Positions 1 to 64,000 of a stretch of DNA of 64,000 nt are shown one piece after another (within the stretch, counting starts at the first letter, position 1; each line of letters begins with the position of its first letter). Below the pieces are notes generated by a model. That model saw only the letters and a list, made by a program, of their open reading frames with translations, was not told where the DNA came from and did not search any database. This DNA comes from Candidatus Gastranaerophilales bacterium (GTDB lineage: Bacteria; Cyanobacteriota; Vampirovibrionia; Gastranaerophilales; Gastranaerophilaceae). The stretch spans positions 434,001 through 498,000 of the forward strand of contig CALUVT010000001.1 in assembly GCA_944324345.1 (NCBI GenBank). The letters run 5' to 3'. Position numbers and translations under genes: made by a program.

Positions 1-1
1 T

Positions 2-352
2 GTAGATCACGATAAACAAAGAGTTTCTTTAAGTTTAAAAAATCTTGAACCTGATCCATGGGTCGAAGCCGAGAAACAAATTAATGAAGGTGACAAAGTT
101 GAAGGAACGATTACCAGAATTAAACATTTTGGGGCGTTCGTGGAGGTTTTCCCTGGAGTAGAAGCTTTGTTACCGCATGCTGAAGTTGTTGAACTTCAAA
201 ACCAAAAGGATTGTATTCTTCAAGTCGGAGATAAGATTGATACATTTATTTTAAAATTTAATCCGGCAGACAAGCGTATTGCTTTGACTGTAAACCCTGA
301 TAGGTTTGAGTCAAAAGATTCAGAGGTAGAAGATTCTGAAGCTGATGAATAA
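2..352 (+). CDS. rpsA: 30S ribosomal protein S1 (C-terminal part)
   Basis: This is the 3' end of a gene that begins before the window; the frame is open from base 2 to the TAA at 350-352. The translated part ends one S1 RNA-binding repeat (DHDKQRVSLSLKN, the typical closing strand) and contains a second nearly whole one, starting GDKVEGTITRIKHFGAFVE. It finishes in an acidic tail rich in Glu, Asp and Ser. S1 binds mRNA on the 30S subunit and helps initiation. Several S1-repeat proteins look alike at this level (S1, RNA-binding Tex or polynucleotide phosphorylase tails), so S1 is the best but not the only reading. A strong terminator follows directly, so this is the last gene of its transcript. 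Confidence 0.75.
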   Translation, partial: VDHDKQRVSLSLKNLEPDPWVEAEKQINEGDKVEGTITRIKHFGAFVEVFPGVEALLPHAEVVELQNQKDCILQVGDKIDTFILKFNPADKRIALTVNPDRFESKDSEVEDSEADE

Positions 353-370
353 GTAAAAATTTCAGATATA

Positions 371-402
371 AAATGGGGGGAAGTTTTCCCCCCATTTTTT
401 TT
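371..402 (+). terminator. Rho-independent terminator after the S1-like gene
   Basis: A GC stem (ATGGGGGG paired with CCCCCCAT) with a short loop is followed by a run of T. It lies 18 bases after the stop codon. Confidence 0.9.
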
Positions 403-497
403 ATGAAATTTTTTAAAATTACTCATTCAAATGAATGATTTTTCAAGTAAAAGCATATATTTATTTTAATTAATACCGTATAATTTTTTTAGAAATA

Positions 498-525
498 TTG
501 ACTTTCATAAAAATGTCATTATAAA
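498..525 (+). promoter_or_regulatory. Sigma-70-type promoter for the coiled-coil protein gene at 569
   Basis: TTGACT (498-503), a 16-base spacer and TATAAA (520-525), about 40 bases before the start codon. A second TATAAT at 479-484 may be an additional -10 element. Confidence 0.6.
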
Positions 526-568
526 AAAACTGTAAGGTAGAATTATAACATGAAGGAGAATGACCATT

Positions 569-1819
569 ATGGGTATGGCAGCTTCGCAGGCAAGGTATTT
601 AGGCTTAACAGCAAGAAAAACAAATGTAGAATATGAAGGACAACAGATAAATCAAGCTCGTACGGCTCTAGCAAATCAAAGTGCCAATGCATTTAACGAG
701 TTACTTGCTTTAGAGGTTCCAACATCTCCAAGTACTCAGGATTATACAACTGTTCAATATTCATATCAAGATGGAACATATGGTGAAACTATTACCAGTA
801 TGACTCCAATAAGTGATGACCCTGATTATAATTATTTAGTTACTCACTATCATAATGCTGATGTATACACAGGGATTCAGACAAAACGTTCAAATCCTCA
901 AGTTGTTTTGGGAACTTCCGTTGCGGAAAATACTTTGGCTCAAGGGGATATTACTTATGATCCTGCTCAAGGAACTTACAGTGTAAATGGTACTGTTCTT
1001 GAGACTTACGATCCCATGTCAGAAGAACAGAGAAATAATTTTGAGAGAATTTGTCAAGATTATGCTGATTTAGCAAATGAAGATCCTGCTAACATTTTTA
1101 CATATACTGATGCAAATGGTGTAATGAATTTTACTACGAAAGATCAGTTGGATAACGCTATTGCAGGAACAGCTGATGCAACAACTTATTCTGTGAACTC
1201 AGGTGTACCAACTTACGTAGGTAACTGCGAATTGTCTGCTTATGATGAAACTGATCCAGAGCAAAAACTGGCTTATGACAAGATATGTGAGCAATTCCCT
1301 GATGAAAATTTTGCATCATCTGACAGTATTTACACTTGGGAATATCAAGGTAGAAGATATTTTGCAAGTTTGGAAGATTTAACGGCGTCAGCAATATCAG
1401 GACCTGATCCGACCCAGCCTACAGAAAATCAAAATAAATTAATATCTTATTATGCCGAGAATGTTGAGACAAAGATTGAAAGAACTCAAAAAGCATTTGT
1501 AGATTTTGATGAATCAGGAAGAGCTCAAAGTATAAGGTTTGAAGATTCTACTGCGACATTTGCGGTTAATACTGAAACTGTTACTGATGATAATGCTTAT
1601 CAAGATGCAATGAATCAGTATAATTATGATATGCAAGTTTATGAAAAGAAGATAGCAGATATTAATGCAAAAACTGAAAAAATTCAGGAAGAAGATAGAA
1701 CTCTGGAATTGCGTTTGAGACAGCTTGACACCGAACAGGAAGCTTTACAAACTGAAATGGAAGCTGTAAAGAAAGTAATTGATAAAAATATTGAGTCTAC
1801 CTTCAAAACTTTTGAATAG
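569..1819 (+). CDS. Lineage-specific protein with conserved helical ends and variable middle
   Basis: I do not recognise a named family. The start at 569 (MGMAASQARYLGL) is preferred over the ATG at 560 because the AAGGAG at 553-558 is 10 bases from 569 but only 1 base from 560. The product has 416 residues. The first 50 or so residues look helical and Gln/Asn/Ala-rich, the middle 270 are acidic, Thr/Tyr-rich and probably beta-structured, and the last 75 form a strong coiled coil ending IDKNIESTF. No signal peptide or membrane segment is visible. The same start (MG..SQ.R.L.L) and end (IDKNI..SF) occur in the 108-residue protein at 3131, so the middle looks like an insertion between shared ends. 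The layout recalls flagellin or hook proteins, which pair N- and C-terminal helices around a variable region; export by the flagellar apparatus is only a guess. Confidence 0.6.
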   Translation: MGMAASQARYLGLTARKTNVEYEGQQINQARTALANQSANAFNELLALEVPTSPSTQDYTTVQYSYQDGTYGETITSMTPISDDPDYNYLVTHYHNADVYTGIQTKRSNPQVVLGTSVAENTLAQGDITYDPAQGTYSVNGTVLETYDPMSEEQRNNFERICQDYADLANEDPANIFTYTDANGVMNFTTKDQLDNAIAGTADATTYSVNSGVPTYVGNCELSAYDETDPEQKLAYDKICEQFPDENFASSDSIYTWEYQGRRYFASLEDLTASAISGPDPTQPTENQNKLISYYAENVETKIERTQKAFVDFDESGRAQSIRFEDSTATFAVNTETVTDDNAYQDAMNQYNYDMQVYEKKIADINAKTEKIQEEDRTLELRLRQLDTEQEALQTEMEAVKKVIDKNIESTFKTFE

Positions 1820-1845
1820 TATAATTAAAGCGATAAGAGGTTCAG

Positions 1846-2664
1846 ATGTCTTATAAAAATGACAGTTATTTAGTGATAGCAAATAAATTTAGTTCAGCAA
1901 GTGGAGATGCAAAGGCTCAGTTGTGGGAAACTTATGATCAACTTCGAGACTTGACTGTTTCTGGTAATGGTTTGGGTTCGGGATTTGGTATGACGGGAGG
2001 TTTCTTGTACAACCTTGCAAGCTTACTTGCTCCATCATCATTTGCGACGGTATTTGGTGCGTCGGATGCAATGAATATACCTGGAACTTCTTATGCATCG
2101 AGTTTTAGCGGTGGTTCTTCTTACGGGATTGACTCGCTTTATAATTACTCGGGTTTTCCAAACGGTGCTGCTCCTATATCTTGGGGTTTAAGCGGTTATG
2201 CAACTGGCGGTGCATCTTCAATTGTCAGCGGTTGGGGAACTGATACCGGTGTTGCCACAGGTTATGCTTCCGGTATTGGTGGAATTGCCGATGTTGCAAG
2301 TGCCGCAGGTTATGGACTTGGTGCTGTTAACGGTTACGGATTTTCTATGAAGAATTTAGTTCTTCCCGTTGCAGGTGTTATTTCCGGATGGGGTGGAATT
2401 ATGCAGGCTGCTGCTCCGTATTTAGGTGAATACGGTTTACCTGCACTTGTAATGGGTAATTTGATGCAAGGTACTTCATCTGCTGCTCTTGCAGCCTATC
2501 AAAATGTTACTGGAAACATTACGGCGAATGCTGATACAATTCTTTCTAATAAGGTTAGAAATATTGAAACTGTTTGCAAAATGCTTGATACCCAAGGGGA
2601 TGTTGTTAAAAAGATGTTGAAAGAATCCATTGAAGGTGACAGCAAAGCTATTCAAAACTTGTAA
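1846..2664 (+). CDS. Glycine/alanine/serine-rich protein of unknown function
   Basis: The product has 272 residues. The first 40 are ordinary and soluble (MSYKNDSYLVIANKF), residues 40-220 are very rich in Gly, Ala, Ser and Tyr with weakly hydrophobic stretches, and the last 60 form an amphipathic helical tail ending in a VVKKMLKESIEGDSKAIQNL-type helix. There is no cleavable signal peptide. It lies 26 bases after the coiled-coil protein gene and before a terminator, so the two are probably one transcript, suggesting a shared structure or export route. The Gly-rich core could be a surface or filament-like material, but nothing proves this and no family is recognised. Confidence 0.55.
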   Translation: MSYKNDSYLVIANKFSSASGDAKAQLWETYDQLRDLTVSGNGLGSGFGMTGGFLYNLASLLAPSSFATVFGASDAMNIPGTSYASSFSGGSSYGIDSLYNYSGFPNGAAPISWGLSGYATGGASSIVSGWGTDTGVATGYASGIGGIADVASAAGYGLGAVNGYGFSMKNLVLPVAGVISGWGGIMQAAAPYLGEYGLPALVMGNLMQGTSSAALAAYQNVTGNITANADTILSNKVRNIETVCKMLDTQGDVVKKMLKESIEGDSKAIQNL

Positions 2665-2686
2665 AATTATTTTACAAGTTTTTTAT
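2656..2686 (+). terminator. Rho-independent terminator overlapping a stop codon
   Basis: A perfect 11-bp stem (AACTTGTAAAA with TTTTACAAGTT, 3-base loop) followed by T residues. The gene's own stop codon lies inside the left arm. Confidence 0.8.
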
Positions 2687-2770
2687 TTCATTAAAGTTTT
2701 TATTAAAATATCCGTAATAAAGAAGGTGAATAAAAATACTTTAGGCTGCAAATAGTTAAGACATGTTAAG

Positions 2771-2798
2771 CAAATATTTACAAACATGGCAATATTTG
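2771..2798. promoter_or_regulatory. Inverted repeat, candidate operator
   Basis: CAAATATT and AATATTTG form a perfect 8-bp inverted repeat with a 12-base spacer, 50 bases before the gene at 2848. The centre-to-centre distance of 20 bases (about two DNA turns) would suit a dimeric regulator, but such AT repeats also arise by chance here. Confidence 0.3.
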
Positions 2799-2847
2799 TC
2801 CTTAAATTGTTTTAGTATACATGTAGGTCTAAAGTGTAAGGAGAAAA

Positions 2848-3120
2848 ATGCTTCGTGATACTTTAGAGATGAATATAAAAAGACTCTTTGATTTCTTGAT
2901 ATATTCAAAAAACTTTCTAATAAGAAAGAACCCTATAAAAGCAATGACGAATTCATTTGTCGAAAGTTTGAAAGAATTCTTGACAATGAATAAGAAACGA
3001 AAGATGGCACAGTATAGATTAAATTACCACCGCCATCAGTTTCAAAAAATGGAACAGTTGATTGCCGAAAATAATCAACACATGTTTTTAAGGGGTAGTC
3101 ACCTCAACGAAACAAGATAA
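2848..3120 (+). CDS. Small basic protein of unknown function
   Basis: The product has 90 residues, is rich in Lys, Arg, Asn and Met, and has a predicted helical, weakly coiled-coil second half (KKRKMAQYRLNYHRHQFQKMEQL). AAGGAG 5 bases before the ATG supports the start. It has no signal peptide, clear membrane helix or recognised domain. The next gene begins 10 bases after its stop, so they form an operon with the helical protein at 3131. The charge pattern and partner suggest a small partner or chaperone for the coiled-coil proteins of this cluster; that is inference from position only. Confidence 0.55.
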   Translation: MLRDTLEMNIKRLFDFLIYSKNFLIRKNPIKAMTNSFVESLKEFLTMNKKRKMAQYRLNYHRHQFQKMEQLIAENNQHMFLRGSHLNETR

Positions 3121-3130
3121 GGGAAAAAAA

Positions 3131-3457
3131 ATGGGATTAGTCAACTCACAGATTAGGTTATTATTTCTTCAACAGACCAGATTGGATCTGGAGTATAAGA
3201 TAATGTTGATTACCCAGGCTAAGATGGGTTTGTCAAAAGCGTCCAGTGATTTGATGGAAGTTGGAAATGATTTTGATCCTGATTCTCCAACAACAAAAAT
3301 GCTTCAACAACGACAGGCCAAATTAAAAGTTCTTGAACAGAAATTAGATGCTCAAATGCTTCAATATCAATCACGACTTAAGATGGTTGATGCTGAATAT
3401 CAATCTTGTCAGGGTATGATAGACAAAAATATTCAAACATCTTTTACATATAGATAA
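3131..3457 (+). CDS. Short all-helical coiled-coil protein, paralogue of the 569 gene product
   Basis: The product has 108 residues and is almost wholly helical. It begins MGLVNSQIRLLFLQQ and ends MIDKNIQTSFTYR. The corresponding ends of the 569 product begin MGMAASQARYLGLTA and end VIDKNIESTFKTF, and both share a Q..LD...Q pattern in the final coiled coil. The short protein lacks the 270-residue middle. It therefore looks like the minimal form of the family. No catalytic motif, signal peptide or membrane segment is seen. It is the second gene of a two-gene transcript with 2848 and is followed by a bidirectional terminator. Confidence 0.6.
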   Translation: MGLVNSQIRLLFLQQTRLDLEYKIMLITQAKMGLSKASSDLMEVGNDFDPDSPTTKMLQQRQAKLKVLEQKLDAQMLQYQSRLKMVDAEYQSCQGMIDKNIQTSFTYR

Positions 3458-3490
3458 AAAAATCGGTTAGAAATAACCGATTTTTTTTAA
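3455..3490. terminator. Bidirectional terminator
   Basis: AATCGGTTA and TAACCGATT form a 9-bp stem with a GAAA-type loop, with A residues on the left and T residues on the right. It can end both the + strand transcript and the converging - strand gene at 3513-4124. Confidence 0.9.
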
Positions 3491-3512
3491 CATTTTCACT
3501 AAAATAATTTAA

Positions 3513-4124
3513 CTATATATTTGTTTGAATGAAAAGACTAATTATATCATTTAGTGCTGCGTATTGTTTTTGGAATTTTTGTGATTGTCTTTCAAGCAAG
3601 CCAATTTGTTTTTTATATTCCATAATAGAAGCCTGACACTCTCTTGAAGAGTTATTCAAACTTTCTTGCACTTGTTGAGCTTCTTGAAGTACATTCTTCA
3701 TTGAAATTCCTAATGCTTCCATTGTTTGTCTAATAATTTGTGCTCCGGTTTGTTTTGACACACCTGCCGGAAGTTGAGTTATCAACTGCTTTAAAACTGC
3801 TATATTGGTCGGAATTTCAAAATTGTCCAGATCCGAATCTCCAATCGTAGAAGAAGGTGTAAATGTCATGGTATCATTTACATTATATTGAGCTTGGTTC
3901 TCGATTCCATTATCGAAGTGTAAATTCAAGTCCTCTTGGTTATTATATTCGGAAGAATTGTTATCTTGGTCTTCATGTACAAATTCAATATCAGAACTGT
4001 TGTTTGGAAGACTATCTTCATCAGCAGGATTTTCGACTACACTTTGAATTTCAATATCAGATTGCTGTTTGAGAGCTTCCACAATCTTTTTGCCCACGCC
4101 TTCTGTAATTCTGTTGCTTACCAT
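3513..4124 (-). CDS. Acidic low-complexity protein with C-terminal coiled coil
   Basis: The product has 203 residues. Residues 1-25 look helical (VGKKIVEALKQ), 26-100 are disordered and very rich in Asp, Glu, Asn, Ser and Gln, and 105-200 form helices ending in a coiled coil (KKQIGLLERQSQKFQKQY). There is no signal peptide or membrane segment. It converges on the coiled-coil gene cluster and shares its terminator, but has its own promoter on the other strand. No family is recognised. The fold resembles adaptor or scaffold proteins with an acidic linker; no activity can be assigned. Confidence 0.55.
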   Translation of the reverse strand: MVSNRITEGVGKKIVEALKQQSDIEIQSVVENPADEDSLPNNSSDIEFVHEDQDNNSSEYNNQEDLNLHFDNGIENQAQYNVNDTMTFTPSSTIGDSDLDNFEIPTNIAVLKQLITQLPAGVSKQTGAQIIRQTMEALGISMKNVLQEAQQVQESLNNSSRECQASIMEYKKQIGLLERQSQKFQKQYAALNDIISLFIQTNI

Positions 4125-4290
4125 TATCTACCTCTTTCAGAATTGATTATAATATAGCAAAAAAATTATTTCAAGAAATTCACAAAATAGTTACGAAATG
4201 CTAAGAAAACATCAAATTTGAATTAAGATGCTATAATAAGAAAATAGTAGAATAAGAAAGGGGCTTATTATCTGATAAGTTTGGGTAAAA

Positions 4291-5796
4291 ATGAAAAGAC
4301 GTGCGTTTATTAGTGTGTATGACAAAGTAGGATTAATAGATTTTGCAAAAAATTTGGTCGAAAAATTTGATTATGAAATTGTTGCACCGGGAGAAACTCT
4401 TGAGGTTCTGAAAAATGCAGGAATCGAAGTTATTGATGCTGCTGAATTCTCTAATACATCGGGGCTTTTGACGGCAGATTACAACGCCTTAAGTGAAACA
4501 TTGTTAGCTGCAGTTCTTGCAAACAGTAATGATTCAAGGCTTTTAAGTGATTTGGAAAGAGTTGCGATAAAACCTTTTGATATGGTAGTTGTAAATTTAT
4601 GCCCTTTTGAAAAATTAGCACTGGAATCAAGTGATACAGAAGAAGTTATATCGAAAATTGATATTGCAGGGATTACTCTTTTGAGGGCTGGGGCAAAAAA
4701 TTATAAGAATGTTACTGTAATAACTGATAAAATAGACTATTATGTAGCTTTGAATGCTAATGAGTTTGGGAGATTGAAACTTGCGACAAAAGCTTTTTAT
4801 ACAACTTCCAACTATGATAGGGCTGTTTCTTTAATGTTCGCAGAACAATCCGGAGATCAACCTTTTAAGACATTTAGTCTTGAGAAATTAAGAGATTTGC
4901 AATATGGTGAAAATCCTCACCAAAAAGGTGCGGTCTATAAGACTGGCAGGATGGTTGATTATGAAGTAGTCAATGAAAAGGAACTAACTTTTAATAACAT
5001 ATTAAATATTACTGAAGCTGTAAATGTTGTCAGTGAGTTTTATGATGTAAACTGTGTAGCAATTATCAGACATACCAAACCATGCGGTGTTGCTCTCGGG
5101 CGTTCCTTATATGAAGCTTACACAAAAGCTTTTGATTGTGATCCGGTTAGCTCTTTTTATGGGGTGGTTGGTTTTTCCAAACCTGTTGATGAAGAGGTGG
5201 CAAAACATATTAATTCAATGGCTGTCGAAGTTGTTGTGGCTCCGGATTATGACGAAAAAGCTTTGGAACTTTTCAAAGACAATCCTGATATAAAACTTGT
5301 TAAACTGAAAACATCTTTGAAAGAATATAGACGTTTAACAGTTGAAGAAATTATTCTAACTCCATTTGGAGCACTGGTTCAAGACAGTAATAACAGTGAA
5401 TTGGATAAAGATAAATTCAAAGTAGTAACAAGAGAAAAACCTACAGCAGAACAAATTGAAGATGCGGTTTTTGCTTGGAAAGTAGTAAAACATGCTAAGA
5501 CAAATTCCGTAGTAATTGCAAGAGATTTTAAAGCGGTGGCCATAGCTCAGGGGCAAACTAACGCAATTTCTGCGGTAGAAAATGCTTTAAACTACGCCTG
5601 CGACGGGGCAAAAGAGGCTGTATTGGCATCGGATTCTGTGCTAACAGCAGAAGATTGTATCTATTCAGCTGTTCAATCAAGAATTAGTTTGATTATACAA
5701 CCGGGAGGCTCAATTAAAGACCAAAGCCTAATTGATGTTTGTGATAAATACGGTATTGCAATGATTACTACAGGTATAAGAAATTACAGGCAGTAA
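4291..5796 (+). CDS. purH: Bifunctional purine biosynthesis protein PurH, divergent active sites
   Basis: PurH carries out the last two steps of IMP synthesis: formylation of AICAR and ring closure. The 501-residue length and order (MGS-like IMP cyclohydrolase domain about 1-190, AICAR transformylase domain about 195-501) fit. Clear family signatures are YGENPHQ near 205, LTFNNIL near 232, HTKPCGVA at 261-268, IIQPGGSIKD near 469 and GIAMITTGIR near the end. The cyclohydrolase half is unusual: the STGGT loop reads APGET (32-36), the KTLHPK motif is replaced by NALSET (65-70), and the active-site Tyr of VNLYPF is Cys104. D124 and K136 are kept. In the transformylase the usual Lys-His pair reads R260-H261. 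It may be a divergent enzyme or a partly inactive one. It stands alone, ending back-to-back with the next - strand gene. Confidence 0.88.
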   Translation: MKRRAFISVYDKVGLIDFAKNLVEKFDYEIVAPGETLEVLKNAGIEVIDAAEFSNTSGLLTADYNALSETLLAAVLANSNDSRLLSDLERVAIKPFDMVVVNLCPFEKLALESSDTEEVISKIDIAGITLLRAGAKNYKNVTVITDKIDYYVALNANEFGRLKLATKAFYTTSNYDRAVSLMFAEQSGDQPFKTFSLEKLRDLQYGENPHQKGAVYKTGRMVDYEVVNEKELTFNNILNITEAVNVVSEFYDVNCVAIIRHTKPCGVALGRSLYEAYTKAFDCDPVSSFYGVVGFSKPVDEEVAKHINSMAVEVVVAPDYDEKALELFKDNPDIKLVKLKTSLKEYRRLTVEEIILTPFGALVQDSNNSELDKDKFKVVTREKPTAEQIEDAVFAWKVVKHAKTNSVVIARDFKAVAIAQGQTNAISAVENALNYACDGAKEAVLASDSVLTAEDCIYSAVQSRISLIIQPGGSIKDQSLIDVCDKYGIAMITTGIRNYRQ

Positions 5797-6693
5797 TTAT
5801 TTCATATCGGCTTTAATTTTTTCTTCAAGACCTTGGTAGTGATTTAGAACACTTTCAAGGTCTTTGTAAAATAGTTTCTGACCGTGATCATTGATTTTTG
5901 TCAAACAAGGCCCGTCAATAGTTTCGTCTATTTCCGCCGGTTGCGGGATATTATGTTTTACAACTTTAACTTTTGTTCCTTGCAAAACTGCCATAAGCCA
6001 AAACCAGATGTCATCGTTTGTAGGGCAAAGAGTTTTAAATAGGTTTTCGTCTGTAATATCCTTATAAAGAGAGTTCGGAGGATAAATTACACCACCCATG
6101 CCGCAGAGTTTGTTTGCAAATGACGGATAGTTATAATATTTCTTTCCACCTGCTTTAGCCTTAATTTTACCGTTTTTGTAATATATTTTTGTACATCTGT
6201 GACAATGGATGTACTGTGGTTCTTTAAGGTAAGATTTGTATAAAATTTCAAGCATGTTTCTGTCATAGTATATGTCATCATCAACGGTTACTATCAAATC
6301 GTTTGGAAATTCTTTATAGGCTGGGATAAATTTTTTGAATGATTTTATATCTTTGCACCATTTTATAGTAAGTCCGTATTCTTTCAATCGGAGCAACTCT
6401 TTTGGTAAATCTTCTTCTTTATTAGGAAATTCCTCATTGCCCAGCCATAGAATAACCATGTCAGGTTTTAAAGTTTGATCAAGCAGTGAACTGATTGTTT
6501 TGCTTATGTATTTTATTCTTGCAGGAAAAGATGTTAGAGATACTATAACTTTTTGTTCTCTTTTTGTTTCTGTTACGCCTGAAGATTTAATTTCAGCGAG
6601 CTTATAACTTTTACCGGCTCTGTATTCAAATTTTATCCCCAGAATTTTTATAATTCTTCTTTTGCCGATTTTTTCTTTTTCAAAGAATTTCAT
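5797..6693 (-). CDS. GT-A type glycosyltransferase
   Basis: The product has 298 residues. A basic N-terminal 55 residues is followed by a GT-A fold starting KVIVSLTSFPARI, with LLDQTLKPDMVILWL next. The metal/nucleotide-binding motif VTVDDDIYYD is typical of family 2-like transferases that use nucleotide sugars. Further on are HCHRCTK and a short aromatic/acidic segment GPTNDDIWFWL-like (CPTNDDIWFW), probably the acceptor-side Asp pair. It is predicted to be cytoplasmic. The stop codon directly abuts that of purH on the other strand. The TupA-type gene lies 2 bases upstream on the same strand, so the pair probably adds sugars or amino acids to a surface polymer; the substrate cannot be read from sequence. 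Confidence 0.75.
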   Translation of the reverse strand: MKFFEKEKIGKRRIIKILGIKFEYRAGKSYKLAEIKSSGVTETKREQKVIVSLTSFPARIKYISKTISSLLDQTLKPDMVILWLGNEEFPNKEEDLPKELLRLKEYGLTIKWCKDIKSFKKFIPAYKEFPNDLIVTVDDDIYYDRNMLEILYKSYLKEPQYIHCHRCTKIYYKNGKIKAKAGGKKYYNYPSFANKLCGMGGVIYPPNSLYKDITDENLFKTLCPTNDDIWFWLMAVLQGTKVKVVKHNIPQPAEIDETIDGPCLTKINDHGQKLFYKDLESVLNHYQGLEEKIKADMK

Positions 6694-6695
6694 GA

Positions 6696-7613
6696 TTATC
6701 CTTTCTTTTCAGGTAAAGTTAGCATATTACCAAGCTCAAGGTCATATTTTTCCGGTTCAAATTTATCAGTACCACTCATTGATGTAAATGTCATTTCGCC
6801 AAAGTAAATTTTTCCATCGACATTATAAAAATCAACTCTGACAAATGCGAAATCTTTGCACAATATTTTTGCAAGTTCAATCATTTTATCAAGATTTTCC
6901 GGACGTGCTATTGGAGTTTTTGATATAGGATAAGTCATCTTGAACGGTTGAAGATTCCAATCCAGGTCATAAATATTTTTTGTGTGATTTGAATATCTCC
7001 CGCAATCAACCCAAACAAATTTTGGTTCTCCGTTAAAGCACATTATTTTATAGTCATTGAGTTCCCCGTTAGTGTCTTCAATAAATTTTTCAGCTATAAT
7101 TTTGGGCTTTATCCCTTTGTATTGAAGTTCAAGTCCTGCTTTAAATGCGTAATCTCTTGCCATCCACTTGTCAAATTTCTTTTTGGCTTTTGATTTGTCC
7201 AGTTTAGATTTGTCTTTAACAATTATATTCCAATGTGAGCCGTGGTTTGCCTTTAGTACAAATTTTTCGGGAAGTTTGTCGAAGTCTATTTCATCAAAAT
7301 TATTCCAAGCTCCAAGCAAAGGTATTAAATATTCACTGCCTATTTGTTCTTCTATCCATTCTCTAACCAAGTATTTATCCGCGAGTTTAGTTTTTAGGGG
7401 AGAATTGTCATAGAGTTTTAGCCACTGAATTTTTTCATTAAAAGTTTTAGGATTTTCCAGATTTAAATTTTTACCTGTCCTCTTCTTATACCATTGCTTC
7501 AAAATTTTGGGGAAATCTTTTTCATTACGATTTCTTTCAAGTGATAATACATAACCGCCAAATTTAATTCTTAACCCTTCTTTGTATTTTATTCTTTCAA
7601 TAATGTCAAACAT
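6696..7613 (-). CDS. TupA-like ATP-grasp protein
   Basis: The product has 305 residues and matches the TupA-like ATP-grasp layout: an N-terminal WYKKRTGKNLNLENPKTFNEKIQWLK segment (about 40-67), LADKYLVREWI, and a lid segment KFVLKANHGSHWNIIV that normally binds ATP. YKIMCFNGEPKFVWVD and the metal-binding end FVRVDFYNVDGKIYFGEMTF follow. Family members ligate amino acids to surface polysaccharides (TupA in teichuronopeptide) and usually sit in capsule or glycan loci. It is the first gene of a two-gene transcript with the glycosyltransferase 2 bases downstream. The acceptor is unknown. Confidence 0.78.
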   Translation of the reverse strand: MFDIIERIKYKEGLRIKFGGYVLSLERNRNEKDFPKILKQWYKKRTGKNLNLENPKTFNEKIQWLKLYDNSPLKTKLADKYLVREWIEEQIGSEYLIPLLGAWNNFDEIDFDKLPEKFVLKANHGSHWNIIVKDKSKLDKSKAKKKFDKWMARDYAFKAGLELQYKGIKPKIIAEKFIEDTNGELNDYKIMCFNGEPKFVWVDCGRYSNHTKNIYDLDWNLQPFKMTYPISKTPIARPENLDKMIELAKILCKDFAFVRVDFYNVDGKIYFGEMTFTSMSGTDKFEPEKYDLELGNMLTLPEKKG

Positions 7614-7759
7614 CTCTCACCTGCTTAGTTATGCAATTATAGATTGTCAAAAATTCAGTGTCAAGCAAACTTAAAAAAGATTAGACCTAATGTTGCAAGT
7701 GAAAATTTTTGAATGTATTATGTATTTAAGAATTAAGATTTCAAAGAAAGAGGCAGGAT

Positions 7760-8206
7760 ATGGAAATAAAATCATGGGAAGATTACTTTTTAGACTTGGC
7801 TAAGACCTGTGCAAGCAGATCGAATTGTATAAGAGCACAAGTTGGGGCAGTCATTGTAGGCGAAGATAAGAAAATAAAGGCTACAGGTTATAATGGAACA
7901 CCTTCAAAAGTTGAATCTTGCTATGAAAGAGGCGAATGTTACAGGATAAAAAATAAAATTCCATCAGGTACAAGATATGAAACTTGCCGTTCAATCCATG
8001 CTGAGCAGAATGCTATTATCCAAGCAGGTCAAGACAGATGTAAGGGCGCTACAATGTATATTTGGGGACATAATTTTATATGTATTTTGTGTAAGCGTTT
8101 TATTGTCCAATCAGGTATAACAAATGTGGTTTTGCGTAAGGATGAAAATTCTCCGATATTGCATGTTACTGTGGAAGATATCAGACGCGAGCTTGAACAG
8201 GATTAG
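7760..8206 (+). CDS. dCMP deaminase (ComEB-like)
   Basis: It converts dCMP to dUMP, feeding thymidylate synthesis. The product has 148 residues, usual for the family. It has the zinc-dependent deaminase motif H80-A-E82 (SIHAEQNAI), with C108 and C111 as the other ligands; the usual PC..C reads ICILC, so the Pro is replaced. GYNGTP near 43 and the Cys-rich insertion at 54-76 (C54, C60, C76) are typical of dCMP deaminases, where they and a His bind a second zinc. A GAGGCAGG ribosome site precedes the ATG. Prepilin 1 and its leader follow 46 bases downstream and could be read from the same transcript. Confidence 0.88.
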   Translation: MEIKSWEDYFLDLAKTCASRSNCIRAQVGAVIVGEDKKIKATGYNGTPSKVESCYERGECYRIKNKIPSGTRYETCRSIHAEQNAIIQAGQDRCKGATMYIWGHNFICILCKRFIVQSGITNVVLRKDENSPILHVTVEDIRRELEQD

Positions 8207-8252
8207 ATACTAAAAAATTGTTAACAGAGTACAAAAGCAAAAGGAGCAATTT

Positions 8253-8303
8253 ATGAAAAAAGAGAATTTTAGAAACTTCGGGGGGGGGGCACTCAGGGCT
8301 TAA
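8253..8303 (+). CDS. Leader reading frame 1 with G10 tract, upstream of prepilin 1
   Basis: A 16-codon frame, MKKENFRNFGGGALRA, starts at an ATG 6 bases after AAGGAG (8241-8246). Its Gly codons are a run of ten G. At this length it stops at 8301-8303, before prepilin 1. With 11 G (or 8) the frame would run GTQGLTNQSGACKKGSKC and on, without a stop, into the prepilin ATG at 8354, adding 34 residues. The nearly identical leader at 15439 behaves the same way. It could be an independent leader peptide, or the true start of a phase-variable prepilin. Confidence 0.6.
   Translation: MKKENFRNFGGGALRA
8280..8289 (+). repeat. Homopolymer tract G10 (candidate slippage site 1)
   Basis: Ten consecutive G in a very AT-rich region, flanked by TTC and CA. 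The only other runs of ten G or C in the window are at 15466 and 33412, both also upstream of prepilin genes. Tracts of this length commonly vary by replication slippage. Confidence 0.85.
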
Positions 8304-8341
8304 CCAACCAGTCTGGGGCTTGTAAAAAAGGTAGCAAATGC

Positions 8342-8372
8342 TATAATAGTGATATGAAACATCACTATTATA
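8342..8372. promoter_or_regulatory. Perfect inverted repeat around the prepilin 1 start codon
   Basis: TATAATAGTGAT and ATCACTATTATA form a 12-bp perfect repeat; the 7-base loop ATGAAAC contains the start codon. The left arm begins with TATAAT, and TTGTAA lies 16 bases upstream (8320-8325), so it could be a -10 region with an operator, or an mRNA hairpin hiding the start. Confidence 0.65.
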
Positions 8373-8974
8373 AAAAACAAGGATTTACCCTTGCAGAAGT
8401 TTTAATAACTCTTGGAATTATAGGAGTTGTTGCTGCTTTGGTTATACCTGCCAAAATAGAAAGTTATCAAAAAAAACGTGTAGAGGTAAAATTAGAAAAA
8501 TTTTATTCAACATTTAATCAAGCACTGCGAAGGTCTGTTGAAGAGAATGGTAGTATGCAGGGTTGGGTATATAATGGATGGTATGATTCAGAAGGCTCAA
8601 AAATATTTTGGCAAAAATATTTAGAACCATATTTTTCTTATGTGGAAACAAAAGAAAATTCCTGGGCAGTATGGCCCACAACCGGTTATGAGGTGCTTTT
8701 ACAAGATGGAAGTTCATTTAATATCTCAGGAACTTGGATAACATTTTATCCGAATGCAAAAGATTCAGGAAATCGTGAAAAGACTTGGCGTACCACTTTT
8801 TTATTTTCAGTGCATAAGGATAAAAATGCAATTTTACCTTATGGTATCACTAATAATAGGGCTAATTTATATATAGAGTGTAATAAGAATAATCCTTATC
8901 AATCCGCAAGTAAGTCTTGTGCTGCTGTAATAATGAAAAATGGTTGGAAAATTCCTGAAAATTATCCTTGGTAA
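8354..8974 (+). CDS. Prepilin-like protein 1 (type IV pilin / pseudopilin)
   Basis: The product has 206 residues. A short basic leader (MKHHYYKKQG) is followed by FTLAEVLITLG and a hydrophobic helix, the classic prepilin peptidase site: cleavage after Gly10, methylation of Phe11 and Glu at mature position 5. The C-terminal domain is soluble and Tyr/Trp/Asn-rich, ending CAAVIMKNGWKIPENYPW. The C-terminal C...I..(D/N)GW.I pattern recurs in the prepilins at 32653, 49581 and 50392. No Shine-Dalgarno sequence precedes the ATG; the ribosome site belongs to the G10 leader 101 bases upstream. Pilin assembly would depend on machinery elsewhere plus the PilT-family ATPases in this window. It may be a minor pilin rather than a major subunit. 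Confidence 0.85.
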   Translation: MKHHYYKKQGFTLAEVLITLGIIGVVAALVIPAKIESYQKKRVEVKLEKFYSTFNQALRRSVEENGSMQGWVYNGWYDSEGSKIFWQKYLEPYFSYVETKENSWAVWPTTGYEVLLQDGSSFNISGTWITFYPNAKDSGNREKTWRTTFLFSVHKDKNAILPYGITNNRANLYIECNKNNPYQSASKSCAAVIMKNGWKIPENYPW

Positions 8975-9157
8975 TGTTTAAATCCTTGTTATGTAAATTT
9001 TGCTTTTTTACCAAAAATCATTAAATTAATGCTGTCAGGTAGTAAATTTGCTTTAAATTCTCTGTTTTATCTACTGAATTTGGAGGATTTTTATCTTTTA
9101 CCTGTATAAAATCAACAAATATAATGTATTATAAATATAGAAAGGCAGGTAAATTTA

Positions 9158-9490
9158 ATGGACAGTTTTTATCCTCAGTATGATTTGGCGGGCAGAATAC
9201 AACATACTAAACTTGATACTGGTATGCCCCCTTCTGTTAGAATGTCAAGGGTAGAAGATAACGCTTCCCCTGATTTTAAGCAGGTTATGTCAGGATTGGT
9301 GGAAAATCTGAATACAGAATTAAATGCACCTGACAACTTATTAAAAGATGTAATGTCTGGAAATGGTAATGTTGATATTCATGATGTTATGACTGCAATG
9401 GCAAAATCTGAAATAAGTATCAATGTTGCAACTCAAATTACGGGAAAAGTCATACAAGCGTATGACAAAGTTATGCAAATTCAGGTGTAA
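9158..9490 (+). CDS. fliE: Flagellar hook-basal body protein FliE
   Basis: FliE joins the MS ring to the proximal rod and is an early substrate of the flagellar export gate. The product has 110 residues, the usual size. The C-terminal half shows the family pattern DIHDVMTAMAKSEISINVATQI followed by GKVIQAYDKVMQIQV, matching the AYqEimrmqV ending of FliE. The first 40 residues are variable as in other members. AGG 8 bases before the ATG marks the ribosome site. It is the first gene of a flagellar set, with fliF 91 bases downstream. flgB and flgC, which often precede fliE, are not in the window. Confidence 0.88.
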   Translation: MDSFYPQYDLAGRIQHTKLDTGMPPSVRMSRVEDNASPDFKQVMSGLVENLNTELNAPDNLLKDVMSGNGNVDIHDVMTAMAKSEISINVATQITGKVIQAYDKVMQIQV

Positions 9491-9581
9491 AATAGGTTAA
9501 GATTAGGAAATTAAAAAACAGACAAGGGTAAAATTTCAAAATTTGTAAAAAATTTACAAATGCTTGCAAAGAGGACAAAGA

Positions 9582-11255
9582 ATGGATTTTCAAAAGATAC
9601 TGGAGAATAAACCTTTATTATACGGCTTGATAGGCGGTATAGTTTTGTTGCTTGCTTTATTTATTACTTTAGGTATGGTGAGTTCGTCAAATAAAACTTC
9701 AGGAGGAACCGAGGTTACCGGTGAGCCTTTGAAGGAGAATGTTGACCTTTTAACAACTGATAATGCAGGTAAAGCAATTGAAATCCAGGCTCTTTTGGCA
9801 AAATATGATATAGCAGTGAGCAGAAGACTTGATGGTACAAAATCTATTTTGTACCTTAAAAAAGGCGATTGCAAAACAGGTAGAAAAGCTTGTTACACAA
9901 CAGATAGAGATTTAGCTTTAATTCAGATAGTTCAAAGTGGACTTATGGATCAAAATGTCGGGCTGGAAATTTTTGATAAAGGGGATTTTACATCAACTAA
10001 AGAAGATAAGAAAATAAGATTATCACGTGCAATAAATGGAGAGCTTTCAAGACTAATAAGAAGAATAGACGGTGTTGATAATGCTTCTGTATTTATTTCA
10101 ATTCCTGAACAAACAATGTTTACTTCTATGCAGAAACCTGTAACTGCGACAGTTCAAATAACGCTTGCAAAAGGAGCTTCAAAGCTTGATCAGTTAAAGG
10201 TTAAGGCAATATCTAATCTTTTACTTGGCAGTGTTACGGGGCTTACTGCTGAAAACATTGCTATAACAGATACTAACGGGAATACTTATCACAGCATAAT
10301 GAATGCAGAAGATGAAATGCTTCAGCGTCTTGAAGAAAACGACAAATACATGACGACAAAAGTTAACCAACAATTGGACAGACTAATCGGTCAAGGTAAC
10401 TATGTTGCTACGGTAAGTACATTCTTACGTCAAGCACCCGTTGAAAAATATACTATAGATTATGACCCGAACAGAAAAGCATCGGTTACTGAACAAACTT
10501 TTTCTGAAGGTTTGGGCGACAGAACAAATGATACAAACAGAAATGTTAATGCAGTGAGTGTTTATCTGCCGAATGGTTTACCAAACGGTTCGTCAGATTC
10601 AAGCCAGAATAGGAATTATTCAAGAACAGCAACTGAAACTCAATACGGCGTTACAAAAACACAAACTAATGAATACATAAAACCCGGTGTAGTTGAAGAT
10701 ATTTCAATAGCTGTTACTCTTGATAAGAACGCATTGCCAGCAAACACTACTTTGGAAGAGTTAAAAGAATTAATCGCAACAGCAGCCAGCCCAAAAGCTA
10801 ATCCTGAAAATGTATCAATTGCATTTTCTGATTCAACTGACCCTTATTTAGCGTCAGACAGACCTGCAAATCTTCCAAAACCGGATGAGACAGGAAATCC
10901 ATGGTGGCTTGCTATAGCATTAAGTGCAATTGGTTTAGTTATAGTCTTCAAGGCAGTATCGAATAAGGTTCAGCAGATTCAAGATGCAAACAGACGTGAA
11001 GTTGAACAATTAAGACAAAAAACTGCTCAACAAGAAAAACAATTAATGGATATCAATCAGCGTGCAGCACAGTTAACGGAAAGACAATCGGAACTCGCTC
11101 AAGGCCTTGTAGAACAACAACAAAGAGGTTATATCCCTCAACAAAGTTCAGATCAATTAGTTGATACATTATCAAATCTTTCTGCCGAATTGTCTGACAC
11201 TGATGATGATGAAGCGGGCGAAAAAATAAAGAGCTGGATAGAGCAAGGTAATTAA
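9582..11255 (+). CDS. fliF: Flagellar MS-ring protein FliF
   Basis: FliF forms the MS ring, the inner-membrane base of the flagellum and housing of the export gate. The start at 9582 (MDFQKILENKP) has GAGG 7 bases upstream. The product has 557 residues: a membrane helix at about 15-35 (LYGLIGGIVLLLALFITLG), a YscJ/FliF ring-building domain to about 240 (NGELSRLIRRIDGVDNASVFI), and a variable Ser/Asn-rich periplasmic part. A second membrane helix follows at about 445-463 (WWLAIALSAIGLVIVF), then a coiled coil rich in Gln and an acidic tail ending KIKSWIEQGN that should bind FliG. The CKTGRKAC insertion at about 101-108 adds a Cys pair not usual for FliF. Confidence 0.92.
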   Translation: MDFQKILENKPLLYGLIGGIVLLLALFITLGMVSSSNKTSGGTEVTGEPLKENVDLLTTDNAGKAIEIQALLAKYDIAVSRRLDGTKSILYLKKGDCKTGRKACYTTDRDLALIQIVQSGLMDQNVGLEIFDKGDFTSTKEDKKIRLSRAINGELSRLIRRIDGVDNASVFISIPEQTMFTSMQKPVTATVQITLAKGASKLDQLKVKAISNLLLGSVTGLTAENIAITDTNGNTYHSIMNAEDEMLQRLEENDKYMTTKVNQQLDRLIGQGNYVATVSTFLRQAPVEKYTIDYDPNRKASVTEQTFSEGLGDRTNDTNRNVNAVSVYLPNGLPNGSSDSSQNRNYSRTATETQYGVTKTQTNEYIKPGVVEDISIAVTLDKNALPANTTLEELKELIATAASPKANPENVSIAFSDSTDPYLASDRPANLPKPDETGNPWWLAIALSAIGLVIVFKAVSNKVQQIQDANRREVEQLRQKTAQQEKQLMDINQRAAQLTERQSELAQGLVEQQQRGYIPQQSSDQLVDTLSNLSAELSDTDDDEAGEKIKSWIEQGN

Positions 11256-11292
11256 GATATCAGAAAATGTTAGACTAAAAGTGGTATAGAAA

Positions 11293-12315
11293 ATGGCGAT
11301 AGAAGGATTTGATTACAAAGGTTTTGCACAAAATTTAGCTCAGCAGTCTCTGGAGTTAATCCCAAAGGACTTTAACGATAACCAGAGAAATTATGTTGCG
11401 AATACTCTTTTAAACTTTTCAACTATTGCCGGTCAAGCTCTAAATGATGATACTCAGCTTAATTTTAATTTAGATCAGGCGATGATGATTACACAAATCA
11501 TTGCCGAATGGTCTTTTCACAAATCAGTAGACTTGATACGTTCAGGCATCCCTCAGCAATATTGGGATCCGATAATGCAGAAGATTGCTTTTACGATATT
11601 TGAAATTGCAAAAAATGCTTATCATCAAGGTTTGCCTCAGGACCAGTGTCTACAATTAATAGAACATCATGTAAAAAAGACTTACTTGGATTGTATCGCG
11701 GAATTGAAAGATAAAAATCTTATTGATGAAGGTTTAATGGAAAAAGCCGCAAGTCAGTCAAATATTGATGCAATGATGCAGGAACAAATGCAGGCTCAAC
11801 AAGAAGCACAACAAGCTCAGGCCCAGATGTCTGAAGGCCCTCAACAGGCTGAACATTCTCCCCAGAAGGCTCCTTCTTCGCCCGCCCAAGATCCTTTGTC
11901 AGGGGATTCAAAGGTCTTTAAGCTTGCAACACTTGCACTTCTGTTCCAGAAGATGAAGCAGGAAAAAGTTCAAACAATTCTTAACAAGTTTAATCCTGAT
12001 GATGCAAATTCAGTTATAAAATTCATGGGAATGCCTGATTTGGGAGAAAAAATAGATCCGAGTATTACAATGCGTTGTCTGGAAGAGATAAAAACTTCTA
12101 TACCGACAGCACATCAAGATTTAACTCCTTCCAAAATAGTTAACAAAATTCAAAATGTTTCGCAATATTTAGATAAATCACAATTAGAACGAGTCCTCAG
12201 AGCAGAACGAGTAAAGGTGAAACGGTTTGTATTTACGGCTTTAGAGGGTGAGTATTTAGAAATGCCACCAAAAGTTGCAAATATTATTGCCACACATATT
12301 GAAGATAGTGTATAA
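11293..12315 (+). CDS. Divergent FliG-like protein (motor switch position)
   Basis: The product has 340 residues, close to FliG (about 330), and sits between fliF and fliH where FliG is normally encoded. Residues 1-150 are helical with an unusual sequence; 155-205 form a Gln/Ala/Pro/Ser-rich linker. Residues 207-260 (KLATLALLFQKMKQEKVQTI) resemble the FliG armadillo repeat that begins AIFLLSLG, but the EHPQ motif is not seen. The end (RVLRAERVKVKRFVFTALEG) could match the C-terminal torque domain, yet the usual charged torque helix is not obvious. I judge it a strongly diverged FliG by position, length and helical pattern; a lineage-specific adaptor between FliF and FliH is the alternative. 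Confidence 0.55.
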   Translation: MAIEGFDYKGFAQNLAQQSLELIPKDFNDNQRNYVANTLLNFSTIAGQALNDDTQLNFNLDQAMMITQIIAEWSFHKSVDLIRSGIPQQYWDPIMQKIAFTIFEIAKNAYHQGLPQDQCLQLIEHHVKKTYLDCIAELKDKNLIDEGLMEKAASQSNIDAMMQEQMQAQQEAQQAQAQMSEGPQQAEHSPQKAPSSPAQDPLSGDSKVFKLATLALLFQKMKQEKVQTILNKFNPDDANSVIKFMGMPDLGEKIDPSITMRCLEEIKTSIPTAHQDLTPSKIVNKIQNVSQYLDKSQLERVLRAERVKVKRFVFTALEGEYLEMPPKVANIIATHIEDSV

Positions 12316-12326
12316 TACAATTAATC

Positions 12327-13022
12327 ATGATTATAAAGAAAAAATCAACTAAACCTGTTCAGGAGGTTGTTGAAGAACAGACTGGGAAAGAACCTGAAGT
12401 TAAGGTTGAAGAAGATAAAATTGACTTGTTTGACCTTGACAATATAGATTTCAAACAGCGTCAAGAGCGAAGACGCGGGGATAGGCGAAGAGGTTTCCGA
12501 AGAGTAGATGACAGAAACCTTATTTCTCGTGCCCGTGAAGAGGCTCAGAGTATAAAAGAAGCTGCTGCAAAAGAAGGATATCAGGAAGGATTGGATCAGG
12601 CAAAAACAGATATAGCTGAAGTTCGAGATGCTATTTCTTCATTTATGTCTGCAAAACAGGAGGTTTTTGATTATATTGCCCCAAGCATTCTTGAGATAAG
12701 TCTTGATATTGCAAAAAAAATTATTAAAAAAGAAATAAAACAAGATTCTTCAATAATGTTGGAAAATCTTTACGGAATACTAAAAGGTCTTTCCAGAGAA
12801 GAGTCGAAAATTACATTGAATGTAAATCCGTTGCAGGTTTCCATGTTGAAATCAGAAATTCCGGAATTATTAAATACTGCAGGTTTGGAAGTAAAAGTAT
12901 TAATAGTTCCTGACGAGACGATAATGGAGGGTGGTTGTATTCTTTCAACTACAAACGGAGTTATAGATGCTACAATTGAAACTCAATTGTCAGTAATAAG
13001 TGAAGCATTGAAGGGAATTTGA
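12327..13022 (+). CDS. fliH: Flagellar assembly protein FliH
   Basis: FliH is the stator-like regulator of the export ATPase FliI. The product has 231 residues. The first 60 are acidic and disordered, then comes an Arg-rich patch (RQERRRGDRRRGFRR), a helix with the AREEAQSIKEAAAKEGYQEG glycine-spaced heptads typical of FliH, and the C-terminal domain ending GGCILSTTNGVIDATIETQL, the family hallmark. The Arg patch is unusual. Its stop TGA overlaps the ATG of flhA by one base, so the two are translationally coupled. fliI itself is not in the window. Confidence 0.88.
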   Translation: MIIKKKSTKPVQEVVEEQTGKEPEVKVEEDKIDLFDLDNIDFKQRQERRRGDRRRGFRRVDDRNLISRAREEAQSIKEAAAKEGYQEGLDQAKTDIAEVRDAISSFMSAKQEVFDYIAPSILEISLDIAKKIIKKEIKQDSSIMLENLYGILKGLSREESKITLNVNPLQVSMLKSEIPELLNTAGLEVKVLIVPDETIMEGGCILSTTNGVIDATIETQLSVISEALKGI

Positions 13023-15136
13023 TGGCACAAGAACAGGCCGCACAGGGCGGAGGAACAAATTTAAGTGAAGTTTTTATGGCAATATTTGTGTTATTGCTTA
13101 TTGTTCTGTTGCTTGTAGAACTTCCAAACTGGGTTGTTAACTTTTGTATAAGTTTAAATATTGCCTTGGGTGTTGTGCTTTTGATGATTTCTTTGTATGT
13201 AAAGAAAACCCTTGAACTGGCATCATTCCCGTCAATTATTCTTATCGGAACAATGTTTAGGCTGGTTCTTTCTATTGCATCAACCAGATTGATTTTGTCA
13301 AAGGGTGAAGCCGGAGAAGTAATCCACGCTTTCGGAACATTCGTAACCGGTGGTAATATGATTGTTGGGGGTGTAATCTTCCTTATTATAACAGTTGTTC
13401 AGTTTATGGTAATCACAAAAGGTGCTGAACGTATTGCTGAAGTTGCTGCAAGATTTGCGTTGGATGCGATGCCCGGAAAACAGATGACGATTGATGCAGA
13501 CTTTAACGCCGGTTTGATTTCCCCTGAAGAGGCAACTAAAAAACGTGAAGATTTACAAAGAGAGTCAAACTTGTTTGGTAGCATGGACGGTGCTATGAAG
13601 TTTGTAAAAGGTGATACTATTGCGGGTATTATTATTGTTTTGATTAATATTATCGGCGGTTTATGTATCGGTTGCTTAATGAACCAAATGCCTATAGCAG
13701 ATGCTGTTTCAAAATATACAGTTTTAACAATAGGTGACGGTTTGGCATCACAGCTTCCCTCTTTGCTTATGTCCATTGCAGCCGGTGTGTTTATGACGCG
13801 TTCATCTGCCGCAAGTTCATTAGGTACTGATGTTACTGCCCAAATTGTAAGCAAGCCTAATGCTTTGTTTTTGGCTTCGCTATTTTTATTCTTCTTAGCG
13901 ATTACAGGACATACTTGGTTCTGGGCAGGTACAGGACTTCCGTTTTTGCCATTCTTCTTATTTGCTGTCGGATTGTTCATTGCAGGATTTTCAACCCTTA
14001 TTAATGCTGATGTTCAGTCGCAGTTGGGACAATTGGAAAATGTTCGTCAGAATATGCAGGATCTTGTTAACCCGAACAGAATGTACGAGCGTTTAGGTGT
14101 TGATGTTTTGAGCTTGCAGGTTGGTTCCAATCTTTTAGTTATTGCTGATCCTGATCAGGAAGGTCAATTGCTGGCGAAAATAGCAGCTTTACGTCAAAGA
14201 GTTACGGATGAACTCGGATATATTTTACCTAACATAAGAATTATGGATTCATCTGCTTTGGATGCAAATGAATATATGATATCAATTCGTGGAAATACAG
14301 TTGCAACAGGGTATGTTTATCCCGGCAAATTAATGGTAATTGCTGATCAGTGGGATGCTATGAAAAAGGATGTTCCGCAAGATGCAATAATCGGTATTGA
14401 CCCTACATACCAAACTCAGGCGTATTGGATTTCTCCTGAAGAAGCTAAAACAGCCCGTTCAGTTACTGCCGTAGATTCAACAGATGTTATTGTTACTCAC
14501 CTTCAAGAATGTGTGAGAAAACATGTTGATGAAGTTATGACAAAAACTGATGTTCTTAAACTTATGGAACTTGTTCGTTCTCAAGACCCTACTCTTGTTA
14601 ACGACCTCGTACCGACTATCATTTCTACAAGTGATTTGAGGAAAATTTTTGTCAACCTTATCAGAGAAAAGGTTTCTATCAAAGATATTATATTTGTGTT
14701 TGAAAGACTTTGCGATTATGCAAGGTTCTCAAAAGAACCTGATATATTATCAGAACGTTTAAGAGCCGCTTTGGGACGTCAAATTTGTCTTGCAAATGTA
14801 GGTGATGACAAAGTTTTGTATGCACTGACTCTTTCTCCGGAATGGGAAAAAATTCTGGATGACAGCTGTCAAAGAACAGAACTTGGTACAATGTTCCTGC
14901 TAAATCCAATGCAGGTACAAGAACTTATTGAAACTACAGCGACTACATTGATGCGGGCACATCAGGCATGCGGCCAACAACCTGTAATTTTGTGCTCTCC
15001 AAGAATAAGATTACCTCTTTACCAGCTTTTGGAACGTCATATCCCAACGATTGTAGTAATTTCTTATTCGGAATTGATTACGGATATCAAAGTTGAGGCA
15101 ATAGACACCATAGGTGAATCTTACGCTGTTGAATAA
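13022..15136 (+). CDS. flhA: Flagellar export gate protein FlhA
   Basis: FlhA is the main export-gate protein of the flagellar type III system, using proton flow to drive export. The product has 704 residues, starting at the ATG 13022 that overlaps the fliH stop; AAGGGA precedes it. About seven or eight membrane helices fill residues 15-330. The FHIPEP-family region is clear: LASFPSIILIGTMFRLVLS, then RFALDAMPGKQMTIDADFNAG and GLISPEEA..R. The cytoplasmic nonamer-forming domain follows from about 345, with DVLSLQVG at its start and PRIRLPLYQLLERHIP near the end. The length and motifs are those of an intact gene. Confidence 0.95.
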   Translation: MAQEQAAQGGGTNLSEVFMAIFVLLLIVLLLVELPNWVVNFCISLNIALGVVLLMISLYVKKTLELASFPSIILIGTMFRLVLSIASTRLILSKGEAGEVIHAFGTFVTGGNMIVGGVIFLIITVVQFMVITKGAERIAEVAARFALDAMPGKQMTIDADFNAGLISPEEATKKREDLQRESNLFGSMDGAMKFVKGDTIAGIIIVLINIIGGLCIGCLMNQMPIADAVSKYTVLTIGDGLASQLPSLLMSIAAGVFMTRSSAASSLGTDVTAQIVSKPNALFLASLFLFFLAITGHTWFWAGTGLPFLPFFLFAVGLFIAGFSTLINADVQSQLGQLENVRQNMQDLVNPNRMYERLGVDVLSLQVGSNLLVIADPDQEGQLLAKIAALRQRVTDELGYILPNIRIMDSSALDANEYMISIRGNTVATGYVYPGKLMVIADQWDAMKKDVPQDAIIGIDPTYQTQAYWISPEEAKTARSVTAVDSTDVIVTHLQECVRKHVDEVMTKTDVLKLMELVRSQDPTLVNDLVPTIISTSDLRKIFVNLIREKVSIKDIIFVFERLCDYARFSKEPDILSERLRAALGRQICLANVGDDKVLYALTLSPEWEKILDDSCQRTELGTMFLLNPMQVQELIETTATTLMRAHQACGQQPVILCSPRIRLPLYQLLERHIPTIVVISYSELITDIKVEAIDTIGESYAVE

Positions 15137-15169
15137 AATTTTTGTGTTCAAAAGGGTTAAAAAAGTCAC

Positions 15170-15376
15170 ATGAAAAAAATTGTTTTATTTCTAATATCTG
15201 TTTATCAAAAAATTTCCAAACATACTCCTGCTGTTTGCAGGTTTTACCCCACATGCTCTGAATACACGCGTCAGGCAATAGAAAAATATGGGGTTTTAAA
15301 AGGTGGTTGGCTTGGCTTGAAAAGAATTTCTAAATGTCATCCGTTGAATGAAGGCGGATATGATCCTGTCCCTTAG
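15170..15376 (+). CDS. yidD: Membrane protein insertion efficiency factor YidD
   Basis: This small amphipathic protein assists insertion of inner-membrane proteins by YidC. The 68-residue product shows the full family pattern: a basic N-terminal amphipathic helix ([15 protein letters not shown]), [33 protein letters not shown] and GGYDPVP. All three conserved Cys are present. It lies 33 bases after flhA and may be in its transcript; yidD is more often found between rnpA and yidC, so this place is unusual. Confidence 0.95.
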
Positions 15377-15378
15377 GC

Positions 15379-15407
15379 TTGAAAAAAATTATAAAATATT
15401 TTATAAT
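15379..15407 (+). promoter_or_regulatory. Promoter of the prepilin 2 leader
   Basis: TTGAAA (15379-15384), a 17-base spacer and a perfect TATAAT (15402-15407). A start near 15414 would place the leader ATG (15439) about 25 bases into the mRNA. Confidence 0.75.
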
Positions 15408-15438
15408 AAGTCCGTAGAGTAAGTAGAGGAGCTGATTT

Positions 15439-15489
15439 ATGAAAAAAGAGGATTTTGAAAACTTCGGGGGGGGGGCACTCAGAGCTTAA
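15439..15489 (+). CDS. Leader reading frame 2 with G10 tract, upstream of prepilin 2
   Basis: A 16-codon frame, MKKEDFENFGGGALRA, begins 7 bases after GAGGAG (15426-15431) and has its own promoter. As in leader 1, it stops at the observed ten G. With 11 G the frame would read GTQSLTTGFKACKKTNKC and continue to the prepilin ATG at 15540, again adding 34 residues. Compared with copy 1 the intervening 66 bases differ at about a dozen positions, mostly changing amino acids, but without gaps or stops in that frame. Confidence 0.6.
   Translation: MKKEDFENFGGGALRA
15466..15475 (+). repeat. Homopolymer tract G10 (candidate slippage site 2)
   Basis: Ten G with the same TTC...CA flanks as the tract at 8280. 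Confidence 0.85.
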
Positions 15490-15526
15490 CCACCGGATTT
15501 AAGGCTTGTAAAAAAACAAACAAATG

Positions 15527-15559
15527 TTATAATAGTGATATGAAACATCACTATTATAA
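15527..15559. promoter_or_regulatory. Perfect inverted repeat around the prepilin 2 start codon
   Basis: TTATAATAGTGAT and ATCACTATTATAA, a 13-bp perfect repeat with loop ATGAAAC holding the start codon. TTGTAA lies 16 bases before its TATAAT (15506-15511). Same arrangement as at 8342-8372. Confidence 0.65.
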
Positions 15560-16367
15560 AAGACATGGATTTACATTAGCAGAAGTATTGATAACCCTAG
15601 GTGTGATAGGAGTTGTAGCAGTATTAACACTAACAACAGTAATCCCGGAAATCCAAAATAAACAAAACATTGCTAAGTGGAAAAAAGAGTATTCTGTAAT
15701 AAATACTGCATTTAATGAAGTTTTAGCGGATGGGGTGACTATATGCAATTACACTCAAGATGGTAATTGTAACGGGCAATCTTATACAGATGAATTTGTT
15801 GATGCACTACAAACAAAGTTGAAAGTCACTGATTATTGTGGTATTAGTACAAGTTATGTTCCGTCTAATAAACTATGTGACAATTATCCAACTTGGTCCA
15901 GAAAGGATGTTAAGTTTAAATGGGTAGGTGCAGCAAATGGATCTTGCAGTTATAGGCCTTTAGGAGTAAATAGCAAGTCTCAGCCGGATTCTTATTATCC
16001 ATATGGGATTGGGTGTTATAATTTATTAGGTCGACTTTCAATTTTGTTGAATGATGGTACAGTTGTTTATTTAGGAGAAAGCCATGGAGGTCCTTGGATA
16101 GTTGTAGATGTGAATAATTTTCAGAAAGGTCCAAATCAATTTGGCCGTGATGTTTTTGCAATAAAAGTAACGTCAAATATCAAAACAGATCAACATTATC
16201 TAAAGGCTATGGGAGCGGTAGGAACTTTTAATAAAGCTCAAAATGGGGATACTTGTGAGTGCTCACCCGATAAGGGAACAAAATCTGGAGTTTATCTTGC
16301 AGGGCAGGCCGGTGAAGGAGAAGTTATGTCCGGTGTATGTTGTTCTGCAAAGTATCTTTTGGAATAG
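15540..16367 (+). CDS. Prepilin-like protein 2
   Basis: The product has 275 residues. The leader MKHHYYKRHG, then FTLAEVLITLGVIGVVAVL and a hydrophobic helix form a standard prepilin peptidase site. The soluble part is long and Cys-rich (about ten Cys, including GDTCECSP near 236 and GVCCSAK near the end), with a N.FGRDVFAIKV stretch that corresponds to the GRDIFA motif of the other prepilins here. The C-terminus VCCSAKYLLE differs from the others. The ATG has no ribosome site of its own; the good one belongs to the G10 leader 101 bases upstream. The extra Cys suggest an extracytoplasmic, disulfide-stabilised tip or minor pilin. Confidence 0.85.
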   Translation: MKHHYYKRHGFTLAEVLITLGVIGVVAVLTLTTVIPEIQNKQNIAKWKKEYSVINTAFNEVLADGVTICNYTQDGNCNGQSYTDEFVDALQTKLKVTDYCGISTSYVPSNKLCDNYPTWSRKDVKFKWVGAANGSCSYRPLGVNSKSQPDSYYPYGIGCYNLLGRLSILLNDGTVVYLGESHGGPWIVVDVNNFQKGPNQFGRDVFAIKVTSNIKTDQHYLKAMGAVGTFNKAQNGDTCECSPDKGTKSGVYLAGQAGEGEVMSGVCCSAKYLLE

Positions 16368-16508
16368 GTTTGTATTTATAACTTAATATTTTTAAACATA
16401 AATTTGCAATTTTGCTATGTTAGTCGTAGGATGAAAAAAGCACGTGTGAGGCTATGTTATTGTGTCCGCACGAATGAGTGTAAATAGTACAATATATTGG
16501 AAATTGGT

Positions 16509-17381
16509 ATGGCTTTGAACTTTCAGGAATTGGTTTTTAATTTACAAAAATTTTGGTCTGACTACGGTTGTATAATTCAGCAGCCTTATGATATTGAAAA
16601 GGGTGCATCTACAATGAACCCTGCTACGTTTTTGCGTGCATTAGGCCCTGAACCTTGGAATACTGCAATGATTGAACCTTGCAGAAGACCTACTGATGCC
16701 AGATACGGCGAAAACCCAAATCGTCTTGGTCATTATTTCCAATTTCAGGTAATATTGAAACCTTCTCCCGATAATGCTCAAGAGCTTTATTTGAAAAGTT
16801 TGGAAGCTATGGGAATTGATTTAAAAGAACATGATGTAAGGTTTGTGGAAGATAATTGGGAATCTCCGACTTTAGGTGCAGCAGGTGTAGGCTGGGAAGT
16901 TTGGCTGGATGGTATGGAAATTACTCAGTTTACTTATTTTCAACAGGTTGGCGGAGTTGAGGTTAAACCTGTAGCTCTTGAACTTACCTATGGTTTGGAA
17001 AGAATTGCAATGTATCTTCAAAATAAGGAATCTGTATATGACATTATGTGGAATGATACATTAAAATATGGCGACATTTACCTGCAAAATGAAATTGAAC
17101 AGTCTAAATATAACTTTGAAGTCAGTGATTCTAAGGCTTTATTTACAATGTTTGATTTATATCAAAAAGAAGTTGATAATTGTGTTAGTGCAAAGCTTGT
17201 TTTGCCGGCTTATGATTATGTTTTAAAATGTTCACATACATTTAACCTCCTTGATGCAAGAGGCGTAATCAGTAAGGATGAAAGAATTAATTTTATAAAC
17301 AGAGTCAGGACAATGGCTTCTGCTGTTGCAAGACTATATGTAGCACAAAGAGAAGAAATGGGATTCCCTCTTTGTAAATAA
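16509..17381 (+). CDS. glyQ: Glycyl-tRNA synthetase alpha subunit
   Basis: GlyQ carries the aminoacylation site of the alpha2-beta2 glycyl-tRNA synthetase. The product from 16509 ([16 protein letters not shown]) has 290 residues, the family size. Family signatures are [53 protein letters not shown], and [23 protein letters not shown]. The upstream in-frame TTG at 16497 is rejected because family members begin close to this ATG. The beta-subunit gene glyS is not adjacent and not in the window; the next gene is a permease 17 bases downstream. Confidence 0.96.
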
Positions 17382-17398
17382 TAATATAAGGAAAATAG

Positions 17399-18991
17399 AT
17401 GGCAGAAAAATTTCACCGTGCGACATTTACTCGCAATTTTTTAAGGACTATCACAAGGATTAAAAATCCTGATGAGATGCTTGCTGAAGCAAAGGCAGAA
17501 GGTTTAGAAAAAACTTTAGGCGTTTGGGATTTAATTATTTTAGGTGTAGGTGCAATCATAGGTTCAGGAATTTTCGCAGTTGTTGGTATTGCTGCTGCAG
17601 GAAGTTCTGACGGGTCAATAATTGGTGCAGGGCCGGGACTTGTGGTTTCTATGATTATAGCTGCAGTTGCTTGTATATTTTCGGCTCTTTGTTATTCTGA
17701 ATTTGCAACTATGATTCCTGTTGCAGGGGGTGCTTATACGTATACCTTTGCAACTTTGGGTGAGTTTGCGGCTTGGATGGTCGGATGGGTTTTGATGCTT
17801 GAGTACGCAATTGGTTTTATTGCCGTTGCTTGTGCTTGGTCAAACCATTTCATACAATTTTTAAGCGGTTTTGAAAAGGTTTTGCCTTCTTGGCTTTCAA
17901 ACCCGCCTGTTTGGCTTGTAAATGATGTTTTTTCGGCAACAAAATTAGCTGCTGACAATTCTAATATCCATCTTCCAATGTTGTTTGGGATGCCTGTAAG
18001 TATTAATTTACCTGCTATTGTTATTGTGCTTCTTATTACAATGATACTTGTTAGAGGTACAAAAGATTCTACTAAAATGGCAGGGCTGATGGTATTTATA
18101 AAAATTGCCGTGATAGCTTTGTTTGTTGTTGCAGGTGCCTTCTTTGTAAAACCTGAAAATTGGACTCCTTTTGCACCAAACGGTGCTGCGGGAATTTTTG
18201 CGGGTGCTTTTTTGATATTTTTTGCTTACATCGGATTTGATGCTCTGGCTACTGCTGCAGAAGAATGCAAAAATCCGCAAAAAGATTTACCTATCGGAAT
18301 TATCGGATCTTTAATAATTACAACGATTGTATATGTATCTGTTGCTCTTGTTTTGACAGGATTGCAGGATACGAGTTCTGCTGTACCTTTAGCATTTTTA
18401 AAGGCTCCAATGGCATATTGTATGTCGGTTCTAAATATGAATTGGGCTGCCGGATTGATTTCTTTGGGTTCTTTGGCCGGATTGACATCAGTGCTTTTGG
18501 TTTTGGAGATGGCTGCTACAAGAATTTTGTATGCAATGAGCAGAGATCACTTTATTTCCCAAAGGTTCCAAAAGTTACATCCAAAGTTTAAGACTCCGGC
18601 TCTTTTGACTTGGACTGTAGGGATACTTGCTATTGTCGGAATTCTTACATTAAATTTGGATGTCGCTGCTGAACTTTGTAATTATGGGACATTTACGTCT
18701 TTCATAATTGTATGTGTTGCAGTTTTGATATTACGTAAAACAGATCCAGAAAGACCGAGACCATTTAAGGTGCCGTTTTCACCTGTTACTCCTTCTTTAG
18801 GAATAATTATTTGCGGAGGTTTGATGGTTTACAAATCAATGCAGCCATCAGGTTCTGCTCTTTTATTCCCTGTTTGGCTGGGTATTGGTGCAATAATTTA
18901 TTTGTTGTATGGTTTTGTTAGAAACAGACAAAATGAAAACAAAATTCATAATGAAAAAGTAGAACTTAAAAAACAAGAAATGATGAAATAA
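17399..18991 (+). CDS. APC-family amino-acid permease 1
   Basis: The product has 530 residues with about twelve to fourteen membrane helices. It fits the cationic amino-acid transporter branch of the APC superfamily: after a soluble 40 residues comes LEKTLGVWDLIILGVGAIIGSGIFAVVG with the substrate-binding G-[AS]-IIGSGIF loop. Next come FSALCYSEFATMIPVAGGAYTY and FFAYIGFDALATAAEE, a family hallmark, then KNPQKDLPIGI. The C-terminus is basic and cytoplasmic. The stop overlaps the ATG of a close paralogue by one base. Substrate specificity cannot be read; Lys/Arg or another amino acid exchanged or imported with protons is likely. Confidence 0.88.
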   Translation: MAEKFHRATFTRNFLRTITRIKNPDEMLAEAKAEGLEKTLGVWDLIILGVGAIIGSGIFAVVGIAAAGSSDGSIIGAGPGLVVSMIIAAVACIFSALCYSEFATMIPVAGGAYTYTFATLGEFAAWMVGWVLMLEYAIGFIAVACAWSNHFIQFLSGFEKVLPSWLSNPPVWLVNDVFSATKLAADNSNIHLPMLFGMPVSINLPAIVIVLLITMILVRGTKDSTKMAGLMVFIKIAVIALFVVAGAFFVKPENWTPFAPNGAAGIFAGAFLIFFAYIGFDALATAAEECKNPQKDLPIGIIGSLIITTIVYVSVALVLTGLQDTSSAVPLAFLKAPMAYCMSVLNMNWAAGLISLGSLAGLTSVLLVLEMAATRILYAMSRDHFISQRFQKLHPKFKTPALLTWTVGILAIVGILTLNLDVAAELCNYGTFTSFIIVCVAVLILRKTDPERPRPFKVPFSPVTPSLGIIICGGLMVYKSMQPSGSALLFPVWLGIGAIIYLLYGFVRNRQNENKIHNEKVELKKQEMMK

Positions 18992-20553
18992 TGGAATTAA
19001 AGTCGATATTATATAATGCATTTAAGAAAAAAAGCCCCGATGAATTGATTGCTGTAAGCAAAAAGTCAGAACTGAAAAAGACATTGAATGTCTTTGATTT
19101 AATAGTTCTGGGTATTGGAGCGGTGGTTGGTACGGGAATTTTTACTATTATCGGCTCTGCAATTCAGGGTGGACCTGAAAGTGTTGGAGCAGGACCTGCT
19201 ATTGTTGTTTCAATGGTTTTGGCAGTTATAGCTTGCGTTTTTTCTGCGTTATGTTACAGTGAAATTGCTGCTATGATGCCTGTTGCCGGAAGTGCTTATA
19301 CTTACACTTATGCAACGATGGGCGAATTTATGGCTTGGATGGTCGGATGGATTTTGATGCTAGAATACGCGATTGGTAATATTACTGTTGCCTGTGCGTG
19401 GACAGGGTATTTTGTCCAGTTTTTAAAAGGTTTTAAACACATTCTTCCTGATTTTGTCGTAAATTTCCCTATGTGGCTAAGAAATGATTACAGATTTATG
19501 TTTTCATATTGTGATAAGTATGGACTTGATCCGCATACGCAGATGCCGTTTATTTTTGACAAAATCCCTTTTGCAATAAACCTTCCGGCAATGGTTATAG
19601 TTTTACTTTTGACTATTTTGCTTGTAAAGGGGGTTAAGGAATCAACGAGATTTGCCAGCGTTATGGTTGGTGTGAATATGTTTATGATAATTTCATTTAT
19701 TATCGTCGGTTCATTTTATGTAAAGCCTGAAAATTGGACGCCGTTTGCTCCAAACGGGTTTGAAGGAATTTTTATGGGTGCGTTTTTGATATTCTTTGCG
19801 TACATCGGGTTTGATGCTATTTCAACAACTGCTGAAGAAACCGAAAACCCTCAAAGAGATTTGCCTATAGCTATATTAGGAACTCTTGTTATCTGTACAA
19901 TTTTATATATATGTGTGGCACTTGTTTTAACAGGGAATGTGCCTCTTGGCCAGATTGATATTCAGGCTCCTATTGCTCATGCTATGCGTGCAATAGGAAA
20001 GGATTGGTTTGCGGGATTGATTTCAATTGGGGCGTTGTGTGCTTTGACTTCTGTAATTTTAATTTATCAGCTTGGAACAACCAGAATATTATACGCTATG
20101 AGCCGTGATAGATTTTTACCTAAGTCTTTGAGATTAATCCACAAAAAATACAGAACTCCTCATGTTTTGACTTGGATTTCAGGTATAATTGTTATTTTAT
20201 GTACGTTTTTTATGGATTTGAGTATATCTGCTGAACTTTGTAATTTTGGGACATTTACATCTTTCATTATAATTTGTATTGCCGTATTAATATTAAGAAA
20301 GACTGATCCTGATAGACCAAGGCCTTTTAGGGTCCCATTCTCGCCATTATTCCCTATTTTAGGAATCTTGACATGTGGCGGGCTGATGGTTTATTCTATG
20401 AAATTCTTAACTACATCTTCTCTTTATTTCCCTCTATGGCTGCTTATGGGATTTGCAATATATGCTGGATATGGCTATAAACAAAAAAGACTGGAAGAAA
20501 AATTGAAATGTCAAAGACGCTTAAAACCCAACGCTGAAATTCAAGTAAAATAG
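18991..20553 (+). CDS. APC-family amino-acid permease 2
   Basis: The product has 520 residues and is a tandem paralogue of the gene before it. It repeats the same motifs: GAVVGTGIFTIIG, FSALCYSEIAAMMPVAGSAYTY, FFAYIGFDAISTTAEE and NPQRDLPIAI. Both also share KTDP(E/D)RPRPF(K/R)VPFSP near the end. The two start codons lie in one transcript with a one-base overlap, so they probably came from a tandem duplication and are made together, either as separate transporters or a pair with different substrates. Confidence 0.88.
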   Translation: MELKSILYNAFKKKSPDELIAVSKKSELKKTLNVFDLIVLGIGAVVGTGIFTIIGSAIQGGPESVGAGPAIVVSMVLAVIACVFSALCYSEIAAMMPVAGSAYTYTYATMGEFMAWMVGWILMLEYAIGNITVACAWTGYFVQFLKGFKHILPDFVVNFPMWLRNDYRFMFSYCDKYGLDPHTQMPFIFDKIPFAINLPAMVIVLLLTILLVKGVKESTRFASVMVGVNMFMIISFIIVGSFYVKPENWTPFAPNGFEGIFMGAFLIFFAYIGFDAISTTAEETENPQRDLPIAILGTLVICTILYICVALVLTGNVPLGQIDIQAPIAHAMRAIGKDWFAGLISIGALCALTSVILIYQLGTTRILYAMSRDRFLPKSLRLIHKKYRTPHVLTWISGIIVILCTFFMDLSISAELCNFGTFTSFIIICIAVLILRKTDPDRPRPFRVPFSPLFPILGILTCGGLMVYSMKFLTTSSLYFPLWLLMGFAIYAGYGYKQKRLEEKLKCQRRLKPNAEIQVK

Positions 20554-20642
20554 ATATGTTGTTTGAGTTGTCTATGAGGGACTTTTCTTTATTTCTGTTT
20601 CTTGTCGTGTAGTAAATAATTATTAAAAAATCTTTAAGGCAC

Positions 20643-20691
20643 TTGTTTAAATTCCTTTACTCCGTATAATAAGTGTATAAGGTGTACTTAT
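20643..20691 (+). promoter_or_regulatory. Promoter of pgi with overlapping inverted repeat
   Basis: TTGTTT (20643-20648), 16-base spacer, TATAAT (20665-20670). ATAAGT and ACTTAT (20669-20674, 20686-20691) form an inverted repeat over the expected start of transcription, a possible repressor site. Confidence 0.5.
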
Positions 20692-20723
20692 TCTGATTAA
20701 GGTTATTTTGAAAAGGAGTACAG

Positions 20724-22112
20724 ATGATAGCTTTAGACTACCGAAATATTGATGAAAGCGTTATTGGGAGCGAGAACGGGTTAAATATCAGAGAGGAATT
20801 TACAAATTACAAAGACAGAATTACCTCTATTATTGCAAATTTAAACAAACGCAAGGATAAACCCGGTCAATGGCTTCAATGGATGAATTTGGGTTACAGC
20901 GAAGAAACTCTTTGGTATGTTAAAGAATATGCTTCTATGGTTGAAGGCCGATTTGAAAATATTTTGGTACTCGGGATAGGCGGTTCTGCACTCGGAGGTT
21001 TGGCTGTTACGGAAGCTCTTTTGAAACCTTATTGGAACTTGTTGACACCTGAACAAAGAAATAATTTACCAAGAATTTTCTTTCTGGATAATATTGATCC
21101 TGATACAATGACCGGTTTGTTAGATATGCTGGATCTTAAAAAAACTCTTGTAAATGTTATAACAAAATCCGGATCTACTGCTGAAACCATGTCGCAGTTT
21201 ATGATTGTAAAAGATCGCTTGGAAAAAGAACTTGGTGACAATTATCGTTATAATGTTGTTGCTACAACGGATAAGAAAACCGGGATTTTAAGACAGATTG
21301 CCGAACAGGAAGGTTACAAGACATTTGTTGTACCTGACGATGTAGGCGGAAGATTTTCTGTATTTTCAGCAGTTGGTTTATTGCCTTTCGCTCTTGTCGG
21401 AATTGATATTGATGAGATTACAAATGGTATAAAGGACATGGATCTTGCCTTAAAAAATACTGACATAAACGAAAATATCGCAGCTCAAAATGCTTTAATT
21501 CATTATCTTATGGATGTCAGAAAAGGCAAGAATTTATCTGTTATGATGCCTTATTCAAGCAGATTAAAATATGTTTCTGATTGGTATGTTCAATTATGGG
21601 CAGAATCATTAGGGAAAAATAAGGACAAAAACGGTAATGATGTGTGTGTTGGGCCTACTCCAATAAAAGCTTTGGGTGCAACAGATCAACATTCACAGAT
21701 TCAGCTTTACAACGAAGGGCCAAACAACAAGGTTATTAACTTTATACGTGTGAAGGAATTTGATAATAATTTAGAAATTCCTCCGATTTTTGAATATACG
21801 GGTATCGGTTATTTAGGCGGAAAAACTATAAATCAGCTTATAAATGCGGAGGCGGATTCTACCAAAGTTGTTCTTTCTGATTTTCAAAGGCCGAATGTAA
21901 CCATTACACTTGAAAAAGTTGACGGATATAATGTCGCACAGTTGCTTTACATGCTAGAGGTTCAAACAGCAATAGCAGGAGAACTTTATAATATAGATGC
22001 CTTTAATCAGCCGGGGGTTGAGCAGGCGAAAAATTATACTTATGCTTTAATGGGAAGGGCAGGTTACGAAGAATCTGCTCAGGCTATTAAAGAAAAAATG
22101 GCTTTGGCCTAG
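20724..22112 (+). CDS. pgi: Glucose-6-phosphate isomerase
   Basis: It interconverts glucose 6-phosphate and fructose 6-phosphate. The product has 462 residues, the short bacterial form. Two SIS-type sugar-phosphate domains are visible: LVLGIGGSALGGLAV near 75, TKSGSTAETMSQF near 151 (phosphate-binding), VGGRFSVFSAVGLLPFALVG near 204, and ATDQHSQIQLYNEGP near 315, which contains the catalytic-loop His. AAGGAG precedes the ATG. A small exported protein gene and trxB follow closely. glmS at 30673 uses the product fructose 6-phosphate. Confidence 0.95.
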   Translation: MIALDYRNIDESVIGSENGLNIREEFTNYKDRITSIIANLNKRKDKPGQWLQWMNLGYSEETLWYVKEYASMVEGRFENILVLGIGGSALGGLAVTEALLKPYWNLLTPEQRNNLPRIFFLDNIDPDTMTGLLDMLDLKKTLVNVITKSGSTAETMSQFMIVKDRLEKELGDNYRYNVVATTDKKTGILRQIAEQEGYKTFVVPDDVGGRFSVFSAVGLLPFALVGIDIDEITNGIKDMDLALKNTDINENIAAQNALIHYLMDVRKGKNLSVMMPYSSRLKYVSDWYVQLWAESLGKNKDKNGNDVCVGPTPIKALGATDQHSQIQLYNEGPNNKVINFIRVKEFDNNLEIPPIFEYTGIGYLGGKTINQLINAEADSTKVVLSDFQRPNVTITLEKVDGYNVAQLLYMLEVQTAIAGELYNIDAFNQPGVEQAKNYTYALMGRAGYEESAQAIKEKMALA

Positions 22113-22119
22113 GATTTAT

Positions 22120-22614
22120 ATGAGTATTTTTAAAAATTTAGTTGTATTATTGTTGTTAATTTTAGGGACAAGTGCTTTTGGCCAGACATTGAAAGCCGGG
22201 ATTTCTATTGACAAAGTTCCTAATGCGTTTTATGGAACCTGGCGAGTTGTCGCAAAAATTGATAAACAGAGCGGAAATAGAATTAATTTTCGTCCTCGCA
22301 CGGTAGAAGTTTGGAACCTATCAAGGCAAGGTGACGTCATAAATTTAAGTAATCCGTTTACAGGGGCAGATGCTTCTGTTACAGTTGATTATGTTGATGG
22401 AAATATTATCAGGTTTACGAAAAAGGGAAACTATGATAACAAAACTCTTACAGATACTGTTGATTTAAAACTTGACGGTAATACTTTCACAGGGATAAAT
22501 ACATTAGTTTTTGAAACTTTTTCTACTTACGATAATTCATTAATTCAAAAAGATACTGCCTTATACATATTAAAGGGCGAAAAAATATCAGGAACGAGTA
22601 TTACAGGGAAATGA
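22120..22614 (+). CDS. Small exported protein of unknown function
   Basis: The product has 164 residues. A Sec-type signal peptide (MSIFKNLVVLLLLILGTSAFG) with probable cleavage after Ala-Phe-Gly about residue 21 is followed by a beta-rich domain with VPNAFYGTWRVVAKID near 34, a pattern that recalls lipocalin-like or repeat beta-sheet proteins (GTW...). No Cys lipobox is present, so it is probably free in the periplasm or outside. It begins 8 bases after pgi and its last bases overlap the upstream region of trxB, so the three are one operon. No family is recognised. Confidence 0.55.
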   Translation: MSIFKNLVVLLLLILGTSAFGQTLKAGISIDKVPNAFYGTWRVVAKIDKQSGNRINFRPRTVEVWNLSRQGDVINLSNPFTGADASVTVDYVDGNIIRFTKKGNYDNKTLTDTVDLKLDGNTFTGINTLVFETFSTYDNSLIQKDTALYILKGEKISGTSITGK

Positions 22615-22622
22615 GGAATAAT

Positions 22623-23558
22623 ATGGAGCAATTAAAGTTTGACACTATTATACTGGGTGGCGGCCCTGCAGGGCTTTCGGCAGCCATATATGCAGCAAGA
22701 GGAGCTGTTTCAACTGCTATAGTTGATATAAATATGCTTGGAGGGCAGCCTTCAAATTATTTGGAGTTAGAAAATTATCCCGGGTTTCAAATTGTCGGCG
22801 GGTATGATTTGATGGAAAAATTTGAGGAGCATGCCGATAAGTTTGGGGTTAAAAAATTCCCTATGCAAGAAATAGAAAGTGTTGATTTAATTTCTAAAAC
22901 TATCATAACTAAAGAATATGAATTTAAAGCAAGTACAATAATTATTGCAACCGGTGCTCAGCCAATGAAGCTTGGGGTTGCTGGCGAAAATGAATTTGTT
23001 GGTAGAGGAGTCAGTTATTGTGCTGTTTGTGATGGAGCTTTTTATAAAAATAAAGTTGTTGCTGTTGTCGGAGGCGGAAACGCTGCTGTTGAAGAGGCTA
23101 TGTATCTAACAAAATTTGCCGATAAGGTTTACGTAATTCACAGACGTGATGAACTTAGGGCTGATAAAATTGTACAGGAAAGAGCTTTTAAAAATGATAA
23201 AATCGAATTTGTATGGAATTCTGTTGTAAAAGAAATTAAGGGTGAAAATCTTGTCAGTACCGTCGTGTTAGAAAATGTAAAAAGCAAAGAAGTTTCAAAT
23301 TTAGCTGTTAATGGGGTATTTCCATATATTGGAATGACACCAAATGTAGAGTTATTCTCAGGTCAATTGCAGCAGGATTCCAGAGGTTTTGTTATAACAG
23401 ATGAAACTATGGCAACTTCCGTTGAAGGAGTATTTGCGATAGGGGATGTTAGAACAACTCCTTTACGTCAGGTTATAACAGCTGCCGCTGATGGAGCTGT
23501 GGGAGCAGTTTATGCGGTAAAATATTTAGAATCTCACAAGGAAGCTACTACAGTTTAA
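22623..23558 (+). CDS. trxB: Thioredoxin reductase
   Basis: It reduces thioredoxin with NADPH. The start at 22623 (MEQLKFDTIIL) has GAGG 6 bases upstream; the in-frame ATG at 22611 overlaps the previous stop and lacks a site. The product has 311 residues. It shows the FAD dinucleotide fold (GGGPAGLSAAIYAAR at 12-26), the redox-active C133-A-V-C136 in VSYCAVCDGAFYKN, the NADPH fold VVGGGNAAVEEAMYL, and VEGVFAIGDVRTTPLRQV at the C-terminus. The CAVC centre replaces the common CATC; both types are found in this family. Confidence 0.94.
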   Translation: MEQLKFDTIILGGGPAGLSAAIYAARGAVSTAIVDINMLGGQPSNYLELENYPGFQIVGGYDLMEKFEEHADKFGVKKFPMQEIESVDLISKTIITKEYEFKASTIIIATGAQPMKLGVAGENEFVGRGVSYCAVCDGAFYKNKVVAVVGGGNAAVEEAMYLTKFADKVYVIHRRDELRADKIVQERAFKNDKIEFVWNSVVKEIKGENLVSTVVLENVKSKEVSNLAVNGVFPYIGMTPNVELFSGQLQQDSRGFVITDETMATSVEGVFAIGDVRTTPLRQVITAAADGAVGAVYAVKYLESHKEATTV

Positions 23559-23573
23559 AATAATTAAATTATA

Positions 23574-23613
23574 CAAAGAAAGATACACATTTTTGTGTAT
23601 CTTTCTTGTCTTT
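23574..23613 (+). terminator. Terminator after trxB
   Basis: A long stem (GAAAGATACACA with TGTGTATCTTTC) with a T loop and T-rich tail, 16 bases after the stop. Confidence 0.8.
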
Positions 23614-23652
23614 AAAAAGTAATTTTTCTTTGAAAGTCCTTTTATAATAAGC

Positions 23653-23815
23653 AAAAAAAAGTTGCCTTATTGAGGCAACATTAAATAAACACGAGGATAT
23701 TAAGAGAGAGAGTATAAAATAAAACCTTTTCCTTTTCTTCCCGTTCAAACTAACTGAAGAAACTTTTTAATTATTTAATATCCAATTATTAATCTTTTAA
23801 TTTTTAGATTTCCCT
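23653..23815 (-). ncRNA. Candidate - strand structured RNA with terminator
   Basis: Between the trxB terminator and the ATPase gene there are over 330 bases without a gene. On the - strand GTTGCC and GGCAAC (23661-23666, 23675-23680) form a hairpin followed by eight T (complement of 23653-23660), a convincing terminator for which there is no - strand protein gene. Upstream, GGATATTAA and TTAATATCC (23695-23703, 23775-23783) can pair over a 71-base interior that holds a pyrimidine/purine-rich stretch. A weak - strand promoter lies near 23815-23845 (TTTTTA, then TATAAA-like). The size of about 160 bases and the single long closing stem with a bulged interior would suit a 6S-like RNA, but the class is a guess. 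Confidence 0.3.
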
Positions 23816-23952
23816 TACATTTATATAAAGTATTCTTTCATATAAAAATTTCCTTTTTTTAAGTTTATTGTTACAGTTTTGTTACATTAAATATGTTATT
23901 GTCATAAAGGCTAAAAAATGTTATAATCTATGTTATTAAGAGGGCTTTTATC

Positions 23953-25065
23953 GTGGAAAATTATTCAAATAGCAAGTTTAATATTATCGCATTTTTAAAG
24001 AAGGCTGTTGCAATAGGTGCTTCAGATATTCATCTTCAGGTTGATGAGCATCCTGTTATTCGTATTGACGGCAAGATAACAAAGGTTGATATGCCGCTTT
24101 TGACAGAAAATGATATTGCTATAGCTTATGATATATTGCTTCCGAATCACTTTAAAGGGAAAGTGAATGCGGTCTTTGATTTGGACTTTGCGTATGAAAT
24201 TAAGGGAGTATCACGTTTCAGGGTAAATTTAAGCAGACAACTTGGTAAGAGTGCTCTTGTAATAAGAACTATTCCTTACAATATAAAGCGTATTGCTGAT
24301 TTAATGCTGCCCGAGTCAATCGAACAGTTCGCAACTTTGAATAACGGACTTGTTTTGATTACAGGTCCTACGGGTTCGGGAAAATCTACTACGATAGCGT
24401 CTTTAATTGATTATGTGAATATAAATTACCCTAAACACATAATTACTATTGAAGACCCTGTTGAATTTATTTTCACCAATAAAAAGTCAATTGTATCTCA
24501 AAGACAGGTTTTGATTGATACTCCGTCATTCCCTGATGGTATCAAATATGCTTTAAGACAGGATCCGGATGTTATATTCATAGGTGAAATAAGAGATAAA
24601 GAAACGGTTGTTGCCGCCTTGAAGGCAGCTGAAACAGGCCACCTTGTTTTTGCAACAATTCACACAAATGACGCTATTCAGACTGTCAACAGAATTGTAA
24701 ATATGTATGAGCCTTCAGATAGGGATTTTGTCAGATCACAGCTAGCTCAGGTTCTTCGAGGAACTGTTTCACAAAAATTGATTCCGATATCTAACGGTGC
24801 AGGAAGACGTCCTGCATGTGAAGTTCTGGTTGTAACTCCTACGGTTAAAGATTTTATTGAAAAAGATAAACTTGGAGATATATATGAGCTTGTTAAAAAA
24901 GGCTCTTTCAATAACATGATTACTATGAATGCTTCGTTATACAGATTATACGAACAGGAATTGGTTACTGAGGAAGTTGCTATGGCATATTCCGATAACA
25001 AAAATGAACTTCAACAGATGTTTAGGGGAGTATTCCATGGTACATTTGGGCCTTCAGGGAAATAA
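23953..25065 (+). CDS. PilT/PilU-family twitching ATPase
   Basis: It is a hexameric ATPase that would power retraction of type IV pili from the cytoplasmic face. It starts with GTG (AGAGGG 8 bases upstream). The product has 370 residues: an N-terminal PAS-like domain (ASDIHLQVDEHPVIRIDG), the Walker A GPTGSGKSTTIASLI near 140, the Asp box, Walker B DPDVIFIGEIRD and the His box ETGHLVFATIHTND. The usual AIRNLIRE motif of true PilT is not visible; the corresponding region reads VKDFIEKDKLGDIYELVKKG, so PilU or another PilT paralogue is possible. The second PilT at 52812 does have an AIANLIRE motif. recO follows 21 bases downstream. Confidence 0.85.
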   Translation: MENYSNSKFNIIAFLKKAVAIGASDIHLQVDEHPVIRIDGKITKVDMPLLTENDIAIAYDILLPNHFKGKVNAVFDLDFAYEIKGVSRFRVNLSRQLGKSALVIRTIPYNIKRIADLMLPESIEQFATLNNGLVLITGPTGSGKSTTIASLIDYVNINYPKHIITIEDPVEFIFTNKKSIVSQRQVLIDTPSFPDGIKYALRQDPDVIFIGEIRDKETVVAALKAAETGHLVFATIHTNDAIQTVNRIVNMYEPSDRDFVRSQLAQVLRGTVSQKLIPISNGAGRRPACEVLVVTPTVKDFIEKDKLGDIYELVKKGSFNNMITMNASLYRLYEQELVTEEVAMAYSDNKNELQQMFRGVFHGTFGPSGK

Positions 25066-25086
25066 TTAAGTTAGAGATAGTTGTTT

Positions 25087-25848
25087 ATGAATAATTTTGT
25101 AACTGATGCAATAAACTTAAAAGCTTACAATTTGAGTGAGGCTGACAAAATTATTGTTATGTATTCAAAGGATAAAGGGCTTATAAGGGGAGTTGCTAAA
25201 GGTGTTAAAAAACCGAAGAGTAAGCTTGGAGCAAGGATGGATTTGCTTGTTGCTAATAAGCTTATGCTATATAAAGGCAAAAATCTGGACAGAATCTGTC
25301 AGGCAGAAGCTCTAAACACCTTTCAAAAAACTCGTCAAAATATGGATAAGATTTTTTATTCAATGTACATAACAGAGGTTGTTAATAATTTTGGAGTAGA
25401 AGATGATCCTTGTTCAAAAGAGATATATGATCTACTTTACAAAGCTCTAGATAAAATTTCAAATGCTTCGACAAATGTTGAAATAATGATTGCTGTTATA
25501 AAATTTCAATTGAAAATGATGCAGATATCCGGATTTGGGATAGAACTTGATACTTGTTTGTGTTGTGGAGAACCTATAAAGGATGTTAATATGTATTTCT
25601 CTCCCGGCATGGGCGGGATAGTTTGCAGTGAATGTAACGAAATGCATAAGCTTAGTATTGTAATGCATCACAAGTTGAGAGATTTTCTAAATGCTTGTTT
25701 ACAGTTTGATTTTGAGTACGAATCCGAATATGATAAAAGGGCTAATGATAAAGTTTGCAGTGTATGTTTTGAACTTTTGAAGAATTATATTGATATTCAT
25801 TCTTCAAAAAAGTTTAAATCAACTGATATCTTGCAGGAAATAAAATAG
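25087..25848 (+). CDS. recO: DNA repair protein RecO
   Basis: RecO works with RecF and RecR to load RecA at gaps. The product from 25087 (MNNFVTDAINLKAYNL) has 253 residues. The N-terminal OB fold is recognisable by SEADKIIVMYSKDKGLIRGVAKGVKKPKS, and a zinc site is formed by C157, C159, C160, C180 and C183 (CLCCGEPI and CSEC). The ATG at 25087 is preferred to the in-frame TTG at 25081. It is in an operon between the ATPase gene and a small membrane protein. recF is at 54244. Confidence 0.85.
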   Translation: MNNFVTDAINLKAYNLSEADKIIVMYSKDKGLIRGVAKGVKKPKSKLGARMDLLVANKLMLYKGKNLDRICQAEALNTFQKTRQNMDKIFYSMYITEVVNNFGVEDDPCSKEIYDLLYKALDKISNASTNVEIMIAVIKFQLKMMQISGFGIELDTCLCCGEPIKDVNMYFSPGMGGIVCSECNEMHKLSIVMHHKLRDFLNACLQFDFEYESEYDKRANDKVCSVCFELLKNYIDIHSSKKFKSTDILQEIK

Positions 25849-25855
25849 GTTGTTT

Positions 25856-26224
25856 ATGTTTAAAAATTTATTTAATTTATCATTGAAACGTACGGGAGCG
25901 GAAATTTTTGGGTTTTACTTGTTTTATTCAATAGCTGGTTCTATAGTCGCAGGGTTTATATGTGGCATTTTAATTTATTTGATTTACCCTCAGGCTGTAG
26001 TTTCTAATGATATTCAAAAACTTGCATTATCATTTGGAACTGTAGCTTCAATTTTGTACGGTGTCGGTCTTTCGTTGGCAATTATAAACGCGAAGAAAAT
26101 TTTTAATTCTTTTAAAGCCGTACTTTTTACAATAATCTCTGTTATACTTTTATATTATTTTGGGGCCCTAATTGGTATGATACCTGTGGCTTTTTTAACT
26201 TCTTTTGATGAAAACTCCGTTTAA
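25856..26224 (+). CDS. Small inner-membrane protein of unknown function
   Basis: The product from the ATG at 25856 (MFKNLFNLSLKRTGAEIFGF) has 122 residues with three or four membrane helices: about 15-45, 55-75 and 85-115, separated by short loops. No known transporter motif was seen. It starts 7 bases after recO and is the last gene of that transcript. The first 20 residues, with Lys/Arg, suggest an N-terminus in the cytoplasm. Confidence 0.55.
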   Translation: MFKNLFNLSLKRTGAEIFGFYLFYSIAGSIVAGFICGILIYLIYPQAVVSNDIQKLALSFGTVASILYGVGLSLAIINAKKIFNSFKAVLFTIISVILLYYFGALIGMIPVAFLTSFDENSV

Positions 26225-26329
26225 TATTTTTATTTTTTAAATCATTAATTAAACATTAATTTCAATGACTTTTTGAAAATTAACGTTAAAATGATAATAT
26301 AGAATATTTTTGTAAAGGAGTTAACGTGT

Positions 26330-28927
26330 ATGCCAAATTTTGAGAAGTTTACTAATTATTCTCAGGAACTTTTAAATTCTGCAGGTGCAATAATGCAGGA
26401 GCACAAGAATTCGGAGATGCAGCCTGAGCATATAATGCTTGCAATGATAAAGGATAATGGAGCAATAAAAGATTATTTGACTGAATTGAAATTATTAGAA
26501 CAGGGTTTTGTTAACAAAATTGTTTCGATAATAAATTCATTCCCAACAATTTCAGGCCCTCCTTCTGGACAGATTTTTCTTTCAACTCAAACCTATCGGT
26601 TATTAGACCTTGCAGGGCAACAATCAGAGGAATTTAAGGATGAATTTATCAGTGCAGAATCAATATTGCTTGCGATGACGAGATTGGAAAACAGTCCTAT
26701 TCAATTGTTGTTAAAAAATTATAATGTCGATGCAAACAAAATTTTGAATGTAATGAAAAAAATACGAGGTAATAAAAAAGTGGATAATAAAAATGCAGAA
26801 GAAAATATGAAGGCTTTGGAAAAGTATTCAACCGACTTAACTGCCCTGGCAAGAAAAGGAAAGTTAGATCCTGTTATCGGTAGGGATGAGGAAGTTAGGA
26901 GAATTATTCAGGTATTAAACAGAAGAACCAAAAACAACCCTGTATTGATAGGGGAACCAGGTGTTGGTAAAACAGCTATAGTAGAAGGACTTGCTCAACG
27001 TATAGTAAGAGGAGACGTGCCTGAAAGTTTGAAAGATGTAAAGCTTGTTTCTCTTGATATGGGAGCTTTGGTCGCAGGAGCAAAGTACAGAGGCGAATTT
27101 GAAGAACGTTTGAAGGCAGTATTAAAAGAGGTAGAAGATTCAAACGGCGAAATTGTTATGTTTATTGATGAACTTCACACTGTTGTTGGAGCAGGAGCAA
27201 CTGAAGGTTCTATGGATGCAGGAAACCTTTTAAAACCTATGCTTGCTCGTGGAGTATTAAGAACTATTGGTGCTACTACAATAAATGAATACCGAAAATA
27301 TATTGAAAAAGACCCTGCTTTAGAAAGACGTTTTCAACCTGTGTTGGTTGGAGAACCTTCTGTTGAGGATACTATTTCAATTTTGCGTGGGTTAAAAGAA
27401 AAGTATGAGGTGCACCATGGAATTCGAATCTTAGATAGTGCATTAATAGCAGCTGCAAAATTATCTGACAGATATATAACAGACAGATTTCTTCCTGATA
27501 AGGCAATTGATTTAATAGATGAAGCAGCTTCTTCTTTGCGAATAGAAATAGATTCTATGCCTGAAGAGATTGATAAGATGATGCGTCAAAAAATTCAATT
27601 TGAAATAGAACGTGAAGCCTTGAAAAAAGAGGATGATGAAGATGCAAAAGCCAAAGTTGCAGATTTAACAAAACAGATAGAGGAACTTGAAGGCAAAATT
27701 TCAAAACTAAAAGCCCAATGGGAGCAAGAAAAGGCATCTATTACAGGAGAAGCCGGTATAAAAGAAGAAATTGAACAAGTAAAAAATAAAATTGATGAAG
27801 CTGAGCGAAACACAGATTTGCAAACAGCTGCTGAGCTTAAATATGGCAAACTTCTTGAACTTGAGAAACAATTAAAAGCTGTTCAAAATAAAGAAAAATC
27901 AGATAATAAGTTGTTAAAAGAAGAAATAGATGACGAAGATATAGCAAATGTTGTAAGCAAGTGGACAGGTATTCCTGTTAATAAACTTGTTGAAAGTGAA
28001 AAACAAAAGCTCTTGAATATGGAAGAAATACTGCACAAACGTCTTGTTGGACAAGAAGAAGCTGTAGATACAGTTTCTGATGCAATAAGAAGGGCTCGTT
28101 CAGGGTTGAAAGATCCAAAACGTCCGATTGGTACATTTCTATTCTTAGGGCCAACAGGAGTCGGAAAAACTGAGCTTGCAAAGTCTTTGGCAGAATTTAT
28201 GTTTAACGATGAGGATGCACTTATTCGTATTGATATGTCAGAATATATGGAAAAACATAATGTATCAAGACTTGTTGGAGCTCCTCCGGGATATGTCGGA
28301 TATGATGAAGGCGGTCAATTAACTGAAGCTGTTAGACGTAAACCGTATTCTGTTGTTCTTTTCGATGAAATTGAAAAGGCTCATCCGGATGTGTTTAATA
28401 TAATGTTGCAAATTTTTGATGACGGACGTTTAACGGATTCCAAGGGTAGAACTGTTGATTTTAAAAACACGTTGATTATTATGACTTCCAACATCGGAAG
28501 TGATATTATTCTTGAAAATACTTTAAATTCTTTGGGTTCAGGTTCTAATTTCGAAGAAACAAAGGAAAAAGTATTGGAAGTTTTAAGGAGCAGGTTTAAA
28601 CCGGAATTTCTAAACAGAATAGATGAAACAATATTCTTCAGAGCACTGAACATGCGTGACTTAACCCAAATTGTAGATATTCAAATGGATTATTTGAGAA
28701 GATTGTTGAAGGATCAGGAAATCGATTTTGAAATAACTGATGATGCAAAAGAGTTCTTGGCAACCCGCGGATTCAATCCTGTTTACGGGGCTCGTCCGTT
28801 AAAAAGAGTAATTCGACAGTTAATTGAAAACCCGTTATCAAAACAAATCCTTTCACAAAAATTTCTGCGAGGGGATAAGGTTATAATAGACGTCGATAAT
28901 GATGAAATTGTTTTTAAGAAAGCATGA
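26330..28927 (+). CDS. clpB: ATP-dependent chaperone ClpB
   Basis: ClpB rescues aggregated proteins together with DnaK. The product has 865 residues, full length. It has the Clp N repeats (1-150), an AAA+ module 1 with Walker [11 protein letters not shown], Walker [12 protein letters not shown], an M-domain coiled coil (about 400-530, Glu/Lys rich), module 2 with [12 protein letters not shown], the Arg finger LERRFQPV-type in module 1 and [10 protein letters not shown] near the end. AAGGAG lies 9 bases before the ATG. No CIRCE element or HrcA-type repeat is visible upstream. Both strands are terminated just after the stop codon. Confidence 0.95.
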
Positions 28928-28957
28928 AAAAAGCTCCCGTTAAGGGAGCTTTTTTTA
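28927..28957. terminator. Bidirectional terminator after clpB
   Basis: AAAGCTCCC and GGGAGCTTT, a 9-bp stem with flanking A and T runs; also serves the converging - strand gene at 28968-29810. Confidence 0.9.
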
Positions 28958-28967
28958 GGTCTTTTAA

Positions 28968-29810
28968 TTATTTTGCTGGATAAAGCCAGATATTAAACTC
29001 TATTTTATCCTGCTTAGGGATAATCTCTACCTCTTTCCCTCTGAATAGTACACCACAGTAGTTAAAAACTTGAGCAACTTTTTTACCCTTGTATTTGATA
29101 ATATCAAACCCATTTATTGAAACAGGGCTGTTTATTACAATTTTTTGCCCGTCAATAGTTTTTGTGTAGAATTTTTTAAAATCTATTTGAGCATTATCGT
29201 AAGCCCATCCGTTTTCACTAACGTAGTCCACAAGCCCATATACCGTAGTACCCTTTTTTATATATAATTTTCCGTTTTTGTAAACATCCTTAACTGTTTG
29301 GAATTTAATTTTGTCTCCGACTTCAATTTCATCATAACTTGTTGAGATTTTTTGTGCCGGAGTTATTTTGACAGGGGTATTTTCAGAGTTTATATAATCA
29401 CTGAAAAATACAACCAGTTGAGTCTTTTCGGGCTTTAGTATAACTTCACCGCCTCTTATAACATAAGTGGCAGGAAGAATACCATAATTTGTTACTTCTT
29501 GATATTTTAAGTGTTCATTTCCCTTGATATAAATTTCTCCGTTCAGTTTTTTGTCGGAATTTTTGTACTTAAAATTGTTTATCAATATGGAAGCTTGTTG
29601 CCCTGCAAAACCGTTTGGTGTCAATTCTTTTACAAGCCCTGTAATTATTTCGCCGGTTTTAACATCTTTAAAATCAACGGCATCCCCTTCAAGAAGGTTT
29701 TTATCCGCAGTTGTAATTTTTACGACAGGTGTTATTACAACAGGAACCTCCTCTGCCATAGAAACAAGCCCCGTGAGCAAAATTGAGACTAAAATCAGTT
29801 TCTTTAACAT
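28968..29810 (-). CDS. Exported beta-rich protein of unknown function
   Basis: The product has 280 residues. A Sec signal peptide (MLKKLILVSILLTGLVSMAEE) precedes a mature protein made of short strands with repeated Lys-Gly and Asp-Lys turns. Two half-length segments look alike: one with LEGDAVDFKDVKTGEIITGLVKE and one with EVGDKIKFQTVKDVYKNGKLYI. That suggests tandem SH3-like or copper-amine-type small barrels. No catalytic motif is visible. It overlaps by one base with the M48 lipoprotein gene upstream, so they are translationally coupled and probably work on the envelope together. Confidence 0.6.
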   Translation of the reverse strand: MLKKLILVSILLTGLVSMAEEVPVVITPVVKITTADKNLLEGDAVDFKDVKTGEIITGLVKELTPNGFAGQQASILINNFKYKNSDKKLNGEIYIKGNEHLKYQEVTNYGILPATYVIRGGEVILKPEKTQLVVFFSDYINSENTPVKITPAQKISTSYDEIEVGDKIKFQTVKDVYKNGKLYIKKGTTVYGLVDYVSENGWAYDNAQIDFKKFYTKTIDGQKIVINSPVSINGFDIIKYKGKKVAQVFNYCGVLFRGKEVEIIPKQDKIEFNIWLYPAK

Positions 29811-30520
29811 TATAAATCCCCATTTTCTTGTTGTTTTAACTTACGTTTTTTCTGTTTTTGTTGAAATTCCAAAATATCTTTTCTCATGCTGTACTCAAAG
29901 TTTTTGTACGATGCAGTACGTGTTAAAGGAGAATTTAGATATTGAGGATATTTTACGTAAATGTACTTATACATATCAATTAATCTTTTAGAACCCTTTG
30001 GATGAAGATATGTGCAACCCCAGTCCCATACAGGTTCTCCAAAGATTTTATTCCCCATTGTAATTGCAGCAATTGGGTCATAGCCAGATTTAACCATATA
30101 ATCTATAGCATTTAAATCTGCTTTTTGTTCATATTTTTTAGAATTTGCATTCATTGCCATGTACTTAATCATTCCGCCATAAGCTTCGACAGAATGTGCA
30201 ATCTCATGTGATAAAACATAAGCCAGCTCATCATCATTATCTATATATAAAAACATTCCTGCATATATTGTTACTGTTTTGTCATATAAGTTAGAATTTG
30301 CATTAACCGTTTTTGAACTGCTGTTTACAAAAATTGGAACCCTTTTGGGAATTTTATTGTCAATCATAATTTTTTGACCGACCTTAAGAACTTTTTCTTC
30401 GTCAATTCCCTTTTTTCTCCAGAAATTACTGAAATTTACTCCGTGAATAACTGTAATTTCGTCAGCAAACGAACAACCTCCAATGAGAAGGATGCCTAAT
30501 AAAATCAAAATCTTTTTCAT
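29810..30520 (-). CDS. M48-type zinc metalloprotease, lipoprotein
   Basis: The product has 236 residues. A lipoprotein signal (MKKILILLGILLIGGC, Cys16 as the modified residue) places it in the envelope. The zinc-binding motif is H105-E106-I-A-H109 (VLSHEIAHSVEAYGG), with E131 in KYEQKADLNAIDYM as the third ligand; the E-x3-D pattern fits M48 proteases. It starts with LIP-like segments and a helical C-terminal part that is basic. BepA/LoiP-like proteases of this family remove faulty outer-membrane proteins; that role is inference. Coupled to the exported protein gene that follows. Confidence 0.8.
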   Translation of the reverse strand: MKKILILLGILLIGGCSFADEITVIHGVNFSNFWRKKGIDEEKVLKVGQKIMIDNKIPKRVPIFVNSSSKTVNANSNLYDKTVTIYAGMFLYIDNDDELAYVLSHEIAHSVEAYGGMIKYMAMNANSKKYEQKADLNAIDYMVKSGYDPIAAITMGNKIFGEPVWDWGCTYLHPKGSKRLIDMYKYIYVKYPQYLNSPLTRTASYKNFEYSMRKDILEFQQKQKKRKLKQQENGDL

Positions 30521-30672
30521 AATACTTCCTCTTAATCAATATCCCAGTTTATGGTACTATACAGTTTTGCAATTTGCAAGTTTAATGTAAAACTTTTATA
30601 AGGATATGTAAATTTGAATGTTTCAATGTTATAATACTTTTATTCGGATAAATAATTATTGAGAGGAAATAT

Positions 30673-32517
30673 ATGTGCGGAATAGTAGGATATGTAGGAA
30701 ATAAATCAGTTGTTGATATTTTGCTCGACGGTTTAGAGCAGTTGGAATACAGGGGATATGATTCTTCTGGAATTGCTGTTATGTGCGAAAATGAAATAAA
30801 GGTTTATAAGGCGATTGGGAAACTCCAAAATTTGCGTGATGAACTTCGCGGTCATGAGCATGAATACAACAGCTCAACTATGGGAATCGGACACATTAGA
30901 TGGGCAACGCACGGAGCTCCTACACTATTGAATGCACATCCGCAAACTTGCAATTGCGGAAATTTGGTTGTAGTTCACAATGGTATAATTGAGAATTACA
31001 AAGAGCTTAGAGATGAATTGTCAAAATTAGGTTGTGTATTTAAGTCCCAAACAGATACGGAAGCTGTAGCTCATTTGGTTGCACGTAAGTATTTCGAATG
31101 CAAAGATTTAACAGAAGCTGTAAGGCTTGCATCTCAAGAAATAGAAGGGGCTTATGCTCTTTGTGTAATGCACAATGACTGTAAAGATAAACTTGTTATC
31201 ACAAAAAGGAATGCTCCGCTTCTTATTGGTGTTGGAGAAGGCGAATACTTTGCTGCATCAGATGTTCCGGCAATAATTAAACATACTAAAAAAGCGGTTT
31301 ATCTTGCAGATAATCAAATTGCAACTTTAACATCAAATTCAATGCAGATTATTGATGAAGAAGGAGCAAAAGTTGAACCAAAAATTGAACTTTTACCTTG
31401 GGAACCTGTAGCATTGAGTAAAATGGGTTACAAGCATTTTATGCTCAAAGAAATTCATGAACAGCCAGATGTAATCAGAAATATATTGGTAGGCAGACTT
31501 CATGCTCCCGATGAACATATTATATTGAATGAAGTTAAATTAGACAAGGAAACTTTGAAAAAGTTAAACAGAATTCAAATTATCGCTTGTGGAACATCCC
31601 TGCATGCCGCAATGATAGGCAAATATATTATAGAAAGTTTTTGCGGGATTGCTGTTGATGTTGAAGCATCAAGTGAATATATATATAGAAAAACGGTAAC
31701 TGATGAACATACTCTTGTTATAGGTGTTTCGCAGTCCGGAGAAACTGCAGACACTTTAACGGCAATAAAGCAGGCTAAGGCTAAAGGTTCTCATATTTTA
31801 ATAATTACAAACAGACCTGATAGTTCTATGGCTCGTGAAGCTGACAGTTTAATCCCTGTTAATGCTGGTATTGAAGTTTCTGTTGCAGCTACAAAATCTT
31901 ATATCGCACAATTGATGGCATTTTATTTGTTGGCCTTGTATATGTCTGAAATTAAAGATAGCATAGCAGCATCTACATTGACTTCATTGAAAGCCGAATT
32001 GATGGTTTTACCTCAAAAAATTGAACAAATTCTTGCACGTAAAGATGACATTCAAAAAGTTGCAAGAGCTTATGCAAACACTAAAGATTTTATCTACATT
32101 GCGAGAGGTATAAATTTCCCAACAGCATTAGAAGGTGCTTTAAAGCTTAAGGAAATCAGTTACATAAACGCAACAGGTTATCCTGCAGGGGAATTAAAAC
32201 ACGGGCCTATTGCAATGCTGGATGAAACTATGCCTGTAATGTCAATTTTGATGAATGGTTCGGTTTATGACAAATTGTTGTCGAATAGCGAAGAGGCAAA
32301 AGCCAGAAATGCAAGAATGGTCGCTTTGACTAATTCAAAAGATGAAAAGCTTAACGATTTGTTTGAACATATAATCCATGTTCCTGATGTTCAGGAATTA
32401 TTCTCCCCAATTATTGCAATTATACCGTTGCAATTAATGGCATATTATATAGCAGAATTCCTGGGCAAAGATGTCGACCAGCCAAGAAACCTTGCAAAAT
32501 CAGTAACAGTAGAATAA
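30673..32517 (+). CDS. glmS: Glutamine--fructose-6-phosphate aminotransferase
   Basis: GlmS makes glucosamine 6-phosphate, the first step to UDP-GlcNAc for peptidoglycan and lipid A. The product has 614 residues. The N-terminal glutaminase starts M-Cys2-GIVGYVG (Cys2 is the nucleophile after Met removal), with RWATHGAP and HNGIIENYKELRD. Two SIS isomerase domains follow (GTSLHAAMIGKYIIESF and ATKSYIAQL) and the end is KSVTVE, the family terminus. GAGAGGAA precedes the ATG. A tRNA-Thr gene lies 19 bases downstream, probably in the same transcript. No ribozyme is seen in the leader. Confidence 0.96.
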   Translation: MCGIVGYVGNKSVVDILLDGLEQLEYRGYDSSGIAVMCENEIKVYKAIGKLQNLRDELRGHEHEYNSSTMGIGHIRWATHGAPTLLNAHPQTCNCGNLVVVHNGIIENYKELRDELSKLGCVFKSQTDTEAVAHLVARKYFECKDLTEAVRLASQEIEGAYALCVMHNDCKDKLVITKRNAPLLIGVGEGEYFAASDVPAIIKHTKKAVYLADNQIATLTSNSMQIIDEEGAKVEPKIELLPWEPVALSKMGYKHFMLKEIHEQPDVIRNILVGRLHAPDEHIILNEVKLDKETLKKLNRIQIIACGTSLHAAMIGKYIIESFCGIAVDVEASSEYIYRKTVTDEHTLVIGVSQSGETADTLTAIKQAKAKGSHILIITNRPDSSMAREADSLIPVNAGIEVSVAATKSYIAQLMAFYLLALYMSEIKDSIAASTLTSLKAELMVLPQKIEQILARKDDIQKVARAYANTKDFIYIARGINFPTALEGALKLKEISYINATGYPAGELKHGPIAMLDETMPVMSILMNGSVYDKLLSNSEEAKARNARMVALTNSKDEKLNDLFEHIIHVPDVQELFSPIIAIIPLQLMAYYIAEFLGKDVDQPRNLAKSVTVE

Positions 32518-32536
32518 AAATTTCAAAATATAAAAA

Positions 32537-32609
32537 GCCGATATAGCTCAGTTGGTAGAGCAACTCATTCGTAATGAGTAGGTCTGGAGTTCGAGCCTCC
32601 ATATCGGCT
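32537..32609 (+). tRNA. tRNA-Thr (CGT)
   Basis: A 73-base cloverleaf with acceptor GCCGATA/TATCGGC, D arm GCTC/GAGC, anticodon stem ACTCA/TGAGT around loop TTCGTAA, and T arm TGGAG/CTCCA. The anticodon CGT reads ACG. No CCA end is encoded. A run of T follows directly. Confidence 0.95.
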
Positions 32610-32652
32610 TTTTTGTGTCAAATTATATTTGTAAAATAATGAAAATTTTATT

Positions 32653-33339
32653 TTACCAAGGGTAATAGTCTTTTATTTCCCAGCCGTCCATCTCTATTAT
32701 TGCCCCACAGTATTGTCCGGTTCCGCCTGTTTTATTACAATTCCTGTCTAATATCTGTTGTCTGCTGTAGTTATTGTAGTTATACATCTGGAGTTTATAA
32801 AAATTATTTTCTTCGTTGTTGTATCCATAAGTTGCGACAAAAATATCTCGTCCAATTATATTTTTTCCACTGATACCATTGACATCAATATTCACTAGAA
32901 AAACTCTTCTCTCTGGAGCATCATAATAAGAAATTCCATAAATATACCCTTGAGGCACTTGAAAAAAATAATAACCTGAAGTGGTATCCGACCCATCCAT
33001 AAGTTTTGGTGGATTTTTGTAGCCTGCTTTAGACCAGTCACCGAATTTTTTAATATTTGTATCTTTAAAAAACGGAATAATATATTTATCTGCAAATTCT
33101 TCTGGGCTTATACTCCCTTTTACAAAGCAGTCCCAGGTTTCCATATCGCCGTATTCCACTTGTGCAAGGGAAGCTGTTTGTTGCAAAAGGTTGTATGCTT
33201 GTTGAAGTCGTTTTGCGGTTTCTTTTTTCTGGTAATTTGTTATTAATGCAGGCATTGTAATTGCTGCCACGATACCAATAATTCCCAGCGTAATTAAAAC
33301 TTCAGCCAGAGTGAAAGCTTTTATTTTGTGATTTTGCAT
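32653..33339 (-). CDS. Prepilin-like protein 3
   Basis: The product has 228 residues. The leader MQNHKIKA precedes FTLAEVLITLGIIGIVAAI, so the cleavage site has Ala in place of the usual Gly before Phe, which is tolerated by some prepilin peptidases. A soluble domain with GYYFFQVPQGYIYGISYYD, a GRDIFVATYG stretch and a C-terminal CGAIIEMDGWEIKDYYPW matches prepilin 1. The ATG lacks a Shine-Dalgarno sequence; TATAAT ends 6 bases before it. The only good ribosome site belongs to the C10 leader 110 bases upstream. It could be a minor pilin of the same system. Confidence 0.85.
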   Translation of the reverse strand: MQNHKIKAFTLAEVLITLGIIGIVAAITMPALITNYQKKETAKRLQQAYNLLQQTASLAQVEYGDMETWDCFVKGSISPEEFADKYIIPFFKDTNIKKFGDWSKAGYKNPPKLMDGSDTTSGYYFFQVPQGYIYGISYYDAPERRVFLVNIDVNGISGKNIIGRDIFVATYGYNNEENNFYKLQMYNYNNYSRQQILDRNCNKTGGTGQYCGAIIEMDGWEIKDYYPW

Positions 33340-33395
33340 ATCATAATTATAATTGATAATTTCTTTTTTGTAAATATAGAAAGGTGAAAACCCCT

Positions 33396-33449
33396 TTATT
33401 TTAAGGTTTTCGGGGGGGGGGCAATTTCAAAGCTTCTTTTCCATACCAT
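33396..33449 (-). CDS. Leader reading frame 3 with C10 tract, upstream of prepilin 3
   Basis: A 17-codon frame, MVWKRSFEIAPPPKTLK, begins at 33449, 7 bases after GGAGG (complement of 33457-33461). It stops at the observed ten C. With 11 C (or 8) it would read ...APPPENLKIKGFSPFYIYKK and run without a stop into the prepilin ATG at 33339, adding 37 residues. Its sequence is unrelated to leaders 1 and 2, and its tract is C, not G, on the coding strand, so it supports the same logic independently. Confidence 0.6.
   Translation of the reverse strand: MVWKRSFEIAPPPKTLK
33412..33421 (-). repeat. Homopolymer tract C10 on the coding strand (candidate slippage site 3)
   Basis: Ten C on the - strand (ten G on the + strand). 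On the + strand the flanks are again TTC and CA as at the other two tracts, but the orientation relative to the gene is reversed. Confidence 0.85.
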
Positions 33450-33477
33450 ACGCAATCCTCCAAATTTTCTTTATTTT

Positions 33478-33506
33478 ATTATCTATATAATTTTACATTT
33501 TGTCAA
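33478..33506 (-). promoter_or_regulatory. Promoter of the prepilin 3 leader
   Basis: On the - strand: consensus TTGACA (33506-33501), a 17-base spacer and GATAAT (33483-33478). A start near 33471 gives a 20-base leader before the ATG at 33449. Confidence 0.8.
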
Positions 33507-33525
33507 TTTGTTATATTATTTAGGT

Positions 33526-33684
33526 ATGGTAGTTTCAGAAGTTTTAAAGTTTGACAGGATAAATAATTTTGATAACCTTTATATTGAAAAACAGTTTACA
33601 AAATTAGGGATTATCCCAGTTCGTTGGGCAATTGTAGATATTGATGATTTATATATATTTGTTAGTGTTTCTTATGAAAAATAA
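33526..33684 (+). CDS. Small protein of 52 residues, unknown function
   Basis: The product begins MVVSEVLKFDRINNF and ends FVSVSYEK; it has one aromatic-hydrophobic stretch (RWAIVDIDDLYIFVSVSY) and is otherwise charged. TTTACA, 16 bases, then TATTAT (33493-33519) ends 6 bases before the ATG, suggesting a leaderless mRNA. It is divergent from the prepilin 3 promoter, with the two promoters overlapping. Because it is short, a chance frame cannot be excluded, though the codon pattern is clean and the promoter well placed. Confidence 0.4.
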   Translation: MVVSEVLKFDRINNFDNLYIEKQFTKLGIIPVRWAIVDIDDLYIFVSVSYEK

Positions 33685-33751
33685 TTAATATATATTCATA
33701 CAATATTTGCTTTTCAATATTTTTGGTTGTACACTGTTTCTTAATGACATT

Positions 33752-33809
33752 GCCGGGTCGGAATTAAAAACCTTACCGGCGGGTTGACGGTGATAAGGTT
33801 CGCCGGACC
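33752..33809 (+). promoter_or_regulatory. Structured leader of metK, candidate SAM-responsive element
   Basis: A GC-rich island in an AT-rich leader ends 27 bases before metK. AACCTTA (33769-33775) pairs with TAAGGTT (33794-33800), CCGGCG (33776-33781) with CGCCGG (33801-33806), and GCCGG (33752-33756) with CCGGC (33776-33780); GGTC (33756-33759) also pairs with GACC (33806-33809). The helices compete, as expected of a switch. The first two cross like a pseudoknot but with no linker bases, so full coexistence is unlikely. No established SAM riboswitch class was recognised. Confidence 0.5.
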
Positions 33810-33835
33810 AAAATACAAATTAAGGAGAATGTAAA

Positions 33836-35110
33836 ATGACACCAAAAAACTTTTTATTTACTTCCGAATCTGTTACGGAAGGACACCCCGACAAGGTTTG
33901 CGATCAGATTTCTGATGCAATTCTGGATGAATTTTTAACAAAATACCCTCAAGCTCGTGTCGCTGCAGAAACTACTGTTACTACAGGCATGGCACTTGTT
34001 TGTGGCGAAATTACAGCTGATTGTTATGTTGATATTCCGTCAGTTGTTAGAAGTACAATTAAAAATATAGGATATTCAGGTGCTTCTGGTGGAGGGTTTG
34101 ATGCTGATACTTGTGCGGTTTTGACAAGTATTGATGAGCAATCTTGTGACATCGCAGGCGGTGTAAATAAAGCTTTTGAAACGAGAGATGACAACGCTGA
34201 TACATCTAATTCTGAAACAGAAAATATAGGTGCCGGTGATCAAGGAATTATGTTTGGTTTCGCTTGTAATGAGACTCCTGAATTGATGCCTTTGCCTATC
34301 AGCTTAGCTCATAAGTTGTCATATAGATTGGCTCAGGTTAGAAAACAAGGAATTTTAAATTACCTCAGACCGGATGGAAAATCTCAGGTGACTGTTGAAT
34401 ATGTTAATGGTAAACCTTCAAGAATCCACACGGTTTTGATATCAACTCAACATGATCCGGAAATTAATGGTGAATCTGATAACCATAAAGTTCAAGAAAT
34501 CATAAAAAGAGATATTACAGCTTATGTAATTGATGAAGTATTTGCTCATGAAGCAATAAAACTTGATAGCGAAACAAAAATTCTTGTAAATCCTTCAGGA
34601 AGATTTGTTGTTGGAGGCCCTCAAGGTGATGCAGGTTTGACAGGCCGTAAGATTATTGTTGATACATACGGCGGTTATTCAAGACATGGCGGTGGAGCTT
34701 TCTCCGGAAAAGATCCTACAAAAGTTGACAGATCCGCTGCTTATGCTGCTAGATGGGTTGCCAAAAATATTGTTGCCGCAGGTTTAGCAGAAAAATGCGA
34801 AATTGAACTTGCTTATGCAATTGGTGTTGCAGAACCTATTTCAATTATGGTTGATACTTTTGGTACAGGTAAGATTTCAGATGATGAAATTTCTGCTTTG
34901 GTATCAAAAAACTTTGACTTAAGACCGGCATCAATCATTAGTCAGTTTGATCTTCGCGGATTGCCTGCTAAAAATGGCGGTAAGTTCTACCAGTTGCTTG
35001 CAGCTTATGGTCATATGGGAAGATCAGATATTGATGTTCCTTGGGAAAGAACCGATAAAGCTGATGCTTTAAAATCTCAGCTTTGCGGTTGCTGTTCATC
35101 CTGCAAGTAA
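33836..35110 (+). CDS. metK: S-adenosylmethionine synthetase
   Basis: MetK makes S-adenosylmethionine from methionine and ATP. The product has 424 residues, longer than the usual 385-400. All hallmarks are there: [20 protein letters not shown] at the start, [21 protein letters not shown], and [33 protein letters not shown] lies 9 bases before the ATG, just after a structured RNA leader. The extra C-terminal part ends [11 protein letters not shown], a cluster of four Cys after the normal family end (WE.TDKA..L); this could be a metal site or a redox tail. It is not a frameshift, since the stem of a terminator follows the stop. Confidence 0.95.
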
Positions 35111-35122
35111 ACAAGTTATTTT

Positions 35123-35161
35123 AAAATACCGGCAAGCTTTAAAAGTTGGCCGGTATTTTTT
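35123..35161 (+). terminator. Terminator after metK
   Basis: AATACCGGC and GCCGGTATT form a 9-bp stem with a 14-base loop, followed by T residues, 15 bases after the stop. Confidence 0.9.
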
Positions 35162-35223
35162 CCGCAAAAAATATTTTCTTTAAATTTTAGTAATATTGTA
35201 AATAATTCATAAGGAGAAAATTT

Positions 35224-35859
35224 ATGTTACCTGTTTTACCTCAAGTTTATTCAAAAAATATTATGCCAAATCCTATTACAAGTTTTACTCCGAACAGGTA
35301 CATCCCTTTTATAACCCCTAATGATGCAATTCATCCTCAGGCAAGTGTAATAGGTGATGTTATAATAGGAGCTGATGTTAATATTGCTCCTTTTGCTTCA
35401 ATCAGAGGTGATGAGGGTACTCCAATTTATATAGGTCAAGGCTCTAACGTTCAGGATGGAGTTGTTATCCACGGATTGAAAAACGGACGTGTAAAAAAGG
35501 ATGGACAGGATTATTCTGTTTATATAGGTAAAGATGTAAGTTTAGCTCATCAATCGCAGATACATGGCCCTGCAAAAGTTGGTGATAACGTATTTGTTGG
35601 GATGCAATCTTTTGTGTACAAATCTGAAATTGGGAATAACGTGGTAATTGAACCAACTGCTAAGGTAATTGGTGTTAAGGTTGCTGATAACAGATATGTA
35701 CCGGCAGGAGAGATTATAAAAACACAAGAACAAGCCGATAAATTGCCTGTAATTACCCCAGAATATTCAAATAAGGATATGAACCATGAGGTTGTTGAAG
35801 TTAATAAAGAACTGGCTTATTCATATCCGGCAAATTATTATATGACAAATTTAGCTTAA
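35224..35859 (+). CDS. Gamma-class carbonic anhydrase, CcmM N-terminal type
   Basis: The product has 211 residues. After a 35-residue lead-in it is a left-handed beta-helix of hexapeptide repeats, followed by a C-terminal helix. The order SVIGDVIIGADVNIAP, SIRGDEGTPIYIG, NVQDGVVIHG, YSVYIGKDVSLAHQSQIHGP and VGDNVFVG is the pattern of the carbonic anhydrase domain of cyanobacterial CcmM, including the DEGTP and QEYSVWIG-type steps. The three zinc His are kept as H83, H109 and H114, and R61 and D63 match active-site residues. It then ends where CcmM would continue into RuBisCO-binding repeats. AAGGAG precedes the ATG. It could hydrate CO2 for metabolism, or bind another substrate; no carboxysome genes are seen. 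Confidence 0.8.
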   Translation: MLPVLPQVYSKNIMPNPITSFTPNRYIPFITPNDAIHPQASVIGDVIIGADVNIAPFASIRGDEGTPIYIGQGSNVQDGVVIHGLKNGRVKKDGQDYSVYIGKDVSLAHQSQIHGPAKVGDNVFVGMQSFVYKSEIGNNVVIEPTAKVIGVKVADNRYVPAGEIIKTQEQADKLPVITPEYSNKDMNHEVVEVNKELAYSYPANYYMTNLA

Positions 35860-35860
35860 A

Positions 35861-36997
35861 TTAGTTGATATCAATTCTTTTTAAGTCAAATTCTTCTTTA
35901 TTAGTATTTTTTCTTTTAATCAAGATAGCAGCAATAATTGCTGTAATTGGCACGCATATAAGAATTGCGATACTTCCTGTAAGTGCAGACAAAATTTCTG
36001 TTGCGACCTGGTTTAGATTGAAGAATTTGTTCATATCAATGTTACTTGATAGAAGAACAAGAGGGAGTGAACTCCCTAAATATACTAATATTAATGTGTT
36101 TGACATTGTGCCTATAATATCTCTTCCGACGTTCATCCCTGATTTAAAAAGTTGTCTTACTGATAGTGAGTTGTCTGTTTCATGAATTTCGTTAATTGTA
36201 CTTGCAATAGAAACAGATGTATCCATAAGTGCTCCAAGTGCAGCGATTACCATTGACGCAGATAATATTCCAGTAAAACTTAAATCAGGTCTTGCCGTGT
36301 ATAAAAACATGGGTTCTTCTCCGGCAAATCCTGTCAGGTGGGCGAAATATATTGTGAGCATAGAAAGTCCCCCTGCAAAAATAAGACTTGTTGAAGTGCC
36401 GATAATCGCTGATGAACTTTTTGAATTAAACCCTCCGACAAGGTAAATGGTAATTATAGTTGATAGAATTCCAACCAAAACTGATGAAGCAATAGGGCAG
36501 AAACCGTTTAATATCATAGGCATTAAAAGGAAAAATATAAGAGCAACAGTTGAAACAATTGATATTATACTCGTTAATCCTTTTTTTTGTCCTATAAGCA
36601 GAAGCATTGCAAAAAATAAAGCCCCAAAAATTAGGATTTGGTTGTCCCTTTTTATATCTGCAATGAAAAAATCTACATCATCCGGAGTTGAAACGACATC
36701 AGAAACAGGTTCAACGTGTAAAACGATTTTGTCTCCTTTATTAAGGTTAATGTCATAGGCAGGATTTCCTGTCAGCATGTTTTCAACAATACGTTCAGTT
36801 CCTTTGAAAGTTCCTGTTAAAACCTTTATTGTTACTAATTGCTTAGTTGTTTCCTGATTAGGCCCTTCAGTATCTTCGTATTTAATATTTTCAACTACAC
36901 CTGTTTCCGATGGCAAAACTTGTTTTACTTCGTCTGCAAATGCCAGAGAAAATACCCCTGTTATTATAAATATTGCTATAATAATAAATTTTTTCAT
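35861..36997 (-). CDS. YibE/F family membrane protein
   Basis: The product has 378 residues. It starts with a signal-like helix (MKKFIIIAIFIITGVFSLAFA), then an outside beta-rich segment of about 100 residues, then seven or eight membrane helices. The features LLIGQKKGLTSIISIVSTVALIFFLLMP, GFCPIASSVLVGILS, and the GALMDTSVSIASTINEIHETD segment near 265 are those of YibE/F proteins, which are widespread, uncharacterised membrane proteins. The C-terminus is basic. It lies between the carbonic anhydrase gene (converging, no overlap) and the AsmA-like gene (26 bases upstream), with which it may be cotranscribed. Confidence 0.8.
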   Translation of the reverse strand: MKKFIIIAIFIITGVFSLAFADEVKQVLPSETGVVENIKYEDTEGPNQETTKQLVTIKVLTGTFKGTERIVENMLTGNPAYDINLNKGDKIVLHVEPVSDVVSTPDDVDFFIADIKRDNQILIFGALFFAMLLLIGQKKGLTSIISIVSTVALIFFLLMPMILNGFCPIASSVLVGILSTIITIYLVGGFNSKSSSAIIGTSTSLIFAGGLSMLTIYFAHLTGFAGEEPMFLYTARPDLSFTGILSASMVIAALGALMDTSVSIASTINEIHETDNSLSVRQLFKSGMNVGRDIIGTMSNTLILVYLGSSLPLVLLSSNIDMNKFFNLNQVATEILSALTGSIAILICVPITAIIAAILIKRKNTNKEEFDLKRIDIN

Positions 36998-37023
36998 AAA
37001 TTACTCCTGCAAAGTTTGAGTTT

Positions 37024-40000
37024 TTATTTTACCCATTTAAAACTCCTTACATAATTTTCACCATTGATATCACCATTAATATCTACAGCAAAAATTCTAT
37101 ATATATCTGTGACATTTTTGATGTCAGGAATTTTACTGATTTCATTTTGTAGCAAAAGTTTTTCTGTTTGATTGTTAATCCCCGGGATAGTGTTGAAAAG
37201 GGTATTAAGCGAGGCATTTTTAATCTTCCCAAAAACGGTGGTAATATTTTTAGTAAGGCTTCCGTATATCTTCATATCTGCAATTGACGTTGTCAGATTG
37301 TATGAACCTGTCATGTACATATTTAAATCGTTTCCGTTCGAGAAGATATTTATGTTATCAGCAACCCCGTTAGAAATATGAATATTTCCGGATATACTGT
37401 CAAAATCGCCCGTTTTAAGCGGAGTGACAAGGTCAATAAGACTGTTTATAGAAAGTCCAGTAAAACCACCCTTTATAAGATTTCCGGCTTTTAGAAGATA
37501 TTCAAGAGAACCGAGCTTTGGCATTCTGCCATTTGCGACTTCAAATGTTCCTTGCCCTGAAAGAGTTTTGAAACATTCTTCTTGGGCATCTCCGATACAG
37601 TTTAAACTAAAGTTTCCATTGACGGATCCATATACTTGACCCTTCAAATCAAAAAGTGCCTCTGACATAATTGCAGCATTCGCTCTGTCAAGATTTATCT
37701 CTAATTCGGTTTTGTGGTTATTTATGTTGTGTTTGAAATTCCCGTTTACAGAACCTTGAGCAATTTCAAATTTGAAATTTTTAACATCTGCAATTCCATT
37801 TTTATTAAGACTAATATCAGCAACGAAATTATCCGCATTAATGTTTCTAACTTTGATTTTGTCCGCTTCTATGTCAGCTTTGTTTATGATTAGTTGTTTT
37901 ATATCAAAAGGGGGAAGAGTGTTTGCCGGTAATGACGAATTTTTGACAGCTTCTGCTTCATTATCACGAAGTGTTTCCGTTATCTTGTTAACGTCAAGGT
38001 CTGCCAGTCGAAGTTTTGCGTAGTCTATTATGTAAGGTTGTGTCAGACTATTTTTCATAACCGCGTTTAAAAATACTTCGTTAGTTATTACGGTTCCTTT
38101 ACTTGTTATATATATCTTATCGTTCTTAAAATCCAGTTTTACATCTCTTATGGTTGAATCAAAAAATGGAATGTCGATACTTGTAATTTCAAAATCCCCC
38201 TTTATCTTAGGGTTTAGGGACGTTCCGTTAAGTGTAAGATCAGATGTGAAAACTCCCTGTTTCATGAAAGGTTTTCTAAATATTATGTTGAATATTTTAG
38301 CATCTGTCGGAGCTTGGGTTTTGATTTTAAAATTATTAAAATTTGCTATATTGTTTGCAAGAAGTGAAACTGTACCTGATGCATTTAGCTGAGGTGCAGT
38401 ATAGGGCTTATTATTTTGTGATGTAAGAATTTTGTCATATTGTAAGTTATTAATTTTTATTCTATTTGGGGTATAGTTACTATCAAGATTAATTCTTACA
38501 GGATTTTCGACATCTCCGATTGATGCTCCCATGTAATAAATATTTGAGTTTGAATCAATGTTTAGTGTTGAATTTGTGTGAAGATTTGCGTTTGTTCCGT
38601 TTGCCCTTGCAGTTAGAATTATATCCCCTTTAAGTTTTATCGGATAGACTGCTTTATTGTTGAAATATTGATCAAAGAATTCTTGTGTTAATTTTGTGTT
38701 TAAATATATATTTAAGTCAGGATTCTTATATATATTAGAGACTTTACCGTTGATAAAAACAGGCATAGTGCCAAATTGTGCATTTAATTTGTTTAAATTA
38801 ATCGTATTATTATTTAGCAGAACGGCACCGCTGTTAAAAATAAGCTTTAGATTTTTGGGTTTGTAAAGCATTTCGACATTATTTAAGGGGGTGTAAGCCG
38901 TAATATTATTTGACCTTGCACGTGCTTTCAGGTTAATTTTGCCATTTATGAATTCTATATCATTAATTTGTTTTGCAAGATTTGAGGGTAAAAATTCCTT
39001 CAAATTTTTGTCATTTATTGTGTTCAGATCAAAAGAGTTTAGCTCGCATTTGCCGTTTATAATTCTTTTTGGGCTGAAGAAGTTTGATATATTTAATGAA
39101 ATGTCAAATGGGCTATTATTAAATGACCCTTTCAATTGTGGAATTTTAAATGTAGAATTGTGCAGTTCAAAATTGGTTCCATTTGTTATAATGACTGATT
39201 TTGAATTTTTGTTTGGGAAAATTTTACCCTTAACGGAAAGTCTGTCGTAATTTATTTTGTTAATGTCCCCTTTGTATTTGACATTAAAGCTTGTGTTGAT
39301 AGTTGATAAATCTTTTTTATATGGGATTTTGTAAGGTAGTGTAGAAATTCCGTCGGCCAGATTAAATTTTGAGGATGAAATTTCTAAATTTGAATTAGTA
39401 CCTTCAATTTTTCCTTTAGCTGATATTTTTGATTTGTTAACTGATGATTCAAGATTAAAGTCTGCGTTAAGATTGTCAAAATTTATTATCCCTGATGTAT
39501 TTGAAATTCCAATAGGAAGTCCTTTGAGTTTTAACAGCGCAGAATTGAGTTTCAAATTCCCTTTTGCAAAAAGATTTTTATTAAAGACAATATCTTTCGG
39601 ATCTTTTACTTTCCCTGTGAGATTTAAGTAAAAATCAGAGATTCCAGACGCATAATCAATATTTTCTACCATTTTTTGAATATCAATCAGCATAGGCGAA
39701 GTTTTAATGATTTTCATTAAACTTGAAAGCTCTTGCCCTGAAGTTTTTACTGTAAAATCAAGGACTCCAGTCAATGAACATGTCCCTTTTACAGAAATAG
39801 GTTTTCCGTTAAAACTTGCTGTTTTGGTTTGAAACAAGGTATTTTGATCATTAAAGTCAAGAGTTCCGGAACCGTTTGTTAGCAGCATATTATGTATGTC
39901 AAGAAATGATACGGTAGCATTCTTAAATCTAAATTGCCCCCATCCGTGAGGGTTTTCTCTTGTTCCGACGACATGAAGATTAATCCCGCCTTTCCCTTTA

Positions 40001-41469
40001 ATGTCCATGATGGGCACAGGGCCTAGTTCAAAATTTAGTATTTCATGTAAAGGATTAAGGACTATTTGTGCTGTTTTTAGATCAACATTTTCAGTACTTG
40101 TAATCATTAAATCGGCATATTTATCGTTATAAAGATTTATAGGCCCTTTTACAAAAACAGTTTCAACAGGGCTAGTCGGGACTTTCACATCTAAGTTCAT
40201 TTTTTGCCCGTTAAATGCAAGTTTGATTATTGCTTTATCTGCATTTTTAATCGGCTTTACCATATAAGCATTCCAAACCAGAACATTGCCGAAAATATCA
40301 GGAAAGTCAGCTTTCCCCTTGATTTCTAAGTTTCCTGCTACATCGCCCCAAAAGCCAGCTTTTTTTAAAGTAAAGAAGTCTATATCCGGACATAAATTAC
40401 GCTCTGCGGGTAAAAGATTTATAATATTTGCCGCTTTAGATTGGTTGATGGTTACCTTTAAGTCAAGATTCGGAATTCTGTTATTAAGATTGGACACCGT
40501 GCCTGTCACAAATGATTTTATCCCATCTGCGGTTATTTTCATTTCGTTTACATCTACACCGTTTTTGATAGTAGTAATGTCCGTTTTTATTTCCATTTTA
40601 CCGTTTAGGTAAGCAGATGTTGACAGATCTTTTTTAAATATCCCAAAATTATTTATGTATAGTGCTGTTTTTACCCTCTTATGTTTGTCTTGTGTGGTAA
40701 TTGTTTGGGCTGTAAAATTTACAAGACCGGAGATTGAGTTTATTTGATTTTTGGAGAGGGATTTTGCGTACACCGAAAAATCTGAAAGATCAAGATTTGT
40801 CAGGTGCCCTGATATTTCAAGCTGATCATCTGAGATATTATTTAGCGGTAATTTTAAGTCCAAGTCAGTTTTTAGGTAAGAATTTTTCAAACCTGTTTTA
40901 AGCACTGCACTTGTCGATAAATCTACATGTTTATCGTTTTTGAAATCCCTGATATCAAGGTAGTCTCCTTTTAGTTTTATTTGTTTGTTTTGTAGTTTAT
41001 CATCAAGATTAACTTCGTAGCCGTCAAGATTTATTGCTGCGTGCTTAATTTTAAAAGGATTATCTATTTTCGAAGATAAGCTGTAGTCTCCAAGTTTAAG
41101 TTCTGAATTTTTTGTAAAAACAAAATTTGCATTAATTTCATCAGCTGAGAAATATTTAATATCAACGTTTTTGAAAATCAGGGGTATTAACTTTAAATTA
41201 ATGTAAGGATTTTTAAGTTCAAGTGCTTTTGAATTATCCTTGTTTAGAACAGAAAAATTTTCCGCACTAACCTTAATTGATGGAGTATAACCCATTTTTA
41301 ACGAAGGATTTTCTATAGAAATTTTGTATCCAGATTCTTGAAATACGGTGTTCTCAATAAATTCTACTCTCTCAGGCAAATTTACAAGAGCAGGTATTCC
41401 CCAATAATACGCTCCATAAAGAATGGTTAATGAAAATATTGTTATTAAAACTTTTAAATTCCTGCCCAT
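37024..41469 (-). CDS. AsmA/TamB-like envelope lipid-transport protein
   Basis: The product has 1481 residues, one of the largest in the window. It has an N-terminal membrane anchor (VLITIFSLTILYGAYYWGI) and an AsmA-type first domain (VKVSAENFSVLN-like repeats, ALELKNPYINLKLIPLI). The rest is a very long run of beta strands with repeated signatures such as LDLKV, INLNLDANG and KIKGDFEI. The end (GQGTFEVANGRMPKLG and FDSISGNIHISNGVADN) is typical of AsmA-like C-terminal domains. Such proteins form a periplasmic groove that carries phospholipids to the outer membrane. The Asn/Lys-rich composition follows the AT-rich genome. It is probably the first gene of a transcript with the YibE/F gene. Confidence 0.8.
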   Translation of the reverse strand: MGRNLKVLITIFSLTILYGAYYWGIPALVNLPERVEFIENTVFQESGYKISIENPSLKMGYTPSIKVSAENFSVLNKDNSKALELKNPYINLKLIPLIFKNVDIKYFSADEINANFVFTKNSELKLGDYSLSSKIDNPFKIKHAAINLDGYEVNLDDKLQNKQIKLKGDYLDIRDFKNDKHVDLSTSAVLKTGLKNSYLKTDLDLKLPLNNISDDQLEISGHLTNLDLSDFSVYAKSLSKNQINSISGLVNFTAQTITTQDKHKRVKTALYINNFGIFKKDLSTSAYLNGKMEIKTDITTIKNGVDVNEMKITADGIKSFVTGTVSNLNNRIPNLDLKVTINQSKAANIINLLPAERNLCPDIDFFTLKKAGFWGDVAGNLEIKGKADFPDIFGNVLVWNAYMVKPIKNADKAIIKLAFNGQKMNLDVKVPTSPVETVFVKGPINLYNDKYADLMITSTENVDLKTAQIVLNPLHEILNFELGPVPIMDIKGKGGINLHVVGTRENPHGWGQFRFKNATVSFLDIHNMLLTNGSGTLDFNDQNTLFQTKTASFNGKPISVKGTCSLTGVLDFTVKTSGQELSSLMKIIKTSPMLIDIQKMVENIDYASGISDFYLNLTGKVKDPKDIVFNKNLFAKGNLKLNSALLKLKGLPIGISNTSGIINFDNLNADFNLESSVNKSKISAKGKIEGTNSNLEISSSKFNLADGISTLPYKIPYKKDLSTINTSFNVKYKGDINKINYDRLSVKGKIFPNKNSKSVIITNGTNFELHNSTFKIPQLKGSFNNSPFDISLNISNFFSPKRIINGKCELNSFDLNTINDKNLKEFLPSNLAKQINDIEFINGKINLKARARSNNITAYTPLNNVEMLYKPKNLKLIFNSGAVLLNNNTINLNKLNAQFGTMPVFINGKVSNIYKNPDLNIYLNTKLTQEFFDQYFNNKAVYPIKLKGDIILTARANGTNANLHTNSTLNIDSNSNIYYMGASIGDVENPVRINLDSNYTPNRIKINNLQYDKILTSQNNKPYTAPQLNASGTVSLLANNIANFNNFKIKTQAPTDAKIFNIIFRKPFMKQGVFTSDLTLNGTSLNPKIKGDFEITSIDIPFFDSTIRDVKLDFKNDKIYITSKGTVITNEVFLNAVMKNSLTQPYIIDYAKLRLADLDVNKITETLRDNEAEAVKNSSLPANTLPPFDIKQLIINKADIEADKIKVRNINADNFVADISLNKNGIADVKNFKFEIAQGSVNGNFKHNINNHKTELEINLDRANAAIMSEALFDLKGQVYGSVNGNFSLNCIGDAQEECFKTLSGQGTFEVANGRMPKLGSLEYLLKAGNLIKGGFTGLSINSLIDLVTPLKTGDFDSISGNIHISNGVADNINIFSNGNDLNMYMTGSYNLTTSIADMKIYGSLTKNITTVFGKIKNASLNTLFNTIPGINNQTEKLLLQNEISKIPDIKNVTDIYRIFAVDINGDINGENYVRSFKWVK

Positions 41470-41612
41470 ATCCTGTTAAGATTATACGATTAATATTGCT
41501 AAAATAAAAGGATTTTGGCAAAATGTTACAATTTAATATCTTGGAAGTTAAAATTAACAAAACAGAAGGGAAAGTTTGTATATTTTTCTCTTCTGTCTTG
41601 TTGATTGTTTAT

Positions 41613-42191
41613 CTAGTAATTTTCGCACAAAACTTGAAAATACGCCTGTTCATGGTGACAGTTAGGACATTTTTGGGGAGCAGATTTCCCCTTATGTACG
41701 TAACCGCATTCTCTGCACATCCAATTGACTTCTGTATCTTTTTTAAAAACAGTTTTATTTTTAACGTTTTCCAGAAGTTTTAAAAATCTTTCTTCATGAT
41801 GTTTTTCAGCATGAATTACGTGTTTAAAAGTGTTTGCTACATCTTCAAAACCTTCTTCTCTTGCTATTTTCTCCCCATTTGCGTACAAACTTGTCCACTC
41901 TTCTTTTTCTCCTGCCGCTGCACTTTCAAGATTTTCTTCGGTCGTTCCCATCTCAAATGGATATTCAGAATTAACATGGCCCTTGATGTTACCAAGGTAC
42001 TCGTAAAATAATTTTGCATGTTCCTTCTCATTGTCAGCTGTCATGCAGAAAATTTCTGCTATTTGTTCGTAGCCTTCTTCTTTGGCTTTTTTGGCAAAGT
42101 ACGTATATCTGTTTCTTGCCTGAGATTCACCTGCAAATGCATTTATCAAGTTTTGTTCTGTTTTCGTTCCGCTTAGTTTTTTTTCACTCAT
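41613..42191 (-). CDS. Rubrerythrin
   Basis: Rubrerythrin reduces hydrogen peroxide in anaerobes and microaerophiles with a diiron site and a rubredoxin-like iron. The 192-residue product has the four-helix diiron domain (ExxH-type pairs: FAGESQARNRY, NEKEHAKLFYEY, EGFEDVANTFKHVIHAEKHHEERF) and a C-terminal rubredoxin domain with two CxxC pairs (MCRECGYVHKGKSAPQKCPNCHH). The order is standard. It has its own promoter region of 150 bases and stands alone, supporting an anaerobic life style. Confidence 0.95.
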   Translation of the reverse strand: MSEKKLSGTKTEQNLINAFAGESQARNRYTYFAKKAKEEGYEQIAEIFCMTADNEKEHAKLFYEYLGNIKGHVNSEYPFEMGTTEENLESAAAGEKEEWTSLYANGEKIAREEGFEDVANTFKHVIHAEKHHEERFLKLLENVKNKTVFKKDTEVNWMCRECGYVHKGKSAPQKCPNCHHEQAYFQVLCENY

Positions 42192-42343
42192 AAATTTACC
42201 TCCGCAGACATTTTAAGCTCTTTGATTAATAATTGGTATTAGACCGCTGGGCAATAAAAACATCCGAAATATAATACTTTATCGGGATTATAAATGGTAA
42301 TTAAAAATCAATAATGTATTATGTAAAGTTAGGTAATTGAATT

Positions 42344-42499
42344 ATGAAATTGTTAGATTATACTAAAAAAATATCTGAAAAAATAAAATTTTACGACTCT
42401 ATAGCCCAAAATCCTTTTTGCTCGGTTAGTATGTCTAATCCATTTGCAAAACCCGTTAACATAACAATTATATGGGTAGATGAAGATTGCGAAGAATAG
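42344..42499 (+). CDS. Small protein of 51 residues, unknown function
   Basis: The product begins MKLLDYTKKISEKIKFYD and ends VNITIIWVDEDCEE. It has an N-terminal basic helix and a C-terminal short strand with an acidic tail, with two Cys. AGG lies about 11 bases before the ATG, a weak site. It is convergent with the ABC ATPase gene. It is too short to classify and could be a chance frame; the open frame and acidic end argue for a real gene. Confidence 0.35.
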   Translation: MKLLDYTKKISEKIKFYDSIAQNPFCSVSMSNPFAKPVNITIIWVDEDCEE

Positions 42500-42512
42500 C
42501 TTGTTATTAAAA

Positions 42513-43511
42513 TTAAATTCTTACTCCTGTTTCCTTATCGAAAAAGTATAAGTCCTCTGAATTAATGCTAAGTTCAAGTTCCCCTTCAGTATTAAAGTCT
42601 GCTGGCAGCTTTGCAGAACATTTTTTGTTCCCGATATTGAAATAAGCTATCTTTTCGCTCCCTAAAAGTTCTGTAATATCAATTTTTACCGATAATTTGA
42701 TATTCCCATCAGGGTTATACATTTTTTCAGGTCGAATCCCAATTATTACATTTTCTTTAGTAGTATAGGGGAAATCTTCAGAATTTATAAAGTTCATTTG
42801 AGGAGAACCTATAAAGCCTGCTACGAAGGTATTTGCCGGATTGTTATAAATCTCTTCGGGGTTTGCGACCTGCTGAATTTTTCCTTTGTCCAAAACCACA
42901 ATCCTGTCACCCATTGTTAGGGCCTCTGTTTGATCATGGGTTACGTAAATAAATGTTGTTTGAAGTTTTTCATGCAGTTTCTTTATTTCGGAACGCATCT
43001 GCACACGCAATTTTGCATCAAGGTTAGAAAGTGGTTCATCCATCAAAAAGACTTTTGGATTTCTAACTATAGCACGGCCAAGTGCAACACGCTGACGCTG
43101 ACCTCCCGAAAGTTGTTTAGGCTTCCTATCCAAATATTCCCCAAGATCAAGGATTTGAGCTGCTTCTTGAACCTTTTTCTCAATCTCGGCTTTGTCAACT
43201 TTTCTCATTTTAAGTCCGAATGCAATATTTTCTCTTACTGTCATATGCGGATAAAGAGCATAACTTTGAAAAACAAAAGCGATATCGCGATCTTTAGGTT
43301 GTACGTTGTTTACCTTTTTGTCGCCTATAAATATTTCACCTTCCGTAATCTCTTCAAGACCCGCAATCATTCTCAAAAGTGTAGACTTCCCGCATCCTGA
43401 AGCTCCGACAAGAACAATAAACTCTTTGTCATTGATAGTTAAATCCACCCCATCAATAACCTTTTTCTTGTCGTAAATCTTGGTTACGTTTTTTAATACA
43501 ACATTACTCAT
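42513..43511 (-). CDS. ABC transporter ATPase, sugar-importer type (UgpC/MalK-like)
   Basis: The product has 332 residues. The nucleotide-binding domain shows Walker A GASGCGKSTLL (36-46), Q-loop FVFQSYALYPHMTV, signature LSGGQRQRVALGRA and Walker B VFLMDEPLSNLDAKLR, the pattern of CUT1-type importers. The TOBE-like end is shorter than usual (MalK has about 370 residues), with IIGIRPEKMYN as the start. One such ATPase often serves several sugar importers. The PAS/histidine-kinase-like gene is 17 bases upstream in the same direction. No binding protein or permease is nearby. Confidence 0.85.
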   Translation of the reverse strand: MSNVVLKNVTKIYDKKKVIDGVDLTINDKEFIVLVGASGCGKSTLLRMIAGLEEITEGEIFIGDKKVNNVQPKDRDIAFVFQSYALYPHMTVRENIAFGLKMRKVDKAEIEKKVQEAAQILDLGEYLDRKPKQLSGGQRQRVALGRAIVRNPKVFLMDEPLSNLDAKLRVQMRSEIKKLHEKLQTTFIYVTHDQTEALTMGDRIVVLDKGKIQQVANPEEIYNNPANTFVAGFIGSPQMNFINSEDFPYTTKENVIIGIRPEKMYNPDGNIKLSVKIDITELLGSEKIAYFNIGNKKCSAKLPADFNTEGELELSINSEDLYFFDKETGVRI

Positions 43512-43528
43512 ATTGTCCCCATTAAAAT

Positions 43529-44650
43529 CTAACTAGCAGGTTTTTCTATCGGCAAAACTATATAGAATGAAGAACCTTTCATTACTTCAGAATTTACCCA
43601 CATAGCTCCACCCATTCTCTTAACCATTGTATAGGCTGTTCCAAGAGTCAGTGATCTTACTATAGTTTTCTTATGAATTTTATCTAATTGCGTGTAAGGC
43701 TCAAAAAGTCCCTCCATCTCTATCTCTGAAAGTCCTATACCTGTGTCTGATATCGTAATTCTTATATAAGAATCACTCGTATCATTTTTTGTATGTTTAA
43801 CACCGCTTTTTTCAATAACATCAGCTTCGGGATAATCAACCTTGATTGTAATAGAGCCTGCATCAGTTAATTTGATGGATGTCTCAAGAACATTTTGCAA
43901 AATAATTTTAACGTCATTTTCATCATTGTATATTGTTTTTTTCAGTAACTCATCAAAATCGTAACTGACTATTAAATTCTTTGAACTCAAAACACTTTCA
44001 TTATTTCTGACAACTGATTGAATTGCGTTGATTATGTCAAAAGGTTGAACATCACAGCTGAATAAAGAAGATTCCGCTTTAGCAAACTCTAGAAACTTCT
44101 CCATAAAATAAAGAAGTTCAGTTGAATTTTTGTTAATAATTCTGACATACTTGTTTTGCTTATCAGAGATTTCCCCTCCAAGTCCATCCAGAAGAGCCTG
44201 TGAAAAACCTATTATTGACTGAATAGGAGACTTAATTTCGTTAGACAATTTTACAAGCATAAGATTCTTTTCTTTGTTCAAACGTCCTGTTTTTTCTGCA
44301 ATAGCAAGGACGTTTGTCATTGCAGTAACATCTCTTATGGTAATAAAATACTGATCCACATATTTTTTAGAATTCATTTCAATGAAAAATTCTTTACCCT
44401 CAACGGTAAAAGCTCCCGTTACAACTGAACTTCTTTTAGAATAGGATTTTTCAGCCATTTCAAGTCCATTTGCAACCAACTCATCAAAATTTAGTCCCTT
44501 TAAATCTTTTGTATTGCTTTCGAAAATTACCGCAGCCTTGTTGTTAACCCATATAACCTGCCCGTCAAAATCTACTACCAGAACTGCATCAGGCAAATTT
44601 TTTATAACTTCTCTCGGATTTATGTTGCTAAATAAGTTGGTAAAATTCAT
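43529..44650 (-). CDS. PAS-domain histidine-kinase homologue lacking the phosphoacceptor
   Basis: The product has 373 residues, with no membrane helix. Residues 14-105 look like a PAS sensor (LPDAVLVVDFDGQVIWVNNKA). A dimerisation helix follows in which the usual HE(L/I)(R/K)(T/S)P reads LSNEIKSP: Asn137 stands where the phosphorylated His should be. The ATPase domain keeps DTGIG at 302-307, but the N-box reads NVLETS, with Thr257 in place of the Mg-binding Asn, and the second glycine box is weak (GTAYTMVKRMGG). It is therefore probably a pseudokinase: a sensor acting by protein contacts. It lies 17 bases before the ABC ATPase gene, which suggests a link to its control. Confidence 0.8.
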   Translation of the reverse strand: MNFTNLFSNINPREVIKNLPDAVLVVDFDGQVIWVNNKAAVIFESNTKDLKGLNFDELVANGLEMAEKSYSKRSSVVTGAFTVEGKEFFIEMNSKKYVDQYFITIRDVTAMTNVLAIAEKTGRLNKEKNLMLVKLSNEIKSPIQSIIGFSQALLDGLGGEISDKQNKYVRIINKNSTELLYFMEKFLEFAKAESSLFSCDVQPFDIINAIQSVVRNNESVLSSKNLIVSYDFDELLKKTIYNDENDVKIILQNVLETSIKLTDAGSITIKVDYPEADVIEKSGVKHTKNDTSDSYIRITISDTGIGLSEIEMEGLFEPYTQLDKIHKKTIVRSLTLGTAYTMVKRMGGAMWVNSEVMKGSSFYIVLPIEKPAS

Positions 44651-44901
44651 TGTTGCATTACTTCCTTTAATGTTGTATACTTTATATAATAATTATATAT
44701 TTGTATATCGTACACTGTACTTTTAATATAGCATAAAAAGTTTGTAAGAAATGATTATATATTAATTTTTGTAATTTTTTTTTTACAAACTAGCAAAAAA
44801 AAATCTTCCTGTGTTTTGAAGCATAAAACGAGAATACAGAGATATACATAAAAGTTATGGCAAAGTGCCGTAACCCCTTAGAAAAGAAAGAGGATGTGAC
44901 T

Positions 44902-45255
44902 ATGAACGAAATTCCTAAAAACCCTCAAGGTTCAAGCATTCCACAGCAACCGCAAACATCAAAAATAGAACAAGTAAAAACGGAAGCTGTTCAAGACACT
45001 ACTCAACCTTCGACTTCGGAAGTTCAAACAAAAGAGATTAAAGAAATTCCGGAAAACCCTGCTGATCGCTCTACTGTCAAAGTGGATAACCTCGAAAATG
45101 ATATTAAAGTTTTCGTTTCTAATCCTGAATTGGCAGCAAAAGCTTTAGAAATAGCAGAACTTGCAGAGAAGAGATACGAGGATGCAGGCGTAAAAGATCC
45201 TGAACTTAAGGCTCTCGCTGTAGGCAAGGCTTTTGTTGAAGAGTTCCAAAAGTAG
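44902..45255 (+). CDS. Small disordered protein with short helical end, unknown function
   Basis: The product from 44902 (MNEIPKNPQGSSIPQQP) has 117 residues; the ATG there has AAAGAGG about 8 bases upstream, while the longer frame from 44857 has none. Residues 1-60 are Pro/Gln/Thr/Lys-rich and disordered, 65-117 form charged helices (LENDIKVFVSNPELAAKALEI). No signal or membrane segment. The upstream 250 bases contain a hairpin GGCAAAGTGCC region at 44860 but no identified regulator. No family is recognised. Confidence 0.5.
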   Translation: MNEIPKNPQGSSIPQQPQTSKIEQVKTEAVQDTTQPSTSEVQTKEIKEIPENPADRSTVKVDNLENDIKVFVSNPELAAKALEIAELAEKRYEDAGVKDPELKALAVGKAFVEEFQK

Positions 45256-45297
45256 AAGATTAAAGTAAACAATCTTGTTTTAATCTGTCTTAGAAAA

Positions 45298-45750
45298 CTA
45301 AAGTATATTTTTATTGTCATTATTTAAATAATCGACAATCGCTTTTAGCCCCAATTTATAACTGTTTATCCCAAATCCGCATATCTGCCCTACGCATACA
45401 TCACTTAGGTACGAGTGGTGTCTGAATTCCTCTCTTTTGTAGATGTTTGTCATATGAACTTCAACCGTGGGGATGTTTACAGAGCTTATGGCATCTCTTA
45501 TAGCAATACTTGTGTGTGTGTATGCACCTGCATTAATCACAATTCCTGTGTAATTCCCATATGCATTTTGTATTTTTTCTACGATTTCACCTTCAAAGTT
45601 GCTTTGAAAGGTCTCTAAATCAATTCCAAGACCAAATGAATATGCATATAATTCTTTTTCTAAGTCTTTCAATGTCATGGTTCCATATTTTTCCGGTTCC
45701 CGAATCCCAAGCATATTCATATTTACGCCGTTAATAACAAGTATTTTCAT
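45298..45750 (-). CDS. aroQ: 3-dehydroquinate dehydratase, type II
   Basis: AroQ performs the third step of the shikimate pathway (dehydroquinate to dehydroshikimate). The product has 150 residues, standard. Motifs match type II: ILVINGVNMNMLG (usual GPNLNLLG, here VNMNMLG), the lid Tyr in REPEKYG, FQSNFEGEIVEKIQ, INAGAYTHTS with the catalytic His region, and EVHMTNIYKREEFRHHSYLSD. The two catalytic positions Tyr22 and His in the AYTHTS segment are present. It stands alone with a candidate small RNA gene upstream. Confidence 0.92.
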   Translation of the reverse strand: MKILVINGVNMNMLGIREPEKYGTMTLKDLEKELYAYSFGLGIDLETFQSNFEGEIVEKIQNAYGNYTGIVINAGAYTHTSIAIRDAISSVNIPTVEVHMTNIYKREEFRHHSYLSDVCVGQICGFGINSYKLGLKAIVDYLNNDNKNIL

Positions 45751-45831
45751 AAATTTTCTCCAACCACTATTGTATTATAAAATCAAGGAATTGTAAATTT
45801 TTATTAACTTTTTAGTTACTAATGTAACAAA

Positions 45832-45932
45832 AAACGCATGCTTGAATTATCATGCATGTACAACTATCCCCAAATCTCCTCCCAAGATTATTGTTCAAAA
45901 GCTGTACAAGATGTGTGCAGCTTCTTTTTTTG
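45832..45932 (+). ncRNA. Candidate small RNA with anti-Shine-Dalgarno loop
   Basis: There is no protein gene between 45751 and 45998. On the + strand a hairpin GCATG/CATGC (45836-45855) is followed by a single-stranded pyrimidine segment holding ATCCCC and TCTCCTCCC (45875-45883), which is complementary to ribosome-binding sites. Then comes a strong terminator: AAGCTGTACA pairs with TGTGCAGCTT (45899-45923, 10 bp with one G-U), then seven T. A terminator without an upstream gene on that strand implies a short transcript. A weak promoter (TTTTTA, 16 bases, TAATGT, 45798-45825) would start it near 45832, giving about 100 bases. This resembles C-rich loop regulators such as RsaE in layout, not in sequence. 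Confidence 0.5.
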
Positions 45933-45998
45933 TGAATATTGACTTATTAAAATAAATGACTAAAATATATATGTGTAATACATTTACGGGGATGTAGG

Positions 45999-46256
45999 AT
46001 GAGATTAGTCGAAAAACTTAAAGAATATGAAAATCATTATATGTTCATAAAATGGGCAACCGGTGGTGAATATGGAAAGCTTGTTTATGCAGGCGAAGAT
46101 TTTATTGAGTTTAACGTTATAAATGTAGACACAATGGAATATTCAGAAACCGTGCTAATTCACAGCCCTCTGATTTTAGAAGTTGCAATCGGCGGTGCAG
46201 ATATCCAAAGGATTGTAGCAGAGGTATCATCAAAAATATCTATTGACGAAGCTTAA
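45999..46256 (+). CDS. Small beta-rich protein, possibly Sm- or SH3-like
   Basis: The product has 85 residues. It begins with a helix (MRLVEKLKEYENHY), then has strands in the pattern GGEYGKLVYAGEDFIEFNVI, YSETVLIHSPLILEVAIGG, then a C-terminal helix. The layout helix-strands-helix with G.v..G.dFIef is like small Sm/SH3-type barrels that bind RNA or protein, but no specific family is certain. GGGGA lies near the ATG. Its stop overlaps the stop region of the - strand gene by 4 bases. Confidence 0.5.
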   Translation: MRLVEKLKEYENHYMFIKWATGGEYGKLVYAGEDFIEFNVINVDTMEYSETVLIHSPLILEVAIGGADIQRIVAEVSSKISIDEA

Positions 46257-46897
46257 ATATTAAAGCTCTTTCTTGCACCCTCTTCGTGGTAAAATCCTCC
46301 GCCACATATAGTTTCAACAACTTTCAGTACAAATTCTCTGGGTGCATCAACCTGATTAAGGTAGAATTCTCTATTTGGAATATGGCGAATTTTCATAATT
46401 GAGTTTTGAGTTGATTCAGGGGGTATGAAAAGTGAGGCGACTTCGTTATCCAAAAGTTTTCCCATTTCTTCATCGTGATCTGTTACCCCTTTCATAAGCT
46501 CATAGTAGTTCCCTTTAATAGCCATAATTCTACTTGAAAAAAGATGTTGACCATCTTCCCTGTACAGAGCTTGGGGTTGGTAATTACATCTTGTTGTAAA
46601 GCTCATTTTATGCCATAGAATGTTTACGATTACAACTGATTTTTGGGGGTCGGTATCGACGTAAATATTTTGTGTTGTAACATTTCTGGATGAAAATGCA
46701 TCTTTTAGTGTATCTACAACTATCTGAAGATTGTCAAGCATCCGCAAAAAAATTTCATTGGTATTAACATTTGCGTGCTGATAGTCCAAAAATTGTTTGT
46801 ACATATGTGTAGAAACGAGTCCTATTCTTTCTTGAATTAGAGCTGATTTCCTTGCAGATGTTTCAGAATTGTCAAAACTTTCAAAATTATTTAGCAA
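46253..46897 (-). CDS. Protein of unknown function
   Basis: The product has 214 residues. The start is a TTG at 46897 with AAGGA upstream; an in-frame stop lies just before, so no ATG is available without losing over 30 residues. The first 70 residues are helical; then comes a beta-rich domain (IYVDTDPQKSVVIVNILWHKMSF) and a C-terminal part with IPNREFYLNQVDAPREFVLKVVE. No membrane segment or catalytic motif is recognised. It overlaps the small barrel-like gene on the other strand at the stop codons. Confidence 0.5.
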   Translation of the reverse strand: MLNNFESFDNSETSARKSALIQERIGLVSTHMYKQFLDYQHANVNTNEIFLRMLDNLQIVVDTLKDAFSSRNVTTQNIYVDTDPQKSVVIVNILWHKMSFTTRCNYQPQALYREDGQHLFSSRIMAIKGNYYELMKGVTDHDEEMGKLLDNEVASLFIPPESTQNSIMKIRHIPNREFYLNQVDAPREFVLKVVETICGGGFYHEEGARKSFNI

Positions 46898-47022
46898 TTT
46901 TACCGTTCCTTATATCGACATGAAATAATAAACATGAAATTATGTAAATATTATATGTTTTTTTTTTACAAAGTAGAATACATAAATAGGTTTATTTATC
47001 TTTTTTTATATTTAAATTCCTT

Positions 47023-47763
47023 TTAGGATTTCTTTTTGCAAATAATAATAATTGGAGAGTAGGTTAATGTGAGGTTTGGATACTTTTCTTTATAATTATC
47101 GCAGAATTTTTTAATTTCTTTAAACGTCCATTGTTTTGTTGTTAGAGAATTTACTCCTGTATGTTTCATGTGGGCTAAAATTTCAAGCGGATTTGAAAAC
47201 TGCATAACATAATCGAATTCTTCAGTTACAAGGATTTCAAAATTTTCTGAAAAAATTGCTAATAGCTCCTCAAGATTTTTGTAGTCAAGAGATAGACCTA
47301 TTAAGTCTTTTATTTCTTGGTAATTTTTTTTAGAAAACGTTGAGAAAGCCAATATTCCGTTCTTATTCATCAGGCTGTTTAAGTGTATATTCAGCTTGCT
47401 CAGATTTTCGAACCATTGAAAAACGGCATTAGAAATTATTAAATCCATCTTTTTAGTCGTAGAAATTTTCTGAGCATTACCACATATAAAGTTTAATTCA
47501 GGTATAATTTTTAAAACATATTGCTTTGACTTCTCTGTCAAATCATTTGCGTAATAATTTTTGTATTTTATATTCCCGACAATTTCTTGAGTCAAAAGCC
47601 CTGTTCCGCTTCCGAGTTCCAATATGTTTTCAAAATTAGTTTCGATATCAACAAGTTTTTTTACAAGTTTCTGTGCGACAATTTTCTGTACAATTGCATT
47701 TTCATTGTACTTATCCATACTTTTTTCAAATTGTTGTTTTATAAATTTAGGGTTTATGTGCAT
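47023..47763 (-). CDS. bioC: Malonyl-ACP O-methyltransferase BioC
   Basis: BioC methylates malonyl-ACP so it can enter fatty-acid elongation to pimeloyl-ACP methyl ester. The product has 246 residues with a Rossmann methyltransferase fold: motif I ILELGSGTGLLTQ near 48, ANDLTEKS near 72, LIISNAVFQWFENL near 111 and NGILAFSTF near 138. The N-terminal FEKSMDKYNENAIVQK (BioC usually has F..AA..Y) is typical. Its start overlaps the end of bioG by 10 bases, so it is the third gene of a bioF-bioG-bioC transcript. Confidence 0.85.
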   Translation of the reverse strand: MHINPKFIKQQFEKSMDKYNENAIVQKIVAQKLVKKLVDIETNFENILELGSGTGLLTQEIVGNIKYKNYYANDLTEKSKQYVLKIIPELNFICGNAQKISTTKKMDLIISNAVFQWFENLSKLNIHLNSLMNKNGILAFSTFSKKNYQEIKDLIGLSLDYKNLEELLAIFSENFEILVTEEFDYVMQFSNPLEILAHMKHTGVNSLTTKQWTFKEIKKFCDNYKEKYPNLTLTYSPIIIICKKKS

Positions 47764-48410
47764 TTCAAAATATCATCCCAGCAAGAAAAATTATAAAACG
47801 GGAAATGTCCGCTTTCAAGCATCTTGTAATTATCAATGTTGTTAGCCCAAAAATTGATTTGATTTTTCACAGGTATAATTTTGTCGTCTTGGCTTATTAG
47901 AGCTTGGTTGTAATATTTATCATACTTTAGTTCTGTATTTTGTATAATTGAGTACAAATTTTTCAGCTCATTTACTCTATTTTCAATTGAACGTTTTACA
48001 GGATTTTTCAAATAGATTTCAAATTCTTCAGGGCTATTAAAAATATTTTGATAAAATTTGCCCTGCAAGCCTTGTTGTGCGTGCTTTAACGTTAAAAGAA
48101 ACGGCTTAATTGGAATTCCGTTAAAATTATCAACGGGATATGGTGTTCCGTTTATTGCGATTTTTTTCGAAAATTTTGGTAATTCATCTTTTAAAAGATA
48201 TGCTGTAAAAACTCCCATTGACCAAGTTATCAGGTAATAGTCTTCATACTCGGGAATTTCAGGGATATTAAGGTTGTTGTAGTCAAATAGGATTAAAATA
48301 TCATAATCATTTGGCTTTAGGAATTGAAAAGGATTCTGATCAAAACTCCATCCTGCAAAAAATATTATAAGTCGTTTATTATTTGCTCTGTTTAACCAGT
48401 GATATTGCAT
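47754..48410 (-). CDS. bioG: Pimeloyl-ACP methyl ester esterase BioG
   Basis: BioG removes the methyl ester from pimeloyl-ACP methyl ester, ending the fatty-acid cycle for biotin. The start at 48410 (MQYHWLNRANNKRL) is preferred: AAGGAG lies 7 bases upstream, and earlier Met codons overlap bioF more. The product has 218 residues. The alpha/beta hydrolase nucleophile elbow reads W-S64-M-G (YLITWSMGVF), FFAGWSFD forms the oxyanion region, and ESGHFPFY holds the catalytic His. The start overlaps the end of bioF by 32 bases. Confidence 0.85.
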   Translation of the reverse strand: MQYHWLNRANNKRLIIFFAGWSFDQNPFQFLKPNDYDILILFDYNNLNIPEIPEYEDYYLITWSMGVFTAYLLKDELPKFSKKIAINGTPYPVDNFNGIPIKPFLLTLKHAQQGLQGKFYQNIFNSPEEFEIYLKNPVKRSIENRVNELKNLYSIIQNTELKYDKYYNQALISQDDKIIPVKNQINFWANNIDNYKMLESGHFPFYNFSCWDDILKCT

Positions 48411-49503
48411 CGAAAAGCTCCTTTTCATCAATTTCTGTAGTTAAAGATATTCTAATCCTTGAAGTGCCAGTTGGGACGGTAGGAGGTCTTATAGGCAGTG
48501 TAAAATACCCGTTTTCGTATAGAATTTTGCAGGAGTTAACGGTATCTTCATTATTGCCTATTATTATTGGGATAATATGACTCTGGCTACCAGCTTTTTC
48601 CCCTATTTTCAACATTTTCATTCTTTTGTCGAATGTTTGCGGAAGTTTGTTTTCTATTATCCATTTTGAAAAAGCTACATCAATGGGCGGCAGTGATGTT
48701 GAAAATATGAAAGAACGTGCTTTGTTGATTAAATAATCTATCAGTATTTTATCCCCTGTAACAAATGCCCCCATGGAACCAATTGCTTTGCCAAATGTTC
48801 CGATTATCAAATCGATTTTGTCTGTAACTCCTAAAACCTCAGTAATTCCAAGACCATTTTTCCCAAAAACTCCAAAAGCATGTGCTTCATCAAGAATTAA
48901 TATGCAATTATATTTTTCTTTTAGTTCAACAAGTTTTACAATATCTGCAATATCGCCATCCATTGAAAACACGCTTTCGGAAATAATAATCGCATTTTTA
49001 AAATTTTTTCTTTCTCTAATAAGCAGCTTTTCAAGTGCTTGAATGTTGTTGTGCGTGTATCTGAAAAATTTACCTTCTGAAAGCCTCATTCCGTCAATAA
49101 TACTTGCGTGGTTGAGTTTGTCAGAAAAAATTGCATCACCTTTTGAGGCTATAGAGCTTGTTATTCCTACATTCGCGTGATAACCGCTATTGAAAAGCAA
49201 AGCTGCATCTTTATTGAATAACTGAGAAAGCAGCAATTCTGTTTCTTTATTTATCGGCAACGTTCCGGTAAGAAGTCTTGAAGACGCACTTCCAAAAGGG
49301 TATTTACTTCCTGCATAATTTAAAAATTCTTCCGTAATTCTTTCGTTATCAGCAAATCCCAGATAATTATTTGAAGATAGATTTATAAGTTTTTTCTTAC
49401 CGAAGTAAATGTATTTTTCATCTTTTGCAGTGATATTTTTGATATCTCGAAAGTGTGAATTCTCTTTTAAATAATTAAGACTTGCAAAATATGAGTTAAA
49501 CAT
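48379..49503 (-). CDS. bioF: 8-amino-7-oxononanoate synthase
   Basis: BioF condenses pimeloyl-ACP and alanine (PLP-dependent), the first ring-building step of biotin. The product has 374 residues. Signatures: LSSNNYLGFADN near 41, GSASSRLLTGTLPINKETE, FNSGYHANVGITSSI, LILDEAHAFGVFGKNGLG and the Schiff-base Lys in GTFGKAIGSMGAFV. The promoter looks like TTGGAC, 16 bases, TATAAA with the ATG 8 bases further (leaderless). It diverges from prepilin 4. bioA, bioD and bioB are absent from the window. Confidence 0.93.
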   Translation of the reverse strand: MFNSYFASLNYLKENSHFRDIKNITAKDEKYIYFGKKKLINLSSNNYLGFADNERITEEFLNYAGSKYPFGSASSRLLTGTLPINKETELLLSQLFNKDAALLFNSGYHANVGITSSIASKGDAIFSDKLNHASIIDGMRLSEGKFFRYTHNNIQALEKLLIRERKNFKNAIIISESVFSMDGDIADIVKLVELKEKYNCILILDEAHAFGVFGKNGLGITEVLGVTDKIDLIIGTFGKAIGSMGAFVTGDKILIDYLINKARSFIFSTSLPPIDVAFSKWIIENKLPQTFDKRMKMLKIGEKAGSQSHIIPIIIGNNEDTVNSCKILYENGYFTLPIRPPTVPTGTSRIRISLTTEIDEKELFDAISLVKQSK

Positions 49504-49545
49504 AGGTGTAATTTATAATAAAAATTAAAAAAAGTCCAATTATTA

Positions 49546-49574
49546 TTGATATATTTAGGAAAAAATGTTAAAAT
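49546..49574 (+). promoter_or_regulatory. Promoter of prepilin 4, apparently leaderless
   Basis: TTGATA (49546-49551), a 17-base spacer and TAAAAT (49569-49574) end 6 bases before the ATG at 49581. No ribosome-binding site lies between. The bioF promoter runs the other way in the same 77 bases. Confidence 0.65.
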
Positions 49575-49580
49575 AATAAT

Positions 49581-50276
49581 ATGCATAGTAAAAAAGCTTT
49601 TACTCTGGCAGAGGTATTAATTACTTTAGGAATTATAGGGGTCGTTGCAGCACTAACATTACCGGTGTTGAATCAGAAACTTTCTGATCAGAAGAATATG
49701 TCCATGTTAAAAAAGACGTATTCAATTTTGCAGCAGGCGACTAATTTGGTTATATCTGAACATGAAACTCCTGAGTATTGGGGGATGGTTGACGATAATA
49801 ATCCTGTTGTAACGCAAATATATAATTATTATAAACCGTATTTTAATATGATGAGAGAATGCCAAAATTCTGCAGGATGTTGGTCTTATCCAACAAAGAA
49901 TCTTGATGAATCAGTTTATTGGTCAGGTCACGACGCTTCTTGGTGTCAGTTTGCCTTTACGCTTGTTACAGGAGTTAATGTTTTGATGGATATTTATCCT
50001 GCAGGGACTATTAGTACGAGTTCAACGGCTGAATCTTTTGGAATGGGCGACATTGATTACGATTGCCTTGTCTTTTGGGTTGACATAAATGCTGAGAGAT
50101 TACCAAACACTATTGGAAGAGATATTTTCGCTTTTGTTGTTACGCATAGAGGTTTACAGCCGGCAGGTTTGGGGCTCCAGGGTGATGATAACGGAGACTG
50201 TGAATCTGGGAAACGTGGTTGGATGTGTACTTCAAGAATTATCAGAGATGGGTGGTCTATAAAATATTTAAAATAA
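49581..50276 (+). CDS. Prepilin-like protein 4
   Basis: The product has 231 residues. The leader MHSKKA is followed by FTLAEVLITLGIIGVVAALTL, a prepilin site with Ala before Phe. The soluble part has paired Cys (RECQNSAGCWSYPTK), a GRDIFAFVVTH stretch and an end C-TSRIIRDGWSIKYLK with the shared DGW motif. It has no homopolymer leader and appears to be transcribed as a leaderless message. Prepilin 5 follows 115 bases downstream and shares RECSNSTGCWQYPTK, so the two are tandem paralogues. Confidence 0.85.
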   Translation: MHSKKAFTLAEVLITLGIIGVVAALTLPVLNQKLSDQKNMSMLKKTYSILQQATNLVISEHETPEYWGMVDDNNPVVTQIYNYYKPYFNMMRECQNSAGCWSYPTKNLDESVYWSGHDASWCQFAFTLVTGVNVLMDIYPAGTISTSSTAESFGMGDIDYDCLVFWVDINAERLPNTIGRDIFAFVVTHRGLQPAGLGLQGDDNGDCESGKRGWMCTSRIIRDGWSIKYLK

Positions 50277-50391
50277 TTCTTAATTCTTAATCTTTCTTTA
50301 TAATTGCGTTAAATCCTTGCTAATGTTGGGTATATAAGTAGTATATATGTATTGATTAAATTTAAATAACAAAAAAGATACGAGGCCGCTT

Positions 50392-51066
50392 ATGAATTAT
50401 AGAGATTTATGCAAAAAGCGTTCGGGTCTTACCCTGTCAGAAGCACTGTTTACTATTGCTATAATCGGAGTTATAGCATCCTTGACCGTTTTTGGTCTCA
50501 TGGCAAAGTTTAATGATTCAAAGAATATTGCGGCTTTAAAGAAGTTTTACAATTCAATTAATCAGGTTACAATGTACGTAATCTTAGATAGGTCTTCTCC
50601 GAAATATTGGGATTTGGATCAGTATTCACAAGATTCTTCTGCATTAGCTTTTTCTTACTTTAAACCGTACTTCAGAGTTATCAGAGAATGTTCTAATTCG
50701 ACAGGTTGCTGGCAGTATCCTACCAAATTCTTGAGTGGGAAAGTTTACTTGCAGCGAGCTCAAATGTATCAGTATATGTTTACGCTTATTGACGGAATGA
50801 ATGTTCTTATAAATGTTTATCCTAAGGAAATTGTTAAATCAGAGTTCGGGGTTGACGTTCAAAATGATTCTGTTGTTTTTATAATTGATGTCAACGGGAA
50901 TTCTCATCCTAATCAATTAGGTCGTGATATATTCGCTTTCGTTCTTAATGGCAAAGATATTGTTGCTGCAGGAAATGATAATACATATAACTGCAACAAG
51001 GCTGCATCAGGTTTAACTTGTGCTGCCAGGGTTATAAACGATGGGTGGAAAATAACTTATTATTGA
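50392..51066 (+). CDS. Prepilin-like protein 5, variant N-terminus
   Basis: The product has 224 residues. After MNYRDLCKKRSG comes LTLSEALFTIAIIGVIASLTV: Gly at the cleavage site, Leu in place of Phe at +1, and Glu at mature position 5 kept. The soluble part resembles prepilin 4 (FKPYFRVIRECSNSTGC, NQLGRDIFAFVL) and ends CAARVINDGWKITYY. The change at +1 is allowed in some pseudopilins. A terminator lies 25 bases after the stop and faces lysS on the other strand. Confidence 0.82.
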   Translation: MNYRDLCKKRSGLTLSEALFTIAIIGVIASLTVFGLMAKFNDSKNIAALKKFYNSINQVTMYVILDRSSPKYWDLDQYSQDSSALAFSYFKPYFRVIRECSNSTGCWQYPTKFLSGKVYLQRAQMYQYMFTLIDGMNVLINVYPKEIVKSEFGVDVQNDSVVFIIDVNGNSHPNQLGRDIFAFVLNGKDIVAAGNDNTYNCNKAASGLTCAARVINDGWKITYY

Positions 51067-51091
51067 TAAATTTCAGCTCCTTTCATCTTTC

Positions 51092-51126
51092 ATAAAAAAA
51101 GACCGGTGGGGACCGGTCTTTTCTTT
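51092..51126. terminator. Bidirectional terminator between prepilin 5 and lysS
   Basis: AAGACCGGT and ACCGGTCTT form a 9-bp stem around GGGG, with A and T runs at both sides. Confidence 0.9.
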
Positions 51127-51151
51127 TTGTTATTTTTTGTCATTATTATTT

Positions 51152-52687
51152 TTATTCTTTTGTTCTCATTGTAGGGAAAGCAATTACATCTCTGATAGAT
51201 GGAGAATTTGTAAGCAACATGACAAGTCTGTCGATGCCCATTCCCATACCGCCTGTAGGTGGCATACCATATTCAAGAGCGGTGATAAAATCTTCATCAA
51301 TTTCCATAGCCTCTTCATCACCGGCAGCCTTTGCTTGAGCCTGTGCTTCAAATCGCATTCTTTGATCTATAGGATCTGTTAATTCTGAAAATGCATTTGC
51401 AATTTCCCAGCCGTTTACTCTTGTTTCAAATCTTTCTGTCAATCTGTCATTGTCTCTGTGAACTTTCGCAAGAGGTGATATTTCTCTAGGATAATCAATG
51501 ATGTGACACGGTTGGATTAATGAAGGTTCAATTTTAGCTTCAAAAACAGTTTCTACAACTTGGCCCCAGTTCATAGTATCGTCTACCTGAACATTTAGGC
51601 TTCTTGCAGTTTCTATAGCTTGCTGCGGAGTATAAATTTCCATAAAATCTATACCTGTAGCTTCCTTAATTGAACCTAACATAGTTTTTCTATCCCAAGG
51701 AGGAGTAAGATCTATTTCGTGTTCTCCATACTTGATTTTCAATGTCCCTAGAACTTCTTGTGCCACGTATGCAACCATATTTTCCGTCAATGTCATCATA
51801 TCATTGTAATCAGCATAAGCTTGGTAAAGTTCTATCATTGTGAATTCGGGATTGTGTCGGGTATCAATACCTTCATTTCTGAAACATTTTCCTATTTCAT
51901 AGACACGTTCTGAAATCCCGCCTACTATCAATCTTTTTAGATATAATTCCAGAGCAATTCTCAAGGTTAAATCCATTTCCAGTGCGTTATGGTGAGTTGT
52001 GAAAGGTCTGGCATTTGCACCTGATGCCATAGTTTGTAAAATTGGTGTTTCAACTTCCAAATAACCTTGTTTTGCAAGATACTCTCTAATTTTTTGTATA
52101 ATAAGACTTCTTTTGCGGAAGGTGTCTCTGCTGTCTTCGTTAACTATTAAATCTACATATCTTTGACGATATTTAAGTTCCACATCAGTAAGGCCGTGAT
52201 AATGTGTTAATTCTTCCATTTTTTCTTTGCTTATTTGTTTGTTTGGCAATGGTAATAAAGCTTTAGAAAGAAGTTTTAATGAAGTCGATTTGATAGAGAG
52301 TTCTCCTCTCGGGGTTCTTCTGATAGTTCCTGTAAACCCTACTATGTCTCCAATATCTATCAATTTTAATATTTTCATTTGGTCTTCTGACAAATTTTCT
52401 TTATGAGAAAAAATTTGGATTTTACCGGTAGCGTCCATTAAATCAATAAACATTCCTGTATTACGAATAGCCATAACACGTCCTGCTACAGAATATTTAT
52501 CTTCTGTTTCTACGCCAGCTTCCAAATCTTTGTATTTATCCTGCAAATATGCAGCATCAGCGTCTTTGTCAAAAGAATAGGGGTATGGATTAACTCCCTT
52601 GTCTGCCAAATCTGCAAGTTTTTGAATTCTTGTTTGTCTTATTTGTTCTTTTGTAGAACTAGGTTCATGTGTTGTTTGTTGTGCCAT
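51152..52687 (-). CDS. lysS: Lysyl-tRNA synthetase (class II)
   Basis: LysS charges tRNA-Lys. The product has 511 residues. The OB-fold anticodon domain (SVAGRVMAIRNTGMFIDLMD) precedes the class II core: motif 1 near VETPILQTMASGANARPF, motif 2 with FRNEGIDTRHNPEFTMIE, and motif 3 GGMGMGIDRLVMLLTN at the end. It is full length. The gene stands alone between two terminators. Confidence 0.96.
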   Translation of the reverse strand: MAQQTTHEPSSTKEQIRQTRIQKLADLADKGVNPYPYSFDKDADAAYLQDKYKDLEAGVETEDKYSVAGRVMAIRNTGMFIDLMDATGKIQIFSHKENLSEDQMKILKLIDIGDIVGFTGTIRRTPRGELSIKSTSLKLLSKALLPLPNKQISKEKMEELTHYHGLTDVELKYRQRYVDLIVNEDSRDTFRKRSLIIQKIREYLAKQGYLEVETPILQTMASGANARPFTTHHNALEMDLTLRIALELYLKRLIVGGISERVYEIGKCFRNEGIDTRHNPEFTMIELYQAYADYNDMMTLTENMVAYVAQEVLGTLKIKYGEHEIDLTPPWDRKTMLGSIKEATGIDFMEIYTPQQAIETARSLNVQVDDTMNWGQVVETVFEAKIEPSLIQPCHIIDYPREISPLAKVHRDNDRLTERFETRVNGWEIANAFSELTDPIDQRMRFEAQAQAKAAGDEEAMEIDEDFITALEYGMPPTGGMGMGIDRLVMLLTNSPSIRDVIAFPTMRTKE

Positions 52688-52750
52688 TTTCTAATTCCTT
52701 TTCAATTATACATTCTTTATATTTAAATTTTAGCATAAACAAAACTAAAT

Positions 52751-52788
52751 AAAAAAAAGACCGAAAAACTAATCTTTCGGTCTTTTTG
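52751..52788. terminator. Bidirectional terminator after pilT
   Basis: AGACCGAAA and TTTCGGTCT (52758-52783), 9-bp stem, with eight A on the left and T on the right. Serves the - strand pilT gene. Confidence 0.88.
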
Positions 52789-52811
52789 ACTATAAAAATT
52801 ATAATTTATCC

Positions 52812-53882
52812 TTAGTTTGCACCAAGCTGACGTTTCAGCTCATCAGGTCTTGATGAACGTTGCAGTGCATCTTCTATTGTAATAAGGTTTTGTTTATATA
52901 AATTAGCCAGAGCCATTTCCAGCGTTTGCATACCCATACCGGAATTCATTTGAATTGTTGAATATATCTGAGCAGCTTTTGCTTCACGAATAAGGTTCGC
53001 AATGGCCGGAGTAACAAGCATAATTTCTTGAGCCATAACACGACCTTTTTTTGTCCCGTCGGGTTGAAGTTTTTGTAATAGGGTTTGTGAAAATACCGCA
53101 ACTAGAGAGTTTGCGAGCTGAACACGAATCTGTTGCTGCTGACCTTCAGGGAAAACGTCTATAATACGGTCAATTGTCTGAGCAGCTGAAGATGTGTGCA
53201 ATGTTCCGAAAACCAAGTGGCCTGTTTCTGCTGCTGTTAATGCTAATGCGATAGTTTCATGGTCACGCATCTCACCTACCAGAATAATATCCGGGTCTTC
53301 ACGAAGAGCTGATTTCAATGCGTTTGCAAATGATCTTGTATCCATGCCCAACTCACGCTGGTGGATGATACTTTGCTTTGATGTATGAACAAATTCGATT
53401 GGGTCTTCAATCGTAAGGATATGTTCTGCCCTGTTAGTGTTTATATAATCGATCATAGCAGCAAGTGTTGTAGATTTACCGGAACCTGTAGGACCTGTTA
53501 CAAGAATAAGTCCACGGGGTTTATCTGACATCTTTCTGACAACTTCAGGCAACCCAAGCTTGTCAAATGAAGGTACGATTGAGGTAATCGTTCTGAATGC
53601 TGCGGCGTAGTTTCCCTTGTCTTTATAAAAATTAACCCTGAAACGGCTCAATCCTTCAATTCCGTAAGAAAAGTCGAGTTCCCAAGTTTGTTCCAGCGTT
53701 CTTCTCTGTTCATTGGAAAGCATCGGGAACAAAAGAGTTTCTACGTCATCCGGACTGAGGGGCGGGTAGTCATATCTTATAAGATTACCGTCAATACGGG
53801 CAACAGGAGGCAATCCGCTTGAAATATGTAAGTCTGAACCGCCATCTGATACGAGTTTTTCTAAAAGTTCTTCTATTAGCAT
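52812..53882 (-). CDS. pilT: Twitching motility ATPase PilT
   Basis: PilT is the retraction motor of type IV pili. The product has 356 residues with the full pattern: N-terminal domain with GSDLHISSGLPPVARIDG, Walker A TGPTGSGKSTTLAAMIDYI, Asp box DPIEFVH, Walker B EDPDIILVGEMRDHETI and His box AETGHLVFGTLHT. The AIANLIREAK motif near 300 marks a true PilT, unlike the paralogue at 23953. The gene at 53887-54141 is 4 bases upstream in the same direction, so they form an operon. Confidence 0.95.
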   Translation of the reverse strand: MLIEELLEKLVSDGGSDLHISSGLPPVARIDGNLIRYDYPPLSPDDVETLLFPMLSNEQRRTLEQTWELDFSYGIEGLSRFRVNFYKDKGNYAAAFRTITSIVPSFDKLGLPEVVRKMSDKPRGLILVTGPTGSGKSTTLAAMIDYINTNRAEHILTIEDPIEFVHTSKQSIIHQRELGMDTRSFANALKSALREDPDIILVGEMRDHETIALALTAAETGHLVFGTLHTSSAAQTIDRIIDVFPEGQQQQIRVQLANSLVAVFSQTLLQKLQPDGTKKGRVMAQEIMLVTPAIANLIREAKAAQIYSTIQMNSGMGMQTLEMALANLYKQNLITIEDALQRSSRPDELKRQLGAN

Positions 53883-53886
53883 GTAT

Positions 53887-54141
53887 TTATCCTTCCTGGA
53901 AGTTGATTAAAGCATCATTCTCTTTCATAGCCATTTCAATTAATATATATGTCATGTATGCTCCAAGGGCTACGGCTTTTGGGTCTAAGTCTGTTTTGTT
54001 GGAAGCTTCTATAATAGCAGTGTTTATTTCAGGATTTTCATCTTTGATGTAATGTATCATTTTTTTTCGCCAAGCAGGCATATCTTTAAAAATTTCGCTA
54101 AAAGCCTCTGCTGCATTCTCTTCTGAAATAATTGGTAACAT
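53887..54141 (-). CDS. Small helical protein before pilT, unknown function
   Basis: The product has 84 residues, acidic, helical, with PAWRKKMIHYIKDENPEINT in the middle and a C-terminal YMTYILIEMAMKENDALINF helix. No signal or clear membrane helix. It begins 250 bases into the divergent space with recF and is 4 bases before pilT, suggesting a pilus-related role by linkage only. Confidence 0.5.
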   Translation of the reverse strand: MLPIISEENAAEAFSEIFKDMPAWRKKMIHYIKDENPEINTAIIEASNKTDLDPKAVALGAYMTYILIEMAMKENDALINFQEG

Positions 54142-54231
54142 AACACTTCCTTATAATAGACATTTATAGATTTATTATATAAAAAATTTTTACATTAGTC
54201 TATACAAAATTAAGAAATCATATATTTGAGG

Positions 54232-54237
54232 TATAAT
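54232..54237 (+). promoter_or_regulatory. -10 element of recF, leaderless arrangement
   Basis: A perfect TATAAT ends 6 bases before the recF ATG at 54244; the upstream hexamer is weak (TTAAGA, 16 bases away). No ribosome-binding site is present. Confidence 0.5.
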
Positions 54238-54243
54238 TCTTTT

Positions 54244-55371
54244 ATGCGATTGAGGGATTTAAAGCTTACAAATTACAGAAACTGTAAGGATTTAGAATTA
54301 GATTTAGATTTCAATAAAGTTTTGATTATTGGGAAGAATGCACAGGGTAAGACAAATATTTTAGAAAGTATTTACTTACTCTCGACTTTAAAGAGCCCAA
54401 GAACCTCAAATAATATTGAGCTTGTTAATTTTGATGCTCAAGCTGCTGATGTTAATGCAAATTTGTTTAAGTCGAACACCGATATAGAAATTGATTATTC
54501 GTATTCAAGGGAAAAGAAAAGGGAGCTAAGGCTTAACAAAGTTAAAACGACTCCGAGAAATTTTAAATCAGTTTTAAAAACGGTACTTTTTTCTACTGCT
54601 GATTTATTATTGTTAAGGGGGAATCCATCAGACAGACGTGATTGGCTGGATAGAGCTATTTCTCAAATATATCCGGCGTATGATGATAGGCTTTCAAAGT
54701 ATGATAAAATTCGTGTTCAAAAAAATAACTTGTTGAAAGAATATATAAAAACAGGCAAGTCAAACGATACTCTGTTAGATGTTTATAATGAACAGCTTGT
54801 TATAGCAGGAAGTAATATAATATACTTGCGTAGAAAATTTTTAAAAGAGATAGAGCGTGTAGCAAGGGAAAAACATAGGATTATAAGTGAAACGGAGTTT
54901 TTAACGATAGATTATGACTGTAGTTTTTTAGACGGAGAAGTTGAGCTTGAGCAAATAGCATCAAAATTTAAAGATTCACTGGAAGAGCGAAGAATGGAAG
55001 AACTTCGCCGCGGACAATCTTGTGTTGGCCCACACAGAGATGATGTCGTTTTTTATATAAATGCAAATGAGGCTACCAAATACGCTTCTCAAGGTCAACA
55101 AAGGACAATAGTTTTGGCCTTAAAACTTTCTGAACTTGATATTATAGCATCAAAAACGGGTGATGAACCTATATTGTTACTTGATGATGTTTTGGCAGAA
55201 CTTGATGATATAAGACAAAACTATCTTTTAAAATCAATTAATTCTAATACACAAACAATTATAACTTCTGTTGACACAATTCTGTTTGAAGATGAATTTT
55301 TAAAGGATGTTAAAATTTACAAAATAGAGAACGGCAATATAATAAAAGAGAATTCTGATAGCTATAAATAA
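54244..55371 (+). CDS. recF: DNA replication and repair protein RecF
   Basis: RecF is an SMC-like ATPase that marks gaps for RecO/RecR loading of RecA. The start at 54244 (MRLRDLKLTNYRNCKDLEL) matches family starts; the upstream TTG at 54226 would add six residues with no support. The product has 375 residues: Walker A IGKNAQGKTNILE (29-41), DRRDWLDRAISQIYP region near 135, signature QGQQRTIVLALKLSEL and Walker B PILLLDDVLAELD. TATAAT lies 6 bases before the ATG with no ribosome site, suggesting a leaderless mRNA. dnaN or gyrB, common neighbours, are not here. Confidence 0.93.
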   Translation: MRLRDLKLTNYRNCKDLELDLDFNKVLIIGKNAQGKTNILESIYLLSTLKSPRTSNNIELVNFDAQAADVNANLFKSNTDIEIDYSYSREKKRELRLNKVKTTPRNFKSVLKTVLFSTADLLLLRGNPSDRRDWLDRAISQIYPAYDDRLSKYDKIRVQKNNLLKEYIKTGKSNDTLLDVYNEQLVIAGSNIIYLRRKFLKEIERVAREKHRIISETEFLTIDYDCSFLDGEVELEQIASKFKDSLEERRMEELRRGQSCVGPHRDDVVFYINANEATKYASQGQQRTIVLALKLSELDIIASKTGDEPILLLDDVLAELDDIRQNYLLKSINSNTQTIITSVDTILFEDEFLKDVKIYKIENGNIIKENSDSYK

Positions 55372-55709
55372 ATGTTTTTTAAATGTTCAATTTTTATTTC
55401 AGGTTTGAGGGTAATCCCTATTACATCTATCCTAAAATCTTTTACTTTGTTTTCTGCTAAATAAAATTTGACCCCCTTTTTTATGTTCTCAAACTTTGTT
55501 TTTGTTATAGCTTCTAAAGGAGTTCCAAAATCATCTGTTTTACGGGTTTTGACCTCTACAAAAACTGTTGTATTTTTGTGCAGAGCAATAATATCGAGTT
55601 CACAAAATCTTGAATACTGTTTGTTTCTCTCTAAAATTTTATACCCTTGTTTTTCCAAATACCGGCATGCAAGGTCTTCTCCTGCATTCCCAAATACTCT
55701 GTTATTCAT
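55362..55709 (-). CDS. YraN family (UPF0102) endonuclease-fold protein
   Basis: The product has 115 residues with the family pattern GNAGEDLACRYLEKQGYKILERN, CELDIIALHKNTTVFVEVKTRK and a C-terminal FRIDVIGI strand. The E...D...ExK residues match the PD-(D/E)XK nuclease core. Its function is not firmly known. It begins at the stop of the queF gene upstream and ends across recF by 10 bases on the other strand, so the three genes are tightly packed. Confidence 0.9.
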   Translation of the reverse strand: MNNRVFGNAGEDLACRYLEKQGYKILERNKQYSRFCELDIIALHKNTTVFVEVKTRKTDDFGTPLEAITKTKFENIKKGVKFYLAENKVKDFRIDVIGITLKPEIKIEHLKNIYL

Positions 55710-56602
55710 TACTGCTTAATGCTTCCTCTTGCAAATTTGTTCAAATCAATAAGTTCCATCATATCCTCAATTGTTTGACAATTGGTCCTGACAGGGGATA
55801 TGTCGATTCCCCCTCTGCGGGTATATAGTGCACAAATGAATAATTCATCGTTTTTATCCAACAAATCCGTTAATCTCTTGTATATCATTTCACAGCACTC
55901 TTCATGAAAATGAAATTCTTTACGAAATGAAATCAAATATTTAATAAGACTACCTTCTAAAATGTGCTTTTTCGATTTGTAATACAAAAATAAGTCTCCA
56001 AAGTCCGGCTGATGTGTGACTCTACAGTTAGAACGCAATGAATCAAATTGCAGGTAATAACTTGTAAGTTCTTTTTCTTCTGTTTCTAAAAGCTCCGGAG
56101 CTTCTTTAAATTTTTCTATCGTTAAATCTTTTTCGTCAACAAAGTCCATTATGTTTTTGAAATTCTTAAATATTTGAACGCGTTCAACATTGTTGTCAAA
56201 AAAGTTTACGCTGACTTCCGTTTTAAGTTCACTGCTCAAATCTTTTTCTATAGTGTTTTTGCAAATTTCAAGACACTCTGTTGTTGTGTTTCCAAATCTT
56301 GTCATATTAAAAGAGTTTAAGTACAATTTTAAGGACTTTGACTCTACAAGGAATTCACTTTCACAGCTATATTTCATTTTCATTAATCTTGTAACCGGAA
56401 TTCCGTTTGTTGTCATGGCGGAAAATTCATATGCGTGCCACACGTCAAAGCCTTTAAAAGGTAGATTATTCTTTTCAATTTGGTATTGCTTGCGGTTTTC
56501 AATTCTAGGTATTGGAACTATTAAATTCGGATTATATGTTTCACTGCCTGAAACTTTCTTTCCTAGATGAATTGAAGCTATCTCATCTGTTTGATTTTTC
56601 AT
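55709..56602 (-). CDS. queF: 7-cyano-7-deazaguanine reductase QueF
   Basis: QueF reduces preQ0 to preQ1 for queuosine in tRNA, using NADPH. The product has 297 residues, the long (E. coli) type. Signatures: LVESKSLKLYLNSFNMTRF near 85-103, LRSNCRVTHQPDFGDLF with the catalytic Cys193 and Asp200, and FRKEFHFHEECCEMIYKRL near 227 with the conserved His. TAAAAT ends 6 bases before the ATG, with no ribosome site, which suggests a leaderless mRNA. It overlaps yraN by one base downstream. No preQ0/preQ1 riboswitch was recognised in its 110-base upstream gap. Confidence 0.93.
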   Translation of the reverse strand: MKNQTDEIASIHLGKKVSGSETYNPNLIVPIPRIENRKQYQIEKNNLPFKGFDVWHAYEFSAMTTNGIPVTRLMKMKYSCESEFLVESKSLKLYLNSFNMTRFGNTTTECLEICKNTIEKDLSSELKTEVSVNFFDNNVERVQIFKNFKNIMDFVDEKDLTIEKFKEAPELLETEEKELTSYYLQFDSLRSNCRVTHQPDFGDLFLYYKSKKHILEGSLIKYLISFRKEFHFHEECCEMIYKRLTDLLDKNDELFICALYTRRGGIDISPVRTNCQTIEDMMELIDLNKFARGSIKQ

Positions 56603-56698
56603 ACTTAGATTTTAGCATAAACACCATTGCTTTTAACATGATATTTTTATCCCCCCTCCGTTATTGCGGGAGAATGCTTCTCAATTTTATTTATGTAA

Positions 56699-56729
56699 AG
56701 AAAAAGCCCTCATTAATTTTGAGGACTTT
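56699..56729 (-). terminator. Terminator of the lipoprotein gene
   Basis: AAGNCCTCA and TGAGGNCTT form a stem with one mismatch; on the - strand it is followed by T residues. It overlaps the last codons of the gene at 56713. Confidence 0.7.
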
Positions 56730-57021
56730 TCCCTTGATAAAATAATTGATTAGAAATTATTTTTTGTAAATCGTATTTCCGTGTTTCTGTGTCGTACAAC
56801 AAATCGTCAAACCATTGTTGCTTTTCTGTACAAGTTTTAATGTCTTTTTTACACAGATTACGCCAAGTGCTTTTCATTCGTTTTGTTTGTAGTTTTATAG
56901 ATTGTTTTTTTATGTACTCAATCTGCTCCTCTGTTGATGCATTTCTACTAATCGCTGAGCAGGAAACTGCAAGAATATTGAGTAATAAAATTGTAATGAG
57001 TATTTTTGTTTTCATTTTCAT
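56713..57021 (-). CDS. Small lipoprotein of unknown function
   Basis: The product from 57021 has 102 residues: the Met at 57021 (MKMKTKILITILLLNILAV) has AGGGA 7 bases upstream, and the longer frame from 57048 overlaps the preceding gene. A lipoprotein signal (LAVSC, Cys as the modified residue) is followed by a basic, helical mature part rich in Lys, Glu and Arg with two more Cys pairs (NLCKKDIKTC). It lies 10 bases after the transporter gene, in the same transcript. No family is recognised. Confidence 0.55.
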   Translation of the reverse strand: MKMKTKILITILLLNILAVSCSAISRNASTEEQIEYIKKQSIKLQTKRMKSTWRNLCKKDIKTCTEKQQWFDDLLYDTETRKYDLQKIISNQLFYQGKSPQN

Positions 57022-57031
57022 TTTTTTATCC

Positions 57032-58354
57032 CTATGCGATATCTTCATAAGCTGCAGGATTGTTTAACAGATCATAATTGATTTCATTTTCGTTATCTGC
57101 AATAGCCGCAACTACAACAGCATCCGATGCCACGTTTACGAGAGTTCTCATCATATCTGTAATTCTTTCTATTGTGAATAAGAATGCAAATCCAGCAACC
57201 AGCTGTTCCGGACTCAATCCCATTCCGTTTAGAATAAGAGCAATTGTAATTAATCCTGCTCCGGGAATTCCAGCACAAGTAGAAGATGCAATCATTGCAA
57301 GTAAACAAATTTCAATTATTAAAAATGGAGTTAAAGCCACACCGTATGCTTGAGCTAAAAATATAACAGCGACGGTTTGAAGTAACGCTGTACCATCCAT
57401 ATTTAATGTTGCGCCCAATGGAAGGACAAAACTTGAAATTTTATGAGAAATTCCTCTTTTTTCACAGCAAGCAATTGTTAAAGGCAGTGTTGCTGAAGAA
57501 CTTGCTGTTCCGAATGCTACCATCAAAGCTTCTGCTACAGCAGAATATAACATTACGATGTTTACCTTTGAGAAGAATTTTAAGAACAAAGGATATACAA
57601 CACAAAGTTGCAACATAAAACCAACAAATAAAACCATTAAGTATTTGGATATGCTGGCAAAAATATCTATTCCAAAGCTTGATACAGCACTCGCAGTAAG
57701 AGCAAATACACCGGGGGCTGCAAAGTACATAATCCAATCTGTTATTTTCATGGTGGCTGCAAATACTGATTCAAAGAAAGAAACAATAGGTCTGTTTACA
57801 TCTCCCACTTTAGCAAGAGCTACCGCAAATATTACCATAAATACAATAATTGGAACCATATCTCCCGAAGCGAGAGAGTGAATAGGGTTATTAGGGACAA
57901 ATCCCAAAAATATATTTAAAATATTCCCTTGTTGTTGCTGTACTGCATTTTCAACAGCTACTTGAACTTCACTGGCTGTGTTTGCGGCAATATAATGTGC
58001 AGCACCAACTCCAGGTTTAAATATCAAAGCCAGAGCAGCTCCGATTGAAACTGCTAACGCTGTTATAATCCCATAGTAAGCAATCATTTTTGTTCCAAAT
58101 TTTCCAAGCTGCCTGTTGTCTCCAACACTAGTAATTCCTATGATAATTGCGGATACAACAAGAGGAATAACAACCATTTGGATTAATCTGATGAATACCT
58201 GACCTATAAATGTTAATATGGTAGATACCAAAGGATATTGATGACCGTGTAAGAATATTCCGATCAAAATACCTAAAATTATACCAAAAAAGATATGCCA
58301 GTTTCTTTTAATTCCAAGACCTAATGCAATAAGTATCTGCATGTGTAATTTCAT
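57032..58354 (-). CDS. Dicarboxylate/amino acid:cation symporter (DAACS family)
   Basis: The product has 440 residues, with about eight membrane helices and two re-entrant hairpins. Family signatures: FIRLIQMVVIPLVVSAIIIG near 55, VAEALMVAFGTASSSATLPLT near 265 (serine-rich hairpin), and LPLGATLNMDGTALLQTVAVIFLAQ near 310, with the substrate and Na sites. CAGIPGAGLITIALILNGMG and ERITDMMRTLVNVASDAV near the end hold the conserved D and N. It imports glutamate, aspartate or dicarboxylates with H or Na; the exact substrate is not certain. Confidence 0.9.
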   Translation of the reverse strand: MKLHMQILIALGLGIKRNWHIFFGIILGILIGIFLHGHQYPLVSTILTFIGQVFIRLIQMVVIPLVVSAIIIGITSVGDNRQLGKFGTKMIAYYGIITALAVSIGAALALIFKPGVGAAHYIAANTASEVQVAVENAVQQQQGNILNIFLGFVPNNPIHSLASGDMVPIIVFMVIFAVALAKVGDVNRPIVSFFESVFAATMKITDWIMYFAAPGVFALTASAVSSFGIDIFASISKYLMVLFVGFMLQLCVVYPLFLKFFSKVNIVMLYSAVAEALMVAFGTASSSATLPLTIACCEKRGISHKISSFVLPLGATLNMDGTALLQTVAVIFLAQAYGVALTPFLIIEICLLAMIASSTCAGIPGAGLITIALILNGMGLSPEQLVAGFAFLFTIERITDMMRTLVNVASDAVVVAAIADNENEINYDLLNNPAAYEDIA

Positions 58355-58527
58355 ATAATAACCTCTTTTTTAAATTATGTCACTTGAGAATTATACAACT
58401 TTTTAGGAAAAATTTCAAACATTTTAAATAAAATCATAGACTTGAGGGAGATTGAAAGTTTCAATAACAAGATTAAAAAAGTATTTAAGCTAAAGTTTAA
58501 CTTTTGAAAGGATGACTAAAAACAAAA

Positions 58528-58601
58528 TCGGGATGACAAGATTCGAACTTGCGACCCCCGCGACCCGAACACGGTGCGCTACCAGACTGCGCTACATCCC
58601 G
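58528..58601 (-). tRNA. tRNA-Pro (CGG)
   Basis: A 74-base cloverleaf on the - strand: acceptor CGGGATG/CATCCCG, D stem GCGC/GCGC, anticodon stem CCGTG/CGCGG (one G-C-like mismatch at its edge) around loop TTCGGGT, T stem GCAAG/CTTGT. The anticodon CGG reads CCG. No encoded CCA. Confidence 0.93.
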
Positions 58602-58640
58602 ATATTTGATTGAACTATGAAATCTTTTAGATTGAAAAAA

Positions 58641-58714
58641 TCGGAACGACAGGATTTGAACCTGCGACCTCTACCACCCCAAGGTAGCACGCTACCAAGC
58701 TGCGCCACGTCCCG
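58641..58714 (-). tRNA. tRNA-Pro (GGG)
   Basis: A second 74-base cloverleaf on the - strand, 39 bases from the other: acceptor CGGGACG/CGTTCCG, D stem GCGC/GCGT, anticodon stem CTACC/GGTAG around loop TTGGGGT, T stem GCAGG/CCTGT. The anticodon GGG reads CCC/CCU. No encoded CCA. Confidence 0.94.
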
Positions 58715-58794
58715 ATATTTGGTTTTCAATGTACCCCTTGCAATAAATTCGGTACCTTCCTATTATATCACTTAAAAATTTTTTGCAAGTTTAA

Positions 58795-58823
58795 TTGCAT
58801 TTTGGCTCAAAAAATGGTAACAT
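58795..58823 (+). promoter_or_regulatory. Promoter of the TPR membrane protein gene, apparently leaderless
   Basis: TTGCAT (58795-58800), 17 bases, TAACAT (58818-58823), ending 7 bases before the ATG at 58831, with no ribosome site between. Confidence 0.5.
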
Positions 58824-58830
58824 TATCTCT

Positions 58831-59910
58831 ATGAATAATGTAAAAAACTTTAGAAAAAAAATATTTTTAAATTCGCAATATTGCACATATTATTTTGAAG
58901 GTAAAACTACTATTCTTGCAGGAATAATGAGAAGTTTCGGGTACAAGTATTCAATTGAGCTCCCAGAGGAAAAGTTGAAACAGGTTAATACAACTTATCG
59001 GAAGTTTAATGCAATTATGAATGTGTGCGTGGCTTTTGAAATTATCTTGTACCTATATTTATTTGTTTTCCCTAATTTCACGTCTTTTATTAAGTTGCCT
59101 TTTGCAGCATCTGTGTTAACATTGGCATTAATACCACTGGTTCTTCTTTATTTTACATACTTCGGTGTTAATTATTTATACGAGAATTATTTACAGCGTT
59201 ATATAGGAACTTTCCAAAAAACAAGATTTAAACCACAACCGGAAAACGTTGATGAAAAGGCTTTTGAAAACTACGAAAAGACTTCTCCGAAGAGTGCTTA
59301 TATTCTTGGGTTGATATTGGTTCTTTTCTTTTTGTATGTTTTTGTCCCTGTTTGGGTTGAAAATTTGAATATCAAAAAGCAATTTAATAAAGTTGTAAAT
59401 CTTTCAAATATATATTTGACTTTTGTACCAATTTCAGCTGAGGTTTACGCAAACAGAGCTTACGCCAAATTTAGTTTGAAGCAATATAAAGCGGCAGTTA
59501 CTGACTATGAAAGGGCAAATAAGTATAGTTCGCCTGATAATTTCGCAGATGATATTGTCGGGGTAAAAACGTATTATTTGCCTAAAGAAGAGATGTTAAA
59601 AGAATTTGATAAAGCAATCGCTTCTGAGAAAGAAGAGCCTGCAAAGTATCTTTTAAAGTATGAAAAAGCTACTTATCTTCTCAAAAATAAAGACTTCAAT
59701 TCAGCTTTGAATATTTATAATGAAATCCTTCAAGCGTATAAAAATAAGAAAAAAGTATTTTTCTCTCCGGCGAGGGCTTATTACAACAGAGGTGTTTTAA
59801 AAATGTCACTTGGGGATTCTCATGGCGGGAAAATAGATTTTATGATTGCTAAGCGTATGTGCCCCGAATGTAAATTTAACATGGAAACAACACTCGTAAG
59901 AAGACCTTAG
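58831..59910 (+). CDS. TPR-repeat membrane protein
   Basis: The product from the ATG at 58831 (MNNVKNFRKKIFLNSQY) has 359 residues. Two hydrophobic helices near 65-110 and a third near 160-180 anchor it; the rest, about 190-350, is a set of TPR-like helical pairs (AEVYANRAYAKFSLKQYKAAV, AKYLLKYEKATYLLKNKDFN, ARAYYNRGVLKMSLGDSHGG). Such repeats bind proteins. The mature end has a CPECKF Cys pair. No partner is known. The SEC-C protein gene follows after a 75-base gap. Confidence 0.75.
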   Translation: MNNVKNFRKKIFLNSQYCTYYFEGKTTILAGIMRSFGYKYSIELPEEKLKQVNTTYRKFNAIMNVCVAFEIILYLYLFVFPNFTSFIKLPFAASVLTLALIPLVLLYFTYFGVNYLYENYLQRYIGTFQKTRFKPQPENVDEKAFENYEKTSPKSAYILGLILVLFFLYVFVPVWVENLNIKKQFNKVVNLSNIYLTFVPISAEVYANRAYAKFSLKQYKAAVTDYERANKYSSPDNFADDIVGVKTYYLPKEEMLKEFDKAIASEKEEPAKYLLKYEKATYLLKNKDFNSALNIYNEILQAYKNKKKVFFSPARAYYNRGVLKMSLGDSHGGKIDFMIAKRMCPECKFNMETTLVRRP

Positions 59911-59984
59911 TAATATTAATCTGTTATGGTATTGAGTTTTAAATTATTTTAATATATTTTAAGATTTGAGAGAGGGAGAAATTA

Positions 59985-61262
59985 ATGCTTGTTTTAGAAG
60001 ACTTAAAAGAAATTAACGATGTAATAAAAGAATTAGCCGAGTTTATACAAAACGACGAAGCTGTAAAACCCGATTTTGAAGAATACATCAAGACAATCGG
60101 GCAAAATACAATGAATTTACAGTCAGCTTGTTTTACGTACATTTTTGAGAGGAACTTAAACAATAAGAGTATCTTGCAATTGTATTTGGAAAATAATAAG
60201 AAGCTTTCTGCATCTGTAAAAAAGATTGTAAAATCGCTAATGAAATCAATTTCTTCTATATTTGAGATAAAGCGTGTTTTGCAGAATGGTTTTGAGCTTA
60301 ATAATATAATTAATGAAAAGACTTATAATGCTGTTTCACTTGTCAAAATGACAACTTTCAGAGGTATGGGTGCAGGGCAATATGTAGTAGCGAGAATTTT
60401 TAAGTTTGAAGATGCATATTATCTTTTGGAAATTTCAGGGGTTTTACCTGCTACAAGGAAAGATGATGCTCTAAGATATTCTGTTGCAAAAATTATCCAA
60501 AATCCTGAGCTTGTTTACCTTGACAATCCTCAAAAACAAAAGGAAATAGAAAAAGAGATTAAAGTAATTTACGATAAATATATAGAATTTTTCGGTACTG
60601 ATGAAATTGTTACAACAAATAAATTTGCTGATGATTTAATAGGTTCGTTTAACGATTTTGCTGAAGGTGGCGAAAAGATTGATATTCAAGACAAAATACA
60701 ATCGCTTGATACTTATAAATTTTTTGATGTTTCCGAATTTAACAATTCATATGAAAATTTTCTTGAGAATTCTCTTGGCGGATTTTCTTCTCACAAGGAA
60801 ACCTATGATGTTGGTATAATATTTGACAAAGAACTGGGTTTGTATGCAGTTCCATTTTACGAAACGTTTAATAAAATTTTTGACAATCCGGAAGCTGTCG
60901 AAAATGCAAAAGAATGTGTAGAATTTTTCTTAAATAATGATAAATTTTCTGCAAATATCATAAGACGTGTTGCAGAAAAACATCCAAATTTTATAGAAGT
61001 TGTTAACAAATTATTAGGGACTGATTATACATTTGAAGAATTGTTGGAGAATTATAAATCCAGATATTTAGAAAACAAAATATTTTCATCAACAACTGTT
61101 CTATATAAGTCAAAAGCATTTTCAAAGACTTTGGGTATAATTGAAGAGGACATTGAAAAACCTGATCTTGAAGGTGTTGATTTGAGTAAGGTAGGTCGTA
61201 ACGATCCTTGTCCTTGCGGAAGCGGTAAAAAATTTAAAAAATGCTGCGGAGCAAATTTATAA
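59985..61262 (+). CDS. Large protein with C-terminal SEC-C zinc motif
   Basis: The product has 425 residues. Residues 1-400 are helical and acidic, with an [11 protein letters not shown] segment and many Lys/Glu helices, and resemble no family I know. The last 23 residues carry the SEC-C motif [17 protein letters not shown], which binds zinc and, in SecA, contacts SecB and ribosomes. GAGGGAG 6 to 9 bases before the ATG marks the start. Such proteins may be chaperone- or ribosome-associated. Its stop overlaps the stop of maf on the other strand by 6 bases. Confidence 0.7.
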
Positions 61263-61814
61263 CAATTCCAGCAATGATTTAGAACTCATTCCGATTATGT
61301 TTTCGAGATCGCCTGTGTAGGATTTTATGTATCCCTCAGGCATCTCTTGAATTCCGTATGAGCCGGCTTTGTCAAAAGGCTTAAATTTGTCTATGTATGT
61401 TCTAATCCGTTCATCCGTGAGATTTTCAAATGTAACATAACTTGTTGTAGAATTTTTTTTATACTCTTGAGTTTGCGAATTCATAACGACGATACTTGTA
61501 ACTACAGAGTGAGTTTTCGCTGAGAGTCGTTTTAACATTTCAAAAGCCCCTTCATAACCGTTTGGTTTTCCGAGTATTTCTCCGTCTAAAACAACTACAG
61601 TGTCAGCTCCGACGATTGTTGCAGGTTCTTTTAATATTGGGATGACTGCTTTAGCTTTGTTATATGCCAAATTTTCAATAAATTCATAAGAAAAAACCGT
61701 CGTCGTATGATCTTCGATATACGGGGACGGTATAATTTCAAATTTAACTTTAGCTTTTGTCATAATAGCGGCTCTTCTGGGAGAAGAAGATGCCAAGACG
61801 ATTTTTCCCACCAT
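61257..61814 (-). CDS. maf: Maf-type nucleoside triphosphate pyrophosphatase
   Basis: It hydrolyses non-canonical or excess dTTP/UTP-type nucleotides and limits septum formation when overproduced. The product has 185 residues. Hallmarks: [12 protein letters not shown] near 7, the E.A..KA motif ([11 protein letters not shown]), [15 protein letters not shown] and [24 protein letters not shown] near the end. Full length, 62 bases after the small gene on the same strand (61877-62113). Confidence 0.94.
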
Positions 61815-61876
61815 TTGTTCTCACTTTCTTTTTTTTGTCATTATAACCTAAAAAAGTGAGAACTCAAAACTGTTCA

Positions 61877-62113
61877 TCAGTATCGCGATGTTTTATTATA
61901 TCTGGCATTTCTTGCATTTACTGCATAACAGGCAATGTTTAATCGTTGTTTAAGATTCATCATATTCCTGTACATACTTGCGTAATCATTCATCGCACTC
62001 ATCATTTTTTGCGGATCAATCATAGATTCCATGTTGTCGTGATTATCAACTTTTTCTTCCGCGTATTTCTTGACCAAAAGCTGGTCAATATAGTCCTCAG
62101 CACCTATTGCCAT
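61877..62113 (-). CDS. Small Met/Asn-rich helical protein, unknown function
   Basis: The product has 78 residues, helical, rich in Met, Asn, Tyr and Lys (MIDPQKMMSAMNDYASMYRNMMNLKQRL). GGGAGG 7 bases before the ATG supports the start. No signal or membrane segment. It may share a transcript with maf. Small helical proteins near the coiled-coil cluster are common in this window, but no homology was seen. Confidence 0.5.
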   Translation of the reverse strand: MAIGAEDYIDQLLVKKYAEEKVDNHDNMESMIDPQKMMSAMNDYASMYRNMMNLKQRLNIACYAVNARNARYNKTSRY

Positions 62114-62328
62114 TGCTGTCCTCCCTAAATTTAATTGTTATCCTATTGACGTGTTGGTGAGAAAGTTTATAAAATATCCTATATATTTCCTATATATATA
62201 CTAAGTATTTCTTTCCCAAAAAATTGCTTATTTTTACAAAAATAGTTAACATTTGTTAATATATTTTTTTCTAAACCTTAATTTTGTTCGATAATAAATT
62301 AAAATTTTTGTAATTTTTTTAAATATGC

Positions 62329-62334
62329 TATAAT
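62329..62334 (+). promoter_or_regulatory. -10 element of the U32-like gene, leaderless arrangement
   Basis: A perfect TATAAT ends 6 bases before the ATG at 62341; TTGTAA lies 15 bases upstream. The 227-base region 62114-62340 otherwise holds only AT-rich sequence with no gene. Confidence 0.5.
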
Positions 62335-62340
62335 AAACCT

Positions 62341-63990
62341 ATGGGAAGTATAAAAATAGTTTCACCGGTCAAAAAACCTGAAGATATTGACGTTTTCTCA
62401 AAAGAAACATCTTGCAGGGATTATTATGTTTATTATAAAAAGTTTTTGAATAACAATTTTGAATATGTAAATGAGTTTGTAGAAGCGGCAAAACGCAATA
62501 AGTGTGCTATTTATATAAATTTTAAGCACGATATAACAGAAGAAAATTTACCGGAAATAAAAAGAATGCTTAAATTTCTGAAGACTGCCGGTATAAACGG
62601 AATATTTATAAACAGTTTTGCAATTTTAGAGGCTATAAAGGTTTTTAATTTGCCGTTCAAAGTCATAGCTGATTCATATTTTGATATACACAATTTAGCG
62701 GGAATTGATTTTATAAATAATTTCCACAAAGTTAGCGAAATTATTATCACAGAAGAAATATATATGAAAAATATTTCCAAAATAAAGCAGTATACAAAAT
62801 TGCCGCTGGCTATAGACAGCGACAATCTTCCCTATTGTGCCGAAGATATAAAGAAATTAAAGGCCATAGACAGCGTTGTAATAAAAGGTAAGTTTAATAA
62901 TTCTGAAGAAATTCTTGAAGCAATTGAACTTATCCAAAAAATTCTTGATAAACCGAAGTTATTCAAGCATCAAAAACTTCCTTTTAAACATGTAAGGAAA
63001 AGTATTTACAGCACAAATCATTTTTTAGGCGTTGTTGTTAGTGCAGAAGGAAAGGATTTCAAATTTAGCCGTAATATTAAAAACTTTGATTGGGATATAA
63101 AAAGTGCCAGAATAAAAAAAGATATTGATTATTCAAAAAAAGATATATATAGAATTAACCTGCGTCTTTCTGAGCTGGCTCAACTTAAGGAACTTGAAAA
63201 ATACATAAAAAAAATTGGCACAAATCCTATTTATTCTATAGAATATGGCGAAATTCTTGCAACAAGAGATCTTGCGACAAGTAGTTTTAAAGATATTATA
63301 ACGAAGGTTAAAAAGTTTTGTACAAAATATGGAATAAAATTCCAGCTTTCAACACCGAGAATTCTTATCGAAAGAGATTTTGACAGGGTTTATGAGTATG
63401 AGAAACAAATCTTATTGCAAAATCCTGCACCTGATAGCCTGATTATAAATAATATAGGATACTTTTGGACCGCAATTAATGACCCTGAAATAAATCATAT
63501 TCCGATAGAAATAGGTCAGGGGATAAATTTGCTCAACAGTCTTTCAATAAAGTGCTTGAATAATTTGTCTCAAATTGATACTATAGATTTTACATCTTTT
63601 TCCGACATCGAAAGCACCATAAAAACTATAAAAAAAATCAAAAATGACATCCCAAATCGAAAATATACGATTGCAGGGAATGTAAGAGTCCCAAGTTTGG
63701 GTCTGTGTCCGTTGAATAACGATAGTGCGATAATATCGAGACTTTCCTGTCAGGCTCCTTGTCATAGAGGAGGTTATGCACTCTTAGATCCGTCTTTAGG
63801 AAAACTTTTCCCGTTTACGTGCGATGGTTTCTGCAGAATGCATATGTTTGAAGATAGAATTCTTGAACAGTTTGACAAAGTTGATGAATTATACAAGGCC
63901 GGCGTTAATGAGTTTGTATTTGATTTTAGTGCCCTTAATGCAAAATTTATACCCGTGCTGTTAAACAAGTTTTTTATAGAAGTAGTTTAA
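62341..63990 (+). CDS. U32-peptidase-like protein
   Basis: The product has 549 residues. A TIM-barrel-like N-terminal part (GINGIFINSFAILEA, VIADSYFDIHNLAG) is followed by a second barrel and a Cys-rich end: GLCPLNN, SCQAPCHRGGY and TCDGFCRMHMFE, which hold at least six Cys like the Fe-S cluster of U32 proteins (UbiU/V, RlhA, TrhP). U32 members hydroxylate tRNA, rRNA or ubiquinone rather than act as peptidases; which activity applies is unknown. TATAAT ends 6 bases before the ATG with no ribosome site, so the message may be leaderless. The stop lies 10 bases before the window end. Confidence 0.7.
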   Translation: MGSIKIVSPVKKPEDIDVFSKETSCRDYYVYYKKFLNNNFEYVNEFVEAAKRNKCAIYINFKHDITEENLPEIKRMLKFLKTAGINGIFINSFAILEAIKVFNLPFKVIADSYFDIHNLAGIDFINNFHKVSEIIITEEIYMKNISKIKQYTKLPLAIDSDNLPYCAEDIKKLKAIDSVVIKGKFNNSEEILEAIELIQKILDKPKLFKHQKLPFKHVRKSIYSTNHFLGVVVSAEGKDFKFSRNIKNFDWDIKSARIKKDIDYSKKDIYRINLRLSELAQLKELEKYIKKIGTNPIYSIEYGEILATRDLATSSFKDIITKVKKFCTKYGIKFQLSTPRILIERDFDRVYEYEKQILLQNPAPDSLIINNIGYFWTAINDPEINHIPIEIGQGINLLNSLSIKCLNNLSQIDTIDFTSFSDIESTIKTIKKIKNDIPNRKYTIAGNVRVPSLGLCPLNNDSAIISRLSCQAPCHRGGYALLDPSLGKLFPFTCDGFCRMHMFEDRILEQFDKVDELYKAGVNEFVFDFSALNAKFIPVLLNKFFIEVV

Positions 63991-64000
63991 AAATTTTTTT

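Follow-up and report, generated by a model that had tools for sequence, protein, structure and literature searches.

A genome-wide family of prepilin genes headed by runs of ten Gs in a Candidatus Gastranaerophilales genome, with evidence pointing to poly-G phase variation

The locus and its reading frames

A prepilin gene (prepilin 1) in the genome of the gut bacterium Candidatus Gastranaerophilales lacks a Shine-Dalgarno sequence at its own ATG and is preceded by a short leader frame with a good ribosome site that contains ten consecutive Gs and closes before the prepilin begins. We asked whether the length of this run determines the expression of the prepilin, and whether the locus is a single case. 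The window analyzed was 64,000 nucleotides of assembly GCA_944324345.1 (contig CALUVT010000001.1, positions 434,001 to 498,000 of the forward strand), and window coordinates are used for the following features.

8207-8990, plus strand: prepilin cassette between a deaminase-like gene and a fliE-like gene
8241-8246, plus strand: Shine-Dalgarno sequence AAGGAG of the leader
8253-8303, plus strand: leader frame MKKENFRNFGGGALRA*, closed at G10, with stop TAA at 8301-8303
8277-8301, plus strand: switch element TTC-G10-CACTCAGGGCTT, with G10 at 8280-8289 and the G run on the leading strand
8320-8347, plus strand: possible internal promoter TTGTAA-16-TATAAT, 6 nt before ATG 8354 (consensus match only)
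8342-8372, plus strand: inverted repeat TATAATAGTGAT-ATGAAAC-ATCACTATTATA with the prepilin ATG in the loop, a predicted RNA hairpin
8354-8974, plus strand: prepilin 1 (PF07963 N_methyl, over cut-off, and PF20318 DUF6613), with stop at 8972-8974, joined to the leader at G11
15439-16367, plus strand: second G10 prepilin (G10 at 15466-15475), needing +1
32653-33449, minus strand: third prepilin, with the tract at 33412-33421, which is C10 in the gene direction but G10 on the leading strand, needing +1

The frames were translated at each tract length. With one additional G, the leader runs in frame into the prepilin to give 240 aa, with FTLAE at residue 45 and a 34-residue extension. At the assembled length the leader stops after 16 aa, and with one G fewer it stops after 23 aa. 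These results confirm the arrangement proposed in the sequence-only reading base for base. The run is far from chance. Runs of nine or more Gs gave 6 overlapping hits in the window (three G10 runs), against 0.04 expected from shuffled sequences, and the lengths of G runs in the window were 4 (63 runs), 5 (11 runs), 6 (1 run), and then 10 (3 runs). The sequence-only reading missed the two other sites in the same window as well as 45 elsewhere in the genome.

Distribution of G10 tracts in the genome and the genus

The whole genome (1.76 Mb) was searched for G runs and contains 44 G10 and 4 G11 runs, no exact G7 or G8 run, and three G9 runs, none of which is flanked by C on both sides. Of these 48 G10 and G11 tracts, 47 lie in short leaders with a Shine-Dalgarno sequence and ATG upstream of type IV prepilin-like genes. 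The genome has 72 N_methyl matches, so about two thirds of prepilins carry the element. The exception (locus L031, contig C3:52088-52097 of this genome) lies inside the coding sequence of an acyltransferase (PF01757) and is in frame at ten. Its C10 arose by substitutions without any indel relative to two relatives, G020 and G029, whose orthologs lack it, indicating that insertion of the element as a discrete unit is not general. In another relative, G015, the element (locus L055) is inside a family 2 glycosyltransferase (PF00535), also in frame at G10.

We classified 45 prepilins of this genome by script; one of two identical elements in locus L013 was dropped as a duplicate, and the sequence retrieved for locus L014 was too short. 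At the assembled length 40 of the 45, including prepilin 1, are one G short of joining their leader, and 5 are in frame (G10 at L002 and L027; G11 at L019, L025, and L028). L010, at G11, is among those needing +1. The prepilin at L002 is fused to YadA head repeats (PF05658) and is an adhesin-like pilin.

Across 33 genomes of the genus there are 1621 G10, 148 G9, 150 G11, and 58 G8 runs (totals summed from per-genome counts), with up to 169 G10 runs in one genome. G10 runs were found in 29 of the 33 genomes; G002, G003, G022, and G024 have no exact G10 run. The TCG10C form is common in this genus, sporadic in other genera of the family, and almost absent from the rest of the class. Viral contigs gave no hit, and no known RNA element at the locus was found in Rfam.

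Frame design at different tract lengths

To study whether the tract length or a fixed recoding event sets the reading frame, loci were selected for G11 and G9 tracts and classified in the same way. The G11 prepilins were in frame in 32 of 37 cases, the G10 prepilins needed +1 in 65 of 67 cases, and the G9 prepilins needed -1 in 12 of 14 cases. The frame design is constant (L = 2 mod 3 in 109 of 118 loci), and the current length decides the state, as in phase variation. However, an assembly length error would produce the same pattern, and G9 and G11 calls could partly be such errors. Related gene bodies exist with different tract lengths and the same design, for example with 92.6% identity over 676 nt and G10 against G9.

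In 68 of 118 prepilin loci no in-frame ATG lies between the tract and FTLAE, and in 48 of 118 there is no ATG, GTG, or TTG at all, so the tract must be read through. The nonredundant linkers of this genome, 34-127 nt long, are open in the fusion frame in 29 of 29 cases (4.2 expected; joint log10 P -29.8), with one case of another frame open. This set was chosen by being openable in some frame, but nearly every tract locus qualified. Linkers in several relatives (L046, L173, L192, L210, and L213) contain long extra stretches (VIPNLFRDL, HSELVSES, VIAHLLRN-like) that look like dispersed repeats kept in the fusion frame. Since most genes are off at the assembled length yet intact, they are probably expressed at times.

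Strand polarity and possible exchange at the tract

The core YTC-G10-C and weaker bases up to AGC recur in all three reading phases and in genes read from the other strand. This weakens a peptide-level cause of the flank, although the reverse leaders (LRIAPPPEK-like) may share descent. By GC skew, the G run is on the leading strand at 48 of 48 sites, including 7 genes on the lagging strand that therefore read C10; some regional skews are near zero, so this rests on the overall two-switch pattern. In the relative G001, 64 of 65 neighboring listed sites on a contig share a strand. Transcript- or ribosome-level slippage does not predict this polarity, whereas strand-dependent replication slippage, or a factor acting at the fork, could account for it. 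Loss of mismatch repair does not explain high slippage, as MutS_I was found in 32 of 33 genomes, the exception being a 92%-complete genome with no G10.

The site between the deaminase-like gene and the fliE-like gene appears to be an insertion hotspot. Twelve relatives have about 0-18 nt there, 8 genomes including this one carry different G10-headed prepilins, and one more has 190 nt without a tract. The pilins of G015 and G001 at this site are alike from TCG10C onward and unrelated before it. Among paralog pairs of this genome, 42 share the right flank but not the left, against 3 the other way. This suggests module exchange at or near the tract, although weak constraint on the leader could also make the left side diverge faster.

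Interpretation

These results are best explained by DNA-level poly-G phase variation of a large, default-off prepilin repertoire, to which we assign a probability of about 0.72. In this reading, translation starts at the leader ATG and passes through the tract, and the poly-Gly leader would be removed by prepilin peptidase at G|F, so tract length affects expression and not the mature protein. At G10 most genes are out of frame (off); a rare gain of one G during replication makes G11 (on), and loss restores the off state. G10 behaves as the preferred length, so each cell would express a small random subset. Without read data and with one genome per species, the change of length within a clone is inferred. 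Slippage at the DNA level, removal of the leader, and a bet-hedging role are also inferred. The strong preference for G10 (82% of all runs of 8-11 in the genus) counts against this reading, and G9, also off, should be as tolerable as G10 unless mutation bias favors 10. The proposal of the sequence-only reading, that expression of prepilin 1 depends on tract length and that the assembled state is off or low, is supported as one case of a genome-wide system. However, it had expected lengths of 8, 10, and 11, whereas the lengths seen among motif tracts are mainly 9, 10, and 11.

Programmed recoding from a fixed G10, in which RNA polymerase adds a G or ribosomes slip -1 on the run, would fit the constancy of G10 and the nearly invariable +1 offset (-1 for the ribosome). 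It is nevertheless unlikely, because G9 and G11 loci are not retuned to +1 (only 2/14 and 3/37 need it), the tract and flanks follow the replication strand with C10 in the mRNA of reverse genes, and the reading phase on entry into the run varies. It is also doubtful that the tract does not gate expression and that the prepilin is made from a leaderless mRNA, with the leader as a separate small open reading frame. In favor of this, 26 loci of this genome have a promoter-like match of 9 of 12 or better in the linker, often TATAAT followed by 6 nt and ATG. The inverted repeat around the prepilin ATG, which is the same in many loci of this genome and seems partly kept in relatives, looks like an operator or RNA hairpin. 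For prepilin 1 itself, a leaderless, tract-independent short form is possible, although promoter-like matches around it are no more frequent than in shuffled sequences. However, several promoter-bearing loci (L012:2307, L013, L025, and L033) have lost the ATG while the fusion frame stays open, indicating that the short form is not a general requirement; in addition, 68 of 118 loci have no in-frame ATG there, and the linkers are almost never open in another frame.

Least likely is that G10 serves mainly as an exchange point that swaps promoter/leader modules between pilin genes, with frame effects being secondary. The flank comparisons described above are in its favor, but the run is uninterrupted, every classified locus keeps its own start and intact frame, and the fixed +1 design needs a frame explanation. 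A further, more novel possibility, which we consider unlikely but not negligible, is that the element of about 25 bp (YTC-G10-CRnTy..AGCTT) is a dedicated, replication-oriented switch. A trans-acting factor or fork-coupled structure would hold the run at exactly ten and produce programmed +1 events, so that tens to over a hundred pilins are sampled a few at a time, while the same element serves as the joint for exchange of promoter/leader modules.

Comparison with known systems

No description of phase variation or pilin switching in Melainabacteria was found in the searchable open-access papers. If switching is confirmed, gut Melainabacteria carry one of the larger poly-G repertoires known to us, built on a single gene family with one preferred length and a fixed strand polarity. 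It also means that automated annotation will call most of these prepilins short or misplace their starts.

In its sequence features the system is like the poly-G contingency loci of Neisseria and Campylobacter, although switching itself is inferred. As appears to be the case for Neisseria pilC and opa (Opa is listed in PMC11868660), a repeat tract lies in an N-terminal leader, probably cleaved, of pilus or surface proteins, out of frame would correspond to off, and there are several copies per genome. Here, however, there are up to about 170 tracts per genome, on the prepilins themselves, with one preferred length, a conserved flank, and replication-strand polarity. The pilE G4 element of Neisseria gonorrhoeae (PMC3547852) is likewise a strand-oriented G-rich element beside a pilin gene, with exchange of pilin segments, which is only suggested here. 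However, it has separated G tracts and one expression locus with silent copies, whereas here the run of 10-11 Gs is single and uninterrupted and the classified loci have their own Shine-Dalgarno sequence, start, and full gene. The poly-G loci of Campylobacter jejuni (29 loci in NCTC11168; PMC4965091) have tracts of similar length, surface functions, and many loci per genome. Their lengths are more spread (G8 26%, G9 22%, and G10 44% in the loci of that paper), while here about 82% are G10, one gene family is targeted, and the flanks are conserved.
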